From: Planctomycetota bacterium | Lineage (GTDB): Bacteria > Planctomycetota > MHYJ01 > JACQXL01 > JACQZI01 | DNA: 64,000 nucleotides | Direction: 5' to 3' | Assembly: GCA_016207825.1 (NCBI GenBank) | Contig: JACQZI010000038.1 | Coordinates: 30,949-94,948 of the forward strand | Shown: piece after piece, positions 1-64,000 of the stretch | Numbering within the stretch: position 1 is the first letter of the stretch | Layout of the letters: every line of letters starts with the position of its first letter | The notes under the pieces: model-generated | Seen by the model: the letters and a program-made list of their open reading frames with translations, nothing else | What the model was told of the DNA's origin: nothing | The model's database searches: none | Program-made: the position numbers and the translations under genes

Positions 1-514
1 CGGTATTCCATCCGCCAAACTGGTTCTGGCTGTTTTCTAAAAGATGCACGGCCTTTTTCAGGGCGTCATGCACTTCTTCATATAATGTCTCGTCTTCAAG
101 CATCCCGAATGATTCGGAAAGGAAGAGCGTCGAATAACCGTGCCCGTACATACCGGATTGCGTATCGGAGCCGGCAATGAACCCGTTTTTTAACTGGCTG
201 CCGATAATATATTTAAGCGCCCGGCGGATGTTTTCACTATATTTGCCTCGATGCGGTGTATGGCCTGAAGCCAGCCAGGTCAAGCCGGCCAAACTGGTGG
301 CGGCAACTGGATACCCGCCGCCCAGGCTGCCGTTTTTGAGTTGATGGTCGGCAAAATATTTCAATCCCTTATCAATCGCCTGGATAGCCTGCGTGGTAAT
401 TTCGGGCTGGTTACTGTTTTTATTAACCGCCTCATTAACGTTCTCGGCGCCGATAGTAAATAGGGGAATCAAACCCAGCAATAATATCCAAGAATAGACA
501 AGATGTTTTTTCAT
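1..514 (-). CDS. Partial exported prenyltransferase/squalene-oxidase-repeat protein
   Basis: The gene reads leftward out of the window, so only the first 171 codons are visible. It opens with a Sec-type signal (MKKHLVYSWILLLGLIPLF, then a likely cut after IGA). The mature part has helical repeats such as AIDKGLKYFADHQLKNG and ALKYIIGSQLKNGF with GGGYPVAATSLAGL between them. This is the alpha/alpha-toroid pattern of the prenyltransferase and squalene-oxidase repeat superfamily. Exported proteins of this kind are common in planctomycetes and usually have no assigned enzyme activity. The start at 514 is chosen because it gives a clean signal peptide. The C-terminus lies outside the window, so substrate and catalytic residues cannot be judged. 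Confidence 0.75.
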   Translation of the reverse strand, partial: MKKHLVYSWILLLGLIPLFTIGAENVNEAVNKNSNQPEITTQAIQAIDKGLKYFADHQLKNGSLGGGYPVAATSLAGLTWLASGHTPHRGKYSENIRRALKYIIGSQLKNGFIAGSDTQSGMYGHGYSTLFLSESFGMLEDETLYEEVHDALKKAVHLLENSQNQFGGWNT

Positions 515-620
515 CAACTCTATTTTAGGAAAATTCCACCCTAAGTCAACAAAATAATTGACTACATCCCTATTGCAATATATTAAGAGCATCTAACAAA
601 ATAAATTTCTAATGCCTAAA

Positions 621-740
621 CCGTCACCATGGTCCAGACTTGCTACTGGATTCCCGCCTTTGCGGGAATGACTCCATTCTGGGACTCCCGATTATCGGGT
701 GTACCCGAATCCCGCCCCAGCGGGAGGAACGGGGCTCACT
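621..740. repeat. Two dispersed palindromic repeats in the 515-851 intergenic gap
   Basis: At 621-672 lies a copy of the GATTCCCGC...GCGGGAATGAC palindrome with about 25 bp of shared left flank; the same longer unit recurs at 30007-30059 and its core at 25091-25113. At 688-740 lies a GC-rich palindrome (CCCGATTATCGGG, then ACCCGAATCCCGCCCC and GCGGGAGGAACGGGGC) of the same family as the copies at 4090-4192 and inside ksgA, cysS and moeA. I see no gene in the rest of 515-851. Confidence 0.7.
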
Positions 741-851
741 ACTTCTCCCAGTCCCTCCAATAGGCAGTCATCATTGAAGGCATTCTCAAATTCGCTATGT
801 TCGAAGTTTGCGGCTCCTTGATGTCAGCGTGATATCACCGCGTGACTAAAT

Positions 852-1137
852 TTCGTTACAGAGGGGGGAGCATCCGTTAGAAGGGTGGACTATAACCGTT
901 AGAGGCAGGGAGAGTAACCGTTAGAAGCGGGGAGTATCACCGTTAGAGGCGGGGGATTCTTCCACTTAAGATAGGGAGTATATCCGTTGGAGGGGTGGAC
1001 TACAACCGTTAGAGGATCGGGTAATAACCGTTATAGGCGGGGAGTATTACCGTTAGAAACGGGGGATTCTTCCATTTAAGATAGGGAGTATATCCGTTAG
1101 AGACGGGGAGAGGTAAGGTTAGAGGCGGGGGGAGGTA
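852..1137. repeat. 22-bp tandem array 1 (13 degenerate units)
   Basis: Thirteen consecutive units of exactly 22 bp, most starting CCGTTAGAGG and carrying a G-rich centre (GCGGGGAGTA). Unit boundaries fall at 852, 874, 896, 918 and so on to 1116 with no indel. Units 874-983 and 984-1093 form a 110-bp higher-order repeat of five units: the atypical fifth member, starting CCACTTAAG or CCATTTAAG, recurs exactly five units apart. Because 22 is not a multiple of 3 and stops are present, the array is not coding. Confidence 0.9.
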
Positions 1138-1151
1138 GTCCCCCCTCTTTA

Positions 1152-1602
1152 TTACTCCTTAATTTTCCTGGGGTTAGAATTTCGCTTAAATTGCTTTTTC
1201 AATGTCGCCAGACGCTGGTAAAGCGCCTCAGTCGTGCGATTCAGTATTGCCGCGGCCTTTTTTATATCCTAATCGCAGGCGAAAAAGACGCCTAACCAGT
1301 GCATGGCCGTCGAATCCGGCATGCCCAAACGGTAAAATATCCGCATAGACAATATTATTATCCGTGTCAATCATCTAGTTCGGTAACTTTTCCCATTTAG
1401 CATCGGTCTGCATCATAACGGTACATCACCAGCGTCGCCTCCGAAATGGAATTATTAGCATTTATCATCATCCGTATATTTAATGCAAAGCCTGGCAGGT
1501 TTTATAAGCGTCGCGCTGTTTAATAAGATAATAGTAGAGGCGGAAACCACGAATAATCGGGACCTTCAGCCGTATGGGGTAGGATATCCCGGAATGGGGC
1601 AT
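1152..1602 (-). pseudogene. Decayed gene ending in a Fis-like helix-turn-helix
   Basis: Read on the minus strand from ATG 1602, the DNA encodes MPHSGISYPIRLKVPIIRGF and then RLYYYLIKQRDAYKTCQALH before a stop. The coding signal continues in other frames with SEATLVMYRYDAD, then IDTDNNIVYADILPFGHAG, and ends DIKKAAAILNRTTEALYQRL ATLKKQFKRN. The last stretch has the pattern of a Fis-type or sigma-region-4-like helix-turn-helix. At least two stops and two frame changes interrupt it, so it is dead. What the intact protein regulated cannot be said. The stretch 1603-1714 upstream holds only GC-rich palindromic sequence. Confidence 0.6.
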
Positions 1603-1714
1603 TTCGGGGTTTTCCCTGAAGGGACACCCGACGGTACGCCCCACGTGCGGCGCTGACAGCCGAGGGGCTAATTAGAAGTCTCCGTAGGAGTGTTTTTATC
1701 GTAGATGCTGGGCG

Positions 1715-2581
1715 TTACTTCATTTCGTGGGCGGGTGGCTGTTCCACTTCGCCTTGTTCCGGAGACGCCTCATTATTAGAATTGCCGGTAGGGAATCCCG
1801 CTCCGCTTTGCTCCGGGAACGCACCATCTTTAAGATTGTCGGTAGGTGCGGGCTCATACGTCTGGTCTATCCTGGGAACAAGGGCACGAACTATTTTATC
1901 TATGGCGAACCTTAATTGCCTGCCGGCGGCGGATTGGTCTATCTTTACCGCGCCTTTGGTATCAATATAATACCTATTCATCCCAAAGCGGAAACTGCTT
2001 GCCTTTTCCTCGCGCCGTATTTCGCCCGTTCCGGCGAAAAGGATTTCCGCTGTATCAGTCCGGATTATCCGCGCGTCCACCGCCATGAATATGGAGAGGA
2101 TATAGGTTTTCTTACCGACTTCCAAAGCAGGCATCTTATTTATCGAAGGGAGCCCGACAGCAGTCCCGGACTGCGTTTCCTTTATCTCAAAATCCGTGAT
2201 GGCGCCGGTGAGTATCAGGTCCACTCCCAAAATTTTTCCCGCCTTAACCGCGGTTTCCGTGTCAACAATGCCTTCCATCTTCTGCTCGACAAGGAGCGCG
2301 TCCAGCCGCTCGCGTTCGACCACTACGAAACGCCCGGTATTCACCAGAAGCGTCGTGGCAATATCCACCGAGATTGAACCGAGGTCGGAATTGGTATGAG
2401 TCTGGTTGGTTTTATCCTTGAAAGGGATTACGGCAATGCGCTTTTTGACAAATCCTTCCGGAGGCGGTGAGTACGTGCCCACCAGTGTTTTATCCTCCCT
2501 GAATTCGCTTGACACCTCGGTCGTAGCGCAACCGGAAACAATAACAAACGCAATAAGGGAAACAATGATTATGTATTTCAT
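1715..2581 (-). CDS. CsgG/HfaB-family lipoprotein (paralogue A)
   Basis: The protein resembles the CsgG family (curli secretion channel and relatives), which assemble at the outer membrane. The lipobox is IVSGC with Cys at about residue 18. It is followed by the core IAVIPFKDKTN, then VVVERERLDALLVEQ and AGKILGVDLILTGAITDFE, all hallmarks of the family's alpha/beta domain. I prefer ATG 2581 over a GTG at 2596, because it follows a GGGTGG ribosome site and gives a tight signal peptide. The last 35 residues are low-complexity (AFPEQSGAGFPTGN, SPEQGE) and are encoded by a GC-rich palindrome (about 1786-1826) of the kind found elsewhere in the window. The next gene upstream is a close paralogue, so they may act as a pair. 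No curli subunit gene is nearby. Confidence 0.8.
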   Translation of the reverse strand: MKYIIIVSLIAFVIVSGCATTEVSSEFREDKTLVGTYSPPPEGFVKKRIAVIPFKDKTNQTHTNSDLGSISVDIATTLLVNTGRFVVVERERLDALLVEQKMEGIVDTETAVKAGKILGVDLILTGAITDFEIKETQSGTAVGLPSINKMPALEVGKKTYILSIFMAVDARIIRTDTAEILFAGTGEIRREEKASSFRFGMNRYYIDTKGAVKIDQSAAGRQLRFAIDKIVRALVPRIDQTYEPAPTDNLKDGAFPEQSGAGFPTGNSNNEASPEQGEVEQPPAHEMK

Positions 2582-2636
2582 AGGATTATCCACCACCCAG
2601 GATTATTTTCACGGCGCGGGATAAGTTTTGCCAGAA

Positions 2637-3341
2637 TTATCTGGAGAATTCCTTATCCACCTGAGGGATTATTTCCTTAAGCATATCATCCAGGGCCATA
2701 CGCATCTGCTTGCCCGCAACAGATTGTTCCAGCCGGACATAGCCGCCCGGAGCTATGCCTAAAATACCGGTGGATGTCACGTCTTCGTTACGACTGATTT
2801 CACCCGAGCCGGCGGCAACGATTTCCCCGCTGGTCGCATCGATAATGCGGCCGTCCACAGCGAGTTCAATATGGAGTTTTTGCATCTTGACTCCGCCGAC
2901 AAGGAAAAACGTCCCGCTTTTGGTTTCCTTGACTTCCCAGTTGGTTACGGAGCCGAGGAAAATATACTGTGCGCCCAGCATTTTACCCAATCTCACGGCG
3001 GTTTCACCATCAATCAAGCCTTTGTCCGCCAGCCCCTGTTCCGCGATAAGGGCATCAATACGCTCCCGCTCGATTATCCTGAACCTGCCCGTATTAAACG
3101 CGAGTGTCGTCAGCTGGTCAACGGCAATATTGCCGACTTGCCCCTTTATGGGACTATTTACGGTTTTATCCTTGAATTCGATTATGGCGACACGCTTAGG
3201 CTGGAAATTCGCGGGTGGCGGCGCGAATTTCGTGATGGGGGTTTCATCGGATGAATACGAGGAAGACACCCCTGTCGTCCCGCACCCAACCATCGTTATC
3301 AAGGCTCCCGCCAACAACAGCATGAGGCTTAGCTTTTTCAT
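2637..3341 (-). CDS. CsgG/HfaB-family lipoprotein (paralogue B)
   Basis: This paralogue of the neighbouring lipoprotein has the lipobox ITMVGC, and the core motifs VAIIEFKDKTVN, IIERERIDALIAEQ and LGKMLGAQYIFLGSVTNWEV, followed by VDGRIIDATSGEIV. The family is CsgG-like: periplasm-facing, outer-membrane-anchored lipoproteins, some forming ring channels. An upstream GTG would add 11 residues, but ATG 3341 follows GGGGGA at a normal distance and starts directly with the signal peptide MKKLSLMLLLAGALI. It is 55 bp from paralogue A and 58 bp from the zinc-ribbon gene, so the three probably form one transcript. The role is inferred from family resemblance only. Confidence 0.82.
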   Translation of the reverse strand: MKKLSLMLLLAGALITMVGCGTTGVSSSYSSDETPITKFAPPPANFQPKRVAIIEFKDKTVNSPIKGQVGNIAVDQLTTLAFNTGRFRIIERERIDALIAEQGLADKGLIDGETAVRLGKMLGAQYIFLGSVTNWEVKETKSGTFFLVGGVKMQKLHIELAVDGRIIDATSGEIVAAGSGEISRNEDVTSTGILGIAPGGYVRLEQSVAGKQMRMALDDMLKEIIPQVDKEFSR

Positions 3342-3399
3342 AATTTTCCCCCTTTCTTGTCCCCCGATTAACATCGGTGAGATTTACATTATATGTATA

Positions 3400-3939
3400 T
3401 TATATCTCGAAATCAAAAAGCTTGGCAAACTGGTCTTTCAAGCCGGTTAATTCCTCGTCCGTAATAGCCATCTCAGGAACTTCATAAATTTTCCCGTCCG
3501 GAATCCGTTCGAAAACCAGATACGGCTGATTATCCCCGCCCGCCAGTGAGGCAGGCTTAACGATATTTTCCTTTATTTTCAGTATCTTTCTCCTCAAGAG
3601 CACGAGCGAAAAGAGATAAATAATCTTCGGGCGCAGCGCCTCATCAACCTCAACAGGCTTATCCTGGACGGGAGCAATGAGGTTTTCAAAGAATTCCACC
3701 AGTATTTCGCGCGGGGTTTTAGGCTGTATTTTCTTCGTTACCTGTGTGCGCCAGAAAGAGAAAACGCCCTGGGATTTGCTTTCCCAGCAGGCGCCGCAGT
3801 AATCATTGCGCAAGAACTGTTCCGCCGATTTCTTTGTTTCATCAAGCAACAAAGCCGAAAAAAGGTATTCCCCTTCCGCCACCGGCTTAGTGCAGGAAGA
3901 ACATATTTTCTTTCCTTTTCCGAATTCCCAATCCGCCAT
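3400..3939 (-). CDS. Zinc-ribbon-like hypothetical protein
   Basis: This 179-residue soluble protein has an N-terminal pair of cysteine motifs, CSSC at residues 13-16 and CGAC near residue 50, that could bind one zinc ion. The middle has a helical segment rich in Leu and Lys (LFSLVLLRRKILKIKE). The C-terminal third, containing PYLVFERIPDGKIYEVPEM, is acidic. I do not recognise a characterised family. Similar short proteins with this ribbon, often annotated as hypothetical, are common in planctomycetes. It is the first gene of the minus-strand set that includes the two CsgG-like lipoproteins; whether it works with them is unknown. Confidence 0.65.
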   Translation of the reverse strand: MADWEFGKGKKICSSCTKPVAEGEYLFSALLLDETKKSAEQFLRNDYCGACWESKSQGVFSFWRTQVTKKIQPKTPREILVEFFENLIAPVQDKPVEVDEALRPKIIYLFSLVLLRRKILKIKENIVKPASLAGGDNQPYLVFERIPDGKIYEVPEMAITDEELTGLKDQFAKLFDFEI

Positions 3940-4089
3940 ATTTCAACGCCTTCTTTAGCAAGCAAATTAAGTCCCGTTCCTTCCGTCGGGGGTACCCCCT
4001 ATTATATCGAATACCCGCAGGGGACAGCTAATACAGCTGATTTAAAACAATTATTAGTCTTTTACCTTCTGCTTAATCCGCCCTCTACG

Positions 4090-4192
4090 AGGAATCCCTA
4101 TTTATCGGGTGTCCCCGAATCCCGCCCCGTTCCACGGGACCCCGATTATTGGGAGTCCCCGAAGGGGGCAAAGCGGGAGGAGCGGGGCTAAA
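4090..4192. repeat. GC-rich palindromic element, intergenic copy
   Basis: This stretch contains TATCGGGTGTCCCCGAATCC, CCGATTATTGGGAGTCCCCG and GCGGGAGGAGCGGGGC, which fold back on each other. It shares TCGGGTGTCCCCGAA with the in-frame copies inside ksgA and cysS. The rest of the 3940-4214 gap has a TATAAT-like hexamer on the minus strand (4001-4006) without a convincing -35 partner. Confidence 0.7.
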
Positions 4193-4214
4193 TCAGCTTA
4201 CAGGATATTTATTA

Positions 4215-5276
4215 TTATTCCAGATATTTATCCTTGTTTTCCGCCCACCATCTTTTCCACACTTCCGGCCGGCCACCCAGGCGCTTGCCGGTAATCTGGT
4301 TAAGAGAAACAAGCGCCGCGTCGATAAGTTCCGGCTTATCGGTGCGGTCAAGAAGGCTTATAAGCGTGGGCAAGCAAGCCAGGTCCCTGATAAGCCCCAG
4401 CGCCTTGATGCTGTTCTGCTTGACGAAATCATCCGGGTCGTTCAATCCTTTTATGACATAATCATAAGATCTGTCATCCACGAATTTACCGAGCGACAGG
4501 GCGGCTTCTGCCCTGACCTGCCAGCGCGCATCTTTCAGCATCATTTCCCCAAGCTTATCAATCCAGTAATCCATGCCTGATTCACCCAGGGAATCTATCA
4601 TCGTCAGTGAAACGGTCAGCGAAGAGTCGGGGGAATTTATTATATCCATCACCGCGCCTTCGGCAATACCGCCCATTTCCGCAATTGATAAAGTAAGTTG
4701 GCGGATAATATCCGCATTCTTGATTGATTTAAGGACCATCAGAGCCGGCTTTAAAACAGCTTTTCCCGATGAGCTGATTTGCTCTCTTGCCCACGTATGT
4801 ATAACCATATCCGTGGCTAAAAATTTATATGTCAAAAGCTGGACCATGGCGATCAGGGCTTCGGGTCCCAGCTGGACCAGCGCCTGGCGCGCCTTGTTCC
4901 ATTCGGAAAGCGAGGGTATTTCAAACCGCTCAAGTGCCTTGATTGTTTTCCCTTCCCTGACCAAAGCATCACGCGCCGCATCGGCAATACGCTTATCGGA
5001 ATTCGTTAAATCAGACATTAAATGGGCCAGGTGCACAGGCATGGTCAGCTGTTTCAATCCTTCCTGGGCCTTTTTCCTTTCTTCCGAAGATTCGCTGCCG
5101 AGCAATATGAATAAATCAGCGGCATATTTCGCCCGTTTTGCATCGGAAAGGATAAACGGCGTGGTGAGAATCGCTTCAGGCGGCGTTTCCGAGGCAACCG
5201 GTTTTTCAGGCGGAGCCGAACATCCGCCCAAAACCAGCACCAAACAAACTAACGCCAAAGAAATATGCATCCTCAT
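4215..5276 (-). CDS. HEAT-repeat lipoprotein
   Basis: The signal peptide MRMHISLALVCLVLVLGGC ends in a lipobox (LGGC), so the protein is probably anchored in a membrane facing the periplasm. The mature part is a helical solenoid. HEAT/armadillo-type units are easiest to see near the C-terminus: KDARWQVRAEAALSLGKFVD, DDFVKQNSIKALGLI and KPELIDAALVSLNQITGKRL. Such solenoids bind other proteins; no enzyme motif is visible. The start codon overlaps the stop of the upstream cyclodeaminase-family gene by 4 bp (ATGA), so the two are translationally coupled. Partner unknown. Confidence 0.8.
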   Translation of the reverse strand: MRMHISLALVCLVLVLGGCSAPPEKPVASETPPEAILTTPFILSDAKRAKYAADLFILLGSESSEERKKAQEGLKQLTMPVHLAHLMSDLTNSDKRIADAARDALVREGKTIKALERFEIPSLSEWNKARQALVQLGPEALIAMVQLLTYKFLATDMVIHTWAREQISSSGKAVLKPALMVLKSIKNADIIRQLTLSIAEMGGIAEGAVMDIINSPDSSLTVSLTMIDSLGESGMDYWIDKLGEMMLKDARWQVRAEAALSLGKFVDDRSYDYVIKGLNDPDDFVKQNSIKALGLIRDLACLPTLISLLDRTDKPELIDAALVSLNQITGKRLGGRPEVWKRWWAENKDKYLE

Positions 5277-5890
5277 AAATAATCTTTTAACTCGTTAAGA
5301 AGCGTATTCTGCCGGTTGATTAATTCTTTTACTTCTTTTTCCGTTTTTGCGATTACGGCCTTATCCTTGATAGAAACGAAATTGGCATTTACGTTCATCA
5401 GGCAGCCGTTGAATGCGGACTGGCTCAATAATATCGCTACGCCGAAATCGCTTTTTACATTCAGGTTAAACTTAAGGCAATCCCCTATTCCTTTAAGGCA
5501 TTCAAGGTTTTCAAGGACGGCCCGCATCCCTTTTAAAGGAACATCCATTGCACCAATTAGTGCAGATTGTATTTTTTTACTGCGCAATGTTTTCTCTTTT
5601 TCCATTTCCTTAGGGTTTTTATAAGCATTCATCACGCTTTCATAAGCTAGGCAGTCTTTTTCCGAAAGACTTAAAAGCTCCCGGCTTTTCTTACGGAAAA
5701 ACCCGCTGGCTTTTTTAAGAAGCTTTGCCTGCTCTGCAGGGGATTTTTTGATAATGATATCGCAAACCATTTTACCCAATGCCGAAGCCATCGCCCCGGC
5801 AAATGCGGAAGCATTACCCCCGCCCGGCACGGCATTTGACGAGCCCAATAAATCCAGGTATTTCTGTAACGGCATTGGGGGATATTTCAT
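5273..5890 (-). CDS. Cyclodeaminase/cyclohydrolase family protein
   Basis: The protein (205 residues) matches the formiminotransferase-cyclodeaminase C-terminal domain and FchA-like family. It begins MPLQKYLDLLGSSNAVPGGGNASAFAGAMASALGKMV, whose PGGG(N/S)A(S/A)A stretch is the family's conserved N-terminal segment and lines the folate-binding site. FchA converts methenyl- to formyl-tetrahydrofolate; cyclodeaminases act on formimino-tetrahydrofolate. Which activity applies here cannot be told from sequence. The rest is helical (KASGFFRKKSRELLSLSEKD), as expected for this all-alpha fold. It overlaps scpB upstream and the HEAT lipoprotein downstream by 4 bp each, so all three are co-translated. 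No other one-carbon gene is adjacent. Confidence 0.83.
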   Translation of the reverse strand: MKYPPMPLQKYLDLLGSSNAVPGGGNASAFAGAMASALGKMVCDIIIKKSPAEQAKLLKKASGFFRKKSRELLSLSEKDCLAYESVMNAYKNPKEMEKEKTLRSKKIQSALIGAMDVPLKGMRAVLENLECLKGIGDCLKFNLNVKSDFGVAILLSQSAFNGCLMNVNANFVSIKDKAVIAKTEKEVKELINRQNTLLNELKDYL

Positions 5891-6405
5891 TTTAATTCGA
5901 CCGGTTTAGGCAGATCCTGAAGGGAATTAAGACCGAGCAATTCCAGAAACTTGGGGGCGGTGCCGTAAAGAATCGGATGGCCCAATTCCTCGGAACGGCC
6001 GGCCATTTTAACCAGCCCTTTTTCCATAAGCGCCCTGACAATGGCGCTGGAATCCACACCGCGAATAGATTCTATCTCAGCCCGGATAACCGGCTGTTTA
6101 TAGGCGATGATGGATAAAACCTCCATGGCGGCATTGGAAAGCTTGGTTTCCTCGCGCTGGATATTAAGTTTGGCAAGCCACTCTCGGTAATCCGGCTTGG
6201 TGCGCATCTGGAATCCGCCGGCAATTTCCTGGATAAAAAACGCCCTGTTCTGCGCCTCGTATTCCTTATTAAGTTCGCTTATCGCCTCCTTAACCGCGGG
6301 AAGCGCTACATCGCCGATGACATTTTTAATCTTGTTGGCGGGCAGGGATTCTTCAGTGGCAAAGAGCAAGGCTTCTACGATTTTCTTGACTTCAAAAAGT
6401 TCCAT
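5887..6405 (-). CDS. scpB: Segregation and condensation protein B
   Basis: ScpB is the winged-helix kleisin-interacting subunit of the SMC-ScpA-ScpB condensin complex, which compacts and separates chromosomes. The 172 residues span both winged-helix domains: MELFEVKKIVEALLFATEESLPANKI at the N-terminus, then IQEIAGGFQMRTKPDYREWL, and ETKLSNAAMEVLSIIAYKQPVIRAEIESIRGVDSSAIVRALMEKGLV, the family signature. The length fits the family (about 170-200). scpA is not next door. It is the first gene of a three-gene overlapping set. No ribosome-binding site precedes the ATG; the promoter directly upstream suggests a leaderless message. Confidence 0.93.
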   Translation of the reverse strand: MELFEVKKIVEALLFATEESLPANKIKNVIGDVALPAVKEAISELNKEYEAQNRAFFIQEIAGGFQMRTKPDYREWLAKLNIQREETKLSNAAMEVLSIIAYKQPVIRAEIESIRGVDSSAIVRALMEKGLVKMAGRSEELGHPILYGTAPKFLELLGLNSLQDLPKPVELK

Positions 6406-6410
6406 AAGAC

Positions 6411-6442
6411 GTTATAAAACTAAAATCGCCCTGTTTTGTCAA
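6411..6442 (-). promoter_or_regulatory. Predicted sigma-70-type promoter for scpB
   Basis: On the minus strand TTGACA (6442-6437) is followed after 17 bp by TTTTAT (6419-6414), or after 20 bp by TATAAC. Either -10 places the transcription start within about 2 bases of the ATG at 6405. Confidence 0.5.
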
Positions 6443-6564
6443 ATGAATAATAATTTTATTTGGGCTTTCCGGGCAAGGGCGTCTAAATTACGGACAGGGA
6501 ATCCCCCGAAAGGGTTCGCGGGGTATTTATTATTCGGGCGGCTCGTATTAGCTAAACGGCCGGA

Positions 6565-6843
6565 TTAATATCTTTTTCCGAAATCTTTTCTCGGACCGCC
6601 GCCGCCTTCTCTGGGCGGGCGGGCTTCATCAATTCTCATCTGGCGTCCTTTGAATTCCTGCCCGTCAAGAGCGGCTTTCGCGGCTTCGGCTTCTGCCGGA
6701 GAACCCATCTCAACAAAACCGAATCCCTTGCCCTGTATGATATTGACGCTGTTGACTGTTCCATGCGCCGTAAAAAGGCCCTTTAGTTCTTCGTTAGTCA
6801 CCTCGTAGCTGAGGTTTCCTACATATAATTTATTCCCTTGCAT
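6565..6843 (-). CDS. RRM-domain RNA-binding protein
   Basis: This is a single RNA-recognition-motif protein of 92 residues. RNP-2 is KLYVGNLSY near the N-terminus and RNP-1 is KGFGFVEM in the middle; these carry the aromatic residues that stack on RNA. A Gly/Arg-rich tail (REGGGGPRKDFGKRY) follows. Small bacterial RRM proteins of this type are common in cyanobacteria and planctomycetes, often as cold-responsive RNA-binding proteins. The start at 6843 follows AAGGAG with a 7-base gap; an upstream in-frame start at 6867 would add eight unlikely residues. The gene stands alone with a strong promoter and an about 110-nt leader containing a hairpin. Confidence 0.92.
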   Translation of the reverse strand: MQGNKLYVGNLSYEVTNEELKGLFTAHGTVNSVNIIQGKGFGFVEMGSPAEAEAAKAALDGQEFKGRQMRIDEARPPREGGGGPRKDFGKRY

Positions 6844-6894
6844 GAGAAAACTCCTTCTTATTAACAACTTATTCGGGAAACAACTTAAACAGGA

Positions 6895-6930
6895 CCGGTT
6901 AAATTACCCGCCTCCTTTCGCTTTAACCGG
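6895..6930 (-). promoter_or_regulatory. Hairpin in the RRM gene leader
   Basis: A perfect 9-bp inverted repeat (CCGGTTAAA / TTTAACCGG) encloses an 18-nt loop that on the minus strand reads AAAGGAGGCGGG in part, a Shine-Dalgarno-like sequence not followed by a start codon. It sits in the transcribed leader between promoter and gene, where it could be a protein-binding or autoregulatory site. Confidence 0.5.
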
Positions 6931-6959
6931 GTTATGTTCAATTCCCTTTTCTTTTTAGG

Positions 6960-6988
6960 AGTATAACAAAGAGGATTCCCTGTGTCAA
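6960..6988 (-). promoter_or_regulatory. Promoter of the RRM gene
   Basis: On the minus strand TTGACA (6988-6983), a 17-bp spacer and TATACT (6965-6960) form a near-consensus sigma-70-type promoter about 117 bp upstream of the ATG. Confidence 0.8.
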
Positions 6989-7052
6989 GAAGATTTTCCA
7001 GGAACAGCCAAATTAATTTGTAATCGGGAAGCGCCCGGAATTCTTAATTATT

Positions 7053-7081
7053 TTGACATGGCGCAGGGCGAATCGTAAAAT
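7053..7081 (+). promoter_or_regulatory. Promoter of the nucleoside-kinase-like gene
   Basis: TTGACA (7053-7058), 17-bp spacer, TAAAAT (7076-7081). The expected transcription start is about 5 bases before the ATG at 7093, so the message would have almost no leader and no ribosome site. Confidence 0.75.
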
Positions 7082-7092
7082 TCCCCGATATT

Positions 7093-7728
7093 ATGGCTGC
7101 CCATCCAAAGAAACAAAATGCCATCCTGCTCATCGGACCAACCGGTTCCGGCAAAACACCGCTAGGGAATTTCATGGAAAAGAAAAGCTGGCAAGGCCGG
7201 CGATGCCGCCACTTCGATTTCGGAGAAAACCTGCGCCGTATCGCCGTCGGCAGATCATCTTCCATGTTCAACAGGAAAGAAACTGCTTTTATCCGCGATA
7301 TACTCTCTTCGGGCGCGCTTTTAAAGGATAAAGATTTTCTCGTTGCCGCCAAGACATTGAAATATTTCATAAAAAAGAAACGCGTCAAACCGGATGATTT
7401 CATTATCCTGAACGGGCTGCCCCGCCATACCGGGCAAGCAAAAGTAATGGCAAAAACGGTTGATATCAAAATGCTGATTAGCCTTGTTTCATCGCCGGAA
7501 ACTATCCTTAAAAGAATAAAAACCAATGCCGGCGGAGACAGGAAAGGGAGAACGGATGATAATATAGAATCTGTAGCTAAAAAACTGGAGCTATTCAGGA
7601 AGCACACAGTCTCATTAATTGAATATTACCGTAAACTGGGCGTAAAAATCGCTTCGGTTACCGTATCCGCACGCACCAAACCTAAAAACATACTGAACAC
7701 CCTGGAACAGGAACAAAACCGGCTATAA
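7093..7728 (+). CDS. Adenylate-kinase-like nucleoside monophosphate kinase
   Basis: This is a P-loop kinase of the nucleoside monophosphate kinase group. The Walker A motif is GPTGSGKTPLG at residues 15-25. The sequence FIILNGLPRHTGQA matches the conserved (D)GFPR stretch of adenylate kinase, with Asn in place of Asp and Leu in place of Phe. RIKTNAGGDRKGRTDDNIESVAKKLELF corresponds to the lid-side Arg segment (GRxDD) that binds the phosphates. At 211 residues it is a short-lid type. The changed NGLPR motif means substrate and activity are uncertain, so I do not assign adk. It stands alone between the RRM gene and an exported protein. Confidence 0.75.
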   Translation: MAAHPKKQNAILLIGPTGSGKTPLGNFMEKKSWQGRRCRHFDFGENLRRIAVGRSSSMFNRKETAFIRDILSSGALLKDKDFLVAAKTLKYFIKKKRVKPDDFIILNGLPRHTGQAKVMAKTVDIKMLISLVSSPETILKRIKTNAGGDRKGRTDDNIESVAKKLELFRKHTVSLIEYYRKLGVKIASVTVSARTKPKNILNTLEQEQNRL

Positions 7729-7845
7729 AATAATAATTAAGAAAAAATAATTATTTGCAAAACTTTTGCCTGTTTTAGGTGTATTATATATAAGAGAGAA
7801 TTATATACCAATATAACCCCATCTTCAAATAAGGAGGAGACGTTT

Positions 7846-8880
7846 ATGAATAAAAACATGCTGTTAGGGAAAAAGTGCTGGATAGCCCTGATTGCGGTTA
7901 CTTTGTTTGCACTAGTTTTAACTGAAGCCAATCTGTTTGCGGAAAATAAAGACCCGGCGGCCGGGAACAACGGGAACGTACCTCCTCTCCCACCGCGCGA
8001 GGAGAAGAAACAAAACCAGCAAAACAAGCAAAACCCACCGGTTAAAACAGATATGAAAGAAGTGGATGTTAAATGGCGCACGGATAAGCTTAAAGAAGCG
8101 TTTGAACTGGCGCGCAAGGAAAACAAATTCCTGTTCATTTATTTTATATTTTCGGAATTGGACAAATGCCCTCCTATTTATGACGGGAAAATATCTGCCT
8201 ATTCAAGGGACAAAGCCGTGTTTATCAAAATCCATGTTGAAACGGTAAAAGGCGAAATCAAAAATAAAAATATAGCCGAATTCTTTGAAAGGTATCAACT
8301 GGAAAAAGAAGGCGTTGCCGTGGTGCTGGACCAGCATCGTAATTTTATTGCAAAGCTGCCAGTCCCTGCCGCCAATAGCAAACTGCTTGCTTTGCTGGAA
8401 AAATCGGAACAAGCAATCGAGGAAACAGGAAAAAACCTCAAAAAACAGTGGGAAAAAGCAGTTAAGCTCAAGAAAGGCGACAATAAAAAAGAACTGATCA
8501 GAGAACTAAACAAAATCATCCAAACCAATCAGCATGGATACGAGGAGTTCGCCAATGCAAAAAAAGAGCTTGAAACGCTGAATGAACCGTTTAAAACACG
8601 GCTAAAAGAAATAATCAAGCAATATATTGTAAACGGAAAAGACAAAGAAGATACCATAAAAGAAACTATTGAACAGATGGAAATGCTGATTAAAGACTGC
8701 AAGGAACTGCCTGCGGAAGCCGATATACAAAACGCAATCGCCAAAATAAAAAAAGGAGAAGCCTTCCCCGATGAAGAAAAAGAAGCAGAAGAAAGCAAAG
8801 TAAAAGCGGAAGAAAAAGAAGCTCCTCCTGAAATTAATATTGACGATTTATTGGAAGAACCTGCCGCGGACGACATGTAA
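7846..8880 (+). CDS. Exported thioredoxin-fold-like protein with charged coiled-coil tail
   Basis: An N-terminal signal peptide (WIALIAVTLFALVLTEANLFA) precedes a linker rich in Pro, Gln and Lys. Residues about 65-185 (WRTDKLKEAFELARKENKFL FIYFIF and KNIAEFFERYQLEKEGVAVV LDQHRNFI) follow the pattern of thioredoxin-like domains acting on cell-envelope proteins. The CXXC is absent: only KCPPIY stands where it would be, so redox activity is unlikely. The C-terminal half is highly charged and probably coiled-coil, ending in an acidic tail (INIDDLLEEPAADDM). A good ribosome site (AAGGAGGAG) precedes ATG 7846. No operon partner; the gene downstream is convergent. Function unknown. Confidence 0.6.
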   Translation: MNKNMLLGKKCWIALIAVTLFALVLTEANLFAENKDPAAGNNGNVPPLPPREEKKQNQQNKQNPPVKTDMKEVDVKWRTDKLKEAFELARKENKFLFIYFIFSELDKCPPIYDGKISAYSRDKAVFIKIHVETVKGEIKNKNIAEFFERYQLEKEGVAVVLDQHRNFIAKLPVPAANSKLLALLEKSEQAIEETGKNLKKQWEKAVKLKKGDNKKELIRELNKIIQTNQHGYEEFANAKKELETLNEPFKTRLKEIIKQYIVNGKDKEDTIKETIEQMEMLIKDCKELPAEADIQNAIAKIKKGEAFPDEEKEAEESKVKAEEKEAPPEINIDDLLEEPAADDM

Positions 8881-8927
8881 CGCGTTAAAAGAAAAGACGG
8901 TTTATCTTTCCGGAGTGATAAAAGCAC

Positions 8928-10709
8928 CTAGTTGCTTATAACAGCTGCCCCTAAAGCGTCTTCGTACTCTTTCAAAAACCTTTGCGGAGAGATTCCGCTT
9001 TCAATCACCGACCACGGCAGTATTTCATCGGGCTTCCTAGGGCGGCGGGCATAATCATCCATCGAAAAACCGTTTTTATTAAACGCCTCCTCCCACAAGG
9101 CAAAGTTAAAAGCTTCATCCCAGGAATCAAACCGGCATCCTGACTTCCATACATCCAGGATGACTTTTCCCAGTTTCCTGTCTCCGCGCGCCATGGCGCC
9201 TTCTAAAACGTTGCGCGACCCGTCGTGGAATTTTAATTTTATCTTATTGGAACGGACGAGGGTTTTTATCAATTGCTGTTTGGCTTGTATTGCCTCTATC
9301 GAATCCATCGCCACCCACTGAAAAGCCGTATGCGGCTTGGGAGTAAAAGGCGATATTGTTACATTTATATTGCCTGCCCAGCCAGTGGCTTCTTTTCCCA
9401 TCAGGGATGATTTATTAATCATTTCAGATAGCATCTTGATATCTTCCTCTGTTTCGCCTGGTAACCCAATCATAAAATACAGCTTTATCAGATTCCAGCC
9501 GTTTTTATATGCCGACTTGATGGCTTCAAATAAATCTTCATCCCCTATCGGCTTATCGATAGTCCGGCGCAAACGTGTAGAACCGGCTTCCGGCGCCATG
9601 GTAAAACCTTCCTTGCGCACCGCGGACATTATTGCAGGCAGATTCCTTAATTGTTCATCTATATGTAAGGAAGGCAAAGAAATGCTTACCTTCCGTGCCC
9701 TGAAACGGGCGTTCAGGCGGGTCAAAAGCTCGGGTAGCCAGGGATAATCACCGCTTGATAAGGAAAGAAGAGAGATTTCATCATAACCCGTGCTTTTGTA
9801 TGTCTCCTCCGCCAGGTTTACCAGCGTCTCAACCGAACGATAACGCACGGGAGATTTTATCGTATTCGATATGCAAAACCTGCAGCTGTGCGGGCAACCC
9901 CTCATTATTTCCAGGTTGATTCTGTCATGCACGGCTTCGGCAAAGGGAATAACCGGGTTGGTCGGGTAAAAGGCATTGTCCAAATCTTCCAGCACCGCCT
10001 TCTTGATGGTCGGCGGAATATCATTATCTTTTGGTTTTATTGAAGCAACTGTCCCGTCCGCATTATATATAACATCATAAAGGCATGGTGCGTATAATGC
10101 CGGCACCCTTTTTACGAGCATCTTTATCATTTCATACCGGTTTTTCAGGTGTACCTTTTTCAGCAATAAAAATTCATCGCATAATTTTGGCAGGATATCC
10201 TCTCCATCCCCTATTACGAATATATCTATAAAATCAGACATGGGTTCGGGATTAAATACCGCCGGGCCGCCGGCGATGACAAGCGGGTCTTCAATACGGC
10301 GCTCGGCGCTTTTCAAGGGAATTCCGCCCAGATGAAGCATATTGAGCGTGTTGGTATAACACAATTCATGCTGCAGGGAAAACCCGATGATGTCAAATTC
10401 CTTGATCGGCGTATGAGTCTCCAGCGAATAAAGCGGGATATTATTCCCCTTCAACACCTTTTCCATATCCTTCCACGGGGTAAAAACACGCTCGGCAGCC
10501 ATATCGGGATTCTTGTTGATTATCCCGTAAAGAATCTGGATACCCAGGTGCGACATGCCTATTTTATATGTATCAGGAAAAGCAAGCAATAATTTCAGCC
10601 TGACAGAAGAATGATCCTTCACAATGGAATTAACCTCACCGCCGATATATTGCGAAGGATGCTGTGCGTTCAGCAATAACGGTTCAATTTGTTTCCAGAC
10701 GGATGACAT
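8928..10709 (-). CDS. B12-binding-like radical SAM protein (TIGR03960 type)
   Basis: The N-terminal third (RLKLLLAFPDTYKIGMSHLG IQILYGIINK and DIIGFSLQHELCYTN) matches the degenerate cobalamin-binding-like domain of this family. The radical SAM core carries the cluster motif CPHSCRFC (CxxxCxxC) around residues 272-279, then a TIM-barrel region (LLSLSSGDYPWLPELL, GFTMAPEAGSTRLRRTIDKP). This arrangement fits the TIGR03960 family, often found with a TIGR03936 protein and associated with ribosome or tRNA modification, though the reaction is unproven. The 593-residue length fits. The gene is single; its promoter lies so close to the ATG that the message may be leaderless, although a weak AAGGA lies just before the start. 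Confidence 0.85.
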   Translation of the reverse strand: MSSVWKQIEPLLLNAQHPSQYIGGEVNSIVKDHSSVRLKLLLAFPDTYKIGMSHLGIQILYGIINKNPDMAAERVFTPWKDMEKVLKGNNIPLYSLETHTPIKEFDIIGFSLQHELCYTNTLNMLHLGGIPLKSAERRIEDPLVIAGGPAVFNPEPMSDFIDIFVIGDGEDILPKLCDEFLLLKKVHLKNRYEMIKMLVKRVPALYAPCLYDVIYNADGTVASIKPKDNDIPPTIKKAVLEDLDNAFYPTNPVIPFAEAVHDRINLEIMRGCPHSCRFCISNTIKSPVRYRSVETLVNLAEETYKSTGYDEISLLSLSSGDYPWLPELLTRLNARFRARKVSISLPSLHIDEQLRNLPAIMSAVRKEGFTMAPEAGSTRLRRTIDKPIGDEDLFEAIKSAYKNGWNLIKLYFMIGLPGETEEDIKMLSEMINKSSLMGKEATGWAGNINVTISPFTPKPHTAFQWVAMDSIEAIQAKQQLIKTLVRSNKIKLKFHDGSRNVLEGAMARGDRKLGKVILDVWKSGCRFDSWDEAFNFALWEEAFNKNGFSMDDYARRPRKPDEILPWSVIESGISPQRFLKEYEDALGAAVISN

Positions 10710-10715
10710 ATCCTT

Positions 10716-10744
10716 ACTATAAATATATTACGTTGATTAGTCAA
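10716..10744 (-). promoter_or_regulatory. Promoter of the radical SAM gene
   Basis: Minus strand TTGACT (10744-10739), 17-bp spacer, TATAGT (10721-10716). Counting 7 bases downstream gives a start at or near the A of the ATG (10709). Confidence 0.75.
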
Positions 10745-10791
10745 CAATAAAAATTCAAGGCTGCTCGTGGAGAAAGTTATTTTCTTTTATT

Positions 10792-10820
10792 TTGCTTTTC
10801 ATAGCGTTTTCTATTAAAAT
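10792..10820 (+). promoter_or_regulatory. Promoter of the flavodoxin-recO-ftsH-comF run
   Basis: TTGCTT (10792-10797), 17-bp spacer, TAAAAT (10815-10820), 30 bp before the flavodoxin ATG, which has its own AAAGGA ribosome site. Confidence 0.6.
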
Positions 10821-10850
10821 CACCCTGCTTATAAAATAAAGGATAATATC

Positions 10851-11333
10851 ATGCAAATCCTGGTAATGTATTATTCAAGGAGCGGCAACACTAAAAAACT
10901 GTCTGAGGAAATCGCGCGCGGCGTAAAAGAAGTCGACGGCGTTTCCTGCCTGGTTAAATCCGTTTCGGAAGTGACCAAGGAAGATTTTCTGGAGTCGGAT
11001 GGAATCATTGCCGGCTCTCCGGTATATTTCGGGACGATGGCTGCCGAGATGAAAGCGGTGTTCGATAAATTCGTCTCCGTAAGGAGAAAGATGGAGAATA
11101 AAATCGGCGCGGCATTCGCCACAGCGGGAGATTCGACAGGCGGAAAAGAAACAACCCTTATGTCCATCTTCCAGGCAATGTTGATATACGGGATGATTAT
11201 CGCGGGTGACCCTCTGGATGCCACGGGCCATTATGGGGTGGCTTGTACCGGCGCACCGGATACCAGGACTTCGGAAAATGCCGCCAAACTCGGTAAACGT
11301 GTCGCCCTGCTCGTAAAAAAGATAAAATCTTAG
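10851..11333 (+). CDS. Flavodoxin-family protein
   Basis: The N-terminus ILVMYYSRSGNTKKLSEEIARGV is the FMN phosphate-binding loop (SxSGNT) of flavodoxins and the WrbA/NAD(P)H:quinone oxidoreductase group. SDGIIAGSPVYFGTMAAEMKAVFDKF is the second flavin-contact segment typical of WrbA-like proteins, and IGAAFATAGDSTGGKETT the third. At 160 residues it is short for WrbA (about 200), so electron carrier versus quinone reductase cannot be decided. It is the first gene of a plus-strand run through comF, with 14 bp to the metalloprotease gene. Confidence 0.85.
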   Translation: MQILVMYYSRSGNTKKLSEEIARGVKEVDGVSCLVKSVSEVTKEDFLESDGIIAGSPVYFGTMAAEMKAVFDKFVSVRRKMENKIGAAFATAGDSTGGKETTLMSIFQAMLIYGMIIAGDPLDATGHYGVACTGAPDTRTSENAAKLGKRVALLVKKIKS

Positions 11334-11347
11334 AAATGGAGTAAACC

Positions 11348-13963
11348 ATGAAAAAGATATTTTTCCTCCTGCTGTCAATCGCGGCTTTATTCGCCTATCT
11401 AGGATGCAACTCTACCGATGCGGGAACCGAAAATCCTGCCCAAAAAGAAGAATCCAAAGACAAGGAAAAACCGTTTGCCGAAGTTATCAAGGACTATACC
11501 CCCATTACAGGCTGTTTCAATATCTATTACAAAGCAGATGAAGGCAAGGCGTTCCTGGAAATAAAACCGGAACAATTTGATAATATTTACCTGTGTTCCA
11601 TCGTCCGCGAATCCGGCGACGGCGGATTCTTCGATTCCGCCTCCATGGAAGACAGTTTCCCGTTTATCTTCAGGAAAGTAAATAAAACCATCCAATTCAT
11701 CCATAAGAACGTTTATTACACGGCGGATAAATCGTCGCCGTTTTATAAAGCCATCGAGCGCGGGGTAAGCGATTCCTTGATGGGCTCGGCTAAAATAGAA
11801 TCCGCGCCCCACCCGGAAACAAAAGGAATCCTAATCGACCTGGGCAATCTTTTCCTGCAGGATTTCCCCCTTGTCTCATTTATTTTAAGCGAGTATGCCA
11901 AGCAAGATTATTCGTTCGACCGCGAGAACAGTTATTTCGCATCGCTTAAATCATTCTCGCGGAACACGGAAATCTCCGTTATCATGACCTTCCGGAGCGG
12001 ACGGCCCAAATGGGAAAATTCGGCTCTACCCGATGCGCGCGGTATGACCCTGCGTTACCATTACAGCCTGAGCGCACTGCCGGAAACCGGTTATACACCG
12101 CGCCTGGCAGATGACCGGATCGGGCATTTCATCACGATGTTCCAGGATTACACCACGGTCCTTAAAGATACACCTTATATCCGCTACGTTGAAAGATGGC
12201 GACTGGAAAAAGCCGCTCCCGACGCCGAGCTTTCTTCGCCCAAACAGCCGATAGTTTTCTGGATGGAAAAAACTATCCCTACCGAATTCCGCGAAGCAGT
12301 CAAAAAGGGTATTTTGCTGTGGAATAATGCTTTCGAGAAAATCGGAATCAAGGATGCGATAGAAGTACGCCAGCAACCGGATGACGCGGACTGGGATCCG
12401 GCCGATATTCGTTATAATACTATCTGCTGGATACTTAAACCAAGAAACGGTTATGCCGTCGGTCCGAGTCAGGCTAATCCGCTTACCGGCGAAATTTACG
12501 CGGCCGATATCAGGATTAGCGCAGATATCGTGCGCTCCACTTTCCTACAAATGGAAGAACTCATTGAGCCGGTGCAAAATAAATCCAAGCATAACCGGCA
12601 TCATCAATGCGATTATGGAAACGGGTTGAATTTCCAGGCGGCTTTCGGATTAGCACTCCTTAATTCACGTGGCTCTGTCTCGCCGGATGACCCTGAAATA
12701 AAAAAATTCATAAATGATTATATTACGGACCTGGTAGTCCACGAAGTCGGCCATACTCTCGGTTTAAGGCACAATTTCAAGGCAAGTTCAATAAGAAAAA
12801 TCAAAGAACTACATGACGCCTGTATTACCGAAAAATACGGCTACAGCGGCTCTGTAATGGATTACATGCCGATAAATATCGCCCCCAAAGGAATTAACCA
12901 GGGTGCTTACTGGCAAACCGAATTAGGTTATTATGATTACTGGGCAATTGAATACGCCTACAAACCACTTGATGCCAAAACTCTGGATGAGGAAAAAAAA
13001 GAACTGGATAAAATCGCCTCGCGCCTGGGGGAAAACGACCTGTCTTACGGCACGGATGAAGACTCCTTCGGATTCAGCCCGGAAGGCGTTGACCCGCTGT
13101 GCAACCAGTGGGATTTAAGCGACGACCCGATTACCTTTTTCCGGCTCAGGATAGAACTGGTCAAAGAATTATGGAAGAATATCGCCGAAGGTAAATTCGC
13201 CGAGCCGGGCATGCGTTATACGAAAATGAGGAACGCCTTTGCCGCCGGCTTCGGCGCTTATTCCGTTGCCGGATTATGCGCCTCCAAGTTTATCGGGGGG
13301 CTTTATTTCCGGCGCGACCATGCAGGCGACCCGGATAACCGCCTGCCTTTTGAACCGGTCTCCGCAGAAGAACAAAGAGCCGCCATCGCCTTCCTGCGGG
13401 AATATATCTTCGCCCCGGACGCTTTTTCCTTCCCGGCCGAATTATTAAACAAACTCTCGCCGGAAAGGTTTCCCCAGTTTGAACATTCCAACCAAAAAAT
13501 CGATTTTCCCATACATGCCTCCGTCCTGAATGTCCAGAAACCGGTGCTCGAACGGATTTACCACCCCATGGTCTTGCAACGGATAATCGATACCCAGTTG
13601 AAATATAAGGAAAACCAGGATGTATTTACACTGGCTGAATTATTTGCCAGGATGAGGGACGCCATCTGGTCTGAATTGCTGGTAAAATCCAACCTGCCTG
13701 CCGAAGCCTCGGCACAGGCAGGTATCAATTCATTCCGCCGCGCCCTGCAAAAAGAACACCTTGAAAAACTAATACAGCTGGCCGTCAAGCCTCCTGAAAG
13801 TATCCCCTCTGATGCCACGGCGCTTGCCCGCGCCGACCTGGTGGCGCTGGATTCGGAAATGGCCAAGCTCCTAAATGACACAATAGATATTACCACCAAG
13901 GCGCACTTGGAAGAATGCCGTGCGCTCATCGCCGGCGCTTTGAAAGCCGGCTACCAGAGATAA
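11348..13963 (+). CDS. Zinc-dependent metalloprotease lipoprotein (DUF4953/DUF5117 type)
   Basis: A lipoprotein signal (FLLLSIAALFAYLGC) precedes an 871-residue protein of the large zinc-metalloprotease family annotated DUF5117/DUF4953. The metzincin-like motif HEVGHTLGLRHNF (HExxHxxGxxH) at about residue 465 supplies three zinc-binding histidines and the catalytic Glu. A Met-turn-like YGYSGSVMDYMPIN follows about 40 residues on. The N-terminal half has the family's beta-rich prodomain-like region. The protein should face the periplasm or cell surface. Near residue 782 the stretch LPAEASAQAG is encoded by a palindrome (TGCCTGCCGAAGCCTCGGCA, about 13694-13721) that looks like a small in-frame repeat insertion. 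The stop is 3 bp before recO. Confidence 0.85.
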   Translation: MKKIFFLLLSIAALFAYLGCNSTDAGTENPAQKEESKDKEKPFAEVIKDYTPITGCFNIYYKADEGKAFLEIKPEQFDNIYLCSIVRESGDGGFFDSASMEDSFPFIFRKVNKTIQFIHKNVYYTADKSSPFYKAIERGVSDSLMGSAKIESAPHPETKGILIDLGNLFLQDFPLVSFILSEYAKQDYSFDRENSYFASLKSFSRNTEISVIMTFRSGRPKWENSALPDARGMTLRYHYSLSALPETGYTPRLADDRIGHFITMFQDYTTVLKDTPYIRYVERWRLEKAAPDAELSSPKQPIVFWMEKTIPTEFREAVKKGILLWNNAFEKIGIKDAIEVRQQPDDADWDPADIRYNTICWILKPRNGYAVGPSQANPLTGEIYAADIRISADIVRSTFLQMEELIEPVQNKSKHNRHHQCDYGNGLNFQAAFGLALLNSRGSVSPDDPEIKKFINDYITDLVVHEVGHTLGLRHNFKASSIRKIKELHDACITEKYGYSGSVMDYMPINIAPKGINQGAYWQTELGYYDYWAIEYAYKPLDAKTLDEEKKELDKIASRLGENDLSYGTDEDSFGFSPEGVDPLCNQWDLSDDPITFFRLRIELVKELWKNIAEGKFAEPGMRYTKMRNAFAAGFGAYSVAGLCASKFIGGLYFRRDHAGDPDNRLPFEPVSAEEQRAAIAFLREYIFAPDAFSFPAELLNKLSPERFPQFEHSNQKIDFPIHASVLNVQKPVLERIYHPMVLQRIIDTQLKYKENQDVFTLAELFARMRDAIWSELLVKSNLPAEASAQAGINSFRRALQKEHLEKLIQLAVKPPESIPSDATALARADLVALDSEMAKLLNDTIDITTKAHLEECRALIAGALKAGYQR

Positions 13964-13965
13964 AA

Positions 13966-14739
13966 ATGGATTACCGCAAAACGCAGGGGATCGTTATCAG
14001 GGTCATGGACTACCGCGAAAGCAGCCAGATTGTCACCATCTACACGCGCGATTACGGCAAAGTAACCCTCATGGCGCGCGGTAGCAGGAGGCAAAGGAAG
14101 GATATGGACGGACCTTTTGACCTTTTGACGTACTGCGAGGTGGTTTATATCTCCAACCCGCTTAAACAGATGAATATCTTGACCGGCAGCAAAATTTATG
14201 ATAATTTCAGTGCTTTGCGTAATACTTACGGGAAGCACCTGTATGGCTGGATGGTGGCGGAAATGCTGAATGAAATTACCCCGCCGGAAGATTCCAATCG
14301 GTCTTTATTCAGCCTGGCCAAGGCTACTCTTAGGAATATGTGCAAAACCCCGCTCCCCGAAAGCGTTCGGGGCGGTGAACCGTCCGGGGTAAAAGGCGAT
14401 GACGAAACACTGAAACTCTTGTTCTTTAATTTTCAGGTTCATGCCCTGAAACACCTGGGATACCTTTCGGCAAAAAACCTGAAAACAACTTCGTTTCCCC
14501 GGGGAATAATTTCCCGGAATGATTCCCGTGGCGTATTTGCGCTGGTCGAAAACCTGTTAAAGGCCAAAACCCCGCTGGGGCACCTGAAACTTTCCAGGGA
14601 AATGCTGACCAAGCTTTACGGGTTTCTGGATAAGTATATTTCGTGTATTACCGGGCGCCAATTGAAAGTAAGGATGTATGATGAAAACAAAGTTATACTT
14701 GGCACTGCTTTGTGCAATAACCGCGCTGGCAATATGTAA
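13966..14739 (+). CDS. recO: DNA repair protein RecO
   Basis: RecO helps load RecA in the RecFOR gap-repair pathway. The N-terminal OB-fold is clear: QGIVIRVMDYRESSQIVTIYTRDYGKVTLMARGSRR, then GPFDLLTYCEVVYISN. The helical C-terminal domain follows. The start at ATG 13966 gives the canonical N-terminus. Around residue 130 the sequence PLPESVRGGEPSGVKG interrupts the family pattern; its DNA contains the stem CCCCGAA-AGCG-TTCGGGG (14355-14372), so a palindromic element has been accepted in frame. The reading frame runs about 20 residues past the usual end and overlaps the next gene's start by about 60 bp, suggesting that the original stop was lost. Confidence 0.9.
   Translation: MDYRKTQGIVIRVMDYRESSQIVTIYTRDYGKVTLMARGSRRQRKDMDGPFDLLTYCEVVYISNPLKQMNILTGSKIYDNFSALRNTYGKHLYGWMVAEMLNEITPPEDSNRSLFSLAKATLRNMCKTPLPESVRGGEPSGVKGDDETLKLLFFNFQVHALKHLGYLSAKNLKTTSFPRGIISRNDSRGVFALVENLLKAKTPLGHLKLSREMLTKLYGFLDKYISCITGRQLKVRMYDENKVILGTALCNNRAGNM
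14355..14372. repeat. In-frame palindromic element stem inside recO
   Basis: The perfect 7-bp stem CCCCGAA / TTCGGGG with loop AGCG matches intergenic stems at 53730-53747 (loop TGCT) and 41007-41024 (loop GGCT). The surrounding codons have no counterpart in typical RecO. Confidence 0.65.
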
Positions 14740-15619
14740 CGGCTGTTCCGGGAGCAAAACGTTCCTGGTATCGGAATCCGAACCGCCCTCGCCGGCAATA
14801 GAAGCTGAGTATGTAAAAGCCGAGGCATTATTCAATAAAGGCGATAAATCATCGCTTAAAAAAGCCGCTTCCATACTGGAAGATAACCTCCCTATCGCGA
14901 TTAATTATGACCAGAAGGAAAAAATCGCTTACCTTCAGGCGGAAACTTATTACCGTCTGGGATGGTTTGAAAACGCTCAAGACGCCTATAAGGAATATCT
15001 CATCCATTTCACCAAAACCACCCATTTTGACCATGTCCTTGGGCGCCGTTATGAAATCGCCTTTATGTTCATCACCGGTAAAGTAAAACAGAAGCTCTTT
15101 GGACTGCGCATCCTTTCCGCCCGGGCCAGAGGCCTTGAAATAGTCCGCGAATTATTAAAGCAATACCCTTACGCGCCGGTTTCCGAAGGCAATCAGCTGG
15201 ATATGGCCGATTATCTTTACCAGCATAACGATTTGGACGAAGCGCAGACCGAATACGAAAGCTTCATGTCTGCTTTCCCCAAAAGCAAGTTCAAACACGT
15301 GGCTTTGTTTAGGTCTGGCGATATTTATCTCCGGCATTATAAAGGACCCCAATACCAGCCGACCGAACTGGAAAAGGCGGAAAAATGTTTCCGGCAATAT
15401 ATGGAAAACTACCCCAAAGAAGAACTCGCCGTCGAGGCCACAAAAAAGCTTGCCTTGATAGATAATCTTAAAGCCGAACGTGAATTCCTCGTCGCCAAAT
15501 TTTACCTTAAAACCAATCAACCCGACTCGGCGAAAATATACATGGAAGCCATTGTCAGGAATTACCCGGAGACCAAATGGGCGGCCGAAGCTAAAAAGAT
15601 GTTACCGACAATTAAGTAA
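14681..15619 (+). CDS. BamD-like outer-membrane assembly lipoprotein (TPR)
   Basis: The signal peptide ends in a lipobox-like NGC (LAICNGC). The mature part is a series of tetratricopeptide-like helices: IEAEYVKAEALFNKGDKSSL, AYLQAETYYRLGWFENAQDA YKEYLIHF, and LDEAQTEYESFMSAFPKSKF. BamD/YfiO proteins use this five-TPR fold to bring BamA and BamB-E together for outer-membrane protein insertion. At about 312 residues it is longer than E. coli BamD (245), as in many other phyla. I choose ATG 14681 (ATG 14678 is also possible) because AAGGA sits 6 bases upstream. The start overlaps recO out of frame. The neighbour lptE supports an outer-membrane biogenesis context. Confidence 0.75.
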   Translation: MKTKLYLALLCAITALAICNGCSGSKTFLVSESEPPSPAIEAEYVKAEALFNKGDKSSLKKAASILEDNLPIAINYDQKEKIAYLQAETYYRLGWFENAQDAYKEYLIHFTKTTHFDHVLGRRYEIAFMFITGKVKQKLFGLRILSARARGLEIVRELLKQYPYAPVSEGNQLDMADYLYQHNDLDEAQTEYESFMSAFPKSKFKHVALFRSGDIYLRHYKGPQYQPTELEKAEKCFRQYMENYPKEELAVEATKKLALIDNLKAEREFLVAKFYLKTNQPDSAKIYMEAIVRNYPETKWAAEAKKMLPTIK

Positions 15620-15731
15620 TCCCCGTTAGAAATACCGGTAATTAAATATGACTGATAACCTTAAAATCAAAACAGCCTTCATAAACCACGGGAAATTTAA
15701 TCACAAGCCAACTTTTCCTGACGGGGTAACC

Positions 15732-16241
15732 ATGATTAATCTTGCTAAAATAATGACCCTCAGCGCGATTGTTTCTTTTGTCATTGCCGCCGGCTGCGGT
15801 TACACGCCGGTTTATTATTCCAAAGGCGTTAAAAATATTGCCGTCCCTATCTTTGACAACCAGACTTTATGGCGCGGGTATGAATTCGAACTGACCAACC
15901 TGGTCCAGAACGAAATAATCTCCAAGATGCCCAATTACCGGATAGTCTCCAAAAATAATGACGCGGATATCGTAATTTACGGTACCATCACAAGCCTTTC
16001 CAAACCGGTAGTGACGGAAGGCGAGTTGGACCGGACAATCCAGTCCCAATTGGCCATGACTGTAAATATCGTGGTCAGAAACCGGCGTGATTCCAAGGTG
16101 CTTTTCCAGGGGAACCGGACCGAAACCGAACCTTTCACCGGGCAAAGGTCGGAAAATGAGGATTCCGCCAAGCGCGCCGTTTATGAAAAACTTGCCCGCT
16201 GGGTAACCAACGTGCTGGGAAACCAGGAAGCCCTTAAATAA
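15732..16241 (+). CDS. LPS-assembly lipoprotein LptE-like
   Basis: The protein has the LptE-family layout: lipobox AAGCGYTPVYYSKG, then VKNIAVPIFDNQTLWRGYEFELTNLVQNEIISK, the family's conserved beta-strand and first helix. The C-terminus contains SENEDSAKRAVYEKLARWVTNVL, the second helix. LptE plugs the LptD barrel that inserts lipopolysaccharide into the outer leaflet, so the cell probably makes LPS or similar glycolipid. An upstream ATG at 15648 would add 28 residues before the signal peptide; 15732 follows GGGG and starts the signal directly. It lies 20 bp ahead of ftsH. LptD is not in the window. Confidence 0.8.
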   Translation: MINLAKIMTLSAIVSFVIAAGCGYTPVYYSKGVKNIAVPIFDNQTLWRGYEFELTNLVQNEIISKMPNYRIVSKNNDADIVIYGTITSLSKPVVTEGELDRTIQSQLAMTVNIVVRNRRDSKVLFQGNRTETEPFTGQRSENEDSAKRAVYEKLARWVTNVLGNQEALK

Positions 16242-16261
16242 TTTTATAAAGAGGAGTCGAG

Positions 16262-18247
16262 ATGAGCAACGAGCCTAAAAAACCGAAACAAAACCGGATA
16301 CCGGATGACCCGCCGCGTTCAAGGGGATTTTTATTCTTTATTCTCTTCTTTGGATTGCTTGGATTAATGGTTTACCTTGGTTATAATTTAGTCGGTCCTC
16401 AGCCGAAAAAAATCACCTTTCAAGAGCTTTATGAACAGGCAAATAATGGTTGGATAAAAAACATCGTCATAACAGGCTCGGACAAGGTCAAGGAAGCAGG
16501 GGGTGAATACAAGGATGGTTTTCCCAAAGGAGAGGATTTCAAGAAATTCAGCACCTATCCGTTCATGGAGATGGAACTCGACAAGGAAATACTCCAGAAA
16601 CTTTACATCGCGGTCGGCAAGGATAACATCCGTTTTGACCCGGGCAATTCTTTCTGGGAACAGATATTGCTTATCATGATTCCCTGGGTACTGATAATCG
16701 GCGTAATCTGGTATCTCTTTTTCCGGCAGATAAGGTCGGCCGACGGCGGCGGCCCTCCGGGTGTATTTTCCTTCGGAAAAAGCCGCGCCCGTTTTGCCTC
16801 GCGCGAACAGCGCAAAGTCACCTTTGCCGATGTCGCCGGAATCGAGGATGCCCGTGAAGAAGTCGGTGAAATAATAGAATTCCTTAAAAACCCCAAGAAA
16901 TTCCAGAAGATAGGCGCCAGAATCCCCCGCGGCGTCCTTCTGGTCGGCCCTCCGGGAACCGGGAAAACGCTCCTGGCAAAAGCCATCGCCGGGGAGGCTA
17001 ACGTCCCCTTCCTCTCCATGTCCGGCTCGGATTTCGTGGAGATGTTCGTCGGCGTGGGCGCCTCGCGCGTGCGCGATTTATTCAAGCAGGCGAAAAGCAA
17101 TTCGCCCTGCATCGTCTTCCTTGACGAAATTGATGCCGTCGGCCGCCACCGCGGCAGCGGCTTGGGCGGCGGGCATGATGAGCGCGAACAAACACTTAAC
17201 GCCATACTCGTTGAAATGGACGGATTCGATACGGATACCAGCATCATTATCATGGCGGCAACCAACCGGCCGGATGTCCTTGACCCGGCGCTTTTGAGAC
17301 CGGGCAGATTCGACCGCCAAATCGTGCTTGATATGCCGGATGTCAAAGGGCGCGAGGCAATCCTAAAAGTCCACGCGCGCAAAATAAAGCTTGACCCTTC
17401 GGTTGACCTTTCTCTTCTGGCAAAAACTACACCCATGTTTTCCGGAGCTGACCTGGAAGCGACCATAAATGAAGCGGCTCTGATGGCGGTTATGAAGAAA
17501 AGGGAAACCGCCTTGATGGAAGACCTCGAAGAAGCCCGCGATAAAGTCCGCTGGGGCCGCCAGAAACGCAGCCGCCAGATGGCCGAGGAAGACAAAAAAA
17601 TCACCGCCTACCACGAAAGCGGGCACGCGGTTGTTTCTTATGTCCTGCCGGAAGTGGAAAATGTCCATAAGGTCACCATCATCCCGCGCGGGATTTCACT
17701 GGGTTCGACCATGCTCCTGCCGGAAAAAGACCGTTACCACATGCATAAAAAATATGTCCTGGGAAACATCACCACCCTCTTCGGCGGCAGGGTGGCCGAA
17801 GAAACTTTCTGCACGGATATCTCGACCGGTGCCCGTTCGGATATAAAACAAGCCACCGATATGGCGCGGTCTATGGTCACCGAATGGGGAATGAGCGAAA
17901 AGCTTGGCCCCATAAGCTATACGGACAGCGAAGAACACCTATTCCTGGGAAGGGAAATCACCCGCTCCAAACCCCACAGCGAAATGACCGCCCAGACAAT
18001 CGATGATGAAGTAAAATCAATCATCACTTCCTGTTATAACCGCGCCAGGGAAATAATAAACGCAAATAAAGAGGTCTGCGCCAAAATGGCCCAGGCATTA
18101 TTGAAATACGAGGTTCTGAATACCGAGGACGTGGAAAAGATATTCAAAGGCGCTGATATCAATACGCTCCATGATAACGGGACCGCGCCGGCACCGGCAA
18201 AGGCAGAACCGGCCGCTCCAAATGCGCCTGAAATTAAACCAACATAA
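16262..18247 (+). CDS. ftsH: ATP-dependent zinc metalloprotease FtsH
   Basis: This is the membrane-anchored AAA+ protease that degrades misfolded membrane proteins and short-lived regulators. TM1 is about residues 20-41 ([20 protein letters not shown]) and TM2 about residues 137-157 ([20 protein letters not shown]), enclosing the small periplasmic domain. The AAA domain has Walker A GPPGTGKT at about 229-236, Walker [13 protein letters not shown] and the SRH segment [20 protein letters not shown]. The zinc motif HESGH is at residue 451. The C-terminal tail is Ala/Pro-rich ([15 protein letters not shown]), so length 661 is slightly above E. coli FtsH. A ribosome site AGAGGAG precedes ATG 16262. 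Twelve bp separate it from the NPCBM gene. Confidence 0.97.
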
Positions 18248-18258
18248 AGGAATTATTT

Positions 18259-19476
18259 ATGAAAAAGGCATCAGGGTTGGGTTTATTATGCGTCATCCTT
18301 TTTACTCTGCCCGCAATCTCGCAAAACACCCCTAAAATCGAAATCTGCGATATGGATAATAACACCATCGCGGCAGACGGCATCTCTATTGATGCCGAAG
18401 GCAAATGCCACCTCACCTTAGCCGCGGGCGAACAGATAATCCCTTGCGACTCCGTCTTGGAAATAGTCTTTTCCCAATCCGCGCCCAGGAAATCCGCCGG
18501 CTGGGAATTCACACTCACCAATGGAGACACCGTCTGCGGGATAATCAAGGAAGCCTTAAAAGACGGCATCAAGGTGGAATCAGCTCTGCTCGGCGATGTC
18601 AACCTGGGATTTGGCTCCTTAAAAGCCCTAAGGAATTTATCCGGTTCCGCCCAGCCTGCTACGGAAAAGCAGGCAGAAGACACCATCCAGTTCTTAAGCG
18701 GTGATAGCGACAAAGGCGTCGTCGCGGAAATCACCAAAGATAGCCTGAAGCTGAATTCATCCGTCTATAAAAAGGAAAAGACCTATGCGCTCGACCAGAT
18801 AGCCCTGGTCACCATCTCCCAGCTTGCACCGCCGCCCGAAGAGCCCAAAGTGATTCTGGCGCTGATTTCCGGTATTGATAACAGCCGGCTGACCGGACAG
18901 ATTAAAAAGCTGGAAGGCAAAACCGTTTCTTTCTCCGCACCGTATAAATTTAATTCCGCCGGCAATTCAAACGAGCTCGTTATCGCGCTGGATAAAATCT
19001 CGCGGATTTCATTCAGGAACCCGAACTGCGTTTACCTTTCGGATATATCGCCCTCATCGGTAAAGGAATACCCAACCTTATATGACCCGGACCACATCAT
19101 CTTTCCCTGGAATTACCAGAAAGACCGTAACGTCATGAAGACTGGTCCCATCTCAGTGAAAGGCAAGAAATTTTATAAGGGTCTCGGCGTCCACGCCAAT
19201 TGCGAACTCACTTATAAGCTGGATGGCAAATTCAGGAAATTCATCGCCACTGTCGGGCTGGATGACACCGCGGAAGGCAAAGGCACGGTCCAGTTTGTTG
19301 TTTACCTTGACGGCAAAAAGGCCTATGAAAGCAAAGTCATGAAAGGCGACAGCGCTCCGGAAACTATCAATCTCGATACCTCCGGCGCCAAGGAACTGAA
19401 ACTGGTCCTGAATGACGGGGGCGATTTGCATATCCTCGACCGCGCCGCCTGGGCAGGCGCCAGACTGCTGAAATGA
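18259..19476 (+). CDS. Exported protein with C-terminal NPCBM domain
   Basis: A Sec signal (GLLCVILFTLPAISQ) precedes about 260 residues of beta-rich sequence. The C-terminal 130 residues match the NPCBM/NEW2 domain: the region SVKGKKFYKGLGVHANCELT YKLDGKFRKFIATVGLDDTA has the typical 'G-hGVHA...hdL.g....F.a.hGhDd' pattern, and ILDRAAWAGARLLK closes it. NPCBM modules are thought to bind carbohydrate and are very frequent in planctomycetes. Repeated short blocks in the middle (LDQIALVTISQLAPP, LDKISRISFRNP) look like a duplicated small beta domain. The protein probably acts at the cell surface or periplasm; no catalytic domain is seen. It overlaps comF by 4 bp. Confidence 0.8.
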   Translation: MKKASGLGLLCVILFTLPAISQNTPKIEICDMDNNTIAADGISIDAEGKCHLTLAAGEQIIPCDSVLEIVFSQSAPRKSAGWEFTLTNGDTVCGIIKEALKDGIKVESALLGDVNLGFGSLKALRNLSGSAQPATEKQAEDTIQFLSGDSDKGVVAEITKDSLKLNSSVYKKEKTYALDQIALVTISQLAPPPEEPKVILALISGIDNSRLTGQIKKLEGKTVSFSAPYKFNSAGNSNELVIALDKISRISFRNPNCVYLSDISPSSVKEYPTLYDPDHIIFPWNYQKDRNVMKTGPISVKGKKFYKGLGVHANCELTYKLDGKFRKFIATVGLDDTAEGKGTVQFVVYLDGKKAYESKVMKGDSAPETINLDTSGAKELKLVLNDGGDLHILDRAAWAGARLLK

Positions 19477-20336
19477 ACACAGAGTGTTCACTAAAGAACG
19501 AAAAAACTGAAGGACTAAAGAACAAATCGGTTTTTCGGTTTCTCCGTTCTTCCGTTCTTCGACTTTTCCATTCTTCAGTTATTCAGTTCATTCGTTCTTA
19601 CGTTTTTCAGTCTTCTCTCGACCTCGTCTACCCGCCGTATTGCCTTCGATGCCATAACGCCATCAAGCCCCTGACGCATAGCGCACAACGCGAATTTAAT
19701 CTTTATCTCTGCCCTGAATGCCTCGGACAAATCACGCCCATTAATGAAAGTAATGTGTGCCTCAAATGCGGGATGTCTCTGGGACCGCACAGCGGGAAAA
19801 GGGACAACTGTCCTTCCTGCAATACCATGCATTTCCTCTTTAGCGGAACGTCTGCCTACGGAGAATATAAAGACGCCCTCAAAGATATTATCCTCCTTTA
19901 CAAATACGGGAAGCAGAAGTTGCTGGCGGAGACTCTGGCAAAGTGTCTGGCTGAACGGCTGGAAAAGGAAAAAGAGATTTTGGGGAAGATTGATATTATC
20001 GTGCCGGTGCCCCTGACCAAGGCAAAGGAAAAGCAAAGGGGCTTTAACCAGTGCGAATTGATTGCGGGATATTTGGGGAGGCATTTCGGTAAACCCGTTT
20101 CGAAAGGGAGTTTGGTAAGGATAAAAGAAACCCCGGCGCAGGCAAGCCTGTCGAGGGCACAACGGATTGAGAACCTGAAAGACGCCTTTAAGGCCATGGG
20201 GGCGGAAGAATTCAAGGGTAAAAATATATTATTGGTGGATGACGTCATGACCACCGGCGCGACCGCGGGCGAGGTCAGCCGCGTCCTAAAACATTCCAAT
20301 GCCAAAAGCATTTACGTCGCGGTGCTGGCGAGGTAA
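19473..20336 (+). CDS. ComF-family phosphoribosyltransferase-like protein
   Basis: ComF proteins pair a zinc ribbon with a phosphoribosyltransferase fold and act in DNA uptake in some bacteria. Residues about 50-120 carry two cysteine motifs each (CLRC, CPEC, CLKC, CPSC). The C-terminal domain has IIVPVPLTKAKEKQRGFNQCELIA and the PRPP-binding loop ILLVDDVMTTGATAGE. The first roughly 48 residues (MNTECSLKNEKTEGL then FRFLRSSVLRLFHSSVIQFI) do not fit the family: their DNA is a run of 10-11 bp degenerate repeats (GTTCTTC and its complement). The true start may be further in, but no better start with a ribosome site is visible. No other competence gene is nearby. Confidence 0.85.
   Translation: MNTECSLKNEKTEGLKNKSVFRFLRSSVLRLFHSSVIQFIRSYVFQSSLDLVYPPYCLRCHNAIKPLTHSAQREFNLYLCPECLGQITPINESNVCLKCGMSLGPHSGKRDNCPSCNTMHFLFSGTSAYGEYKDALKDIILLYKYGKQKLLAETLAKCLAERLEKEKEILGKIDIIVPVPLTKAKEKQRGFNQCELIAGYLGRHFGKPVSKGSLVRIKETPAQASLSRAQRIENLKDAFKAMGAEEFKGKNILLVDDVMTTGATAGEVSRVLKHSNAKSIYVAVLAR
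19490..19615. repeat. Short 10-11 bp degenerate repeats in inverted arrangement, inside comF 5' end
   Basis: About 40 bp of AAGAAC-type units are followed by about 70 bp of their complements (GTTCTTC, TTCTTCAG, CGTTCTTACG). The halves can pair over roughly 30 bp with about three quarters matching. Related repeats bracket the four-helix-bundle genes. Confidence 0.6.
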
Positions 20337-20510
20337 ACCGCAATCCTTATTCCTCATGCCAGAGTAAAGCGATTCAGCTTTAGCCCCTTATTTATTAATA
20401 TCAAACATATCTCTTATCCGAAGTATTTATTGCGGAAAGAATCATATCAATCTGAACCAAATAAACTTTGGAACGGCTAGAAATTTCGCACCCTGCCGGA
20501 TAGTCTAAGT

Positions 20511-20590
20511 TACCCCCCTCTACCCATCCCCCCTATCCCCCCTTCCCTACCCCAATTCGGGGGGAGTAGAAAAACTGGAATAGGGGGTGC
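20511..20590. repeat. C-rich/G-rich tract upstream of array 2
   Basis: A run of C5-C6 blocks separated by TAC or TAT (CCCCCCTCTACCCATCCCCCC and on) ends with GGGGGGAGTAG and TAGGGGGTGCG. Such spacing can form hairpins, G-quadruplexes or i-motifs. Similar tracts occur beside the other 22-bp arrays. Outside this tract and the array, the 20337-21297 gap shows no gene. Confidence 0.6.
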
Positions 20591-20667
20591 GACGGAAAGT
20601 GAATTTAGTCAAAATCGAAATGTCAAGGGGAGTTTTAGAAAAGTGTGGCGCATAACACAGGAAAATC

Positions 20668-21214
20668 AAGCCTTAGCAGGCATGGGAAGTACCTCGGACG
20701 TTCCTGAAATCCATTTTTCTTTAATGGGGTATACCGGCTCGCACCATGGAGCATAGTAGTTATTAAGATGGGGTCGGGTAGCTTTTAGAATGGAGTCTGG
20801 TAGCTCTTACCTATACGTATTATAGCTTTTAGGATGGGGTCAAGTAGCTTTTACCTATATGTATTATAGCCTTTAGGATGGGGTCAGGTAGCCTTTACCT
20901 ATACGTATTATAGCCTTTAGGATGGGGTCAAGTAGCTTTTACCTATATGTAGTATAGCTTTTAGAGTGGGGTCAGGTAGCTTTTATAATGGAGTCTGGTA
21001 GCCTTTAGGGAGGAGTATACCCACCCCCTCCGGCTGAAACCGCATTTAATTGAGATATAAATCGATATATTGCTTTTCAGGGGAATTGGGTATTGGCTGA
21101 TTTCCGGAAAAGTGCCCCTTAGATATCAGGAAAATCACCTAATTCTGCGTAATATTAATCTGGAGTCCCCGAATCCCATAGGGATGAGTGGGAAGCCTTA
21201 GCAGGCGTGGGAAG
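20668..21214. repeat. Direct repeats flanking array 2
   Basis: The 22-base sequence beginning AAGCCTTAGCAGGC occurs at 20668-20689 and again at 21193-21214 with one mismatch. The two copies bracket the tandem array in the same orientation, as if marking the edges of a unit. Confidence 0.65.
20757..21020. repeat. 22-bp tandem array 2 (12 units, alternating A/B)
   Basis: Twelve units of exactly 22 bp start with TAG(C/T)TTT or TAGCCTTT at 20757, 20779, 20801 and so on to 20999. Two unit types alternate over most of the array: A continues AGGATGGGGTCAGG and B continues ACCTATACGTATTA, giving a 44-bp higher-order repeat. There is no indel across 264 bp. Confidence 0.92.
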
Positions 21215-21297
21215 CGTCCCCCTTGTCGATGTTTTACTCCCGTCTTAATTCCGGCCATTCGGGACAGCCCTCTAAAGAGGGCGTCCGGATTATAATA

Positions 21298-21600
21298 TTA
21301 TTTTTGTTCCTCTTCTTTTTTCGTTGGAATATCATTCATAGCCTGCATTGTTTTTAATAAAGGTGCTACCATTTCCGTGAATGATTCAGGGGGCTTGCTT
21401 AAGTCCACCCCTTTTATATCAAGTTCTTGAAATACCTTCTTGGCTTGGGGCCAGACTATTGCGATGGCTTCTTTTTCCCGCCTCCGAAACGCCCGGTAGG
21501 CGGCTTCGTCAGCATCACGGGAGAATCGCATATATGAATATGCCGATAGTGCCAGGGCGATAATGCTTGCCGCAAACGCGGAAATCGTCAATGCCTTCAT
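21298..21600 (-). CDS. Small membrane-anchored protein
   Basis: This protein has 100 residues. One N-terminal membrane segment (ALTISAFAASIIALALSAYSY) is followed by an Arg/Glu-rich helix (DEAAYRAFRRREKEAIAIVW) and a charged end (DIPTKKEEEQK). The start at ATG 21600 follows AAGGAGG with a 5-base gap; an upstream start at 21630 would add ten residues before it. It lies 34 bp downstream of coaX on the same strand and may share its transcript. I recognise no family. The single anchor with a cytoplasmic or periplasmic coiled helix resembles small planctomycetal hypothetical proteins. Confidence 0.65.
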   Translation of the reverse strand: MKALTISAFAASIIALALSAYSYMRFSRDADEAAYRAFRRREKEAIAIVWPQAKKVFQELDIKGVDLSKPPESFTEMVAPLLKTMQAMNDIPTKKEEEQK

Positions 21601-21633
21601 CTTTTCCTCCTTTTTGATAATTTGGGACACGTC

Positions 21634-22425
21634 CTATTTTTTATGATTCCCTGCGCAGTAAGCCAAAACCAGCCCTTCAAGCGTTAAATCGGGCATGATT
21701 TCATCTATCCCCTTAAAAGCACCCTTGATAAGTGCGGCATCACCGCCCGTGGCGATAACATAAGGTTTCTTTCCCAACTCCACGGTAATTCTTTCCACCA
21801 GATATTTCGTCATGCCCATCCACCCCAAATAAATTCCTGAATTCATGGCTTCTTCGGTATTCTTCCCGATAGCCTTTTTCGCCCTCTTCGGCTTAATCAA
21901 CGGGAGAAGCGCGCAATCATTGTGCAACGCGCGCGCCATAGTCGCCAGCCCCGCCGCTATCGCTCCTCCCAGGAACTCTCCCCTGGCGGAAACGACATCA
22001 AATGTCACGGCTGTCCCGAAATCTATTACCAATGTGAGCTTCTTTTTCTTCTGATACGCCGCAAAGGCGTTGAGTAATCTATCTAAACCAACTTTCCCCG
22101 GCTCTTTTACCCGAACCGGCATGGGCACCTTAAAATCCCTGCCTGCCTTCAGGAGTTTCAGGCCGAATGACTTCTTCACCCATTGCGCCAGATACTTTTC
22201 CGCCTTTGGGTTAGTGGAGACCATCAAAGCCCGGTCAATCTTCGCGCGGGACAAAGCTTTAAGATGCTTGTTGCGTGATATCTTACCGGCATCCTTGGTA
22301 GAAATAATTCCCCTGCCGACCATTTTATTGTCTTTAAATACCGCGATATGGCAGTTGGTGTTGCCGAGACTGATGGTTAAGACTGTTAGGCCGTTAGGAC
22401 CGTTAGTTCTGTTAGGGTTGTTCAT
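21634..22425 (-). CDS. coaX: Type III pantothenate kinase
   Basis: CoaX phosphorylates pantothenate in the first step of coenzyme A synthesis. The ASKHA-fold motifs are present: phosphate-1 loop ISLGNTNCHIAVF (usually DIGNT; the Asp is Ser here), VGLDRLLNAFAAY, the catalytic segment VIDFGTAVTFDVVSARGEFLGGAIAAGL and the adenosine loop YVIATGGDAALI. The first 17 residues (MNNPNRTNGPNGLTVLT) are encoded by 10-11 bp degenerate repeats (CTGTTAGG, CCGTTAGG) that continue into the upstream gap, so the original N-terminus was overwritten. The missing first Asp in the phosphate loop may be part of that change and could affect activity. Confidence 0.9.
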   Translation of the reverse strand: MNNPNRTNGPNGLTVLTISLGNTNCHIAVFKDNKMVGRGIISTKDAGKISRNKHLKALSRAKIDRALMVSTNPKAEKYLAQWVKKSFGLKLLKAGRDFKVPMPVRVKEPGKVGLDRLLNAFAAYQKKKKLTLVIDFGTAVTFDVVSARGEFLGGAIAAGLATMARALHNDCALLPLIKPKRAKKAIGKNTEEAMNSGIYLGWMGMTKYLVERITVELGKKPYVIATGGDAALIKGAFKGIDEIMPDLTLEGLVLAYCAGNHKK

Positions 22426-22490
22426 AATGTTAAGACTGTTAATACAGTTAATCAGTTAAGACCGTTTATACCGTTAGTCAGCTAAGATAA
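22377..22490. repeat. 10-11 bp degenerate repeats, coaX side of the four-helix-bundle gene
   Basis: Units such as GACTGTTAGG, CCGTTAGGA, CAGTTAATCA and ACCGTTAGTC follow one another for about 110 bp, covering the coaX start and the space up to the four-helix-bundle stop. Confidence 0.7.
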
Positions 22491-22871
22491 TTAAGATTTT
22501 TCTGCTTTTTGGTATTTTCTTAGATATCTTAAAAATCCGTCTATTAATTGCCTGCCTTTAACACATTCATCATATATCTGGTTAAATTCTTTATCGGTTA
22601 TATATTTCTGGTCTAAGGCAACGTATAAACAACTCTGGACTTCCGAAGCCGAACGCCTTGAATAAGTAAGGAAACGGATAAACTCCCTGTTTGACTGGCT
22701 GGCAAAACCTTCGGCGATATTGGTCATGATTGAAATTGCGGCGCCGGTAATCTGGTCGCGCAACCTGTAATCAGAAGAAAACCTATCTCTCTTGGCTATA
22801 GCATAAACATTTTTCACAACAAGCCTTGCCTGTTTCCAGCACTCTAAATCTTCAAAACTGGTTATTTTCAT
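22491..22871 (-). CDS. S23/four-helix-bundle protein (TIGR02436 type)
   Basis: This 126-residue protein belongs to the family first seen as ORFs within 23S rRNA intervening sequences. The pattern is FEDLECWKQARLVVKNVYAI, LRDQITGAAISIMTNIAEGF, NREFIRFLTYSRRSASEVQSCLYVALDQKYI and a last helix. The family forms pentamers of four-helix bundles; related Avd proteins bind RNA in diversity-generating retroelements. The start is ATG 22871 (MKITSFEDLECW): the open frame runs 50 codons further upstream, but only through repeat DNA. The gene is framed on both sides by 10-11 bp repeats and interrupts a same-strand run of ABC exporter genes and coaX, so it looks inserted. Confidence 0.88.
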   Translation of the reverse strand: MKITSFEDLECWKQARLVVKNVYAIAKRDRFSSDYRLRDQITGAAISIMTNIAEGFASQSNREFIRFLTYSRRSASEVQSCLYVALDQKYITDKEFNQIYDECVKGRQLIDGFLRYLRKYQKAEKS

Positions 22872-23016
22872 AGCGTTCGTTGTTACTGTTATTACTGTTA
22901 AGACCGTTAATTCAGTTAAAGCCGTTAAAACTGTTAACGGTTCAAACCGCCCCAACTGTCTCAACTGACTTAACGGAACCAACCGTCCCAACGGGCTCAA
23001 CGGTCTAAACGGTCTA
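22872..23016. repeat. 10-11 bp degenerate repeats, exporter side of the four-helix-bundle gene
   Basis: Units (TTACTGTTA, AGACCGTTAA, AGCCGTTAAA) switch orientation at CTGTTAACGGTT near 22933 into complementary units (CTTAACGGAA, CTCAACGGTCTAAA). The right end supplies the stop codon of the ABC permease gene. Confidence 0.7.
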
Positions 23017-23982
23017 AACAAGAATATCTTTTTTCTTCAGCACAATGAGCGACGGAACGGAGAATAAAATAATATAGCCTATCGGAACAAGGGCGCTTTT
23101 TGCCACCATGGGCAGCCACTTTTCGAGATATAACGAGGAGTTTTTAATCTCTCCCGTTCCAAATCCGAGGAGCTGGTCAAGCACGGAAAACGCCCAGCTG
23201 TCTCCGCTATACGCCTTGGCGAGAGAGGAAAGCTGGTCCAGGTAAAAGACGTCGTAATAGGAAAAGAAATATGTGCCGGCATTATCGAATATGGAAATGA
23301 TGAAGTAATCCATGATGAGATAAATCAGAATCGCCGCGGCAATCGCCACGCCTACGTTTTCTACCAGCGTGGAAATCAAAAGCCCCAGGAAGATGGTCGT
23401 GATAAAGGGCAGGATGACCAGCAAAAATGTGTATATCGTGTAGCGAACCATGAGCGCCAGCTCGCCCTGTTCAAACGGGACATCGCCATAGGTGGGGTTG
23501 GTCACCTTGCTGAATCCGTAAACGATATCAACCAAAACAAAGCTCAATAATTCTATTAAGAGGACTATCATCATCGCGACGATGATAAGGGCAAATGCCT
23601 TGGAGATAAAGAATTCACTGCGCCTGACCGGCCGGATAAGCATCATCCTGATGGTGCCGGTGGTCATCTCACTGGAGATAGAAAGGCTGGCGCATATCAG
23701 GATAAAAATCGTCGCCAGTCCGAACCCGTTCATGCAGGCACGCGTTAAGGGGCCGAAGCCTCCGTCCGGGCGTGACGCCTCGACGGGCTTGGCGGTCTCT
23801 TCCAGATTCTCTACTTCACCGCCGCCACTTGAGGTTTTGCCGGACGGCGCGTTCCAAGAGACTTCCCAGAAGATAGAGAAAACCACCACCAGTATGATTA
23901 AGAAAAGGGCAATGTAAAATATCCGCTGGCGCATCAGCTTGCCCAGTTCCACTCCGGTCAGGTCTATGATTCGTTTGAACAT
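23014..23982 (-). CDS. ABC-2 type transporter permease
   Basis: This is the membrane subunit of an ABC exporter. The first helix (IFYIALFLIILVVVFSIFW) is followed by a soluble loop and then about five further membrane segments (GFGLATIFILICASLSISSE, ALIIVAMMIVLLIELLSFVL, ILPFITTIFLGLLISTLVEN, GVAIAAAILIYLIMDYFIIS). SISSEMTTGTIRMMLIRPVRRSEFFISKA is the signature of ABC-2 permeases of the bacitracin or gliding-motility type. The substrate is unknown. The ATPase gene lies 123 bp upstream. The extreme C-terminus and stop codon are in the repeat nest of the four-helix-bundle gene. Confidence 0.88.
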   Translation of the reverse strand: MFKRIIDLTGVELGKLMRQRIFYIALFLIILVVVFSIFWEVSWNAPSGKTSSGGGEVENLEETAKPVEASRPDGGFGPLTRACMNGFGLATIFILICASLSISSEMTTGTIRMMLIRPVRRSEFFISKAFALIIVAMMIVLLIELLSFVLVDIVYGFSKVTNPTYGDVPFEQGELALMVRYTIYTFLLVILPFITTIFLGLLISTLVENVGVAIAAAILIYLIMDYFIISIFDNAGTYFFSYYDVFYLDQLSSLAKAYSGDSWAFSVLDQLLGFGTGEIKNSSLYLEKWLPMVAKSALVPIGYIILFSVPSLIVLKKKDILV

Positions 23983-23989
23983 ATATATA

Positions 23990-24100
23990 TTTTTCCCCCT
24001 CCCTTAATGGGAGAGGCTAGCCTGCCTGCCGGCAGGCAGGGGGGAGGGTAAAAATCACCCCCACCTTTCCTCCCCCATCAAGGGGGAGGGATTATCCATA
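23990..24100. repeat. Palindromic repeat between exporter genes
   Basis: GCCTGCCTGCCGGCAGGCAGG forms a near-perfect palindrome around 24020-24041. It is flanked by CCCTCCCTTAATGGGAGAGG and CTCCCCCATCAAGGGGGAGG, each a hairpin. No coding potential. Confidence 0.65.
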
Positions 24101-24105
24101 AACGC

Positions 24106-25050
24106 TCACATAAGTCCTATAAAATATTCCTCCAGGGTTTTGCCGGAGGATGTTATTTCCGAAACACGCACCCCATTAGTAACAAGAAGCCCATTAAGCT
24201 CGGCCATTTTTTCCTGAGGGCATTCCAGGTGTATTTCGTTTTTGATATCATTAAACGAAGCATTCTTGACCCAATCCATCTTTTCGGCCAATTCAAGCGC
24301 CTTGCCGGGAAGGTCTGCTTTAATCCGGATATTCGCGGCGCCTGCCTTGGCAACGAGCTCGGCTATGGCACCCTGAGCGACCATGGCGCCCTGCTTTATA
24401 ATGCCGACACGGTTGCAGATAAGCTCGATTTCCGATAACAAGTGGCTGGAAATCATGAAGGTTATCTTAAACTCTTTATTCAACCGCTTGATGAGGTTCC
24501 TTATATCCACAATGCCCTGCGGGTCAAGCCCATTGGTCGGCTCATCCAGAATAACCATTAAAGGATTGCCGGATGGCGAATGCGGAGTGCGGAGTTGGAC
24601 AAGAAGCGCCTGCGCGATGCCCAATCTCTGGCGCATACCCTGCGAATAGCCGCGGACATTGTCATTGGCGCGCTTTAAAAGCCCCACCCAATCGAGAACC
24701 GTTTCCAAATCGCTCCGCTTAAACTTCAGGCCGCCGATTTTAGAGAGCGTTTTCAGGTTATTATATCCGGAAAGGTAATTATAAAAAGCCGGGATTTCGA
24801 CCAGCGCGCCGACGGTCTTTTTTATCTCCAGATGCGCTTTCTTGAGTTCCTTATCATAAAACCAAATCTTGCCGGCGGACGGCGCGATTAAAGAAAGGAG
24901 CATGCGGATGGTAGTGGTTTTCCCGGCGCCGTTTAAGCCGAGGAATCCATAGATATCACCCTGCCGCACCTCCAGGCTGAGGGAATTCACCGCCTGCAAT
25001 GAACCGAAGCGCTTGGATAAGCTTTCTGTTTTTAGTATAATCTCTTGCAT
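24106..25050 (-). CDS. ABC transporter ATP-binding protein
   Basis: This is the ATPase of the exporter whose permease follows. It has Walker A GLNGAGKTTTIRML, signature GYSQGMRQRLGIAQALL, Walker B MVILDEPTNGLDPQG and the H-loop ISSHLLSEIE. The C-terminal 80 residues are the extension typical of CcmA/BcrA-type exporters. Between the signature helix and Walker B there are about a dozen extra residues (QLRTPHSPSGNP) where the family normally has only a few. Their DNA is a run of GCGGAGT-type short repeats, so this is probably an in-frame repeat insertion at a surface turn. The function of the motifs should not be destroyed. Confidence 0.9.
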   Translation of the reverse strand: MQEIILKTESLSKRFGSLQAVNSLSLEVRQGDIYGFLGLNGAGKTTTIRMLLSLIAPSAGKIWFYDKELKKAHLEIKKTVGALVEIPAFYNYLSGYNNLKTLSKIGGLKFKRSDLETVLDWVGLLKRANDNVRGYSQGMRQRLGIAQALLVQLRTPHSPSGNPLMVILDEPTNGLDPQGIVDIRNLIKRLNKEFKITFMISSHLLSEIELICNRVGIIKQGAMVAQGAIAELVAKAGAANIRIKADLPGKALELAEKMDWVKNASFNDIKNEIHLECPQEKMAELNGLLVTNGVRVSEITSSGKTLEEYFIGLM

Positions 25051-25090
25051 TCTTCAAACACCAAATCATTTCCGCCTATGTCTCGAGATA

Positions 25091-25113
25091 GATTCCCGCT
25101 ACGCGGGAATGAC
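25091..25113. repeat. Dispersed palindromic repeat (GATTCCCGC family)
   Basis: GATTCCCGC-TAC-GCGGGAATGAC, the same core as at 648-672 and 30035-30059. Confidence 0.75.
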
Positions 25114-25141
25114 AAAAAGGGCGGATAATATTTTCCATATA

Positions 25142-26263
25142 TTATTTGCCGCCGCCGCGTTTCCTGAATCCATCCATGACAATACGGCAGACATCCTCGG
25201 TCGAATCCGGTCGGCCGATTCGGGCGGCGTTCCTGCCCATCTCTTTCAGGCGCGGTTTATTCTTACATATATACTTAACTTTCTGGAATACTTCTTCCGG
25301 GTCCCGGGCGAAATATCCGGCGCGGTGTTTGACGATATAATCGCGGTTGTATATTTCCTGGCCCGGATACGGGCGGAACATGATAACCGGAAGCCCGTAA
25401 GCGAGCGATTCGGAAACCGTAATGCCGCCGGCCTTGCCGATAACCACATCGCTCACCTTCATTATCTCGTTCACCTCTTTGATAAAACCGATTGGGACAA
25501 TCTTTTTGTTTTCGCCCTTTAGTTTCTGCATCTTGGAAAGTATTTCCTTGTTGCCGCCCAGTAGGACAACCTGAACAGGAATCTCCACAAGTTTCCGGCA
25601 GATGGATTTAATATCGCTCCAGCTCTGGCCTCCACACATCAGGACCACCGTGAAGATACCATCCAGTTTATATTTCCTGCGGACGACCGCTTTATCAACG
25701 GGCTTGGCAAAGGCAAGCCTTAAAGGGATGCCGGTAACCTTTATCGCCTTATCATCAATCTTATATTCGGCCGTCAGGTATTTTTTCACTTCATCCGAAG
25801 GCACGCAATAGACATCCGTATTCGGATGGACCCACTGGGCGTGGACGCCGAAATCCGTGACAATCGTAGCGGTAAAAGGCTGGTGCTTAAGGACAAGGCT
25901 CGGTATGACCTTGGCGGGCGCCGGGTAGGCAAAGACCAGGATATCGGGCTTGGTCCTTTGGAGCCATTTCTCCGCCTTAGTGCCGCCGATTGTGCCCAGT
26001 TTCCCACCCAGCCTGCCGGCAAACATTTTATCGCTCGCGCTGAAGAAGAGTCCATAAACCCAGGGAAAGTGTTTGGTGCTTTCTTCGTAGAGCTTGCGCA
26101 AGACCTTATCGCGTTTCGGGGCGAAGCGTTTCATGTAATCTATGATTTTCACCTCAGCATGGTTTGGGTAATATTTACGGAATCCGTCCGCCAGCGCGCC
26201 GGAGACGGCATGGTGCCCGCCGCCGTATGACGCGGTGAAAATGACAATCTTTATTTTACGCAT
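25142..26263 (-). CDS. MGDG-synthase/MurG-like glycosyltransferase
   Basis: This is a GT-B fold glycosyltransferase of family 28-like enzymes that move sugars onto diacylglycerol. The N-terminus KIKIVIFTASYGGGHHAVSG ALADGF is the MGDG synthase signature. The central VTDFGVHAQWVHPNTDVYCVPSDEVKKYL and the C-terminal sugar-nucleotide loop VVIGKAGGITVSESLAYGLPVIMFRPYPGQE match the processive diacylglycerol glycosyltransferase group (UgtP-like). It should make membrane glycolipids on the cytoplasmic face. I use ATG 26263 rather than a start at 26305, because 26305-26264 overlaps the promoter. It leads the minus-strand run with the ABC exporter, which might move its product, though this is inference. 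Confidence 0.87.
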   Translation of the reverse strand: MRKIKIVIFTASYGGGHHAVSGALADGFRKYYPNHAEVKIIDYMKRFAPKRDKVLRKLYEESTKHFPWVYGLFFSASDKMFAGRLGGKLGTIGGTKAEKWLQRTKPDILVFAYPAPAKVIPSLVLKHQPFTATIVTDFGVHAQWVHPNTDVYCVPSDEVKKYLTAEYKIDDKAIKVTGIPLRLAFAKPVDKAVVRRKYKLDGIFTVVLMCGGQSWSDIKSICRKLVEIPVQVVLLGGNKEILSKMQKLKGENKKIVPIGFIKEVNEIMKVSDVVIGKAGGITVSESLAYGLPVIMFRPYPGQEIYNRDYIVKHRAGYFARDPEEVFQKVKYICKNKPRLKEMGRNAARIGRPDSTEDVCRIVMDGFRKRGGGK

Positions 26264-26272
26264 TTGGCTCTC

Positions 26273-26301
26273 AGTATATAATTCCAGCGCGGCTAATGCA
26301 A
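26273..26301 (-). promoter_or_regulatory. Promoter of the glycosyltransferase-exporter-coaX run
   Basis: Minus strand TTGCAT (26301-26296), 17-bp spacer, TATACT (26278-26273). The predicted start lies 2-3 bases before ATG 26263, so a leaderless message is likely. Confidence 0.7.
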
Positions 26302-26402
26302 CCAAAATATAAAAAAATATAGAAAAAATATCGCCTCTCCCTAACTTCTTATATTTTTAAATGTTACATAGAAAATATTTTTCACCTAATCTTTTTTTTC
26401 TC

Positions 26403-26430
26403 TTGACAACACTACAAATAGATATATAAT
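26403..26430 (+). promoter_or_regulatory. Promoter of nrdJ
   Basis: TTGACA (26403-26408), 16-bp spacer, TATAAT (26425-26430): both hexamers are perfect consensus. It is followed by an about 290-nt leader before ATG 26729. Confidence 0.85.
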
Positions 26431-26455
26431 ACCCGCTTTACACAATATATAGTGG
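26409..26455 (+). promoter_or_regulatory. Paired NrdR-box-like operators
   Basis: Box 2 at 26440-26455 reads ACACAATATATAGTGG, close to the NrdR palindrome acaCwAtATaTwgtgt. A weaker box 1, ACACTACAAATAGATA, is at 26409-26424, inside the promoter spacer. The boxes start 31 bp apart, the known spacing for NrdR pairs. Binding here would block RNA polymerase when dATP/ATP is high. Confidence 0.65.
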
Positions 26456-26728
26456 TCTTTGACATTTGATTTTGTGTGTTGCTGTCATGCTGTCCCGTCC
26501 CGTCTGACCGCCTACGGCGGGCTTTTCCGCCAAAGGCGGACCGGCCTCCGGCTGGGGCGAAAACCGCATTAATAAATTTGCACCATGATTTTACACTTGA
26601 GTTTCCCGCTTAACCGATTGATATAAAACACAGTGGGGGATGCATTCGAGGCGTGACGACATGTTCAGTAAGCACACAATATTGATAGTCGCAATTGAAA
26701 GGTAGTGCAATACTACCGGGAGGATTTT
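26431..26728 (+). other. Long untranslated leader of nrdJ
   Basis: About 290 nt without an open frame. It holds a GC-rich palindromic cluster (CCGCCTACGGCGGGC, TTTTCCGCCAAAGGCGG, near 26510-26545), which could fold into hairpins or be another dispersed repeat. I could not fit it to a cobalamin riboswitch by eye. Confidence 0.4.
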
Positions 26729-29059
26729 ATGGCACGGGTGTTATATATTGAAAAGGAATCGGAGAGCGACCTTTCCAAAACGGCCGAAGGATGGCTCATT
26801 CCGAAGGTATCCGAAAACGCGGCGCGGGTGCTGGAACGCCGGTATTTAAGGAAAAACGAGGCGGCCGAATGCTGCGAGAACATAAGCGAGATGATTATGC
26901 GCGTGGCGCGCAACATCGCGCAAGCCGAGCTCACCTTTAACAAAGACGCCGACTCCGAGAAATGGGTCAGGGAATTCTACAACATGATGGCGCGGCTGGA
27001 ATTCGTCCCCAATTCGCCCACCCTGATGAACGCCGGGCGCGAGCTCCAGCAGCTTTCCGCCTGTTTCGTCCTGCCTGTGGGCGATTCGATTGACAGCATC
27101 TTCGAAATAGTAAAGAATACCGCGCTTATACATAAAAGCGGCGGCGGGACCGGATTTTCTTTCACCCGCATCAGGCCCAAGAACGATATCGTTTCCACCT
27201 CGCACGGATTCTCCAGCGGGCCGATTTCTTTCATGAAGGTATTCAACGAAGCGACCGAGGCGATTAACCAGGGCGGATTCCGCCGCGGCGCCAATATGGC
27301 CATCCTTAATTACGACCACCCGGATGTCATGGATTTCATCACCGCCAAACAGGACGAGGCCCAGCTTAATAATTTCAACATCTCCGTGGGCATCTCGGAA
27401 AAGTTCATGGAGCTGGTGCAAAAAGACGAGGAATACGAACTCTTAAACCCGCGCACCAAGGAAACTGTCCGTAAGATAAAGGCGCGCAAGGTCTTTGATA
27501 AAATCGTGGAAAAGGCATGGGAATCCGGCGAGCCGGGAATCGTTTTCCTGGACCGCCTGAATAAAGATAATCCCACCCCGCATATCGGGATGATTGAAAG
27601 CACTAACCCTTGCGGAGAACAGCCGCTCCTGCCTTATGAGGCTTGTAACCTGGGTTCCATAAACCTGGGAAAAATGATTAACCATCAGGGAATAGATTTT
27701 GAGAAGCTGAAATCAGTCGTCCACAAATCAGTCCGCTTTTTGGATAACGTGATAGAAATGAACCGGTACCCGTTATCGCAGATAGAAAAGATGGCGCGGG
27801 GAAACCGCAAAATCGGGCTGGGCGTCATGGGCTTCGCGGATTTACTCATCAAGCTCGGAGTCCCGTATAATTCCGAAGAAGCGCTGGCTATCGGCGAAGA
27901 AATAATGAAATTCATCTCGGTCGAATCCAAGAAAGCCTCGGAAGCTCTGGCCGTGGAACGGGGCTCTTTCCCCAATTTCAAGAACAGCGCCTTTGACGTA
28001 AAAGGCGAGCACCCGATAAGGAACGCGACGACCACGACCATCGCGCCGACCGGCACCATCAGCATCATCGCCAACGCCTCAAGCGGAATCGAACCGCTTT
28101 ACGCAGTCTGCTTTACCAGGAACGTCCTGGACGGGACAAAGCTGGTGGAAGTCAATCCGATTTTCGAAGCGATTGCCAAGAAGGAAGGATTTTATTCCAA
28201 GGAGCTGATGGAAAAGATATCCCAAAACAGCACGATACAGGAGATGAAGGAAATCCCGGCGGAAATCAGGAAGCTTTTCGTCACGGCGCACGATATTTCG
28301 CCCTCCTGGCACATCAGGATGCAGGCGGCTTTCCAGAAATACACGGACAACGCCGTTTCCAAGACGGTTAATTTCAAGAACAGCGCCACGCAGAGCGACG
28401 TTTCCGAGGTTTATTTCCTGGCATACAAGCTCGGATGCAAAGGCGTGACCGTTTACCGCGATGGCTGCCGCCAGCAACAGGTCTTAAGCACCAAATCAAC
28501 CACGGAAAAGGCGAAAGAAGAAGCCGAGCCGGGACAGGTCGCCTTAAACCCCACTCCGCGGCCCAGGCCGGATGTCACATACGGCACGACCAAGAAGCTA
28601 AAAACCGGCTGCGGCAACCTTTATGTCACCATCAACTACGATGAAAACGGGAAACCGTTTGAACTCTTCAGCACCATGGGAAAAGCGGGCGGTTGCGCGG
28701 CATCACAATCAGAAGCTATTTCCAGGCTGATTTCATTTACCCTGCGCAGCGGCGCCAACCTTAAAGAAGTCATCAAGCAGCTTAAAGGAATTACCTGCCA
28801 CTCGATTGCCTGGAGCAAGGGCGGAAAGATTCTTTCCTGCGCGGACGCCATTGCCAACGCCTTGGAAGAAGCCGCGGACAATTTGCCGATGAACGGGATG
28901 AACGCCAAGGCGGCACCGGCAACGGGAACGGCATCACCTAAAAAGCCCAATAAATCAGTCAGCTTAAGGAAAGGCGCCTGCCCGGATTGCGGCGGCTCAC
29001 TTTCTTACGAAGAAGGCTGCATGAGGTGCTATTCCTGCGGATTCTCCGAATGCGGGTAA
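26729..29059 (+). CDS. nrdJ: Adenosylcobalamin-dependent ribonucleoside reductase (class II)
   Basis: This enzyme makes deoxyribonucleotides using a B12-generated thiyl radical and works with or without oxygen. Motifs: RLEFVPNSPTLMNAG, then SACFVLPVGD with the first redox Cys at about 112; SGGGTGFSFTRIRP; ESTNPCGEQPLLPYEACNLGSINL with the radical and second redox Cys at about 295 and 306; and ATTTIAPTGTISIIANASSGIEPLYA. The C-terminal part has a TSCPD-type region (FSTMGKAGGCAASQSEAISRLISF) and a zinc ribbon (CPDCGGSL, CMRCYSCGF). I use ATG 26729 after GGGAGG, not the GTG at 26705. Its 3' end overlaps a convergent gene by 31 bp. Confidence 0.96.
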   Translation: MARVLYIEKESESDLSKTAEGWLIPKVSENAARVLERRYLRKNEAAECCENISEMIMRVARNIAQAELTFNKDADSEKWVREFYNMMARLEFVPNSPTLMNAGRELQQLSACFVLPVGDSIDSIFEIVKNTALIHKSGGGTGFSFTRIRPKNDIVSTSHGFSSGPISFMKVFNEATEAINQGGFRRGANMAILNYDHPDVMDFITAKQDEAQLNNFNISVGISEKFMELVQKDEEYELLNPRTKETVRKIKARKVFDKIVEKAWESGEPGIVFLDRLNKDNPTPHIGMIESTNPCGEQPLLPYEACNLGSINLGKMINHQGIDFEKLKSVVHKSVRFLDNVIEMNRYPLSQIEKMARGNRKIGLGVMGFADLLIKLGVPYNSEEALAIGEEIMKFISVESKKASEALAVERGSFPNFKNSAFDVKGEHPIRNATTTTIAPTGTISIIANASSGIEPLYAVCFTRNVLDGTKLVEVNPIFEAIAKKEGFYSKELMEKISQNSTIQEMKEIPAEIRKLFVTAHDISPSWHIRMQAAFQKYTDNAVSKTVNFKNSATQSDVSEVYFLAYKLGCKGVTVYRDGCRQQQVLSTKSTTEKAKEEAEPGQVALNPTPRPRPDVTYGTTKKLKTGCGNLYVTINYDENGKPFELFSTMGKAGGCAASQSEAISRLISFTLRSGANLKEVIKQLKGITCHSIAWSKGGKILSCADAIANALEEAADNLPMNGMNAKAAPATGTASPKKPNKSVSLRKGACPDCGGSLSYEEGCMRCYSCGFSECG

Positions 29060-29838
29060 GATTTACGACTTGCGGAATGCTCATGTAGATGGGAATATAA
29101 ATCCGCCCCCAGTTTAATCACTATAAGGAAAATTAGCATACTAATCTGAGGCGATACCAAAAGAACACCCAAAATCGCCAGGCTGATTAACACTATTCCG
29201 ATTCTTTTGGCGGTGATTTTTGAGCCGGTTTTCACAATAGAAACTTCTTGCGGTTTTCTCTTAAGTCGATGCACAATAAGGATTATAACCACCGGCAACA
29301 GAAATACGCCCAGCATTAACATGAACTGTCCCGGAGTTTCTCTCATCGCATACAGAAAAAATCCTGCCAACGACGCAAAGAATATGACGCCTATCCTTTC
29401 ACAAGAAGTTGCTATTTGATTTTGTACAGTCATATTCCTGTATTCCTTTTGTCCGATATAATTCCATAAAAACGATATTCCGTGGCTTATGGAGTACGCG
29501 ATAATCCCGCCGATAATATCATTGAGCAACTTGGGCACATCTTTTGATTGAGTTAACTGCGAATGGGAAATGCCTCCTATAATGGCAAAAGGAACAAGCA
29601 GACACATCCCATAAGCAAAAATGAATAAAGGAATGACGAATATCGCCCAAAACTTTGCCACGATAATAAGCTTCAATACGCCGTACGCACAGATGACGGC
29701 ACTCTCCACCAAATAAAGGAAGAGCACCATAACCACATCCCATCCCAGAAACAGAACCGCAAAAAGAGGGAATATATTGGCGATGACTAATGATATGGCT
29801 GAAAATGATTTGAGGCCTTTTAATCCTAATGATTTCAT
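29029..29838 (-). CDS. Polytopic membrane protein (DUF6498-like)
   Basis: This 269-residue protein has about seven membrane segments: ISLVIANIFPLFAVLFLGWDVVMVLFLYLVES, FWAIFVIPLFIFAYGMCLLV, IIGGIIAYSISHGISFLWNY, IGVIFFASLAGFFLYAM, FMLMLGVFLLPVVIILIVHR and two more near the C-terminus. The N-terminal WD..MVLFLYLVESAV and the later R-rich loops resemble the DUF6498 family of uncharacterised membrane proteins. The C-terminus is hydrophilic (HEHSASRKSYPHSENPQE) and overlaps the 3' end of nrdJ in the opposite direction. No partner or substrate can be named. Confidence 0.65.
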   Translation of the reverse strand: MKSLGLKGLKSFSAISLVIANIFPLFAVLFLGWDVVMVLFLYLVESAVICAYGVLKLIIVAKFWAIFVIPLFIFAYGMCLLVPFAIIGGISHSQLTQSKDVPKLLNDIIGGIIAYSISHGISFLWNYIGQKEYRNMTVQNQIATSCERIGVIFFASLAGFFLYAMRETPGQFMLMLGVFLLPVVIILIVHRLKRKPQEVSIVKTGSKITAKRIGIVLISLAILGVLLVSPQISMLIFLIVIKLGADLYSHLHEHSASRKSYPHSENPQE

Positions 29839-29944
29839 ATTGCTGGTTTTGTCATTATTTTACCTTTGCTGTAGGCAAAGGCAAGAATAATTAAATCTAT
29901 CTACAGACAACTGCAAGCACGGCGTTGCTGACAGAGTATTTTAT

Positions 29945-29973
29945 TTGACCGGTTAGTTTATGGGATATATACT
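29945..29973 (+). promoter_or_regulatory. Promoter upstream of the ADP-forming acyl-CoA synthetase
   Basis: TTGACC (29945-29950), 17-bp spacer, TATACT (29968-29973). The leader of about 160 nt contains the dispersed repeat at 30007-30059. The gene has its own AAGGAG ribosome site. Confidence 0.7.
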
Positions 29974-30006
29974 TAGGGCGTATTTCATAACCAATAAACG
30001 CCCCTT

Positions 30007-30059
30007 CTGTCACTATAGTCCAGAGTGGGATCCTGGATTCCTGCTTCCGCAGGAATGAC
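30007..30059. repeat. Dispersed palindromic repeat, about 53-bp form
   Basis: CTGTCACTATAGTCCAGA then GGATTCCTGC-TTCC-GCAGGAATGAC. The left flank and the palindrome both match 621-672, so the repeat unit is longer than the hairpin alone. Confidence 0.75.
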
Positions 30060-30141
30060 AAAAAAGAAGGTTGTGAAACAGGCTCTTAATTTATCAGTTT
30101 GATTTTATTAAGATCTCATCAGCACATTAAGGAGTTCGCAT

Positions 30142-32226
30142 ATGCTAGACGCATTATTCAGCCCGAAATCGATTGCCGTTATCGGCGCTTCAAACCGGCC
30201 TTTAACCATCGGCTACCGTATTACCCAGAACCTTAAAGACATCGGCTTTAAAGGACCCATCTACCCGGTCCACCCGAAAGATCCGGAAATAAACAGCCTG
30301 AAAGCCTATCCTTCCATTACCCAGGTGCCGGGCGAAGTTGACCTGGCGCATATCGTGGTGAAAAACACCATGGTGCCGGCCATGATGGAAGAATGCGGTA
30401 AAAAAGGAGTGAAGTTCGTCATCATCAACACCGCCGGATTCAAGGAAATCGGCGGCGACGGAATAGAATTGGAAAAACAGATTAAGGAAATCGCCAAGAA
30501 ATACAACATCCGCATATTCGGCCCGAATTGCCAGGGCGTCATGAATTCAGACACAGTAAATCCCACTTATGCAAACTTTACTTTTACCAAGATTAAGCCG
30601 GGACATATTTCTATCTTAGCCCAGAGCGGCGGAGTGGGCGAAGTGATAAACCAGCGGCTTTACCAGCTTGATGTCGGTATCCGCATGTACGCCTCCAACG
30701 GAAACGCGGCGGATATCTCCATTCCGGAAATACTGGAATTCTGGGGCAATGATGAAAAGACAAGGGTAATTGTCCTCCATGTGGAAAGCCTTTCCAATCC
30801 CAGGGAATTCATGCGAGTATGTAAAGCCATAACAAACCGCAAGCCGATTCTCGGGATGAAAACCGGCCGGACAGCCATGGGCGCCCGCGCCGTTATGTCT
30901 CATACCGGGAGCCTCATGAAAGCGGATACGTCCATCGAGGCGATATTCGATAAATGCGGAATCATCTCTTTCAAGAACCAGGAAGAAATCTGCCAGGCGG
31001 CGATTGCCTTTGCCTCCCAGCCGATACCGAAAGGACCGAACGTAGGAATCCTGACCAATACGGGCGGTCCGGCGATTATCGCCACGGATGAATGTATCGA
31101 AGGCGGCCTGAGCCTGCCTGACCTCTCTGAGGGAACCAAGAAACACTTGAAAGCGAATCTTTTCCCGGAGGCAACGGTGAGCAATCCGGTGGATGTCCTG
31201 GCAACGGCCGGGCCAAAGGAATTCGCCGTGGCCGTGGAATCCATGCTGAAGGATGAGAATATAGATTCTCTTCTGGTAAACTTCGTGACGCCATTCTTTG
31301 TGGATTGCGCCGGTGTGGCAAAGGAAATGGTGCGCATCGCCCAAGCCGCGACGAAACCGATTGTCATCAACACGATGACGGATAAAACCCAGTGGAAGGA
31401 AACTATGGATATCCTTAAAGCCGGAGGACTGCCGACATACGACCTGGCGGAAAATGCCGCCAAGGCGCTGGTGGCAATGACGAAATACGGCGAATACCAG
31501 CGAAAACAAGACGAACCAGTCGCCAGCTTTGCTGATACGGATAAGAAAGCGGCGCGTCAGATTATTGAGCAGGCAAAAAAGAGATGCTGCGAATTCCTGT
31601 CGCTGGGCGAGGCGCTGGGTGTTCTTTACGCCTATAAAATCCCGGCCACTAAGTTTACTATAGCGGATACGGCCGAAGATATCATGACCTCGGCTGATTA
31701 TGTGGGTTATCCCATGGTTCTTAAAGTAGATAGCGCGGATATTATCCATAAAACGGACAAAGGCGGGGTCGCCCTGAATATTATGGACAAGAAAACCTTA
31801 AAAGAAAAGGTTGATAGTTTCCAGAAACAGTTCAAAGGATGCCAATTCAAATACATGGCGCAGGAATATTTGACCAAAGGAAGGGAAGTCATTATCGGCG
31901 CCAGCCACGTCGAAGGATTAGGGCATCTGGTTATGTTCGGTTTAGGCGGAGTCTTTGTCGAAGTGTTAAAAGACGTGTCATTCAAAGTGGCGCCTTTGAG
32001 CGAACACGAGGCGCGCGGAATGATACAATCAATCAAGGGATTTGCAATCCTGAAAGGCACACGCGGGGAAAAAGGAGTAGATTTGAACAGGCTGGCGGAA
32101 TTTCTCATGCGCGTATCACAGCTACTGACCGACTGCCCAGAAATCAGGGAGCTGGACTTAAACCCAATCATGCTATATCCGGAAAAAGATAAATGCAAGG
32201 TGGTTGACGTAAGAATAAGGATATAA
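30142..32226 (+). CDS. Acetate/acyl--CoA ligase (ADP-forming), fused alpha-beta
   Basis: The enzyme interconverts acyl-CoA, ADP and phosphate with acid, CoA and ATP. The N-terminal CoA-binding domain starts LFSPKSIAVIGASNRPLTIGYRITQNL. A succinyl-CoA-ligase-like domain contains ILAQSGGVGEVINQRLYQ and KTGRTAMGARAVMSHTGSLM, whose His should be phosphorylated. The second CoA-ligase domain has NVGILTNTGGPAIIATDECI. From about residue 485 an ATP-grasp domain (YVGYPMVLKVDSADIIHKTDKGGVALNI, AQEYLTKGREVIIGASHVEG) completes the fusion, ending LDLNPIMLYPE. The usual job is energy-saving acetate or acyl production in anaerobes. A 50-residue zinc-ribbon gene follows 4 bp later. Confidence 0.92.
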   Translation: MLDALFSPKSIAVIGASNRPLTIGYRITQNLKDIGFKGPIYPVHPKDPEINSLKAYPSITQVPGEVDLAHIVVKNTMVPAMMEECGKKGVKFVIINTAGFKEIGGDGIELEKQIKEIAKKYNIRIFGPNCQGVMNSDTVNPTYANFTFTKIKPGHISILAQSGGVGEVINQRLYQLDVGIRMYASNGNAADISIPEILEFWGNDEKTRVIVLHVESLSNPREFMRVCKAITNRKPILGMKTGRTAMGARAVMSHTGSLMKADTSIEAIFDKCGIISFKNQEEICQAAIAFASQPIPKGPNVGILTNTGGPAIIATDECIEGGLSLPDLSEGTKKHLKANLFPEATVSNPVDVLATAGPKEFAVAVESMLKDENIDSLLVNFVTPFFVDCAGVAKEMVRIAQAATKPIVINTMTDKTQWKETMDILKAGGLPTYDLAENAAKALVAMTKYGEYQRKQDEPVASFADTDKKAARQIIEQAKKRCCEFLSLGEALGVLYAYKIPATKFTIADTAEDIMTSADYVGYPMVLKVDSADIIHKTDKGGVALNIMDKKTLKEKVDSFQKQFKGCQFKYMAQEYLTKGREVIIGASHVEGLGHLVMFGLGGVFVEVLKDVSFKVAPLSEHEARGMIQSIKGFAILKGTRGEKGVDLNRLAEFLMRVSQLLTDCPEIRELDLNPIMLYPEKDKCKVVDVRIRI

Positions 32227-32230
32227 CGAG

Positions 32231-32383
32231 ATGCATAGAATAATACAGGCGGCTATCAGCACGGCATATCATCTAAGGAGAAAATGCCCGCATTGCAAGA
32301 GAATCCAGGTGGTGAAACCAAGTAACAGGAAGAAAACCGTTAATTGCAAGTTTTGCGGCGCTAAGGTTCCACCGGATAAATAA
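32231..32383 (+). CDS. Small two-CXXC zinc-ribbon protein
   Basis: A 50-residue protein starts 4 bp after the synthetase stop. It reads MHRIIQAAISTAYHLRRK, then CPHCKRIQVVKPSNRKKTVN, then CKFCGAKVPPDK. The two CxxC pairs, about 20 residues apart, form a classic rubredoxin-knuckle zinc ribbon, and the N-terminal helix is basic. Such small ribbons can bind nucleic acid or act as metal-bound adaptors. Upstream AAGGATATAACGAG may serve as ribosome site, weakly. The tight coupling suggests a role linked to the synthetase or simply co-expression. The cysteine pattern makes chance unlikely, but expression is unproven. Confidence 0.65.
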   Translation: MHRIIQAAISTAYHLRRKCPHCKRIQVVKPSNRKKTVNCKFCGAKVPPDK

Positions 32384-32444
32384 CAGCCAAGCCGATTGAA
32401 AAGGCTGAAAGATTTGCACCCCCGTATTTAATAAAAAACACCCA

Positions 32445-32610
32445 CCCCTCCCTACCATACCCCCACCCCCCTATAATTGCTTGGCCGGGACGTGGAAAAG
32501 ACTTGATTTAGGCGCCAAAAGCATTTAATTAGCCAAACTTATGGAATTTAGGATACTATAGGAAAAGCCGGAGATACCCCCTCCCTACCATACCCCCACC
32601 CCCCTATAAT
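32445..32610. repeat. Exact 33-bp C-rich direct repeat pair
   Basis: The same 33 bases (CCCCTCCCTACCATACCCCC then ACCCCCCTATAAT) occur at 32445-32477 and 32578-32610, 133 bp apart. They lie upstream of array 3. A related block (GTAGGGGGTATCCTACCCCC) is at about 32754-32773. The rest of 32384-32802 shows no gene. Confidence 0.85.
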
Positions 32611-32802
32611 CATTTCAAGCGGCACTCCCAATCAGTTGAAATAGGGAGTCCAAGGGGAAAAGCCATAAAACTCAAGAAAAACTATTGCCAAAGGCACAAT
32701 TCCTATCGCCTTATATATTAAGAAGTTAGGAACATTCCTACCCCGCTCTAGATGTAGGGGGTATCCTACCCCCTACCACCCTGTGGGATACCGGCACGTA
32801 GC

Positions 32803-33066
32803 TGAAATCTACCCTTCCACGTGCCTGAATCCACCCGTCCACGTGCTTGAATCCACCCTCCCGCGTGCTTGAATCCACCCGTCCACGCGCCTGAATCTAC
32901 CCTCCCATACGCTTGAATCTACCCTCCCGTGCGCTTAAATCTACCCATCCACGCACTTGAATCTACCCTTCCACACGCTTGAATCTACCCATCTACGTGC
33001 TTGAATCTACCCATCCACACGTTTAAATCCAACCTTCAACATGCTTAAATCTACCCGTAGCCACAC
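32803..33066. repeat. 22-bp tandem array 3 (12 units)
   Basis: Twelve units of exactly 22 bp begin TTGAATCTACCC, CTGAATCCACCC or TTAAATCTACCC at 32803, 32825, 32847 and so on to 33045, ending in forms of CCACGTGC or CCACACGC. There is no indel across 264 bp. On the minus strand the units carry a G-rich core (GGATGGGTAGATT), similar in style to arrays 1 and 2. The gap 33067-33367 has no convincing gene; 33098-33124 shares CGAAATG-C-AGGGG-A-TTTT with 20616-20642 near array 2. Confidence 0.92.
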
Positions 33067-33367
33067 TTAAAACAATGATACTATAATAATGTTAGCCCGA
33101 AATGCCAGGGGGAATTTTGAGGAAATCAAGGATTACAAATGGGAGAAAATATCGGGGCGGGAGTTCGGGATTAAGCCTTTAACCCCCTGAAACATTGAGG
33201 AATAGAAACGATACCGCTCACGGGTAGCCCGATGAAATCGGGAGGTTATAACACTACGCTGCTGAGCAAAGCGAAGTCTTTTAGGGCTGCTATCAATCAT
33301 TTAAACTATTGAACATTTAAGCACGGTCTTATCGGCGCTGGCACCGGGGGGTGTTAGCGGGAGGAAT

Positions 33368-34402
33368 TTAATCGTCATTATCAGGTGTTATTACAGAAAA
33401 ATGTATATCGCTCGAATTGTTCTGCAAGGAGCTTTCCCCTTGTTCTTTTAATAGATTTTCTTCTGTTTTAATAATATTTTGAGCTTTTGTTTTATCTGCT
33501 TCAATAATATTCTGTAGTATCCAATTAGTAATTTTTATCTTGAATTCTTTTAACCCATTGTAAGGAATATGATCTAACCCTTTAATATCAGTAACCTCTG
33601 ATGCATCCTCCCTCCGCAGAAGACATACTTTCATCCCATAGCCATGCATTAAACCATATTCATAGCTAACGCTATTGCTTCCTGTAGAAATGTCAGTAAC
33701 GCCATATTTACAAATTCTTATCTGCTTGCACACTTTACAAAGCAAGTGATTGGAAGTAAGTTTACCTTTAGCGATAACTGGATTTAATCCAACTTCTTTC
33801 ACTAAATCCATCAGTGTTTTCTCGCAATTATCATAATTTGAATAAGGAATATCTAAAAATATATTAGACGCAGAAAAACTATCTGCTATATCTTGGATAC
33901 AATCACATTGTGTCTTTGCTTCTGGCCCACAGGAATGATTACTGGTAATATCAGTCTTTGCTTGTTTAAATAGAAAATCTTTTGTCTTATCATAGTTTCT
34001 CTGAAGCAAGTTTCTCGCGTAATAAAATTCATCATTAAAGCTATCTCTCACTTTAGTTTTTCCCTCAATGAATAAAGCAAGCCTATCGCATTCTCTTTTA
34101 GTCCATCTTATTTCATCAGTAAAATTACCACCAGAATAACCATGTCTTGATAGATTCAATGTTTGCAATGGAGATAGCTCTAATTTCCCCTTTATTTCCT
34201 TTATAAAAAGATCGGGTTGGGATATATTCTTACTAATAAATATTTCCAAATCTCTTTTCCAGTCCTCGAAAGCATTTATATGCCCAAAAAAGACACTTAA
34301 GTCTTGGTTTTTATTTACCACTAAACAATCTATAGGACTAACAAGTTTCGCAATTAACCCAGAACCTTGCCAGACTAAATTAGTAAATTCGTTGTTATTC
34401 AT
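33368..34402 (-). CDS. AT-rich protein with C-terminal TIR-like/nucleotide-binding domain
   Basis: The 344 residues fall into an N-terminal helical part and, from about residue 178, a Rossmann-like domain: NIFLDIPYSNYDNCEKTLMD L, then CKQIRICKYGVTDISTGSNS VSYEYGLMHGYGMKVCLLRR E, then IKGLDHIPYNGL. The 'hC..s...hhDIs..N..V.YE.GlmhG' pattern is that of TIR-like or nucleoside 2-deoxyribosyltransferase-like domains, where the Glu of YEYG is the catalytic candidate. Such domains often serve as NAD-degrading or nucleotide-cleaving effectors in antiviral defence. The gene is visibly more AT-rich than its neighbours and stands alone beside a repeat island, as expected for a recent arrival. The C-terminal 50 residues are polar and probably disordered. 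Function is inferred, not shown. Confidence 0.6.
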   Translation of the reverse strand: MNNNEFTNLVWQGSGLIAKLVSPIDCLVVNKNQDLSVFFGHINAFEDWKRDLEIFISKNISQPDLFIKEIKGKLELSPLQTLNLSRHGYSGGNFTDEIRWTKRECDRLALFIEGKTKVRDSFNDEFYYARNLLQRNYDKTKDFLFKQAKTDITSNHSCGPEAKTQCDCIQDIADSFSASNIFLDIPYSNYDNCEKTLMDLVKEVGLNPVIAKGKLTSNHLLCKVCKQIRICKYGVTDISTGSNSVSYEYGLMHGYGMKVCLLRREDASEVTDIKGLDHIPYNGLKEFKIKITNWILQNIIEADKTKAQNIIKTEENLLKEQGESSLQNNSSDIHFSVITPDNDD

Positions 34403-34491
34403 ATTTCCTCTCTAATTCCGGGGACGCCTACTCAATTCCCCAACTCGTATACTATTCTCTGAATAACCAGGTCGGTTAATCCGTTTAGCAT

Positions 34492-34521
34492 AGTATACCT
34501 CAAACCAAATGGATTTGTCAA
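34492..34521 (-). promoter_or_regulatory. Promoter of the TIR-like gene
   Basis: Minus strand TTGACA (34521-34516), 18-bp spacer, TATACT (34497-34492). The leader is about 80 nt and ends with a GAGAGG ribosome site before ATG 34402. Confidence 0.7.
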
Positions 34522-34552
34522 GTTCGTCTATAATCCGTATTTTCGGTTTATC

Positions 34553-34580
34553 TTGCAAAATCAGATTTTCATGCTAACAT
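34553..34580 (+). promoter_or_regulatory. Possible promoter of moeA
   Basis: TTGCAA (34553-34558), 16-bp spacer, TAACAT (34575-34580). The start would fall about 2 bases before ATG 34589, which has no ribosome site. Confidence 0.5.
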
Positions 34581-34588
34581 ATTATTTT

Positions 34589-35893
34589 ATGAGTAAAGAA
34601 TTGATTTCGGTGGATGAAGCCTTAAATATCATTCTCAAAAACACCAGGATGTTGGGAAAAGAACGACTGCCTTTAACCTCTGCATTGGGACGGGTCTTGG
34701 CAGAGGATGCGGTTTCCGATACCTTTATCCCGCCGCTGGATAACTCAGCCATGGACGGCTATGCATTAAAGAGCGCGGATGTAAGGAAAGCAAGCGCGCA
34801 TTCGCCTGTCAGCCTCAAGATTATTGGAAGCATTTATGCCGGACAGCTTCCGCGTTTGCCCGTCAAATCCGGCGAGGCAATGAGAATCATGACCGGCGCG
34901 CCAATACCCAAAGGAGCCGATACGGTCGTCATGGTGGAACAAACTAAAGAAAAAGACGGCTTTGTCTTTATCTATAATAAATCAGCAAAAGATGCAAATA
35001 TCAGGAAGCGCGGAGAAGATATCAGGGAAGGCGAAAAGGTTATTGCCAAAGGCAAGACCATCCGCCCGCCTGAATCGGGAATGCTGGCGGCTCTTGGATA
35101 CGCGAATGTCCGGGTGACCAAAACTCCCAAGATTGGCGTCCTGGCTACCGGTGATGAACTGGTTGATATAAAGGCAAAACTGCCTTTCGGAAAAATCAGG
35201 AACTCTAATTCTTATTCGCTTGCCGCGGCGGTCCGTGAATGCGGCGGGGAGCCGGTTATCATGAATATTGTCAAGGACAAACTGGCTAAAGTGAAACGTG
35301 CTTTCCTGAAGGCACTTGCATGTGACGTCATTATTATTTCCGGCGGTGTCTCGATGGGTAAGACCGATTATATCCGCCCGGCATTGGAAGCATTAGGCGC
35401 AAAGATGAAATTCTGGAAGGTCGCCCAGCGTCCCGGACAGCCTTTTGCCTTTGGCATGCTCAGGGGCACCACTCATCCCGCTGGAGCGGAGTTCGGGGAC
35501 CCCCGATTAACGGATTGCTCCCGCCGTGGCGGGACCAACCGTCAAGAGATAGGGGTGAAACCCGTATTCTGCCTGCCGGGAAATCCGGTTTCTTCAATGA
35601 TGACCTTTGAAATACACGTCCGTCCGGCGATAATGAAGATGTGCGGGAAAAAGGAATATGCCCGGCATGAGGTTACGGCAACGATTACGAATGAAATCAA
35701 GGTGAGACCGGGAAACAGATATTTCATGCGGGTAATCGTAGCCAAGAAAAATGGCCAATACCATGCCTCGCTCACCGGCCCCCAGGGGTCGGGGATACTT
35801 AAATCCATGGTATTATCCAACGGAATACTGACCATCCCGGAAAACACCCCAGTCATAAGAAAAGGCGAGAAACGGGTTATCACGCTTATTTAA
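34589..35893 (+). CDS. moeA: Molybdopterin molybdenumtransferase MoeA
   Basis: MoeA inserts molybdate (or tungstate) into adenylylated molybdopterin. The N-terminal domains contain FIPPLDNSAMDGYALKSADV and AMRIMTGAPIPKGADTVVMVEQ, the conserved active-site stretches. The MPT-binding domain has IGVLATGDELVD, RNSNSYSLAAAVRECGGEP and IIISGGVSMGKTDY; the C-terminal beta domain follows PVFCLPGNPVSSMMTFE. Between RPGQPFAFGM and KPVFCLPGNP there are about 25 extra residues (THPAGAEFGDPRLTDCSRRG and on) encoded by a GC-rich palindrome at 35474-35537. I use ATG 34589; an upstream start at 34553 would lie on the promoter. It heads a cofactor cluster through tupC. Confidence 0.93.
   Translation: MSKELISVDEALNIILKNTRMLGKERLPLTSALGRVLAEDAVSDTFIPPLDNSAMDGYALKSADVRKASAHSPVSLKIIGSIYAGQLPRLPVKSGEAMRIMTGAPIPKGADTVVMVEQTKEKDGFVFIYNKSAKDANIRKRGEDIREGEKVIAKGKTIRPPESGMLAALGYANVRVTKTPKIGVLATGDELVDIKAKLPFGKIRNSNSYSLAAAVRECGGEPVIMNIVKDKLAKVKRAFLKALACDVIIISGGVSMGKTDYIRPALEALGAKMKFWKVAQRPGQPFAFGMLRGTTHPAGAEFGDPRLTDCSRRGGTNRQEIGVKPVFCLPGNPVSSMMTFEIHVRPAIMKMCGKKEYARHEVTATITNEIKVRPGNRYFMRVIVAKKNGQYHASLTGPQGSGILKSMVLSNGILTIPENTPVIRKGEKRVITLI
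35474..35537. repeat. In-frame GC-rich palindromic element inside moeA
   Basis: ATCCCGCTGGAGCGGAGTTC, GGGGACCCCCGATTAA and CTCCCGCCGTGGCGGGACC are the same building blocks as in intergenic copies (GAATCCCGCCCC, CCCCGATTATTGGG, GCGGGAGGAGCGGGG). The reading frame stays open through it. Confidence 0.75.
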
Positions 35894-35902
35894 ACAAAAC
35901 AA

Positions 35903-36748
35903 ATGTTAATAGATAAGTTCAATCGTACTCTTACTTACCTGCGCATATCCATCACCGATAGGTGCAACTTAAGGTGCTATTATTGCATGCCGAAAAACGG
36001 GATAACACAAAAAAGCCATACGGATATATTATCCTATGAAGAGATTTACGAATTTACGAAGACCGCATCAGAGATGGGCATAAACAAAGTGCGCTTGACC
36101 GGAGGCGAACCATTGATAAGGAAAGATGTCTGCAAGCTGGTTTCCATGATTTCTTCCATTCCCGGTATCAAGGATTTGGCGCTTACCACGAACGGTATTT
36201 TACTCGCCAAATACGCCTCCAAACTGAAAAAGGCCGGGCTGAAAAGGGTAAATATCAGCCTGGACAGCCTGAAACCCGAACGCTATAAAAAGATTACGCG
36301 CGGCGGCAATATCCGCGATGTCCTTGCAGGTATCGAGGCCGCTAAGAAAGCCGGACTTAATCCGGTAAAGATAAACTGCGTTATCCTTAAGGGAATTAAT
36401 GATGATGAGAAGAATGATTTTCTGGAATTCGGCAAGAAGCAAGGGGTAGAAATCCAGTTCATCCAAAAGATGACGCTTGATAAAACGAAACCGCCCCGAT
36501 GGGAATCGGGACTTCGCTCCGCTTCGCCGCTTGATGAAAGCCACGTCGCAACCCGCCCGCCGGATTGCCGTATTTGCAACCGCTTGCGCCTGACCGCCGA
36601 CGGATTCCTAAAACCATGCCTTTTATCGGATGATGAGATAAATATCCGTAATTATAGTTATACCGAATCAATAAGAGAAACGGTAAAGAGAAAGCCAAAA
36701 CAAGGCAACCGATGCCAGAAACGGCCGATGATACTGATAGGAGGTTAA
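35903..36748 (+). CDS. moaA: GTP 3',8-cyclase MoaA
   Basis: MoaA is the radical SAM enzyme that starts molybdopterin synthesis from GTP. The N-terminal cluster motif is CNLRCYYC, preceded by LRISITDR. VRLTGGEPLIRKDV and the SLDSLKPERYKKIT segment follow. The C-terminal cluster motif CRIC-x13-C (PPDCRICNRLRLTADGFLKPC) is intact. The protein is 281 residues against about 325 for typical MoaA; the region between IQFIQKM and the second cluster is short and carries WESGLRSASPLDESH, encoded by a palindromic element (36494-36526). The usual C-terminal Gly-Gly survives as the final GG (MILIGG). No ribosome site is clear. The stop is 5 bp before moaC. Confidence 0.9.
   Translation: MLIDKFNRTLTYLRISITDRCNLRCYYCMPKNGITQKSHTDILSYEEIYEFTKTASEMGINKVRLTGGEPLIRKDVCKLVSMISSIPGIKDLALTTNGILLAKYASKLKKAGLKRVNISLDSLKPERYKKITRGGNIRDVLAGIEAAKKAGLNPVKINCVILKGINDDEKNDFLEFGKKQGVEIQFIQKMTLDKTKPPRWESGLRSASPLDESHVATRPPDCRICNRLRLTADGFLKPCLLSDDEINIRNYSYTESIRETVKRKPKQGNRCQKRPMILIGG
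36494..36526. repeat. In-frame palindromic element inside moaA
   Basis: CCCCGAT-GGGA-ATCGGG followed by ACTTCGCTCCGCTTC. It lies exactly where the protein departs from the family before the second CxxC. Confidence 0.6.
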
Positions 36749-36753
36749 TTATA

Positions 36754-37227
36754 ATGAAACTGACTCATGTTAACAGCAAAGGTAAGGCAAAGATGGTGGA
36801 TATCACAGATAAAATACCGACCAAACGGCTAGCGCGAGCTATGGGATACATTAAGACTACCAAAGAAACGATACGCCTTATCCAAAAGAACCAGATAGCC
36901 AAAGGCGATGTCTTCGCAGTTGCCCAGCTTGCCGGGGTTCTGGCGGCAAAGCAGACGCCAACAGTTATTCCGCTTTGCCATCCGCTTAGGATTACAAATG
37001 TGAAAGTGGATATCAGGATTGTAGGAAAAGAGCAAATCTTAGTGGAATCCGAAGTTCATTGTGATGAGAAAACCGGGCCGGATATGGAAACCCTGACCGC
37101 GGTTGCCGCGGCATGCCTGACCATTTATGATATGTGCAAGGCCGTTGATAAAGAAATGATGATTGAATCCATCTGCCTTACTGAAAAAAGAGGCGGTAAG
37201 CATATTTATGTCCGCAAGAAAAGCTAA
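36754..37227 (+). CDS. moaC: Cyclic pyranopterin monophosphate synthase MoaC
   Basis: MoaC completes the first step of molybdopterin synthesis by making cyclic pyranopterin monophosphate from the MoaA product. Conserved pieces are MVDITDKIPTKRLARAMGYI, KGDVFAVAQLAGVLAAKQTPTVIPLCHPL (active-site His), EVHCDEKTGPDMETLTAVAAACLTIYDMCKAVDK and the final LTEKRGGKH. Length 157 fits. ATG 36754 follows GGAGG with a 9-base gap, so the upstream in-frame start at 36712 is rejected. Its end overlaps the MOSC gene by 20 bp. Confidence 0.95.
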   Translation: MKLTHVNSKGKAKMVDITDKIPTKRLARAMGYIKTTKETIRLIQKNQIAKGDVFAVAQLAGVLAAKQTPTVIPLCHPLRITNVKVDIRIVGKEQILVESEVHCDEKTGPDMETLTAVAAACLTIYDMCKAVDKEMMIESICLTEKRGGKHIYVRKKS

Positions 37228-37666
37228 AGTATTATCAGTTTGTATCAGCCGGACGAAACACGTCCGCAAGAAGGATATCGGCGAAGGAACGCTTAAGGTT
37301 AATTATGGTTTGGTCGGCGACGCGCATGCCGCGCCGGGAAAAAGGCAGGTAAGCTTGCTCGCCATGGAATCAATCGACACGGCTAAAAAGCAGGGGCTGA
37401 AGGTGGGGATAGGCGATTTCGGCGAAAATATCACAACCAGTGGAATAAACCTGGTCAAACTGCCCATCGGACAGAAATTAAGAATCGGGAAAAATATCAT
37501 CATGCGCGTCACACAGATAGGCAAGGAATGCGTAACGCCGTGCAGTATTTATTATAAGACGGGCGATTGCATCATGCCCCGCGAAGGAATATTTGCGGCA
37601 GTATTAAAAGGCGGAAAAGTTAAAATGGGTGATGAAATAAAATTAATAAGGGAAAGGAGCAAATAA
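37208..37666 (+). CDS. MOSC-domain protein
   Basis: MOSC domains carry sulfur to or from molybdenum cofactor. The protein (152 residues) has VLSVCISRTKHVRKKDIGEG, DAHAAPGKRQVSLLAMESID, IGDFGENITTSGINLVKLPIGQKLRIGKNIIMRVTQIGKEC (the conserved G(D/N)FGEN and the likely persulfide Cys) and a short end. It is the single-domain type often placed between moaC and mog, as here. The start at ATG 37208 overlaps moaC; the earlier in-frame start at 37163 is inside conserved moaC sequence. The mog gene starts 1 bp after its stop. Confidence 0.88.
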   Translation: MSARKAKVLSVCISRTKHVRKKDIGEGTLKVNYGLVGDAHAAPGKRQVSLLAMESIDTAKKQGLKVGIGDFGENITTSGINLVKLPIGQKLRIGKNIIMRVTQIGKECVTPCSIYYKTGDCIMPREGIFAAVLKGGKVKMGDEIKLIRERSK

Positions 37667-37667
37667 A

Positions 37668-38168
37668 GTGAAAGTAGGAATCATTACGGTCAGTGACAAG
37701 GGCTTTGCCGGAAAAAGGGAAGACGTAAGCGGCCCGGTGATAAAGGATATTATAAAATCAATCCTGGACGTTCAGTCTATTGAATATGCGCTTGTGCCTG
37801 ACGAAATAAAAAAGATTTCCGCCAAACTCATAGAATTCTCCGATAAGAAACGGTGTAATTTGATATTGACAACGGGCGGGACTGGTTTCTCACCGCGTGA
37901 TGTTACTCCGGAAGCGACCCTGAAAGTGATAGAAAAGATGGTGCCGGGCATCCCGGAAACCATCAGGCAAAAGACCCTCAAGAAAACACCGTTTGCCATG
38001 CTTTCAAGGGCAGTGGCAGGCATCCGGGGCAAATCTTTTATTATCAATTTCCCCGGAAGCCCCAAGGCGGTAAAAGAATGCCTGGAGGTCATTGAGCCCG
38101 TGCTCGGACACGCCCTGGAGCTTCTGGATAAAGGCAGCCTGGAATGTGCCAGCATCCAAAAGCATTAG
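37668..38168 (+). CDS. mog: MogA/MoaB-family molybdopterin adenylyltransferase
   Basis: The enzyme adenylylates molybdopterin ahead of metal insertion by MoeA. Motifs: VGIITVSDKGFAGKREDVSG, then LILTTGGTGFSPRDVTPEAT (the TTGGTG(F/L)SPRD signature), VPGIPETIRQKTLKKTPFAMLSRAVAGIRG and FPGSPKAVKECLEVIEPVLGHALELL. At 166 residues it is of MogA/MoaB size. It begins with GTG at 37668, 7 bases or so after AAAGGAGC. It closes the biosynthetic part of the cluster; the transporter genes follow after a repeat. Confidence 0.92.
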   Translation: MKVGIITVSDKGFAGKREDVSGPVIKDIIKSILDVQSIEYALVPDEIKKISAKLIEFSDKKRCNLILTTGGTGFSPRDVTPEATLKVIEKMVPGIPETIRQKTLKKTPFAMLSRAVAGIRGKSFIINFPGSPKAVKECLEVIEPVLGHALELLDKGSLECASIQKH

Positions 38169-38203
38169 AGACTTTAACAAAACTAATAAATGTACATACT
38201 CTT

Positions 38204-38287
38204 GTCATTGCGAGCCCTCAGGGCGTGGCAATCTTAATTTATGAGATTGCTTCATCCTCCGATATCAACCGGAGTCCTCGCAATGAC
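38204..38287. repeat. REP-like inverted repeat (GTCATTGCGAG family)
   Basis: Perfect 11-bp ends GTCATTGCGAG / CTCGCAATGAC enclose an inner 7-bp pair GCAATCT / AGATTGC. Such 80-odd-bp elements are found in many bacterial genomes. It lies between mog and tupA and may form a transcript-stabilising hairpin. Confidence 0.8.
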
Positions 38288-38329
38288 CGAATAGAGTGGT
38301 TTTGTTCGAATTTATTAATAATTTAAATT

Positions 38330-39151
38330 ATGCGCTTTAGCAAAAGATTATCCATATCTTTAATCAGCTTGTTTTTAATTATTCCGGTTGCCTGTAAACA
38401 GAAGACGGAAAACAAAGATGTAATCCTGGCAACCACGACCAGCGTTAATGATACGGGTGTGCTTGATGTATTGATGGAAAAGTTCAGGCAAGAAACCGGT
38501 TTCAATATAAAGCCGATTGCGGTCGGGTCGGGGGAGGCGATGGCGATGGGCAAGCGCGGCGATGCGGACGTCCTTGTGGTCCATTCTCCGAAAGACGAAG
38601 AGGCATTCATGAAAGAGGGGTTTGGCAAGAACAGGCTCCCTGTTATGTATAACTATTTTATTATTGTAGGGCCTCCGGAAGATCCGGCGGGTTGTGCGGG
38701 GGGACTGTCAGCATCGGAAGCATTTAAGAAAATCGCCGAGACTAAATCTATCTTTGTATCGCGCGCTGATAAATCAGGAACTCATAAAAAGGAATTAGAT
38801 TTGTGGGCTAACTCCGCTATTACGCCTATAGGCGACTGGTATATCAAATCACAAAGCTCAATGGCAACGGTATTACAAATTACTAATGACAAAAATGGTT
38901 ACACCTTAACAGATAAGGCAACGTATCTGGCATTTAAATCGAAGCTCTCATCAAAAATCATAGTAGAAAACTCTCAGGAATTACTAAACATCTATTGCGT
39001 TATAACTGTAAACCAGGAAAAGTTCTCTCGGGTAAACTATGAGGGGGCTTTTGCTTGGCTAACATTCCTTCTGTCAGCAGACGCCCAAAAACTGATAGGC
39101 GGCTTCGGCAAGGATAAATACGGCGAACCGCTGTTCTATCCGGTAAAATAA
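38330..39151 (+). CDS. tupA: Tungstate ABC transporter substrate-binding lipoprotein
   Basis: The signal ends in a lipobox (LIIPVAC). The mature protein has the TupA layout: ILATTTSVNDTGVLDVLMEKF, GSGEAMAMGKRGDADVLVVHSPKDEEAFMKEGFG, YNYFIIVGPPEDPAG and FVSRADKSGTHKKELDLW. The Thr-Thr-Ser and the Ser-Gly-Thr-His segments contact the oxyanion in TupA/WtpA-type proteins. Tungstate is favoured over molybdate because the TTTS...D.G.LD pattern belongs to TupA, not ModA. The stop is 2 bp from the permease gene. Tungsten import fits the nearby cofactor genes. Confidence 0.88.
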   Translation: MRFSKRLSISLISLFLIIPVACKQKTENKDVILATTTSVNDTGVLDVLMEKFRQETGFNIKPIAVGSGEAMAMGKRGDADVLVVHSPKDEEAFMKEGFGKNRLPVMYNYFIIVGPPEDPAGCAGGLSASEAFKKIAETKSIFVSRADKSGTHKKELDLWANSAITPIGDWYIKSQSSMATVLQITNDKNGYTLTDKATYLAFKSKLSSKIIVENSQELLNIYCVITVNQEKFSRVNYEGAFAWLTFLLSADAQKLIGGFGKDKYGEPLFYPVK

Positions 39152-39153
39152 AA

Positions 39154-39795
39154 ATGAATGGCTTATTTGATATTATCAAAACTTCAATTCAGGTTTCCGG
39201 GATTTCTCTGCTCATCGCCGGACTTATCGGCATACCCGCCGGAATCGTCATCGGGTTATCTTCGTTCCGCGGGAAGAAATGGTTCATCGCATTGGTCAAT
39301 ACCGGAATGGGACTGCCGCCGGTTTTAGTCGGATTGGTCGTTGCGCTTCTTTTATGGCGCAGCGGTCCCTTGGGCTTTATGGGATTGCTTTATTCCAAAA
39401 CGGCCATGGTCATTGCCCAAACGATAATCGCCCTGCCGCTTATCACCGCCTTTACCATTGCCGGCATCCAGCGGATTGAACCGGAACTCATCCGCCAGAC
39501 CATTGCTTTGGGCGCAACCAAACTTCAATTATTCCGCATAATCTTCCATGAGTCCAAACTTACCATATTAGTTGCGGTTATGGCAGGATTCGGGAGCATC
39601 ATATCCGAAGTCGGTGCGGTAATGATGGTCGGAGGTAATATCAAGGGCGATACCGTGGTCCTAACCACCGGTATTCTCCAAGAGACAAGGATGGGTCACT
39701 TTGAAAACGCACTCTGGATGGGCGCGGTGCTTTTAATCCTTAGTTTTGCCATCAACCTTGCCCTGACATTAATCCAGCAGAAAGGGATAAAATGA
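39154..39795 (+). CDS. tupB: Tungstate ABC transporter permease
   Basis: This 213-residue inner-membrane subunit has about five helices (ISLLIAGLIGIPAGIVIGLS, PPVLVGLVVALLLWR, AMVIAQTIIALPLITAFTIA G). The EAA-type loop is LIRQTIALGATKLQLFRIIFHESKLTILVAVMAGFGSIISEVGAVMMVGGN, which contacts the ATPase. TupB permeases are of this size and lack extra domains. Its end overlaps the ATPase gene by 4 bp. Confidence 0.9.
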   Translation: MNGLFDIIKTSIQVSGISLLIAGLIGIPAGIVIGLSSFRGKKWFIALVNTGMGLPPVLVGLVVALLLWRSGPLGFMGLLYSKTAMVIAQTIIALPLITAFTIAGIQRIEPELIRQTIALGATKLQLFRIIFHESKLTILVAVMAGFGSIISEVGAVMMVGGNIKGDTVVLTTGILQETRMGHFENALWMGAVLLILSFAINLALTLIQQKGIK

Positions 39796-40904
39796 CGTCG
39801 AGTGTTCTTTCTGTCCGTGATTTGAGTTTTGCATACAACGGGCCAGACACATTCTCCCTGTTTGTTCCGAGCTTTGACCTTTATGCCGGAGAAAAGGTGG
39901 CAATAATCGGACCGAACGGGGCGGGCAAAACCACATTCTTGCAGGCGATAGCATTATTATTAAAACCAGCAACCGGAACGATAATCTTTGACGCGAAGGA
40001 AATAAGAAATCGGCATGATACTCTCGGCTATCACCGTTTGACCGCTTTTATCCCCCAAAAGCCTGTTTTATATAACCGTTCGGTAAAAGACAACGTCAGC
40101 ATCGGCTTAAAAATACGGGGAACGACTAAAGCTGAAGCCGATGAGAGCGTTTCAGGGATATTGAAGAAGTTTAGGATAGAGCACCTGGCTAATCGCAATG
40201 CCCTAAAAGTTTCCGGCGGTGAAGCCCGCCGGATAATGCTGGCGAGAGGATTGATACTCAACCCCATGATTGTATGGATGGATGAGCCGTTCGGCGATTT
40301 GGATGAAACGGTCCGGCGTGAATTGATCGAAGACCTCATTCCCATTTTAAGCCAGTCCGGATGCGCGACTGTTTTTGTCACCCATAATCAGGATGAAACA
40401 TACCAACTGGCGGATAAATTCATGGTTATGGTAAAAGGAAAAATAGTCCAGAGCGGGAGCGGACAGGAGGTTTTTGCTAATCCGGCCAGCCGGGAAGTGG
40501 CGGAATTTATCGGCATTAAAAACATCATACCTGGGCGGGTAGTTAAAACGGATAACGGCATTGTAACGGTTTCTTTAATGACAGGAACAGCCCAATCACC
40601 CAAAACATTATTGGTGGCCGGTCAGAAACCCAATACCGAAAATGTGGTTGTCTGTATTCCTCCTGAATCAATCGTTATCGTATCCGATATAAAGGAATCC
40701 ATACATTCAAGCTCGCGGAATGCCTTGGAAGGAGCCGTCAAGCGAATAATTCAGGGAAGATATTTTGCCTGGGTGGAAATAGATTGCGGAGTTCCTTTGA
40801 CTGTTTCAGTAACGAATGAATCTGTTAAAGATTTGGGGCTTGCTCCAGGTAAACCGGTCCGGCTTCTTATCAAATCCACGGCAATAAGGCTATTGGAAAA
40901 ATAG
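39792..40904 (+). CDS. tupC: Tungstate ABC transporter ATP-binding protein
   Basis: Walker A IIGPNGAGKTTFLQAIALLL, signature LKVSGGEARRIMLARGLIL, Walker B MIVWMDEPFGDLDE and H-loop VFVTHNQDE are all intact. After residue 235 there is a C-terminal extension (IPGRVVKTDNGIVTVSLM, then LEGAVKRIIQGRYFAWVEID CGVPLTVSV) of TOBE/MOP type that can bind the oxyanion and shut the pump down. At 370 residues the extension is complete. It is the last gene of the Mo/W cluster. Confidence 0.9.
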   Translation: MTSSVLSVRDLSFAYNGPDTFSLFVPSFDLYAGEKVAIIGPNGAGKTTFLQAIALLLKPATGTIIFDAKEIRNRHDTLGYHRLTAFIPQKPVLYNRSVKDNVSIGLKIRGTTKAEADESVSGILKKFRIEHLANRNALKVSGGEARRIMLARGLILNPMIVWMDEPFGDLDETVRRELIEDLIPILSQSGCATVFVTHNQDETYQLADKFMVMVKGKIVQSGSGQEVFANPASREVAEFIGIKNIIPGRVVKTDNGIVTVSLMTGTAQSPKTLLVAGQKPNTENVVVCIPPESIVIVSDIKESIHSSSRNALEGAVKRIIQGRYFAWVEIDCGVPLTVSVTNESVKDLGLAPGKPVRLLIKSTAIRLLEK

Positions 40905-40930
40905 TTCGTAAATTATTCGGGTCAAACAAC

Positions 40931-40959
40931 TTGACCGTTTATTATGTTAGAAATATAAT
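40931..40959 (+). promoter_or_regulatory. Promoter upstream of galT
   Basis: TTGACC (40931-40936), 17-bp spacer, TATAAT (40954-40959). The leader of about 175 nt contains a dispersed repeat. Confidence 0.75.
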
Positions 40960-40996
40960 ATGACCATTACAGACTGGCATAGATAAGTTCCAAACT

Positions 40997-41066
40997 GTCA
41001 CCCTGACCCCGAAGGCTTTCGGGGGAAGGGTCTCGGGTGAGATTCTTCGCTACGCTCAGAATGACA
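40997..41066. repeat. Dispersed hairpin repeat upstream of galT
   Basis: GTCACCCTGA, then the stem CCCCGAA-GGCT-TTCGGGG (41007-41024), then GAGATTCTTCGCTACGCTCAG AATGAC, a repeat found widely across bacteria. The stem is shared with the elements at 14355 and 53730. Confidence 0.7.
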
Positions 41067-41141
41067 ATAAGGGAAGTTTTAGCCCTTATCTATGTACCAT
41101 TCGGAATATCACGTATATTAAATATTTGAAAGGAGAAATAT

Positions 41142-42140
41142 ATGTCAGAATTAAGACAGAATTTAATCAGCCGCGACTGGGTAATCATTGCAACGGAAAG
41201 GGCAAAGCGGCCGGACCAATTCGTAAAAAAAGATGCGGATAAGAAAGAACTGCCCCCTTACCAGCCTAATTGCCCCTTCTGCCCGGGGAACGAGAAACAA
41301 GCGCCGCCGGAAACTTGCCGGGTGGGCGACGAGAAATCATGGCGAGTACGGGTTGTTCCCAATAAATTCGCAGCCCTTGCCCCTGAAGGGAAAAAGGTAA
41401 GAAAGCTTGACGGGACACAACGCTCGATGAGCGGAGTGGGTTACCATGAAGTTATCGTAGAGCACCAGAAACACAATATTACAACTGCCCTTTTAAGCGT
41501 GAATGAAGTGGCAGATATTATCAGGGCCTATAGAGACCGATATCAAGCTGTAAAACAGGATGAGCGGGTTGAAAGCATCATCATTTTTAAAAACCACGGA
41601 GAGGGAGCTGGCACATCATTGGAGCACCCTCATTCACAGCTCGTGGCAACGCCGGTAGTGCCTTCCCAGATACGCCAGCGGATGGAAGAGGCAATCCGCT
41701 ACTTTGACGATACGGGTGAATGCGTTTTCTGCCACACTTTAAACGATGAGCTCAGGACAAAAGAGAGAATCATCATGGAAACAGAGCATTTTGCCGCCTT
41801 TATCCCTTACGCCGCGCTTTCGCCGTTCCATCTGTGGATACAACCGCGCCGGCACAGCTCATGTTTTGATGATATTACGGACAAGGAAATGGCCGACATG
41901 GCAAAAATACTGAAAACGGTCCTGGCAAAGCTTTATCATGGGTTGAATAACCCTGATTTCAATTACACCATCCGTTCTATCCAGACAAAACTATGCCAGA
42001 CCGAATATTTCCACTGGTATATATCAATAATTCCCAGGATTTCCAAAGCGGCCGGTTTTGAGTTGGGAAGCGGGATGTTTATAAACACGGCTTTGCCGGA
42101 ACCTTGTGCCAAGTTCTTAAGGGAAGTAAAAACACCTTAA
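41142..42140 (+). CDS. galT: Galactose-1-phosphate uridylyltransferase
   Basis: GalT exchanges UMP between UDP-glucose and galactose-1-phosphate. The HIT-superfamily motifs are present: NCPFCPGNEKQAPPE (first metal pair), RVRVVPNKFAAL, IIIFKNHGEGAGTSLEHPHSQLVATPVVP with the catalytic HPHSQ (the middle His forms the UMP adduct), CVFCHTLNDEL, and FHWYISIIPRISKAAGFELGSGMFIN at the C-terminus. Length 332 is usual. AAAGGAG precedes ATG 41142. No other Leloir-pathway gene is adjacent; the gene downstream is convergent. Confidence 0.92.
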   Translation: MSELRQNLISRDWVIIATERAKRPDQFVKKDADKKELPPYQPNCPFCPGNEKQAPPETCRVGDEKSWRVRVVPNKFAALAPEGKKVRKLDGTQRSMSGVGYHEVIVEHQKHNITTALLSVNEVADIIRAYRDRYQAVKQDERVESIIIFKNHGEGAGTSLEHPHSQLVATPVVPSQIRQRMEEAIRYFDDTGECVFCHTLNDELRTKERIIMETEHFAAFIPYAALSPFHLWIQPRRHSSCFDDITDKEMADMAKILKTVLAKLYHGLNNPDFNYTIRSIQTKLCQTEYFHWYISIIPRISKAAGFELGSGMFINTALPEPCAKFLREVKTP

Positions 42141-42180
42141 GAAGACATAGTGGTTTGTCAAAGGTGGTTTTATGGATTTG

Positions 42181-42205
42181 TCATTCCGTTTCAAGCACGG
42201 AATGA
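42181..42205. terminator. Hairpin between convergent galT and cyclase genes
   Basis: TCATTCCGT-TTCAAGC-ACGGAATGA forms a 9-bp stem with a 7-nt loop in the 82-bp convergent gap. It lacks a T-run on either side, so factor-independent termination is uncertain. Confidence 0.4.
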
Positions 42206-42222
42206 TACACGATAGAATGATA

Positions 42223-44541
42223 TTATTTCGAAGTAAGCGTATTGATTAATTCCGGAACTTCATCTTTAGGCAGTTGCTGGTATTTCAAGCACTGCCCCAA
42301 AAGTAGGGTCGTAGGGCCATCAGCAGGTTTTATCTTCCGGCATATTTTAAGCGCCTCTATTGCTTCATTCCAATTGCGTTCACGATAAGCTTTCAAGGCT
42401 TTTTCATAAGTTGCCGTCAAGTCCAATTCTTGCTCCACGGCTTCGCCTTTCTTGGCGATTAGTTCGTATATATTAACCGGCCGCTGCATTCCTTTTGCAC
42501 GGATTGTATCAAGTTCCCTTGCCTCTATAAAATCTTTTGCCTGCTTATATGTCTCACCGCTTATCATTATGCCGGTATGATAAAATTTGTTCACTCCTTC
42601 CAGCCGGCTTGCTAAATTAACTTCATCGCCCATAACCGTATAGCTCAGCACCCTCGATGAACCCAGGTTTCCGACAATCATCTGCCCGGTATTTATGCCG
42701 ATTCGGATATCGACCAGAGGCAAATTTTCCTTTTCAAAGCGTTTGTTCAATTCGGGCAATGCTTTTCGTTGGTCTAACGCCGCCCAGCAACATCTTTTGG
42801 CATGGTCGGGCGTTATCAATGGAGCACCAAAAAGTGCCATAATCGCATCGCCTTCGTATTTATCTATCATGCCCCCATTCTCCTGAATAATATCGGTCAT
42901 GGCGGTCAAATATTTGTTTATCCATTCCATAACCAAATCGGGCCCCAAGGTACTGGATTTATTGGTAAAGTTAGCGATATCAGAAAAGAAAACGGTCATA
43001 ACGCGTTTTTCCCCGCCCAGCCTTACTTTATCAGGATTTTTAATCAGGTCGCTGACGACCTCAGGAGCTAAATAACGGCCGAATACCCCCTGGATATGGC
43101 GTTTGGCCTGCTCTTCACTTATCGCTCGGTAGACTTTAATAGAAGTAAAACCGAAGAACCCAACGGTTAACGGACCGGTAAGATCAAACCATAAACCGGA
43201 TCCGGAAAATAGTTTAAACCCGATAAATGTTACAATTACCAGTACTAAAACAGTTAAAACAGCTGAAACAAAAGGCTTTAAATGGCCTGCAATCAAGGTA
43301 ACCAACACCCCGATTAAAACTATTATAAGGATATTAATCAATCCAGAAGCTTTATGTATAAAATTATTTGTAAGAATCATATTCATAATACCCGAATGCA
43401 TCATTACGCCCGGAACCATCGGGGCGTTGGGAGTCGGCTTCAAATCAGTGCTACCTCCGGCGACCATCCCGATTATGCATATTTTGTCCTTTATTTTAGG
43501 AATCAATTTCCGTTTTATTTCTTCGTATTCTTCTTTGAGCCCAAGGTTTTCTTCTGATTTAAGTCCGGTCTTGCGAAAATATTCGGTTAGATATGTATAG
43601 GGGATATGCTCAAAAATATTATTCCATGCGACATCGCGGTTTCCCATCCAGTTTATAACCACCTGCCCCTGCTCATCTATGGGGATAATGATAGGCGGCT
43701 GATTCTGCCTTTTTAGCTCTATATGTTTCCCCGGAATAATATCTATCATCTCCGGCCGGATACCGAGAGTATCACAAGCAACCCTGAAAGCCAATTGAGA
43801 ATATATTTTCCCGTTATACAATCTCACAAGCTTTACATGCCTTAGGATTCCGTCTGAATCAGGATCGATATTCACAAAACCAATCCCTTTGGCATAATTC
43901 AAAACCGGTAATTGAATATGATTTTCCTGCGGTATTATCCGATGGCGTTCAGTCAAATAAGGGATGTGAAAAGGGATTCCTTCAAATGTTTCAGGCTGTT
44001 TCGGCTTATCCTTGATAAAGTTAGAGGCAAGATAAATATTTTTACAGAATTTTATAGCTCCTGAAAACTGTTTATCAACATCAGCCCTATCAGCTATTTC
44101 TTCCGCGATTTTATTCTGCAGTTGCAAAACATATTCATTATATTCTTGAGGGGAGTAATTCTTATCGGGAAGATTGTTCAGTAATGAGGTTTCGACCGCG
44201 CCCTGGATTTCTTTCGGGTTAGGCAAAGCCCTGTCAGACTGTTCAAAGAACTCCACATCAAAAGCAACCATTTTTGCTCCGAGGTCGTAAAGAACATCCA
44301 AAAGTTCAGCGTGTTTATTCCTAGACCAAGGCCAGCGTCCGATCACTTCCAGCGACTTATCGTCAATATCAATATGGGTAATTTGGTTGGAAAGAGGAAT
44401 GGGTTCCCTGAACTGGAAACGGAAATCAAGAAATTTATTTTCTATCCATTGGTAAGAAGGCGTATAACTAAAAATTATAACCAGCAGGATAATGGAAAAG
44501 CCGATAAGATAGGCTTTCCAAGAAGATGGTTTATGCTCCAC
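42223..44541 (-). CDS. CHASE2-domain adenylate/guanylate cyclase
   Basis: This is a transmembrane class III nucleotidyl cyclase. After TM1 (AYLIGFSIILLVIIFSYTPS) comes a periplasmic CHASE2 sensor of about 330 residues (ITHIDIDDKSLEVIGRWPWS RNKHAELL and MVAFDVEFFEQSD). Three more membrane helices follow around residues 390-455 (LINILIIVLIGVLVTLIAGH). The catalytic domain begins RVMTVFFSDIANFTNKSSTL, with GGMIDKYEGDAIMALFGAP and RIGINTGQMIVGNLGSSRVLSYTVMGDEVNLASRLEG; metal-binding Asp residues are present. A short TPR-like tail ends the protein. It is last of a four-gene operon with a FecR protein and an outer-membrane barrel, so it probably signals an envelope or ion condition through cAMP or cGMP. 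Confidence 0.92.
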   Translation of the reverse strand: MEHKPSSWKAYLIGFSIILLVIIFSYTPSYQWIENKFLDFRFQFREPIPLSNQITHIDIDDKSLEVIGRWPWSRNKHAELLDVLYDLGAKMVAFDVEFFEQSDRALPNPKEIQGAVETSLLNNLPDKNYSPQEYNEYVLQLQNKIAEEIADRADVDKQFSGAIKFCKNIYLASNFIKDKPKQPETFEGIPFHIPYLTERHRIIPQENHIQLPVLNYAKGIGFVNIDPDSDGILRHVKLVRLYNGKIYSQLAFRVACDTLGIRPEMIDIIPGKHIELKRQNQPPIIIPIDEQGQVVINWMGNRDVAWNNIFEHIPYTYLTEYFRKTGLKSEENLGLKEEYEEIKRKLIPKIKDKICIIGMVAGGSTDLKPTPNAPMVPGVMMHSGIMNMILTNNFIHKASGLINILIIVLIGVLVTLIAGHLKPFVSAVLTVLVLVIVTFIGFKLFSGSGLWFDLTGPLTVGFFGFTSIKVYRAISEEQAKRHIQGVFGRYLAPEVVSDLIKNPDKVRLGGEKRVMTVFFSDIANFTNKSSTLGPDLVMEWINKYLTAMTDIIQENGGMIDKYEGDAIMALFGAPLITPDHAKRCCWAALDQRKALPELNKRFEKENLPLVDIRIGINTGQMIVGNLGSSRVLSYTVMGDEVNLASRLEGVNKFYHTGIMISGETYKQAKDFIEARELDTIRAKGMQRPVNIYELIAKKGEAVEQELDLTATYEKALKAYRERNWNEAIEALKICRKIKPADGPTTLLLGQCLKYQQLPKDEVPELINTLTSK

Positions 44542-44564
44542 GATTTAATCTATTCAAAATGCCG

Positions 44565-45602
44565 CTAATTAACAAACCCACATTCACAACAACCGGGACA
44601 AAGTCCGCATTCAGGGCAAAGCGAACATGATGGATAACCGCATCCCGGGCATGTGAATAATTGTGGCTCTCCGCCGCATATGCAAGGGTAATAACCGCAT
44701 ATGGGACATACCAAGTCCTGAACGTAATTATTATATTCATTAAGCTGTTCATCAGTCGGTTTTTCCTGCTCTTCTATCTTATCCAGGACGGGATTATTCG
44801 TTTCCGAATTAGCATCGCTAATCAGGTCACCGCCGGTAGCAGGGGTATTAAATGAATTCAAAAATTCATCACTGGTCACTCCGTTCGGAGCAATATTGGC
44901 AACTGTATCCATAATCGCATTTTCAATGGGGTTTATCAGGGTGTCATTAGTTGTTTCACCTCCGCCTACAGGCATTGACCCTTCCTGGGTATCATATTGA
45001 ACCTCACCGGAATCCACTGAAATCGAATCTCCGAAATGCTGTGAACTTTCCACCTCTTCTATTTCCGTACCGCGCACCGATGCGGTTGCATTCGGGGTGG
45101 AAATCTTCATGTCTGTCTTAACAGGCTGGTCTTCAGTTACCTTAACACGGATAGAACCAACCCGTATTTTAAGGTTTGTTTCCACCGTAGCACCCTTTTG
45201 TTCAAAACGGCTGATATTCATCTGGGTCAACGGCTTTACCACCACGGTGCTGTTATCAGCAAACAATAATACTATCTTCGACTTAAATCCGGTTGAAACA
45301 CGTGTCCCCTCTTTAAGCTTCATTCCTTTTTCCGCCGGAATCCATTCTTTTTCCCCGGGTAATTTCACCTCCACTTCGCCTTCTACGGCATCAACGGTAA
45401 CCTCTAAAACCTCACCTCCGGATTCCGGTTTAGATTCGGGTTTTGCTTCCGGCTTAACCTCTGGTTTCACCTCCGGCTTAGTCTCATCTGCAGATTTTTC
45501 TGCGGCAGCTTTACCGAAATCACCGGCATCCTGCGACAATGCATTAAGGCCACAAAGCAACAATCCGCACACCAATATCAAACAGACTTTCGTTTTTATC
45601 AT
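44565..45602 (-). CDS. FecR-domain exported protein with Cys-rich tail
   Basis: After a signal peptide (VCLILVCGLLLCGLNALSQ) there is a KPE-repeat linker (KPEVKPEVKPEAKPESKPES). A FecR domain follows: VDAVEGEVEVKLPGEKEWIPAEKGMKLKEGTRVSTGFKSKIVLLFADNSTVVV, then SIRVKVTEDQ and ISTPNATASVRGTE. FecR domains in such proteins act as periplasmic or surface adhesion and signalling modules. The last 48 residues hold 13 cysteines in CPxC, CGxCPxC and CPGC style (CPICGYYPCICGG, CSLCPECGLCPGCCECGF), an unusual tail for an exported protein. Its ribosome site lies within the acidic 3' codons of the upstream gene. Confidence 0.87.
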   Translation of the reverse strand: MIKTKVCLILVCGLLLCGLNALSQDAGDFGKAAAEKSADETKPEVKPEVKPEAKPESKPESGGEVLEVTVDAVEGEVEVKLPGEKEWIPAEKGMKLKEGTRVSTGFKSKIVLLFADNSTVVVKPLTQMNISRFEQKGATVETNLKIRVGSIRVKVTEDQPVKTDMKISTPNATASVRGTEIEEVESSQHFGDSISVDSGEVQYDTQEGSMPVGGGETTNDTLINPIENAIMDTVANIAPNGVTSDEFLNSFNTPATGGDLISDANSETNNPVLDKIEEQEKPTDEQLNEYNNYVQDLVCPICGYYPCICGGEPQLFTCPGCGYPSCSLCPECGLCPGCCECGFVN

Positions 45603-45605
45603 ATA

Positions 45606-46235
45606 TTATTTTTCCTCCTCTTCCGACTTCTTAGTTGCCGGCTTTTCCTTAACCGGTTCTTTGTTTCCTGTTTTCTTTTCTTCCTTAATTTCTTTTTTGG
45701 GCTCTTCTTTTTCCCTTTTAGTTACCGGTTGTTTATTTTCTTGGGGAGTAGAAACTTCTTTCCTGTCATTGTTTTCTTCCTGGTAATCACCGGAATTGGC
45801 AAGAATACTGATAAGTTCTTCTCCGGAAAGGAGCTGACCAGGATAGCCGGAAGCCAGGAGCTTCTTATCCACGCATTCCCTGAAAGCATATCTGGGTGAA
45901 AGCCCGAATAATTTCACGGTTAATCCGCCCTTAAGCTTAAGGATTTTAAACAACATATAAGCAAGCTCTTCACGGCTTAGAAAATCATTTTCTTTCTTAT
46001 CGCCCCAGTTTGAAGGAATAATTTTATCAGCCAAAAGGCCGTCTCTTAATTCTTCGAATTTAGCCTTGGGGCTGTCCTTTCCTGTTTGCAATATGGCAGC
46101 AATCCGGCAGGCATCATAATAGGTCGCATTGCCTTTATTGACTAATTCGCGGAAATATGAAGTATCAGCGTAAGAAAAGCCGTTAAGTATCAAAAGCATT
46201 ATAATGACTGCCAGTATTTTCCCGAACGCTTTCAT
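45606..46235 (-). CDS. Exported protein with Lys/Glu-rich tail
   Basis: A signal peptide (FGKILAVIIMLLILNGFSYA) is followed by about 130 residues of globular sequence (YFRELVNKGNATYYDACRIA AIL, LSREELAYMLFKILKLKGGL TVKLFGLSPRYAFRECV). This resembles an SLH-like or helical structural domain, but I do not recognise a family. The C-terminal 55 residues are almost all Lys, Glu and Pro (KEEPKKEIKEEKKTGNKEP), likely a flexible spacer. Because it sits between an outer-membrane barrel and a FecR protein in one operon, with 3 bp to the latter, it probably belongs to the same envelope assembly. Confidence 0.7.
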   Translation of the reverse strand: MKAFGKILAVIIMLLILNGFSYADTSYFRELVNKGNATYYDACRIAAILQTGKDSPKAKFEELRDGLLADKIIPSNWGDKKENDFLSREELAYMLFKILKLKGGLTVKLFGLSPRYAFRECVDKKLLASGYPGQLLSGEELISILANSGDYQEENNDRKEVSTPQENKQPVTKREKEEPKKEIKEEKKTGNKEPVKEKPATKKSEEEEK

Positions 46236-46250
46236 TTTATTTCTCCTTTC

Positions 46251-47660
46251 TCAGAACGAATAGCTTAAAGTGAAACTTAAGAATGAAGTTTCTTCATCTG
46301 CCGTAGCCGGATAAGCGTTGCCCGGCGTAAACCTTCCGCCTCTCAAAGAAAATGTCAAATCAGAAAGCATCTTCCAATTAAAATACAGGTCGATTTCCTT
46401 GCCGATATCTTCCTTGGCAACGCTCGCGCTAAGGTCTGAAATCACGCCTTCTTTTTTATCTTTCGAAAACATATAGTAAGCAACGCCTAATTCCGAATCC
46501 TGGCATAAGGCTTTATCTTTAATCGGCTTAACTGAAATCATTAAGCTATACATCGAAAGATTAGAAATCTTCGGCTGAAGCACAAACCCGGTTAAAGAAT
46601 AGCCAAAAGACAAAAAACCCGTATCGTTTGTATTCACCTGGTTTCCACCGATAGTATTAGTAACACTTCCGCGGTCTTTATCTCCTGAACCGAATAAATA
46701 TTTAACTGTAAAAACAGGGTCTAATACGGTTTTCGGCAGATACTTTAACTCAAAAGTATAAGCGGAAGCTTTAATAGTTTCCTTATCTGTACTTGATAAA
46801 GACGCATAGCTTTTTCCCGTTTCCTTAATATATTCCGCCGTATATTGGAGTCTCGGAAACAAAACGCCTTTCATCCCGATGCCGTAATATTTGGAGTTAT
46901 AATCATATTCCTGAGCGGCATCATCAGGCGTTTCTTTGTTATTATCCGTTTGTATCAAGCAAATAAGATAGGGCTTGTGTTTTCCTAATCTTTTATAATC
47001 CACCTGCAATCCTAAAAAACTTCGCCTGCTACGATCAGGATTGGGACGGCTACGGTCAATATCGTTAGAGGTTTTAATGGTCTGCGCAACAATTACCGTG
47101 CTTTGAATTCCAGGGAAAGAAAGATTCAGTTTCAATCCGTCGTCCACCCGGCTATAAACCAAACCAGTCCCCAACAATGAAAACTGGCGGCCGACACTCG
47201 CTTTTATCTTGGGATTCACCATCTCGGCTGTATCATCTCCGTATAAAGCTTCAACCAAATCCACCATATAAAAGCCCTGATCCAAACGGGGCGTAATAAA
47301 ATCATGGTCATCGCCGCCGTAACTATCATGGCGGTTATAATCAAATAGCAATGTTTTGAAGCGGAAATAAAACTCGTGGTATTTATTAATTAAGCATTTA
47401 GCCCAAAAACGACCGTCCCATGTACGCAATGTCCTTTGTTTATCAGGGTCTTCAAAAATAAAGGTGGAATACCTTAACCATCCACCGTAATCATAAAGAA
47501 AACCGCGGTCTGTTTTTTCTATCCTAATGGTTTCCTCTAACTCTTCCCTGATTTCCTGTTCCACGTAATCTTTCTCTATATCATCCTGTGCCCATATTAG
47601 TTGGCCGAATAAAAACACCATTAATAAAACACTTGCAGTTAAACAAAAAGCTTTGAACAT
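46251..47660 (-). CDS. Outer-membrane beta-barrel protein
   Basis: The signal peptide (FCLTASVLLMVFLFGQLIWA) is followed by a short coiled segment (DYVEQEIREELEETIRIE). About 400 residues of alternating hydrophobic and polar strands then follow (WLRYSTFIFEDPDKQRTLRT, YHEFYFRFKTLLFDY, LGLQVDYKRLGKHKPYLICL IQ), ending TSFLSFTLSYSF. A terminal Phe after alternating residues is the BAM recognition signal of outer-membrane proteins. The layout resembles alginate-export or porin-like barrels. It is the first gene of the operon with the FecR protein and the CHASE2 cyclase, and has a good ribosome site (AAAGGAG). Confidence 0.82.
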   Translation of the reverse strand: MFKAFCLTASVLLMVFLFGQLIWAQDDIEKDYVEQEIREELEETIRIEKTDRGFLYDYGGWLRYSTFIFEDPDKQRTLRTWDGRFWAKCLINKYHEFYFRFKTLLFDYNRHDSYGGDDHDFITPRLDQGFYMVDLVEALYGDDTAEMVNPKIKASVGRQFSLLGTGLVYSRVDDGLKLNLSFPGIQSTVIVAQTIKTSNDIDRSRPNPDRSRRSFLGLQVDYKRLGKHKPYLICLIQTDNNKETPDDAAQEYDYNSKYYGIGMKGVLFPRLQYTAEYIKETGKSYASLSSTDKETIKASAYTFELKYLPKTVLDPVFTVKYLFGSGDKDRGSVTNTIGGNQVNTNDTGFLSFGYSLTGFVLQPKISNLSMYSLMISVKPIKDKALCQDSELGVAYYMFSKDKKEGVISDLSASVAKEDIGKEIDLYFNWKMLSDLTFSLRGGRFTPGNAYPATADEETSFLSFTLSYSF

Positions 47661-47696
47661 TATTTTGCTCCTTTATTCTGAATGCGGAACTAATTG

Positions 47697-47725
47697 TTTT
47701 TATCAAAAAACATGGGGTATGTCAA
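47697..47725 (-). promoter_or_regulatory. Promoter of the barrel-FecR-cyclase operon
   Basis: Minus strand TTGACA (47725-47720), 17-bp spacer, TAAAAA (47702-47697), giving a leader of about 30 nt before ATG 47660. Confidence 0.6.
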
Positions 47726-47759
47726 ACAATTTATCCCTGCCGATAGCATGCAATTTATA

Positions 47760-47787
47760 TTGACCAAGACGCGATTAACCCTATAAT
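47760..47787 (+). promoter_or_regulatory. Promoter of the acyl-CoA synthetase gene
   Basis: TTGACC (47760-47765), 16-bp spacer, TATAAT (47782-47787), about 36 bp before ATG 47823. It is divergent from the barrel operon promoter 35 bp away. Confidence 0.78.
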
Positions 47788-47822
47788 TACAATAAAATAA
47801 CGCTATTATAAGGAGCTTGATT

Positions 47823-49775
47823 ATGAACGACATAATCTGGAAACCGTATGGTGATTATCAGACCAAAAGCAATATCACCCGCTTCATGCAAAAGTATAAT
47901 ATTAAAACCTATGACGAGCTCATAAAAAAATCCACCACTGATATCGAATGGTTCTGGGACGCCGCCTTAAAAAACCTCAATATGAAATGGATTAAACCAT
48001 ATTCAAAAATACTGGACCAATCAAAAGGATTCCCTTGGGCGAAATGGTTTATAGACGGCAAGATAAATATCGTTGATAACTGTATAGACCGGCATCTCCC
48101 GAAACTTGCCGAAAAACTCGCCTTTATCTGGGAAGGCGACGACGGCTCGGTAAAAAAAATCACTTATTCCGAACTTAATAAAAACGTCTGCAAAGCCTCC
48201 AACGCCCTGAAATCACTTGGCATAAAAAAAGGCGACAAAATCGGCATCTATATGCCGATGATTCCGGAAATCGTCTACGCCTTCTTCGCCTGCCTTAAAA
48301 TAGGCGCCGTGGCGATACCGGTCTTTTCCGGATTCGGTTCAATGGCTTTATCCGACCGATTAAGCGATGCCGGAGCGAAACTCCTCTTCACCGCGGACGG
48401 CGGATACCGGCGCGGCAAGCCGGTGGAGATTAAAAAGGAAGCCGATATCGCCCTGGAAAAAGCGCCCAGCGTCAAGAATGTAATCGTCGCCAGGCACACC
48501 AAGCAAAAAGTCGGAATGAAACAAGGCAGGGATTTCTACTGGGATGAGATTGCCGACAAGCAATCCGAAAAATGCCCCACCGAAGTAATGGAAGCGGAAG
48601 ATTATTCCATCATCATATACACCTCCGGCACCACCGGAAAGCCGAAAGGCACGGTCCACACCCACGCCGGCGCTATGGCGCAGATGGCAAAGGAGCTGGG
48701 TTATTATTTTGACGTCAAGCCGGATGACACCTTTTTCTGGGTGACCGATATCGGCTGGATGATGGGGCCGTGGGAGATGATAGGAGTGTCTTTCTTTGGA
48801 GCGACATTTGTGGTCTTTGAAGGCGCGCCGAACTACCCGAATCCGGACAGGCTCTGGGAAATGATAGAGCGCCACAAGATAAATTCCCTGGGTATTTCAC
48901 CCACCGCCATCAGGCTCTTAATCACTTACGGCGACCAGTGGGTTGATAAATATCCCATGAATACACTGCGCATACTCGGCTCAACCGGCGAACCCTGGGA
49001 CCCGGAATCTTACATGTGGTTCTTTGAAAAGGTCGGCAGGAAACGCTGTCCGATTATCAATATCTCCGGCGGAACGGAAATAGTCGGCTGCCTTTTATCC
49101 CCGCTTCCCATTACCGAACTCAAACCCTGCACCCTGCGCGGGCCGGGGCTCGGTATGGATATAGATGTATTCGATGATAACGGAAAGCCCATCCGGGGCG
49201 GAATCGGGCACTTGGTCTGCAAAAAACCGGCGCCTTCCATGACAAAAGGGTTCCTGAACGACCCGCAACGGTATCTCGATACTTATTTTTCCAAATGGAA
49301 AGATAACCCGCAATTAGCGGGACAGGTCTGGTACCACGGCGACTGGGCAAAAGTGGATGAAGATGGATTCTGGTTCCTTTACGGCCGGAGTGATGACACG
49401 ATAAAAGTGGCCGGCAAACGCACCGGCCCGGCTGAAATAGAAGCCGCCCTGATTGAACACGAAGCCGTTGCCGAGGCCGCGGCCATCGGAGTGCCCCACG
49501 ACATCAAAGGCGAAGGAGTCGTCTGTTTTGTGGTGCTTAATCCCTCTTATAAAGCCGATGAAAAACTAAGGGAAGAATTAAAGGCACAGGTGGTGAAGCA
49601 TCTGGGCAAGACCCTTAAGCCGGAGGCTTTGAAATTCGTAAAAGGGCTTCCCAAAACCCGCTCCGCTAAAATCGTGCGCGGAGTGATAAAAAAGAAATAC
49701 CTGGGAGAAAACCTGGGAGATATTTCTTCTGTCGAAAACCACGATATGATTGAAGAAATCACCAGGGCAATCTGA
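47823..49775 (+). CDS. AMP-forming acetyl-/acyl-CoA synthetase
   Basis: This is an adenylate-forming ligase that activates a short carboxylic acid and transfers it to CoA. Motifs: IIYTSGTTGKPKGTVHTHAG (P-loop), FFWVTDIGWMMGPWEMIG, NISGGTEIVGCLLSPLP, YHGDWAKVDEDGFWFLYGRSDDTIKVAGKRTGPAEIE, and a C-terminal domain with LPKTRSAKIVRGVIKKKY, in which the Lys near the end is the acetylation-controlled catalytic residue. The N-terminal region (WFWDAALKNLNMKWIKPYSK) is of the Acs/propionyl type. Substrate choice cannot be read with certainty. ATG 47823 follows AAGGAG by 7 bases. It complements the ADP-forming enzyme at 30142, which favours acid release. Confidence 0.9.
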   Translation: MNDIIWKPYGDYQTKSNITRFMQKYNIKTYDELIKKSTTDIEWFWDAALKNLNMKWIKPYSKILDQSKGFPWAKWFIDGKINIVDNCIDRHLPKLAEKLAFIWEGDDGSVKKITYSELNKNVCKASNALKSLGIKKGDKIGIYMPMIPEIVYAFFACLKIGAVAIPVFSGFGSMALSDRLSDAGAKLLFTADGGYRRGKPVEIKKEADIALEKAPSVKNVIVARHTKQKVGMKQGRDFYWDEIADKQSEKCPTEVMEAEDYSIIIYTSGTTGKPKGTVHTHAGAMAQMAKELGYYFDVKPDDTFFWVTDIGWMMGPWEMIGVSFFGATFVVFEGAPNYPNPDRLWEMIERHKINSLGISPTAIRLLITYGDQWVDKYPMNTLRILGSTGEPWDPESYMWFFEKVGRKRCPIINISGGTEIVGCLLSPLPITELKPCTLRGPGLGMDIDVFDDNGKPIRGGIGHLVCKKPAPSMTKGFLNDPQRYLDTYFSKWKDNPQLAGQVWYHGDWAKVDEDGFWFLYGRSDDTIKVAGKRTGPAEIEAALIEHEAVAEAAAIGVPHDIKGEGVVCFVVLNPSYKADEKLREELKAQVVKHLGKTLKPEALKFVKGLPKTRSAKIVRGVIKKKYLGENLGDISSVENHDMIEEITRAI

Positions 49776-49797
49776 TAGGGATAAGATGGTAGGATAA

Positions 49798-49824
49798 CCC
49801 AACACATAAGGCTTATGTGCTGGG
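49798..49824. terminator. Hairpin between the acyl-CoA synthetase gene and rnc
   Basis: CCCAACACATAAG and CTTATGTGCTGGG pair with one mismatch. ATAAGATGG and ATCAACTTATCC units around it resemble the short repeats near the second four-helix-bundle gene. No T-run follows, so termination is uncertain. Confidence 0.4.
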
Positions 49825-49882
49825 TCAACATATCAACTTATCCTCTTATTCACCATAGGGTGAAGAAAGGATACCAAAGCAA

Positions 49883-50542
49883 ATGAACACCATCTTCGGC
49901 TACACTTTCCGCGATGAAGCGCTCCTGGAACAGGCACTGCGGCATTCATCCGCCAAGACGGAAACACTGCCCAGCAACGAACGTCTCGAATTTTTGGGCG
50001 ATGCCGTCATCGGACTGGTTATTTCCGATATCCTCTACAAAAAATTCCCGGATAAAGAGGAGGGCGAGCTTACCATCATAAAATCCGAAGTGGTCAGCCG
50101 TCCGATTATGGCGAATATCGCGCATGAACAAGGATTGCAAGAATTTCTCCAGACAGGCAAAGGCATAAAACAAATGCCGGAGTCGATTCTTTCCAACGCG
50201 GTCGAATCCATCATCGGCGCCATCTACCTTGAAGGCGGGATGGAGGCGTCTTTCGGCATAATAAACAATCTCTTTTCCCAAAAGGTTGAGGAAATCAGCC
50301 TGCGCCCGCAGGAAATGAACTACAAAGCCCTGCTCCAGCATTTCACCCAGAAAGAGTATAATTCCGTTCCGCAATATAAGCTCATCAAGACAACCGGACC
50401 GGCGCACGAGCCGTTTTTTGAGGTATCTGTCGGAGTCGAAGGAACTATTTACGGACCCGGTTCGGGAAAAACCAAGAAAGAAGCCGAACAGCAGGCGGCG
50501 AAAATGGCGCTGGAAAAAATCAGGGAAACAAACTCAATATAA
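49883..50542 (+). CDS. rnc: Ribonuclease III
   Basis: RNase III cleaves double-stranded RNA, including rRNA precursors and, where present, 23S intervening sequences. The catalytic domain has the signature NERLEFLGDAVIGLVISDIL and AVESIIGAIYLEGGM with the conserved Glu. The C-terminal dsRNA-binding domain is NYKALLQHFTQKEYNSVPQYKLIKTTGPAHEPFFEVSVGVEG... through KKEAEQQAAKMALEKI. Length 219 is typical. AAGGAT precedes ATG 49883. ksgA follows 1 bp after its stop, so both are rRNA-maturation genes on one transcript. Confidence 0.96.
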   Translation: MNTIFGYTFRDEALLEQALRHSSAKTETLPSNERLEFLGDAVIGLVISDILYKKFPDKEEGELTIIKSEVVSRPIMANIAHEQGLQEFLQTGKGIKQMPESILSNAVESIIGAIYLEGGMEASFGIINNLFSQKVEEISLRPQEMNYKALLQHFTQKEYNSVPQYKLIKTTGPAHEPFFEVSVGVEGTIYGPGSGKTKKEAEQQAAKMALEKIRETNSI

Positions 50543-50543
50543 A

Positions 50544-51455
50544 ATGCTAAATAAATCCACCCTTATCGGAATACTCGAAGAAAAAGGCATCATCACCAGC
50601 CGCTCGCTCGGGCAAAATTTCCTGATTGACCAGAACCTCCTGAAGTTCATCGTAAAAACAGCCGGATTATCCAAGGACGATTACGCACTGGAAATTGGTT
50701 CCGGACCGGGATTGCTGACAGGACTCATCGCCCAAAACGCCAAATACGTCTGGGCAGTGGAAATAGATAAAAAGGTTTTCCATGTTTCACAATCAATCAA
50801 CCCCGGTTTAACCAACGTCAAATGGATTAACTCCAGCATTCTTGACGGAGAGAAGATTAATTCTGAGGTGTTATCTGACATCTATCATCTAAAAACCGCC
50901 CCCCACATGCTATCTCCCTGTCAATCGGGCGTCCCCGAAACGAAGTTGAGCGGGATAATCCGAAATCCGCAATTAAAAATTATTTCAAATCTTCCTTACG
51001 CATCCAGCGGGGCGATTATCATGGCATTGCTTGAAAGCAAACTGCCGATTTCGGAAATGACGCTGATGATGCAGCTTGAAATGGCACAAAGGCTCACTGC
51101 CAGGCCGAAGACAAAAGAGTATAACGCCTTTACCATTTTAGTTAATCTTCTGGGCGCTGTAAAGATAGTCCGGAAAATACCGCCTGATGTCTTTTATCCC
51201 AAGCCAAAGGTTACCTCGGCGCTTTTAACCATCATCCCATATCGCAAACCGATTGAAAATTACGCCAAATTCAAGGATACCATCCATACTATCTTCCGCT
51301 ATAGGAGAAAAACCATCGGGCATATTTTAAAGGAAGTCAGCCCCAATAATCTTAATATAAACAAGATATTGACTAAAACCGGAATTTCTCCTACAATGCG
51401 CCCTGAAGAGATTGCCCCGACGAAATATGTTGAGCTGGCTGGGATGTTAAGTTGA
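50544..51455 (+). CDS. ksgA: 16S rRNA dimethyladenosine transferase KsgA/RsmA
   Basis: KsgA dimethylates two adenosines near the 3' end of 16S rRNA. Motifs are SLGQNFLIDQNLLKFIVKTAGL, then SAM motif I ALEIGSGPGLLTGLIA, then VEIDKKV and the catalytic ISNLPYASSGAIIMALL. Typical KsgA runs directly into NLPY from motif III; here about 20 extra residues (MLSPCQSGVPETKLSGIIRN) precede it, encoded by a palindromic element at 50924-50954. The C-terminal end (MLS, stop) lies in a 13-bp inverted repeat that brackets the next gene. ATG 50544 is used; the longer upstream frame lies inside rnc. Confidence 0.94.
   Translation: MLNKSTLIGILEEKGIITSRSLGQNFLIDQNLLKFIVKTAGLSKDDYALEIGSGPGLLTGLIAQNAKYVWAVEIDKKVFHVSQSINPGLTNVKWINSSILDGEKINSEVLSDIYHLKTAPHMLSPCQSGVPETKLSGIIRNPQLKIISNLPYASSGAIIMALLESKLPISEMTLMMQLEMAQRLTARPKTKEYNAFTILVNLLGAVKIVRKIPPDVFYPKPKVTSALLTIIPYRKPIENYAKFKDTIHTIFRYRRKTIGHILKEVSPNNLNINKILTKTGISPTMRPEEIAPTKYVELAGMLS
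50924..50954. repeat. In-frame palindromic element inside ksgA
   Basis: ATCGGGCGTCCCCGAAACGA then AGTTGAGCGGG, identical to 53046-53076 in cysS except for one base, and translated in the same frame as SGVPETKLSG. Confidence 0.85.
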
Positions 51456-51892
51456 TAAGAGTCTAAGTAGATAAGATGCTAAGGGGGAACTATGTATCAA
51501 CGATTTGAACAACTTAAAGTATGGCAGATGGGTAGGGAATTCCGCAAAGCAATTTATCAGATAACCAAGACCTTCCCCAAAACCGAACAATACGCCCTGA
51601 CATCAAACATACGGCGCGCCTCAATATCAATTACATCCAATATCGCTGAAGGGCACGGCAGATATTACTATCAAGAAAATATACAATTCTGCCGTATTTC
51701 CAGAGGCTCTCTAAACGAAGTTTTAGATAATCTTTATACCGCTTTGGATGAAAAATATATTAACCAAACGGAATTCGATAAACTATATGCACAAGGCAGA
51801 GAAGCAGAAAAAGTCCTTAATGGTTACATAGGCTATTTAGAACGCCAAAAGCCGGGAAGAAAAGTAAAATGAATTCTTATCTTATCAACTTA
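51448..51892. repeat. 13-bp inverted repeat bracketing the second four-helix-bundle gene
   Basis: TAAGTTGATAAGA at 51448-51460 and TCTTATCAACTTA at 51880-51892 are exact reverse complements. They sit within short runs of AGATAAGATGC-type and ATTATCGTATAAAC-type units. The left copy contains the ksgA stop codon. Confidence 0.85.
51492..51872 (+). CDS. S23/four-helix-bundle protein, second copy
   Basis: This 126-residue member of the TIGR02436 family reads YQRFEQLKVWQMGREFRKAIYQITKTFPKTEQYALTSNIRRASISITSNIAEGHGRYYYQENIQFCRISRGSLNEVLDNLYTALDEKYI and ends in a Lys-rich tail. The SITSNIAEG motif and the spacing match the copy at 22491, although identity is only moderate. The family is known from ORFs inside 23S rRNA intervening sequences, which end in complementary arms. 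Here the gene is between ksgA and cysS, bracketed by a perfect 13-bp inverted repeat. AAGGGGG precedes ATG 51492. Its role is unknown; RNA binding is plausible. Confidence 0.88.
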   Translation: MYQRFEQLKVWQMGREFRKAIYQITKTFPKTEQYALTSNIRRASISITSNIAEGHGRYYYQENIQFCRISRGSLNEVLDNLYTALDEKYINQTEFDKLYAQGREAEKVLNGYIGYLERQKPGRKVK

Positions 51893-51919
51893 TTATCGTA
51901 TAAACTTATTAACTAACAC

Positions 51920-53500
51920 ATGACATTGCATTTATATAATACCCTGACTAAATCCAAGGAATTGTTCAAGCCACTTGTCCCGCGGCAGGTAACGATGTAT
52001 ACCTGCGGGCCGACGGTTTACAGCCATCCGCATATCGGCAATTTCCGCTCATTTATCGCGGCGGATATATTACACCGTTACCTGGAATATTACGGATACG
52101 AGGTGAAACAGGTAGTCAATATCACCGATGTCGGCCATATGACGACAGACGATGATTTAGCCGCCGCGGACGGCAAAGACAAGATACAGGCCGCCGCCGA
52201 GCGCGAAAAGAAATCGCCCTATGAAATCGCCCGTTTTTATGAAGAAGAATTCCTGCGCTTGAGCCGCCTGCTTAACATAAAAGAGGCTTCCTTATACCCA
52301 AGGGCCACCGAACATATCCCGGAAATGATTGAGCTTATCAAAAAGCTTATCGATAAAGGTTTTGCGTATAATGTAGGCGGCAATGTCTACTTTGAAGTGG
52401 GGAAATTCCCTGATTACGGCAGGCTTTCTGGCAACTCCATGGAAAACCTGATGGCCGGGGCGCGCATCGAGATTAATCCGGAAAAGAAAAGCCCATTGGA
52501 TTTCGCCTTGTGGAAACAGGACCCGAAACACCTGATGCAATGGGATTCCCCCTGGCGAAACGAGAGTGGAGTCCCGACCCAATCGGGAGGAAAAGGATTT
52601 CCCGGCTGGCATATCGAATGCTCGGCAATGTCAATGAAATATCTTGGCGCAACCTTTGATATCCATACGGGCGGAGAGGACAATATCTTCCCGCACCACG
52701 AAAGCGAGATTGCCCAGTCCGAAGCCGCCAACGAAAAACCATTCGTCAAATACTGGTTCCATACGCGCCACTTGCTTGTCAATAACCAGAAGATGTCGAA
52801 ATCAGCCGGAAATTTCTATACGGTAAAAGATATCATGGACAAGGGCTTTGCTCCGCGCGTCCTGCGCTATGCCCTGATGAGCGTCCATTACCGGCAGCCC
52901 CTGAACTTCACGCTGGAAGGTCTGGATGCGGCAAGGAAAGCCGTCCAGCGACTGCTTGATTTTAAGAACAGCCTGGTTGAAATAGTTGCCCATACTACAA
53001 TTAATAATTTGGGCATCCCCGCCCCATTCCATGGGACTCCCTATTCATCGGGTGTCCCCGAAACGAAGTTGAGCGGGGCACCCCGCCCAAGCGGGGGGAG
53101 CGGGATAGATAATCCTACCCAAAATGATACCAATGATGTAAAAAAAATAGTGGAAGCAACTAGGGAAAGATTTAATACGGCGATGAATGACGACCTCAAT
53201 ATCTCCGAGGCGCTCGGGGCGGTCTTTGATATGGTACGCGATACGAATAAGCTCGCTCTTTCCAGCGGCAAGGCCGGGATGGCATTAAGGATGCTGGAGC
53301 AATTCGATACGGTGCTGGGGGTATTATCGGAAGAGGAAACGAATCTGGATGACGAGGTAAAGCGGCTGATTGAGGAACGACAGCTTGCCAGAAAGAACAA
53401 GGACTATAAGAAATCGGATGAAATCCGGGACAAACTGACCAAGATGGGCATCACGCTTGAAGACACGCCCCAAGGCATTAGGTGGAAGCGGAAAGTATAG
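51920..53500 (+). CDS. cysS: Cysteinyl-tRNA synthetase
   Basis: CysRS charges tRNA-Cys. Class I motifs: MYTCGPTVYSHPHIGNFRSFIAADIL (zinc Cys and HIGH-equivalent HIGN), WHIECSAMSMKYLGATFDIHTGGEDNIFPHHESEIAQSEA and KMSKSAGNFYTVKDIM. Length 526 exceeds the usual 460-480 because of two in-frame insertions. The first puts NESGVPTQSGGK between DSPW and PGWHIECSAM, right beside the active site. The second puts about 25 residues (FHGTPYSSGVPETKLSGAPR and on) before the anticodon-binding helix. Both are GC-rich palindromic elements. It is presumably functional because it is the only cysS seen and the frame is intact. Confidence 0.95.
   Translation: MTLHLYNTLTKSKELFKPLVPRQVTMYTCGPTVYSHPHIGNFRSFIAADILHRYLEYYGYEVKQVVNITDVGHMTTDDDLAAADGKDKIQAAAEREKKSPYEIARFYEEEFLRLSRLLNIKEASLYPRATEHIPEMIELIKKLIDKGFAYNVGGNVYFEVGKFPDYGRLSGNSMENLMAGARIEINPEKKSPLDFALWKQDPKHLMQWDSPWRNESGVPTQSGGKGFPGWHIECSAMSMKYLGATFDIHTGGEDNIFPHHESEIAQSEAANEKPFVKYWFHTRHLLVNNQKMSKSAGNFYTVKDIMDKGFAPRVLRYALMSVHYRQPLNFTLEGLDAARKAVQRLLDFKNSLVEIVAHTTINNLGIPAPFHGTPYSSGVPETKLSGAPRPSGGSGIDNPTQNDTNDVKKIVEATRERFNTAMNDDLNISEALGAVFDMVRDTNKLALSSGKAGMALRMLEQFDTVLGVLSEEETNLDDEVKRLIEERQLARKNKDYKKSDEIRDKLTKMGITLEDTPQGIRWKRKV
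52563..52596. repeat. In-frame element 1 inside cysS
   Basis: AGTGGAGTCCCGACCCAATC then GGGAGG, a shortened form of the palindromic family (GGGAGTCCC, CGATT..GGGAGG). It lies between the WDSPW and PGWH segments of the catalytic site. Confidence 0.65.
53029..53106. repeat. In-frame element 2 inside cysS
   Basis: A full-length copy: CATGGGACTCCCTATTCATC, GGGTGTCCCCGAAACGAAG, TTGAGCGGGGCACCCCGCCC and AAGCGGGGGGAGCGGG. It shares 30 of 31 bases with the ksgA element and several blocks with 4090-4192. Confidence 0.85.
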
Positions 53501-53593
53501 GCAAGAAAACAGGATAACAAAAACATTAAAAAGCCGGTTTTTATATTGGCATCCATTGCCTAACAGCTATAATCTAAACCAAAAGACAAAGTA

Positions 53594-53691
53594 CTTTCAC
53601 CCGCTATGTTATTGGTGTCCGGTATGTGGGCTCTGCCCTTTGGGGCAGGGGCTACATCGCTGGTCATACTGGACACTTTAGCGGGTGAAAG
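53594..53691. other. Large nested inverted repeat (possible structured RNA)
   Basis: Outer arms CTTTCACCCGCTA (53594-53606) and TAGCGGGTGAAAG (53679-53691) are perfect. Inner arms GTGTCCGGTATG (53615-53626) and CATACTGGACAC (53665-53676) pair with one G-T. A further GCCC/GGGC pair closes the top. No open frame. It lies in the cysS-RHS gap (53501-53873), whose other contents are the terminator and the RHS promoter. Confidence 0.7.
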
Positions 53692-53729
53692 GTAGAAATC
53701 CGGCAGTGGTTCCTTGCCCCGCTCCACTT

Positions 53730-53792
53730 CCCCGAATGCTTTCGGGGGGACAATAGGGAGTCCCCCGACTAACGTCGGGGGCGCCCTTTTTT
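53730..53792 (+). terminator. Rho-independent terminator with palindromic element
   Basis: CCCCGAA-TGCT-TTCGGGG (53730-53747) is followed by GGGAGTCCCCCGAC-TAAC-GTCGGGGGCGCCC (53756-53786) and six T (53787-53792). The second hairpin plus T-run is a textbook terminator for transcription from cysS. Confidence 0.8.
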
Positions 53793-53819
53793 ATTTGGTA
53801 TAGAAAAATGAGATTGCAC

Positions 53820-53848
53820 TTGACAAATAGATTGGTAAAAGATATAGT
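53820..53848 (+). promoter_or_regulatory. Promoter of the RHS gene
   Basis: TTGACA (53820-53825), 17-bp spacer, TATAGT (53843-53848). AAAGGAGG lies just before ATG 53874. Confidence 0.85.
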
Positions 53849-53873
53849 ATCCACAATATAAAGGAGGTTAACC

Positions 53874-56800
53874 ATGAACTACACAAAAGTATGCGGTGTC
53901 GTAACCTTGGTTTTCCTGGCAATGGTTTTCTCAGGTAATTTTCTCTTGGCTGACCCGATAACCATAACTACAGATAGCCAGTTACCATCGGGCATTAAAG
54001 GCAATCCTTATTCCGAGACGCTAACTGTCTCAGGCGGGATTACTCCTTATAACTGGACGGTTGTCTCCGGCACCCTGCCGTCAGGGCTTGCTTTGGATGC
54101 CGCCAGCGGGCTTATCGCGGGAACACCCACGGTTACCGGCACGAGCATCTTTACCGTCAAAGTAACTTCCAGTAACAGGAAAAATGCGACTAAAGATTTA
54201 TCTATTAATATTATTGAATCCGGCGCGATAGACAACCTCTTTAGTAAAATGAAATTCCAGAAGCCGGATTCCGAAGGCTTTTACGGAGAACTCATGATGG
54301 AGGAAGAGGATACCACGCCTCCTTCTACCCCAACCCTTTCTGCTCCGGCTGATGGCTCGGCTACCAATGATACCACCCCTTCTTTTACCTGGAATGCGGT
54401 GACCGATGAGGACGTTGCCGATTACCACATAGAGATAGATACCTCATCCGCTTTTACTTCCCAGAATAAAACTCAACTGCTTCTACATATGAACGAATCA
54501 ACTACCTTTACGGATAGTTCCGCCTCTGCCCATTCCGTTTCGGTTCTTGGTAATACCTATATAGACACATCTATTACAGATACATGGGGAACGTTTAACG
54601 GATGCGCTAAGTTTGACGGGACTGATGATTATATCACTTCTACTGATAGTGCAGACTGGACTATGGGAACAGGCAATTTCACCATTGATTTCCGGGTTAG
54701 GTTTAATAGTTTAACCGATGTTGATTTAATCGGGCAAAAATACGATGGTAATAACTTCTGGCGTATTGTATATGGTAACTGGAACCATAAGCTTTGGATT
54801 CAAAATTATTCAAATACAGCGCATACGATTTTTGTATCTTGCGCCTGGGCACCGGATATCGATGTATGGTATCATATCGCAGTCGTGCGGAAGGGAACAA
54901 GCACCAATGATTTAATGGTCTTCATTAATGGGATAAGCCAAACGGTTACCTTGGATTACGGCGCATGGAGTGGAGCATTCAGCGAATTTGATGCGGCTTT
55001 AGTAATTGGAGCTGGAATGTTTGGAAATGATTTAAACGGCTGGATTGACGAACTCCGTATCTCCAAAGGCACCGCCCGCTGGACGTCAGATTTTAGCTCT
55101 AACCTGCCGGATAGCGAATACGAGGCGTTTGAACCTTTGGTTTCTATTGCCAGCATCGTTCCTATCTCTTACACCTTAACCAGCGCTTTGGATGAGGATA
55201 CATATTATTGGCGTGTCCGCGCCCGTGACAATGCCGGAAATTACGGCGAATTTTCCTCTGCCTGGGATTTTATCGTGGATACCACCGCGCCCGCGACGCC
55301 AACCCTCTACACCCCTTATGACGGGCAATATAAAACAGATACCACCCCAACACTTGATTGGGATGCGGTGACAGATACGGACGTTGCCGATTACCAATTA
55401 CAGGTTGATACCTCTTCCGCTTTTACTTCGCAATGCCAGACAAAACTGTTATTACATATGAATAGCGCCGCTACCTTCACGGATAGTTCCGTTTCCGACC
55501 ATTCCGTTTCGGTTCTTGATAATACCTGTATAGACACATCTATTACAGATACATGGGGAACGTTTAACGGATGCGCTAAGTTTGACGGAAGCGGTGATTA
55601 TTTGACTATTCCCGATAGCGAGGACTGGACTTGGAGCGGTGATTTCACCATAGATTTCTGGGCGAGGTTTGATGCAACAGGTTCTCAGGTTATTTTTTCG
55701 CATGCAAATGATTCAGATGGATACTTAAGGCTGGGATATGATTTTACTGGTCAAAATTGGTGGCTTGTAGAAACTTCAACGTCCCAAACTTTTTCTGATA
55801 CCGGAATATCTACAGGTGCATGGTATCATGTAGCTGTTGTTCGGAGTAGTGGAGTGCTAAAAGTATTTAGGGATGGTTCGCAAAAAGGTTCTGATTGGTC
55901 GAGGAGTACTACCTATGATTCTGATTCCAATGGTTTGAGAATAGGCAGAAATTATGGAGAGACTGAATATTATTTTGACGGCTGGATGGACGAACTCCGT
56001 ATCTCAAAAGGCATCGCCCGCTGGACTTCCGATTTTACCCCGCCTACTATTGAATACGACGGCAATGCCCTGGTTTCGGTTACAGGAATTACCCCCACTA
56101 ATTACACCTTGACAGACGCCTTGGATGAAGATACATATTACTGCCGCGTCCGCGCGCGCGATAACGCCGGCAATTACGGCCCTTATGCAAGCGCCTATAC
56201 ATTTACCATCACCAATACCACCCCTTCCATTACTTCATTAAGCTCCAGCTATGGTTTGCCCGGCGATGTCATTACCATCACCGGTTCTTCCTTCTGGCCA
56301 CAGCAATGGGATTCCAAGGTCTACCTCTACGAAACCCCGGCAACAATCAGCTCATGGAGCGATAGCCAGATTGTCATTACTATCCCCAACATGTCTGCCG
56401 TAAACAATTACATATATGTCCAGACCGATAATACTTACAGTAACTTCGTTCCCTTCCAGGTCGGCTGGAATCTCACGGGCGGTAACCATTCCGGCGCTGA
56501 TTGGACGCCTGCGGATGACGAAACTGTCGGCGGCGCGCATTATAATATCGGAACCTTTACCGTTACTTCGGTTACAAACATCACCGTCGCGCCTTATAAC
56601 GGCTCAACCGGCGGCGAGTTCAAAATCTATTCCGATATCGTCAATATCGAAAGCGGCGGTTCTATTGATGCCAACGGCGCAGGTTACGGCCCCGAACAGG
56701 GCCCCGGCGCGCCGATCGGAGAAGGTAATACGGGCGGCGGCACAGGCGGTAGCCACGCGGCTTATGGCGGCCACGGATACTACGGTTCCAAAAGTCCCGG

Positions 56801-59800
56801 CGAGCCTTACGGCAATCGCTATGAGCCTGATACTATGGGTTCCGGCGGCTCCCACGGGCAAAGCAGCGCCGAGGCCGGCTCAGGCGGCGGCTTGCTTGAA
56901 TTCTGGACTGCCGGCACATTCACCAATAACGGCATGATATATGCCTCCGGCTCCGACGGTTCGCTTGATACTTCTGAAGAATACGGCGGCGGCGGCGGCG
57001 CGGGCGGCGCTATCTTTGTCTCCGCGCACGTCGTTACCGGCACCGGAAATATGTACGCTTACGGCGGTTCGGGCGGCAACGGCTCAAACTATCCCGGCGG
57101 CGGCGGCTCGGGCGGCTATATCGCCATCAATACTGCCTCCGGCTCTTACAGCCTGTCCAAGCTATATCTCACCGGCGGCGCCGGACCAGGCGATGCCGGA
57201 GACGGCGAGAACGGCCTTATCGGCTTTACTCACCAGGGTAAATACGGCTCGCCCTGCCAAAACGGTTGTTATACGGGCGGCGGCTCCATCATCAACGTTG
57301 CTTCCGGCAACTTGAATATTGATATTGATATCACCAATATCGCCCCGGTTGCCGGCTCATTCCCACAGAATTTCTCCCTATACTATAATTCCAACGGCAC
57401 CGGCTCAGGCGGCGGTTCCGCTTTCGGTCCCAGGTGGAACCATACCTTCCAGCATAAAATAGACGTCGAACTGGCTGATAAAATCCTCACCTGGACGGAC
57501 GGCATGGGCAGGAAAATCACCTTTAACGACGACGACGCCGATACCGTCTATGAATCGTCTTCGGTCTACGGCGCTTATGCCGTCATTACCAATACCGGCT
57601 CAAGCTACGAAGTGCTTACCAAAGACCGGACTCTCTATACATTTAATAGCTCGGGCAGCCGCCTGCTTACTATCGAAGACCGTAACGGCAATTCTATTTC
57701 CTGCACCTATAACGCCCAAAACAGGCTTACCAATATCACCATACCGGGTAACCGGGCGATTTCACTTTACTATAACGCTAACGGCAAGATTGATACGGCA
57801 ATAGACCCGGATGGCAACGTCACCACCTTTACCTATACCGCCGCTAACCAGCTGGAATATATTAAGAAAGGGCCCGGTTATGAATGGCAGTGGTATTTTA
57901 CTTACAAAACAGGCACCAATCTTATCGAAACACGCACCAACCCCTTGAGCAAGGTGACTACCTATGCTTATGACGGCCTGGGCAGGCTCATTCAGGTTAC
58001 CAATGCCCTGAGTGAAGTAAAGACCATCTCAAGCGACCTTTATGCAAGCGAAGCGGCCATCACCGAATTCGGCGCGACTACCTCCAGCATTATGGGTTTC
58101 AATATCGTCAAGGATACCGCCGATAGCCTGATGGATGAGGAAGGCAACGTCGTCACCTCCACCTTCGATGCCTATCGTAATCTGACCTCAAAGACAGACG
58201 CACGCGGCTATGCCTCCACCTTTGATTATGATTCACGCGGCAACGTCGTCACACGCACAGACGCCGCCGGTTATAAGACCTGGTATCAGTATGATGATTC
58301 GGCTAATCCGGATTTGCCCACCCGCATCATAGACGACCTTAATACTACCACCTACATGGAATACGACGCCAACGGCAATATGGTTACGCTCGTCCGTGCG
58401 TTAGGCGTTACCGGCATCGAACAAGAAACCGATTTCACCTACAATGCCGACGGCACTCTCGCCTCACAATGTATTGACCCCTCCGGCTTGGCGATTACCA
58501 CGACCTATTCTTACAACGGTTATGGCTACATGTATAAGAAAACCGTCGACCAGTCCGGCTTAAACCTTATCTACGAATCCGACCTTAATATCCTGGGCTA
58601 TATCACCCGCACCTACGACTACCGCTACCAGACCGGCAAAACCGTCTATACGGATTATGAATATGATTACCGCGGCAACCAGACCAAGATTACCGCCCCC
58701 ACCCGCGACGGCGCGACCGTCCGGATAGACCTGGAATACGATAAGATGGATAGGCTCACCAAACGGACTGAAGACGTGGGAGGCTTGGCAATAGAAACCA
58801 CCAATACCTATAACGACGTTGGCTGGCTGACTGAAACCGCCCTTGACCCGGCCGGATTAAATATTAAAACCAAGCAAGAATACTATGACAACGGCTTATT
58901 GAAAAAGACTACCCATGACCCGCAGGGTGCAGAGGAAGCGACTGTTGAATATGAATACTTTGATAACGGCTGGTTGAAGAAAACCAAGCGCCAGCTTACC
59001 GCCACCCCGACCTATGCCGAAACCACTTACACCTACGACGCCAACGGCAACCGCTTAACCGTCACCGACCCGGAACTTCACGTTACAACATCTACTTATG
59101 ACGTCTTGAACCGAACCCTTACCGTAACCGACCCGGAAAGCAATGTCACGGAATACCATTACCCATCCTGCGGCTGCGGCTCGGCTGATTGGATAGAAGA
59201 CGCCCGTAATAACAAGACCTATACCTATACCGACGAATTGAAGCGCGTGAAATACGTCAAGACTCCCGACGATACCGTTGCCAATAAATATATCACCGTT
59301 GCTTATGTGTATGATAAAGCCGGACGCACGACGCAGGTTATCGGCCCGTGGTATGACGACGGCGATGGGGATGCCGAGGGGGGCGAATACAGGAACCCGG
59401 CAGGCACCCAGGCAATCGTTACCCGCTACACCGAATACGACAAGGCAGGACGCGTGACCGAGACTTATGTCAAGGAGGCAGGAATCGGCACCGAACACTC
59501 TAACGTCGAGTATTACTATGCCGATATGTCGGGCGATAAAACCATCCACTCAACAAGGTCTTTGGTCGATACCGGCACATATCTTATAGTTGCCAATTAT
59601 TACGATGAAGGCGGACGGCTGGAAAAGACCGCTTTAGACCCGACCGGATTGAATGAAGAGACTTATTTTACCTATGATAATCTCGGCAGGCAGACCCGTG
59701 TACAGGCGGCTTATGGCGATGCCCTGGAAACAGATACCTGGTATATCTATAACAATGCCGGTTGGCTCACCAAGAAGCGTCCCTTTGCCAATAACGATAC

Positions 59801-62171
59801 CTATGCCACCGAATATACTTATAATAATCGCGGACAGGTCTTGCGCATCTACGACGCCGAAGGCTTGAACGCCGGAACTCCCTATTACACGGAAAATACC
59901 TATGATAAGGGCGGACGCCTGACCCGTGTCACCAACCCACTGGGTGATTACACCGAATACGAATACGATGCGGACGGCTTGCGCACCAAGCTTTCCTATT
60001 ACCGTGATTCCAATAAGGTCGATACCACTTACGCTTATTATGACAACCATCTCCTGGAAACCACGAGTTATTCAGGGTCCACCGGCACCAACACCACCAC
60101 GAACTATTACGACGCCAACGGCAACCTGACTTCCACGACGGACGCCATGGGGCAGACGACAAGTTTCACCTATGATAAGAACAACCGTTTAACAATGAAA
60201 CAATGTAACACTGAAACTGTCCAGTATACCTTGGATGCCAACAGCAACGTCCTGGCTGTGGACGATGCCAATACCGATACGGACAATGAATACGATTACC
60301 TGAGCCGCCTGACAAAGGTCACGAACAACAAGTATTCTCCGGCAAAGGTGATAGATTACACCTATTTTGAGGATGGAACGAGGAAGAGCATGGACGGTCC
60401 CGACTCGGGAACCACGGATAAGATAGAGTATGCCTATGACATGGCAAAGCGGCTGGATACGGTCACGAGGAACTCTACCCAAATAGCGGATTACGATTAT
60501 AATAAGCTCGGGCAGAGGACGGAGCTCTATTTCGGGGCGAATAAATCCGGCTCGCACACGCATTATACATATGACAGCGCCGTGCCGACCAGGTGGCTGA
60601 CCGTAGTGGAGAACCATACTTCCACGGCAACGGTTTCGTCGTTTACCTATGTCCTGGATAAAGTGGGAAACCGGACTAAGATGACCTTGGCAAACGGTGA
60701 TTATGTGGATTATGATTATGATAATATTTATCAGTTGACAAGCGAGCAGAAAAAAGATAGTCTGAATAACAGTATTTACCTGAACACATGGACGTATGAC
60801 GAGGTCGGCAACCGTGAAACGCAGACGAGGGACTCTATAACAGTGACGAATTATGCCTATAACAACGCCTGCCAGTTAATCAGTGATACGGTAAACAGCT
60901 TGACGAATATGTACGATTACGATGCGAACGGGAATATGATTACGAAGACACAAGGCGCGAATGTGACGAGCTGGGTGTATAACTACAATAATCTTGTTGT
61001 TTCATATTACGACCCGATAACGACCAACAACTCAACCTACACATGGGACGCGATGGGCCGGCGCATCAGCAAGACGGTCAACGGAACGACAGAAAAATAC
61101 ATGTACGATGGTCATAACATCATTGCGGATTATGACGGTAGTAACAATCTTACAGCCCAATACGTGACTCCGTTCCTTGACCAAAACTTGACGATTTCAC
61201 GTAGTGGCAGTACTTACTACTACATGCACGACGGGTTAGGCTCGGTAAGAAACTTAATTAATACCAGCGAGATTGTGGTGAATAGTTATGATTACACGGC
61301 GTTTGGAGAAACCTTGAGTGCAACCGAAGGTGTGCAGAACCGGTATCAATTTGCCGGCAGGGAAAAGGACAGCGAGAACGGCTCGTATCACAGCCGCACG
61401 CGGCAGTATTTTCCGGGCATCGGGCGCTTTAACCGCCGTGATTCTATTGGCTATAGTGGTGGGATAAATCTGTATAGTTACGTAAGAAACAATCCGGTGA
61501 TGTATAGAGATCCAATGGGATTGGAACATATAACAGGCAATGAATGGAATGTGCAGAAAGGAGATACTTTAAGAAGTATCTTTGAATGGTTATGGAGACC
61601 TGCTATAAAAGACGGGAAGAAAGATCCAACAGGACAAACAGAAGGAGAATATGGTGGTGACTGGTGGTTTGGTCTTAAAAATGAATCTGATAAGGAACTT
61701 GCTTTTCAGGAGTTCTTAAAACGTGTACGTGCTAATAATCCTGAACTCGCAAATTATTCTCCGGATCAACCTTTACCAGACGAGTCAACAGATAAGACAA
61801 TAGATTTTTGGTCGGGTGGAGATCCATGTTATTGCAAAGAGGCCAAAAGGGCTGATGAATGCCGTGCCCAAAAAACCATATCGCGGCATACAGCAATAAA
61901 AGAGCACGAAAAGAATAACGACAAACTTACAGTGGCGTTTGTTGGGAGTTTTTTGACTGGGGGTGCTACAGTGTCGTTTATTGAGGCTTTGCCTAGTGAT
62001 TACCTTTCTCTCGTGAATCCTACTCCTAGCGTAGGGCAGTCTGTTACTGACTACCTAATAGCATTATACAGGATTGGGAAAGAAAACCTTAATGCTCAAG
62101 AAGACATCGCTTTTCAAAATGCAGAGCAAAAATATAAAGAATGTTGTGAGGCATGTCCGCCAAAAGAGTAA
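53874..62171 (+). CDS. Giant RHS/YD-repeat surface protein with LamG modules
   Basis: The 2765-residue exported protein has, in order: a signal peptide (1-27), a putative-Ig (He_PIG) domain (about 30-112), and two Ig-like plus LamG modules (about 147-402 and 472-720; each LamG has GCAKFDG and DELRISKG). Then come an IPT/TIG domain (about 782-862), a Gly-rich stretch (about 922-1142), the RHS shell entry (FSLYYNSNGTGSGGG) and many YD repeats (about 1260-2475, such as TYTYDANGNRLT). The RHS core is RYQFAGREKDSENGSYHSRTRQYFPGIGRFNRRDSIGYSGGINLYSYVRNNPVMYRDPMGLE (about 2485-2550). A roughly 215-residue AT-rich tip ends it. RHS shells enclose the tip and release it after DPxGL. The tip begins with a LysM-like GNEWNVQKGDTLRSIFEWLW and has no nuclease motif I know. 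Likely a contact-dependent effector or wall-bound surface protein. Confidence 0.93.
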   Translation: MNYTKVCGVVTLVFLAMVFSGNFLLADPITITTDSQLPSGIKGNPYSETLTVSGGITPYNWTVVSGTLPSGLALDAASGLIAGTPTVTGTSIFTVKVTSSNRKNATKDLSINIIESGAIDNLFSKMKFQKPDSEGFYGELMMEEEDTTPPSTPTLSAPADGSATNDTTPSFTWNAVTDEDVADYHIEIDTSSAFTSQNKTQLLLHMNESTTFTDSSASAHSVSVLGNTYIDTSITDTWGTFNGCAKFDGTDDYITSTDSADWTMGTGNFTIDFRVRFNSLTDVDLIGQKYDGNNFWRIVYGNWNHKLWIQNYSNTAHTIFVSCAWAPDIDVWYHIAVVRKGTSTNDLMVFINGISQTVTLDYGAWSGAFSEFDAALVIGAGMFGNDLNGWIDELRISKGTARWTSDFSSNLPDSEYEAFEPLVSIASIVPISYTLTSALDEDTYYWRVRARDNAGNYGEFSSAWDFIVDTTAPATPTLYTPYDGQYKTDTTPTLDWDAVTDTDVADYQLQVDTSSAFTSQCQTKLLLHMNSAATFTDSSVSDHSVSVLDNTCIDTSITDTWGTFNGCAKFDGSGDYLTIPDSEDWTWSGDFTIDFWARFDATGSQVIFSHANDSDGYLRLGYDFTGQNWWLVETSTSQTFSDTGISTGAWYHVAVVRSSGVLKVFRDGSQKGSDWSRSTTYDSDSNGLRIGRNYGETEYYFDGWMDELRISKGIARWTSDFTPPTIEYDGNALVSVTGITPTNYTLTDALDEDTYYCRVRARDNAGNYGPYASAYTFTITNTTPSITSLSSSYGLPGDVITITGSSFWPQQWDSKVYLYETPATISSWSDSQIVITIPNMSAVNNYIYVQTDNTYSNFVPFQVGWNLTGGNHSGADWTPADDETVGGAHYNIGTFTVTSVTNITVAPYNGSTGGEFKIYSDIVNIESGGSIDANGAGYGPEQGPGAPIGEGNTGGGTGGSHAAYGGHGYYGSKSPGEPYGNRYEPDTMGSGGSHGQSSAEAGSGGGLLEFWTAGTFTNNGMIYASGSDGSLDTSEEYGGGGGAGGAIFVSAHVVTGTGNMYAYGGSGGNGSNYPGGGGSGGYIAINTASGSYSLSKLYLTGGAGPGDAGDGENGLIGFTHQGKYGSPCQNGCYTGGGSIINVASGNLNIDIDITNIAPVAGSFPQNFSLYYNSNGTGSGGGSAFGPRWNHTFQHKIDVELADKILTWTDGMGRKITFNDDDADTVYESSSVYGAYAVITNTGSSYEVLTKDRTLYTFNSSGSRLLTIEDRNGNSISCTYNAQNRLTNITIPGNRAISLYYNANGKIDTAIDPDGNVTTFTYTAANQLEYIKKGPGYEWQWYFTYKTGTNLIETRTNPLSKVTTYAYDGLGRLIQVTNALSEVKTISSDLYASEAAITEFGATTSSIMGFNIVKDTADSLMDEEGNVVTSTFDAYRNLTSKTDARGYASTFDYDSRGNVVTRTDAAGYKTWYQYDDSANPDLPTRIIDDLNTTTYMEYDANGNMVTLVRALGVTGIEQETDFTYNADGTLASQCIDPSGLAITTTYSYNGYGYMYKKTVDQSGLNLIYESDLNILGYITRTYDYRYQTGKTVYTDYEYDYRGNQTKITAPTRDGATVRIDLEYDKMDRLTKRTEDVGGLAIETTNTYNDVGWLTETALDPAGLNIKTKQEYYDNGLLKKTTHDPQGAEEATVEYEYFDNGWLKKTKRQLTATPTYAETTYTYDANGNRLTVTDPELHVTTSTYDVLNRTLTVTDPESNVTEYHYPSCGCGSADWIEDARNNKTYTYTDELKRVKYVKTPDDTVANKYITVAYVYDKAGRTTQVIGPWYDDGDGDAEGGEYRNPAGTQAIVTRYTEYDKAGRVTETYVKEAGIGTEHSNVEYYYADMSGDKTIHSTRSLVDTGTYLIVANYYDEGGRLEKTALDPTGLNEETYFTYDNLGRQTRVQAAYGDALETDTWYIYNNAGWLTKKRPFANNDTYATEYTYNNRGQVLRIYDAEGLNAGTPYYTENTYDKGGRLTRVTNPLGDYTEYEYDADGLRTKLSYYRDSNKVDTTYAYYDNHLLETTSYSGSTGTNTTTNYYDANGNLTSTTDAMGQTTSFTYDKNNRLTMKQCNTETVQYTLDANSNVLAVDDANTDTDNEYDYLSRLTKVTNNKYSPAKVIDYTYFEDGTRKSMDGPDSGTTDKIEYAYDMAKRLDTVTRNSTQIADYDYNKLGQRTELYFGANKSGSHTHYTYDSAVPTRWLTVVENHTSTATVSSFTYVLDKVGNRTKMTLANGDYVDYDYDNIYQLTSEQKKDSLNNSIYLNTWTYDEVGNRETQTRDSITVTNYAYNNACQLISDTVNSLTNMYDYDANGNMITKTQGANVTSWVYNYNNLVVSYYDPITTNNSTYTWDAMGRRISKTVNGTTEKYMYDGHNIIADYDGSNNLTAQYVTPFLDQNLTISRSGSTYYYMHDGLGSVRNLINTSEIVVNSYDYTAFGETLSATEGVQNRYQFAGREKDSENGSYHSRTRQYFPGIGRFNRRDSIGYSGGINLYSYVRNNPVMYRDPMGLEHITGNEWNVQKGDTLRSIFEWLWRPAIKDGKKDPTGQTEGEYGGDWWFGLKNESDKELAFQEFLKRVRANNPELANYSPDQPLPDESTDKTIDFWSGGDPCYCKEAKRADECRAQKTISRHTAIKEHEKNNDKLTVAFVGSFLTGGATVSFIEALPSDYLSLVNPTPSVGQSVTDYLIALYRIGKENLNAQEDIAFQNAEQKYKECCEACPPKE

Positions 62172-62218
62172 CTTATGCAGTAAAGTATTTATAGTAGCTT
62201 CTATTTAAAGGAGTAAGA

Positions 62219-63373
62219 ATGAGAAAGACGCTATTGATATTACTATGGGTGTTAATTGTATCTTGTTCCAACCGGGAAAATGATGCTATTTTCCAAAAGG
62301 CGCTTCAAAATATCAAGAGGATAGATAGTACGGATGTGGAACGCAACAGTTACAAAAGTGTTGTGAATATTGAGTTGGTTTTTAAAGGGAAAAAACTAAA
62401 CAAAATCGATGTTGATAAGCTTGAAGCCCTTCTAAAGAAAGAGCCTTTTCGTTTGGATATTCACATACAACTTATAGGTTATTATGTTCGCAATAATAAA
62501 GAGGATCAAAAGGAATACGAAGAACATTTAATATGGGCTATTACAAATTATCCTGACTTGGAATTTGTAGTGTCATCTTTTTTGCAGGTTGATTCTATTA
62601 TATCTCCAAACTTATATAAGAAAATTGAGAAATTATGGCTTAGACAAATTGAAGTGAATAATGACAATCACTTGGTTCTTTTAAATGCTTCTAATTTCTT
62701 TTTTCACGCTAATCCTAACTTAGCAGAAAAACTTCTCAAGAATGCCAAGGTTCTTGCGCCTGAAAACTATGACATATCGCGCTATTTGACTACGTTTTAT
62801 GAGGTTCACGACAAGCCTAAAGAAGCAGAAAATGAAAAAAAAGGTTTTGCGGCTAACCGGCTAAAAAAGCTGGAAAGTCAATTAGGCGAATCTTTGGGGG
62901 CAGATTACTTTTATTGCCTATTGGATATTACCAAGCAAGCATATATTTCCGGTTCTTTTGAGAAGGCTGTTGATTATGCGAATAAATTATTAAAGGAATC
63001 CTCTAAATTTGAAAACGACTGGAATTACGGAAATGCAATTCATCATGGTTATATTATTTTAGGGCTTGTAAGCTTTAAATCTGGAGATATCGTTAAAGCT
63101 AGGGATTGCCTGATTCGGTCCGGATTGGTGAGTGGTTCACCACAATTAAATTCTTTTGGTCCTGATATGACTCTTGCAAAGCTATTGTTAAAAAGTGGCA
63201 AGAATACAACACCAGAAAAAGATGATGTTAAAGCTGTTATTCAGTATTTGCAAAATTGCAAGAATTTTTGGAGGGGTGAAGTGGACTTGCTGGATGCATG
63301 GATAAAAACAATTGAATCCGGCGGAACCCCGGACTTTGATAAGAATTGTCATTATGATACCATAATACCATAG
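62219..63373 (+). CDS. Lipoprotein with TPR-like repeats, behind the RHS gene
   Basis: The signal peptide MRKTLLILLWVLIVSC ends in a lipobox, so the 384-residue protein is membrane-anchored outside the cytoplasm. The rest is helical with TPR-like pairs (KLEALLKKEPFRLDIHIQLI GYYVRNNKEDQKEYEEHLIW AITN, GNAIHHGYIILGLVSFKSGD IVKARDCLIRSGLVS). It is AT-rich, like the tip of the RHS protein 47 bp upstream and unlike the rest of the window. In RHS loci the gene behind the tip often encodes the matching immunity protein, so that is the leading guess, but no immunity family is recognised. AAAGGAG precedes ATG 62219. Confidence 0.7.
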   Translation: MRKTLLILLWVLIVSCSNRENDAIFQKALQNIKRIDSTDVERNSYKSVVNIELVFKGKKLNKIDVDKLEALLKKEPFRLDIHIQLIGYYVRNNKEDQKEYEEHLIWAITNYPDLEFVVSSFLQVDSIISPNLYKKIEKLWLRQIEVNNDNHLVLLNASNFFFHANPNLAEKLLKNAKVLAPENYDISRYLTTFYEVHDKPKEAENEKKGFAANRLKKLESQLGESLGADYFYCLLDITKQAYISGSFEKAVDYANKLLKESSKFENDWNYGNAIHHGYIILGLVSFKSGDIVKARDCLIRSGLVSGSPQLNSFGPDMTLAKLLLKSGKNTTPEKDDVKAVIQYLQNCKNFWRGEVDLLDAWIKTIESGGTPDFDKNCHYDTIIP

Positions 63374-63483
63374 AAGTTCACGAATCCGAACCGCCCAACG
63401 ATGGGACGAAAGATAAATCAACCGACAATAAACAAGATAAGTAGTTCCAACATTATCCCGCAAGGGATAGGAGAGGAGGCTTT

Positions 63484-63616
63484 ATGGCATTGGACAACCT
63501 GATTTCAATTGCCTTTACGCCGGCGGAGTTAGCCGATATGGATACGGCTTTGACCTATTTTATTCCCGCCTGACAAGGGTGGAGGGCAGGCGTTATGGTC
63601 AGCTTTTGGTAGTTTA
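63484..63616 (+). pseudogene. Truncated small gene
   Basis: A strong ribosome site (GAGAGGAGG) precedes ATG 63484, which opens MALDNLISIAFTPAELADMD TALTYFIPA and stops at 63573. After a GC-rich 30-bp stretch (CCCGCCTGAC...GGCAGGCG), codons RRYGQLLVV and a stop follow in another frame, resembling the continuation of the same protein. It looks like a small helical protein broken by a repeat insertion. Confidence 0.4.
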
Positions 63617-63622
63617 ATCTTG

Positions 63623-64000
63623 AACCTAATCCCAAAAACTCCATTTTATTCGTTCCCAATAACTCAATATATTGCGTTTGGCAGTCTAATACAGTGCATA
63701 CTATATCTATAATACTAAGGACTTAGGCCCTAAATCCAATAAAGGCATGTTTGATTTTCGGCAGGTGGTAGGGGGGTACGGTAGGGTCCAATACCCCCTT
63801 TGTAACAATCTAATACACCGAAGCAAATATCCTAATGGGTTTAACAGAGTAAATCCAATGGGGGGTAGGGTAGGGGGTAATGGTCTAAAAGACTGGGAAT
63901 AATACCCGAAAGTAAGTATCCTAATCCCCCAAAGCAAATAAACTAATACTCTGAAGCAAACATCCTAATGGTCTTGACATGCCGAAACCAATAGGGGGTA
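63623..64000. repeat. 22-bp tandem array 4, running off the window
   Basis: Degenerate 22-bp units with a TCCTAAT or ACCAAT start are clearest at 63785, 63807, 63829, 63851, then (after a 1-bp shift) 63874, 63896, 63918, 63940, 63962 and 63984. Earlier, blurred units reach back to about 63623. G-rich tracts (GGGGGGTAGGGTAGGGGG at 63860-63877; GGTAGGGGGGTACGGTAGGG) interrupt it. The array continues past the window end. Confidence 0.75.

Follow-up and report, generated by a model that had tools for sequence, protein, structure and literature searches.

The closest described counterpart of the repeats reported here is BrickBuilt, a MITE of Porphyromonas gingivalis in which 23-nt tandem repeats stand between distinct end segments at dispersed intergenic sites (approximately 20 copies per genome), and which forms a single sequence family, has inverted ends of the IS5 type and is not accompanied by a linked gene (PMC4596501). 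The arrays that we found in a genome of Candidatus Brocadiia share with BrickBuilt the intergenic, dispersed placement, between a leader and a tail, of tandem repeats whose length is close to two helical turns, but differ from it in that 36 families with unrelated units keep one period, that their ends carry G/C hairpins and share no terminal inverted repeats from a resident IS family, and that genes for helix-turn-helix (HTH) proteins, for a protein family (family A) and for ATPases are linked to them. Plasmid iterons provide a second point of comparison: those of R6K pi measure 22 bp and are direct repeats beside the gene of a two-winged-helix Rep protein. Like them, the arrays consist of direct 22-bp repeats (two turns) beside a gene for a DNA-binding protein (at eleven HTH loci, and also in the related genome G007); unlike them, they occur by the dozen on a chromosome, with neither plasmid nor Rep initiator, and the protein resembles the DNA-binding regions of IS630 transposases. 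A plasmid iteron-Rep system was rejected, as Pfam returned no Rep family and the linked proteins are IS630-type HTH proteins, family A and AAA_14/DUF4143 ATPases. In eukaryotes, CENP-B on alpha satellite (one protein, one box) likewise joins a transposase-derived paired HTH domain devoid of catalytic function to tandem satellite DNA, whereas each array family here appears to have its own protein, whose binding we infer. REP/REPIN elements with RAYT (the REPs being moved in trans) resemble the arrays in their GTAG/G-rich hairpins at intergenic sites, but the unit here is a 22-bp direct repeat and not a palindrome. A RAYT-driven REP system was rejected, since this 97.6% complete genome has no intact RAYT and its sole PF01797 match is a truncated RAYT-like Y1 transposase ORF of 83 aa (C32:46571-46822, minus strand; contig:position). 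Finally, TIGR-Tas loci combine alternating repeats and 9-nt spacers (36-nt tigRNA) with a Nop-domain protein (PMC12045711). Both systems have 5-15 units, a locus-specific repeat, a hairpin at the array end and an adjacent gene, but we saw here neither 9-nt spacers nor a Nop-domain protein. The open-licence literature yielded nothing relevant on tandem repeats in planctomycetes or Brocadiia, on solo HTH proteins with arrays or on combinations of IS630 and minisatellites.

The window (i.e. the whole 64,000-nt stretch analysed, part of contig C38) holds three clear arrays and one weak one. Array 1 (852-1137, plus strand) comprises 13 units of 22 bp in register with a 110-bp higher-order repeat; its self-match at lag 22 is 0.60, compared with 0.37 for the best of 2000 shuffles, and the five-unit blocks that the earlier note had taken for copies of each other (874-983 and 984-1093, 110 bp each) are indeed 86% identical. 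Its left end (851-870, plus strand, TTTCGTTACAGAGGGGGGAG) resembles its own repeat unit, its two ends form a short inverted repeat (TACAGAGGGGGGA / TAAAGAGGGGGGA), and a G6/C6 hairpin marks the right end (1127-1145, plus strand, GGGGGGAGGTAGTCCCCCC). Array 2 (20757-21020, plus strand; 12 units, 44/88-bp higher-order repeat) is preceded by a T-rich run followed by AATGGGGTATACC (20714-20737, plus strand), terminates in a hairpin (21009-21031, plus strand, GGAGGAGTATACCCACCCCCTCC) and has full-length copies at C23:174704-174967 (93%) and C10:92740-93003 (85%). Array 3 is inverted (minus strand) and, having been located at 32803-33066, is better placed three bases further on (32806-33069); it comprises 12 units (self-match 0.79) and a terminal hairpin (32754-32776, minus strand, GTAGGGGGTATCCTACCCCCTAC), and its family, which has three A-linked members, includes the arrays at C10:146950 and C27:7040, each located 92 bp upstream of a family A gene. 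The fourth island (63623-64000, no strand assigned) is a degraded period-22 remnant or a cut-off array at the contig end: its self-match of 0.37 barely exceeds the shuffle maximum of 0.34, the caller finds just 63900-63969 (3.2 units), and hairpin-like G/C blocks occupy 63771-63798. Arrays 1, 2 and 3 are solo arrays, with no linked HTH or family A gene; array 1, proposed earlier as a founding member, belongs to a small family of such solo arrays (family-mate at C17:97385), and that role has to be dropped.

Other repeats were recorded in the same window. Upstream of array 2 (approximately 20514-20689) lies another dispersed repeat with CTGGAATAGGGGGTGCGACGG, found at a dozen or more genomic sites elsewhere, and 22376-23019 is occupied by tandem repeats of 9 bp and 18 bp, with GTTAAGACTGTTAATACT and related sequences, which do not resemble the 22-bp arrays.

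As the genome (2,885,524 bases in 42 contigs) was scanned over 2,885,241 of its bases, the count of four islands proved far too low. Period-22 windows number approximately 79 (a lag count of 99, less a constant 20 attributed to masked N runs); the same subtraction leaves about 74 at lag 44, 17 at lag 21, 13 at lag 42 and 0-5 at the other lags between 10 and 60. The TRF output agrees, with 117 rows at period 22 (44, 66, 88 and 110 being harmonics), 30 at period 21 (7 and 6 at its harmonics 42 and 63) and at most 8 at every other period. A total of 72 arrays (median 11.6 units) were called and fell by sequence into 36 families of 1-6 arrays each. A coding origin was rejected, since 22 is not divisible by 3 and 65 of the 72 arrays lie outside ORFs of at least 100 aa. 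The earlier idea that islands share the period while each keeps its own consensus stands insofar as the consensus sequences differ, but they are not all unrelated, given the close copies of arrays 1-3 elsewhere and a weak common motif: the units of the different families share a modest motif, whose IC of 5.52 compares with 4.98 in the block-shuffle null (5.46 at its maximum), and the common G-rich core once suggested is only a tendency. Within-unit conservation showed no clear two-block footprint, harmonics 1 and 3 being slightly raised instead.

Neutral replication slippage yielding unrelated minisatellites would account for the higher-order repeats of 44, 66 and 110 bp, in which blocks have duplicated locally. 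It would have to produce a single period over 36 families and several genera, together with whole-array copies and gene linkage, and we consider it very improbable; slippage alone is contradicted by the period spectrum and the copies. The comparison proposed in the earlier note as decisive for or against slippage (periods across the genome, arrays in relatives) came out in favour of the arrays, as other periods are not equally common and relatives do carry arrays.

Many arrays are whole-array copies at unrelated sites, with 67-96% identity (the family at C7:202214, C17:75621, C36:71 and C14:67007 reaches 93-98% in pairwise comparison); homology among the copies ends 20-60 bp beyond the array, and the flanks further out are unrelated. 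Arrays have therefore been dispersed, and not generated locally each time. Many of these elements carry a G/C hairpin at one end (type GGGGnTAnnTACCCC) and a T-rich run followed by AGGGG at the other. Genome-wide, 29 of 48 G5+/C5+ hairpins stand no more than 150 bp from a called array; among the others, several adjoin sequence resembling a decayed array. Furthermore, with families aligned and judged by eye, the repeat unit is similar to the left end of its own element. Inverted repeats in the flanks are weak and differ between arrays, the ends being alike only in their G/C hairpin architecture.

Copies at unrelated sites, intergenic placement, the end structures and the short inverted repeat of array 1 are also what would be expected of ordinary MITE-type parasites that carry a minisatellite inside them, for which BrickBuilt in Porphyromonas is the precedent. 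Under such an explanation some transposase would recognise the ends and the hairpin, the 22-bp repeats would be its subterminal sites or simply products of slippage, and the neighbouring genes would be chance hosts. We regard this as unlikely, though deserving of attention: it leaves unexplained both the array consistently found upstream of solo HTH genes (in G007 as well) and the constancy of one period across unrelated unit sequences, and neither a transposase with matching ends nor a partner IS was found, nor any clean target-site duplication or paralogous empty site among the arrays checked. (A lead from the empty-site search, which placed array 2 in a dispersed repeat, failed on alignment.) In DeMMO3_52, a genome of the same genus, the gene beside array 3 directly adjoins the next gene, the two being separated here by 2.4 kb that include array 3; the array 3 site is thus absent there, but within this larger 2.4-kb difference. 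The same 2.4 kb contain two identical 32-bp C-rich repeats (CCCTCCCTACCATACCCCCACCCCCCTATAAT; 32446-32477 and 32579-32610) beside array 3. The gene adjoining array 3 at 33368-34402 (minus strand, 344 aa) matches no family significantly, and a comparison with 40 genomes yielded almost no relatives of it.

The linkage of arrays to genes came to light in a search for repeated genes, in which family A (40 members in the genome, approximately 265 aa) was spotted beside arrays. A period-22 array lies upstream of 18 of 39 family A genes and of 47 of 2094 other genes (Fisher p = 1.6e-18, a value that overstates independence because some A loci are recent duplicates), and downstream of 1 of 39. Since this linkage had first been noticed and then tested, the test was rerun unsupervised over all protein clusters, considering clusters of related proteins in which at least two members had a period-22 array no more than 900 bp upstream. 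The only clusters enriched were those of family A (15/31 and 3/3), of a solo HTH family termed family C (6/7 and 2/2) and of the AAA_14/DUF4143 ATPases termed family D (3/6). Ten array families are represented among the A-linked arrays. A six-frame search brought the array-linked HTH genes or remnants to eleven, all with the array upstream (in one case touching the gene start) and falling in eleven array families, one each. The larger families typically unite one HTH or A locus with solo arrays; in total, 48 of the 72 arrays have no HTH or A gene nearby, and for 25 of the 36 families this genome holds no HTH. The orientation of the motif relative to the HTH gene is variable (6/11), and HTH similarity correlates weakly with unit similarity (r = 0.42, p = 0.037, n = 9; Mantel, unadjusted). 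The three ATPase genes (C5:168002-, C32:23963- and C3:29825-) have their arrays 300-650 bp upstream, and a gene at C11:92006+ appears to join the C-terminal motif of family A to an AAA_14/DUF4143 ATPase.

Family C proteins have two HTH domains (Pfam HTH_23 and HTH_32/33) and stop after the second (145-169 aa), with no catalytic domain. Identity as IS630 transposases was ruled out for want of a DDE catalytic domain after the paired HTH; tblastn matches on plasmids are mostly IS630 transposases, and no match was found in viral contigs. The AlphaFold model (pLDDT 81.5, pTM 0.53) has as its top Foldseek matches the SETMAR/Hsmar1 DNA-binding domain, TnsB, the Pax5/6 paired domain, Mos1 and CENP-B, none of them below E = 0.001. 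Family C thus resembles the part of an IS630 (Tc1/mariner-type) transposase that binds DNA, minus the catalytic domain. Paired domains contact approximately 20 bp over two successive major grooves, which would fit a 22-bp unit, and the small HTH protein encoded behind the array probably binds the repeated unit. Family A had no match in phages and no Pfam, PHROG or NCBIfam family above the cut-off; its AlphaFold model (pLDDT 89) gave no clear PDB match by Foldseek, and a second structural comparison (VIA) reached a best Z of 5.9, within the chance range.

The presence of CENP-B among the Foldseek matches, together with the many dispersed arrays, their fixed spacing and the transposase-derived paired HTH, also speaks for a role in chromosome organisation, in which the arrays would be centromere-like or nucleoid anchors and the HTH proteins adaptors, as with CENP-B on satellite DNA. 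We deem this improbable, as the families are small (1-6 arrays) and HTH-specific and no partner such as ParA or ParM is linked, the linked ATPases being AAA_14/DUF4143. Still less probable in our judgement is an RNA-based system, in which the array would be transcribed as repeats before a protein gene (cf. type III toxin-antitoxin or TIGR-Tas). The order array, hairpin, gene at master loci, the approximately 12 units and a unit that is constant within a locus and different between loci (as in TIGR arrays) speak for it. HTH proteins, however, usually bind DNA; the arrays show no RNA structure (fold z-scores from -1.8 to +2.1, scattered around zero) and the window has no Rfam match, on which grounds a structured RNA was rejected; and no variable spacers separate the repeats (a spacer-like block occurs in 1 of 72 arrays), which led us to reject a CRISPR or TIGR array as well. 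The want of a Pfam domain above the cut-off and of a clear fold match in family A also counts against such a system. A type III toxin-antitoxin locus would carry a toxin of ToxN/AbiQ fold behind its transcribed repeat. TasH scored Z of about 4 against the family A model, among unrelated rows, and Pfam gave no Nop match.

In relatives, arrays were sought as GTA occurring five times at 22-bp spacing, a pattern matched by position that picks up only part of the arrays. Among 294 Planctomycetota genomes, 4 contained it, and these belong to one order (56 matches in this genome, 322 in G003, 124 in G007 and 4 in G005); a 23-bp control pattern gave none in these four genomes and matched in only two unrelated genomes among the 294. 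Family A is present in five genomes, all of the order, and full-length solo HTH genes in this genome, G003 and G007 (with partial matches elsewhere), and the genomes with period-22 arrays also carry HTH and A genes. In G007, which represents a second genus, both full-length HTH genes (C75:18447+ and C75:20789+) have a period-22 array upstream (at 332 and 251 bp, respectively), the two arrays differing in their units, and a shorter HTH gene is preceded by one at a distance of 87 bp. In G003, none of the approximately 14 arrays listed stood beside a known HTH or A gene, with a pattern that sees a subset of arrays and lists of A and HTH genes that are partial. Taken together, these observations describe a real, order-restricted and gene-linked set of dispersed period-22 arrays.

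We propose that dedicated HTH proteins bind the arrays, whose units would be sites of two helical turns, and that solo copies have spread in the manner of MITEs, an explanation whose chances we see as evenly balanced. The ancestral locus would have consisted of a left end with a T-rich stretch and AGGGG, a run of about 12 22-bp units, a G/C hairpin and a gene; at the master loci this gene encodes a solo paired HTH protein of approximately 145-170 aa. Each protein would use its two HTHs to contact a single 22-bp unit from the same face of the helix, with neighbouring molecules side by side, and such side-by-side binding would hold the period at two turns, leaving the sequence free to change with the protein. 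An array before its own HTH gene would serve as a multi-site operator for self-regulation, and arrays before family A and AAA-ATPase genes would be operators for those genes. Copies of array and hairpin that lack the gene (such as arrays 1-3) would have dispersed into intergenic DNA, behaving as small non-autonomous elements, for which we infer a mobilising enzyme. As a mechanism, binding-site arrays that travel are plausible. The protein on phased sites envisaged in the earlier note agrees with the exact genome-wide spacing, the occurrence in other genera and the gene for a dedicated DNA-binding protein, but is not the whole account: since arrays 1-3 are copied elsewhere and a weak motif runs across families, part of the explanation lies in a history of mobility or copying.

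More tentatively, and with the balance in our view somewhat against it, the arrays may constitute a bacterial satellite system not described before, in which many period-locked array families would each have their own transposase-derived paired-HTH protein (one molecule per 22-bp unit), array and protein would diverge together to give new specificities within one genome, and a parallel 21-bp class would be tied to another gene family. If this were true, bacteria would carry tandem satellite families constant in spacing and not in sequence, with matching small DNA-binding proteins seemingly derived from IS630-type transposases, offering natural protein/site pairs for the study of changes in DNA specificity and a counterpart in bacteria of CENP-B with its satellite DNA; families A and B (the latter belonging to the 21-bp class) would be two further gene sets without known function.

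The separate 21-bp class comprises arrays at C5:24227-24548, C5:1092-1277, C10:33241-33388, C23:18203-18415, C33:14976-15138 and C8:292546-292708, many of them with palindromic units, directly upstream of family B genes. Family B (8 members, approximately 230 aa) has no Pfam match, and a 21-bp array lies directly upstream of 7 of its 8 genes (at threshold), whereas among 2094 other genes 12 have one (Fisher p = 1e-14).
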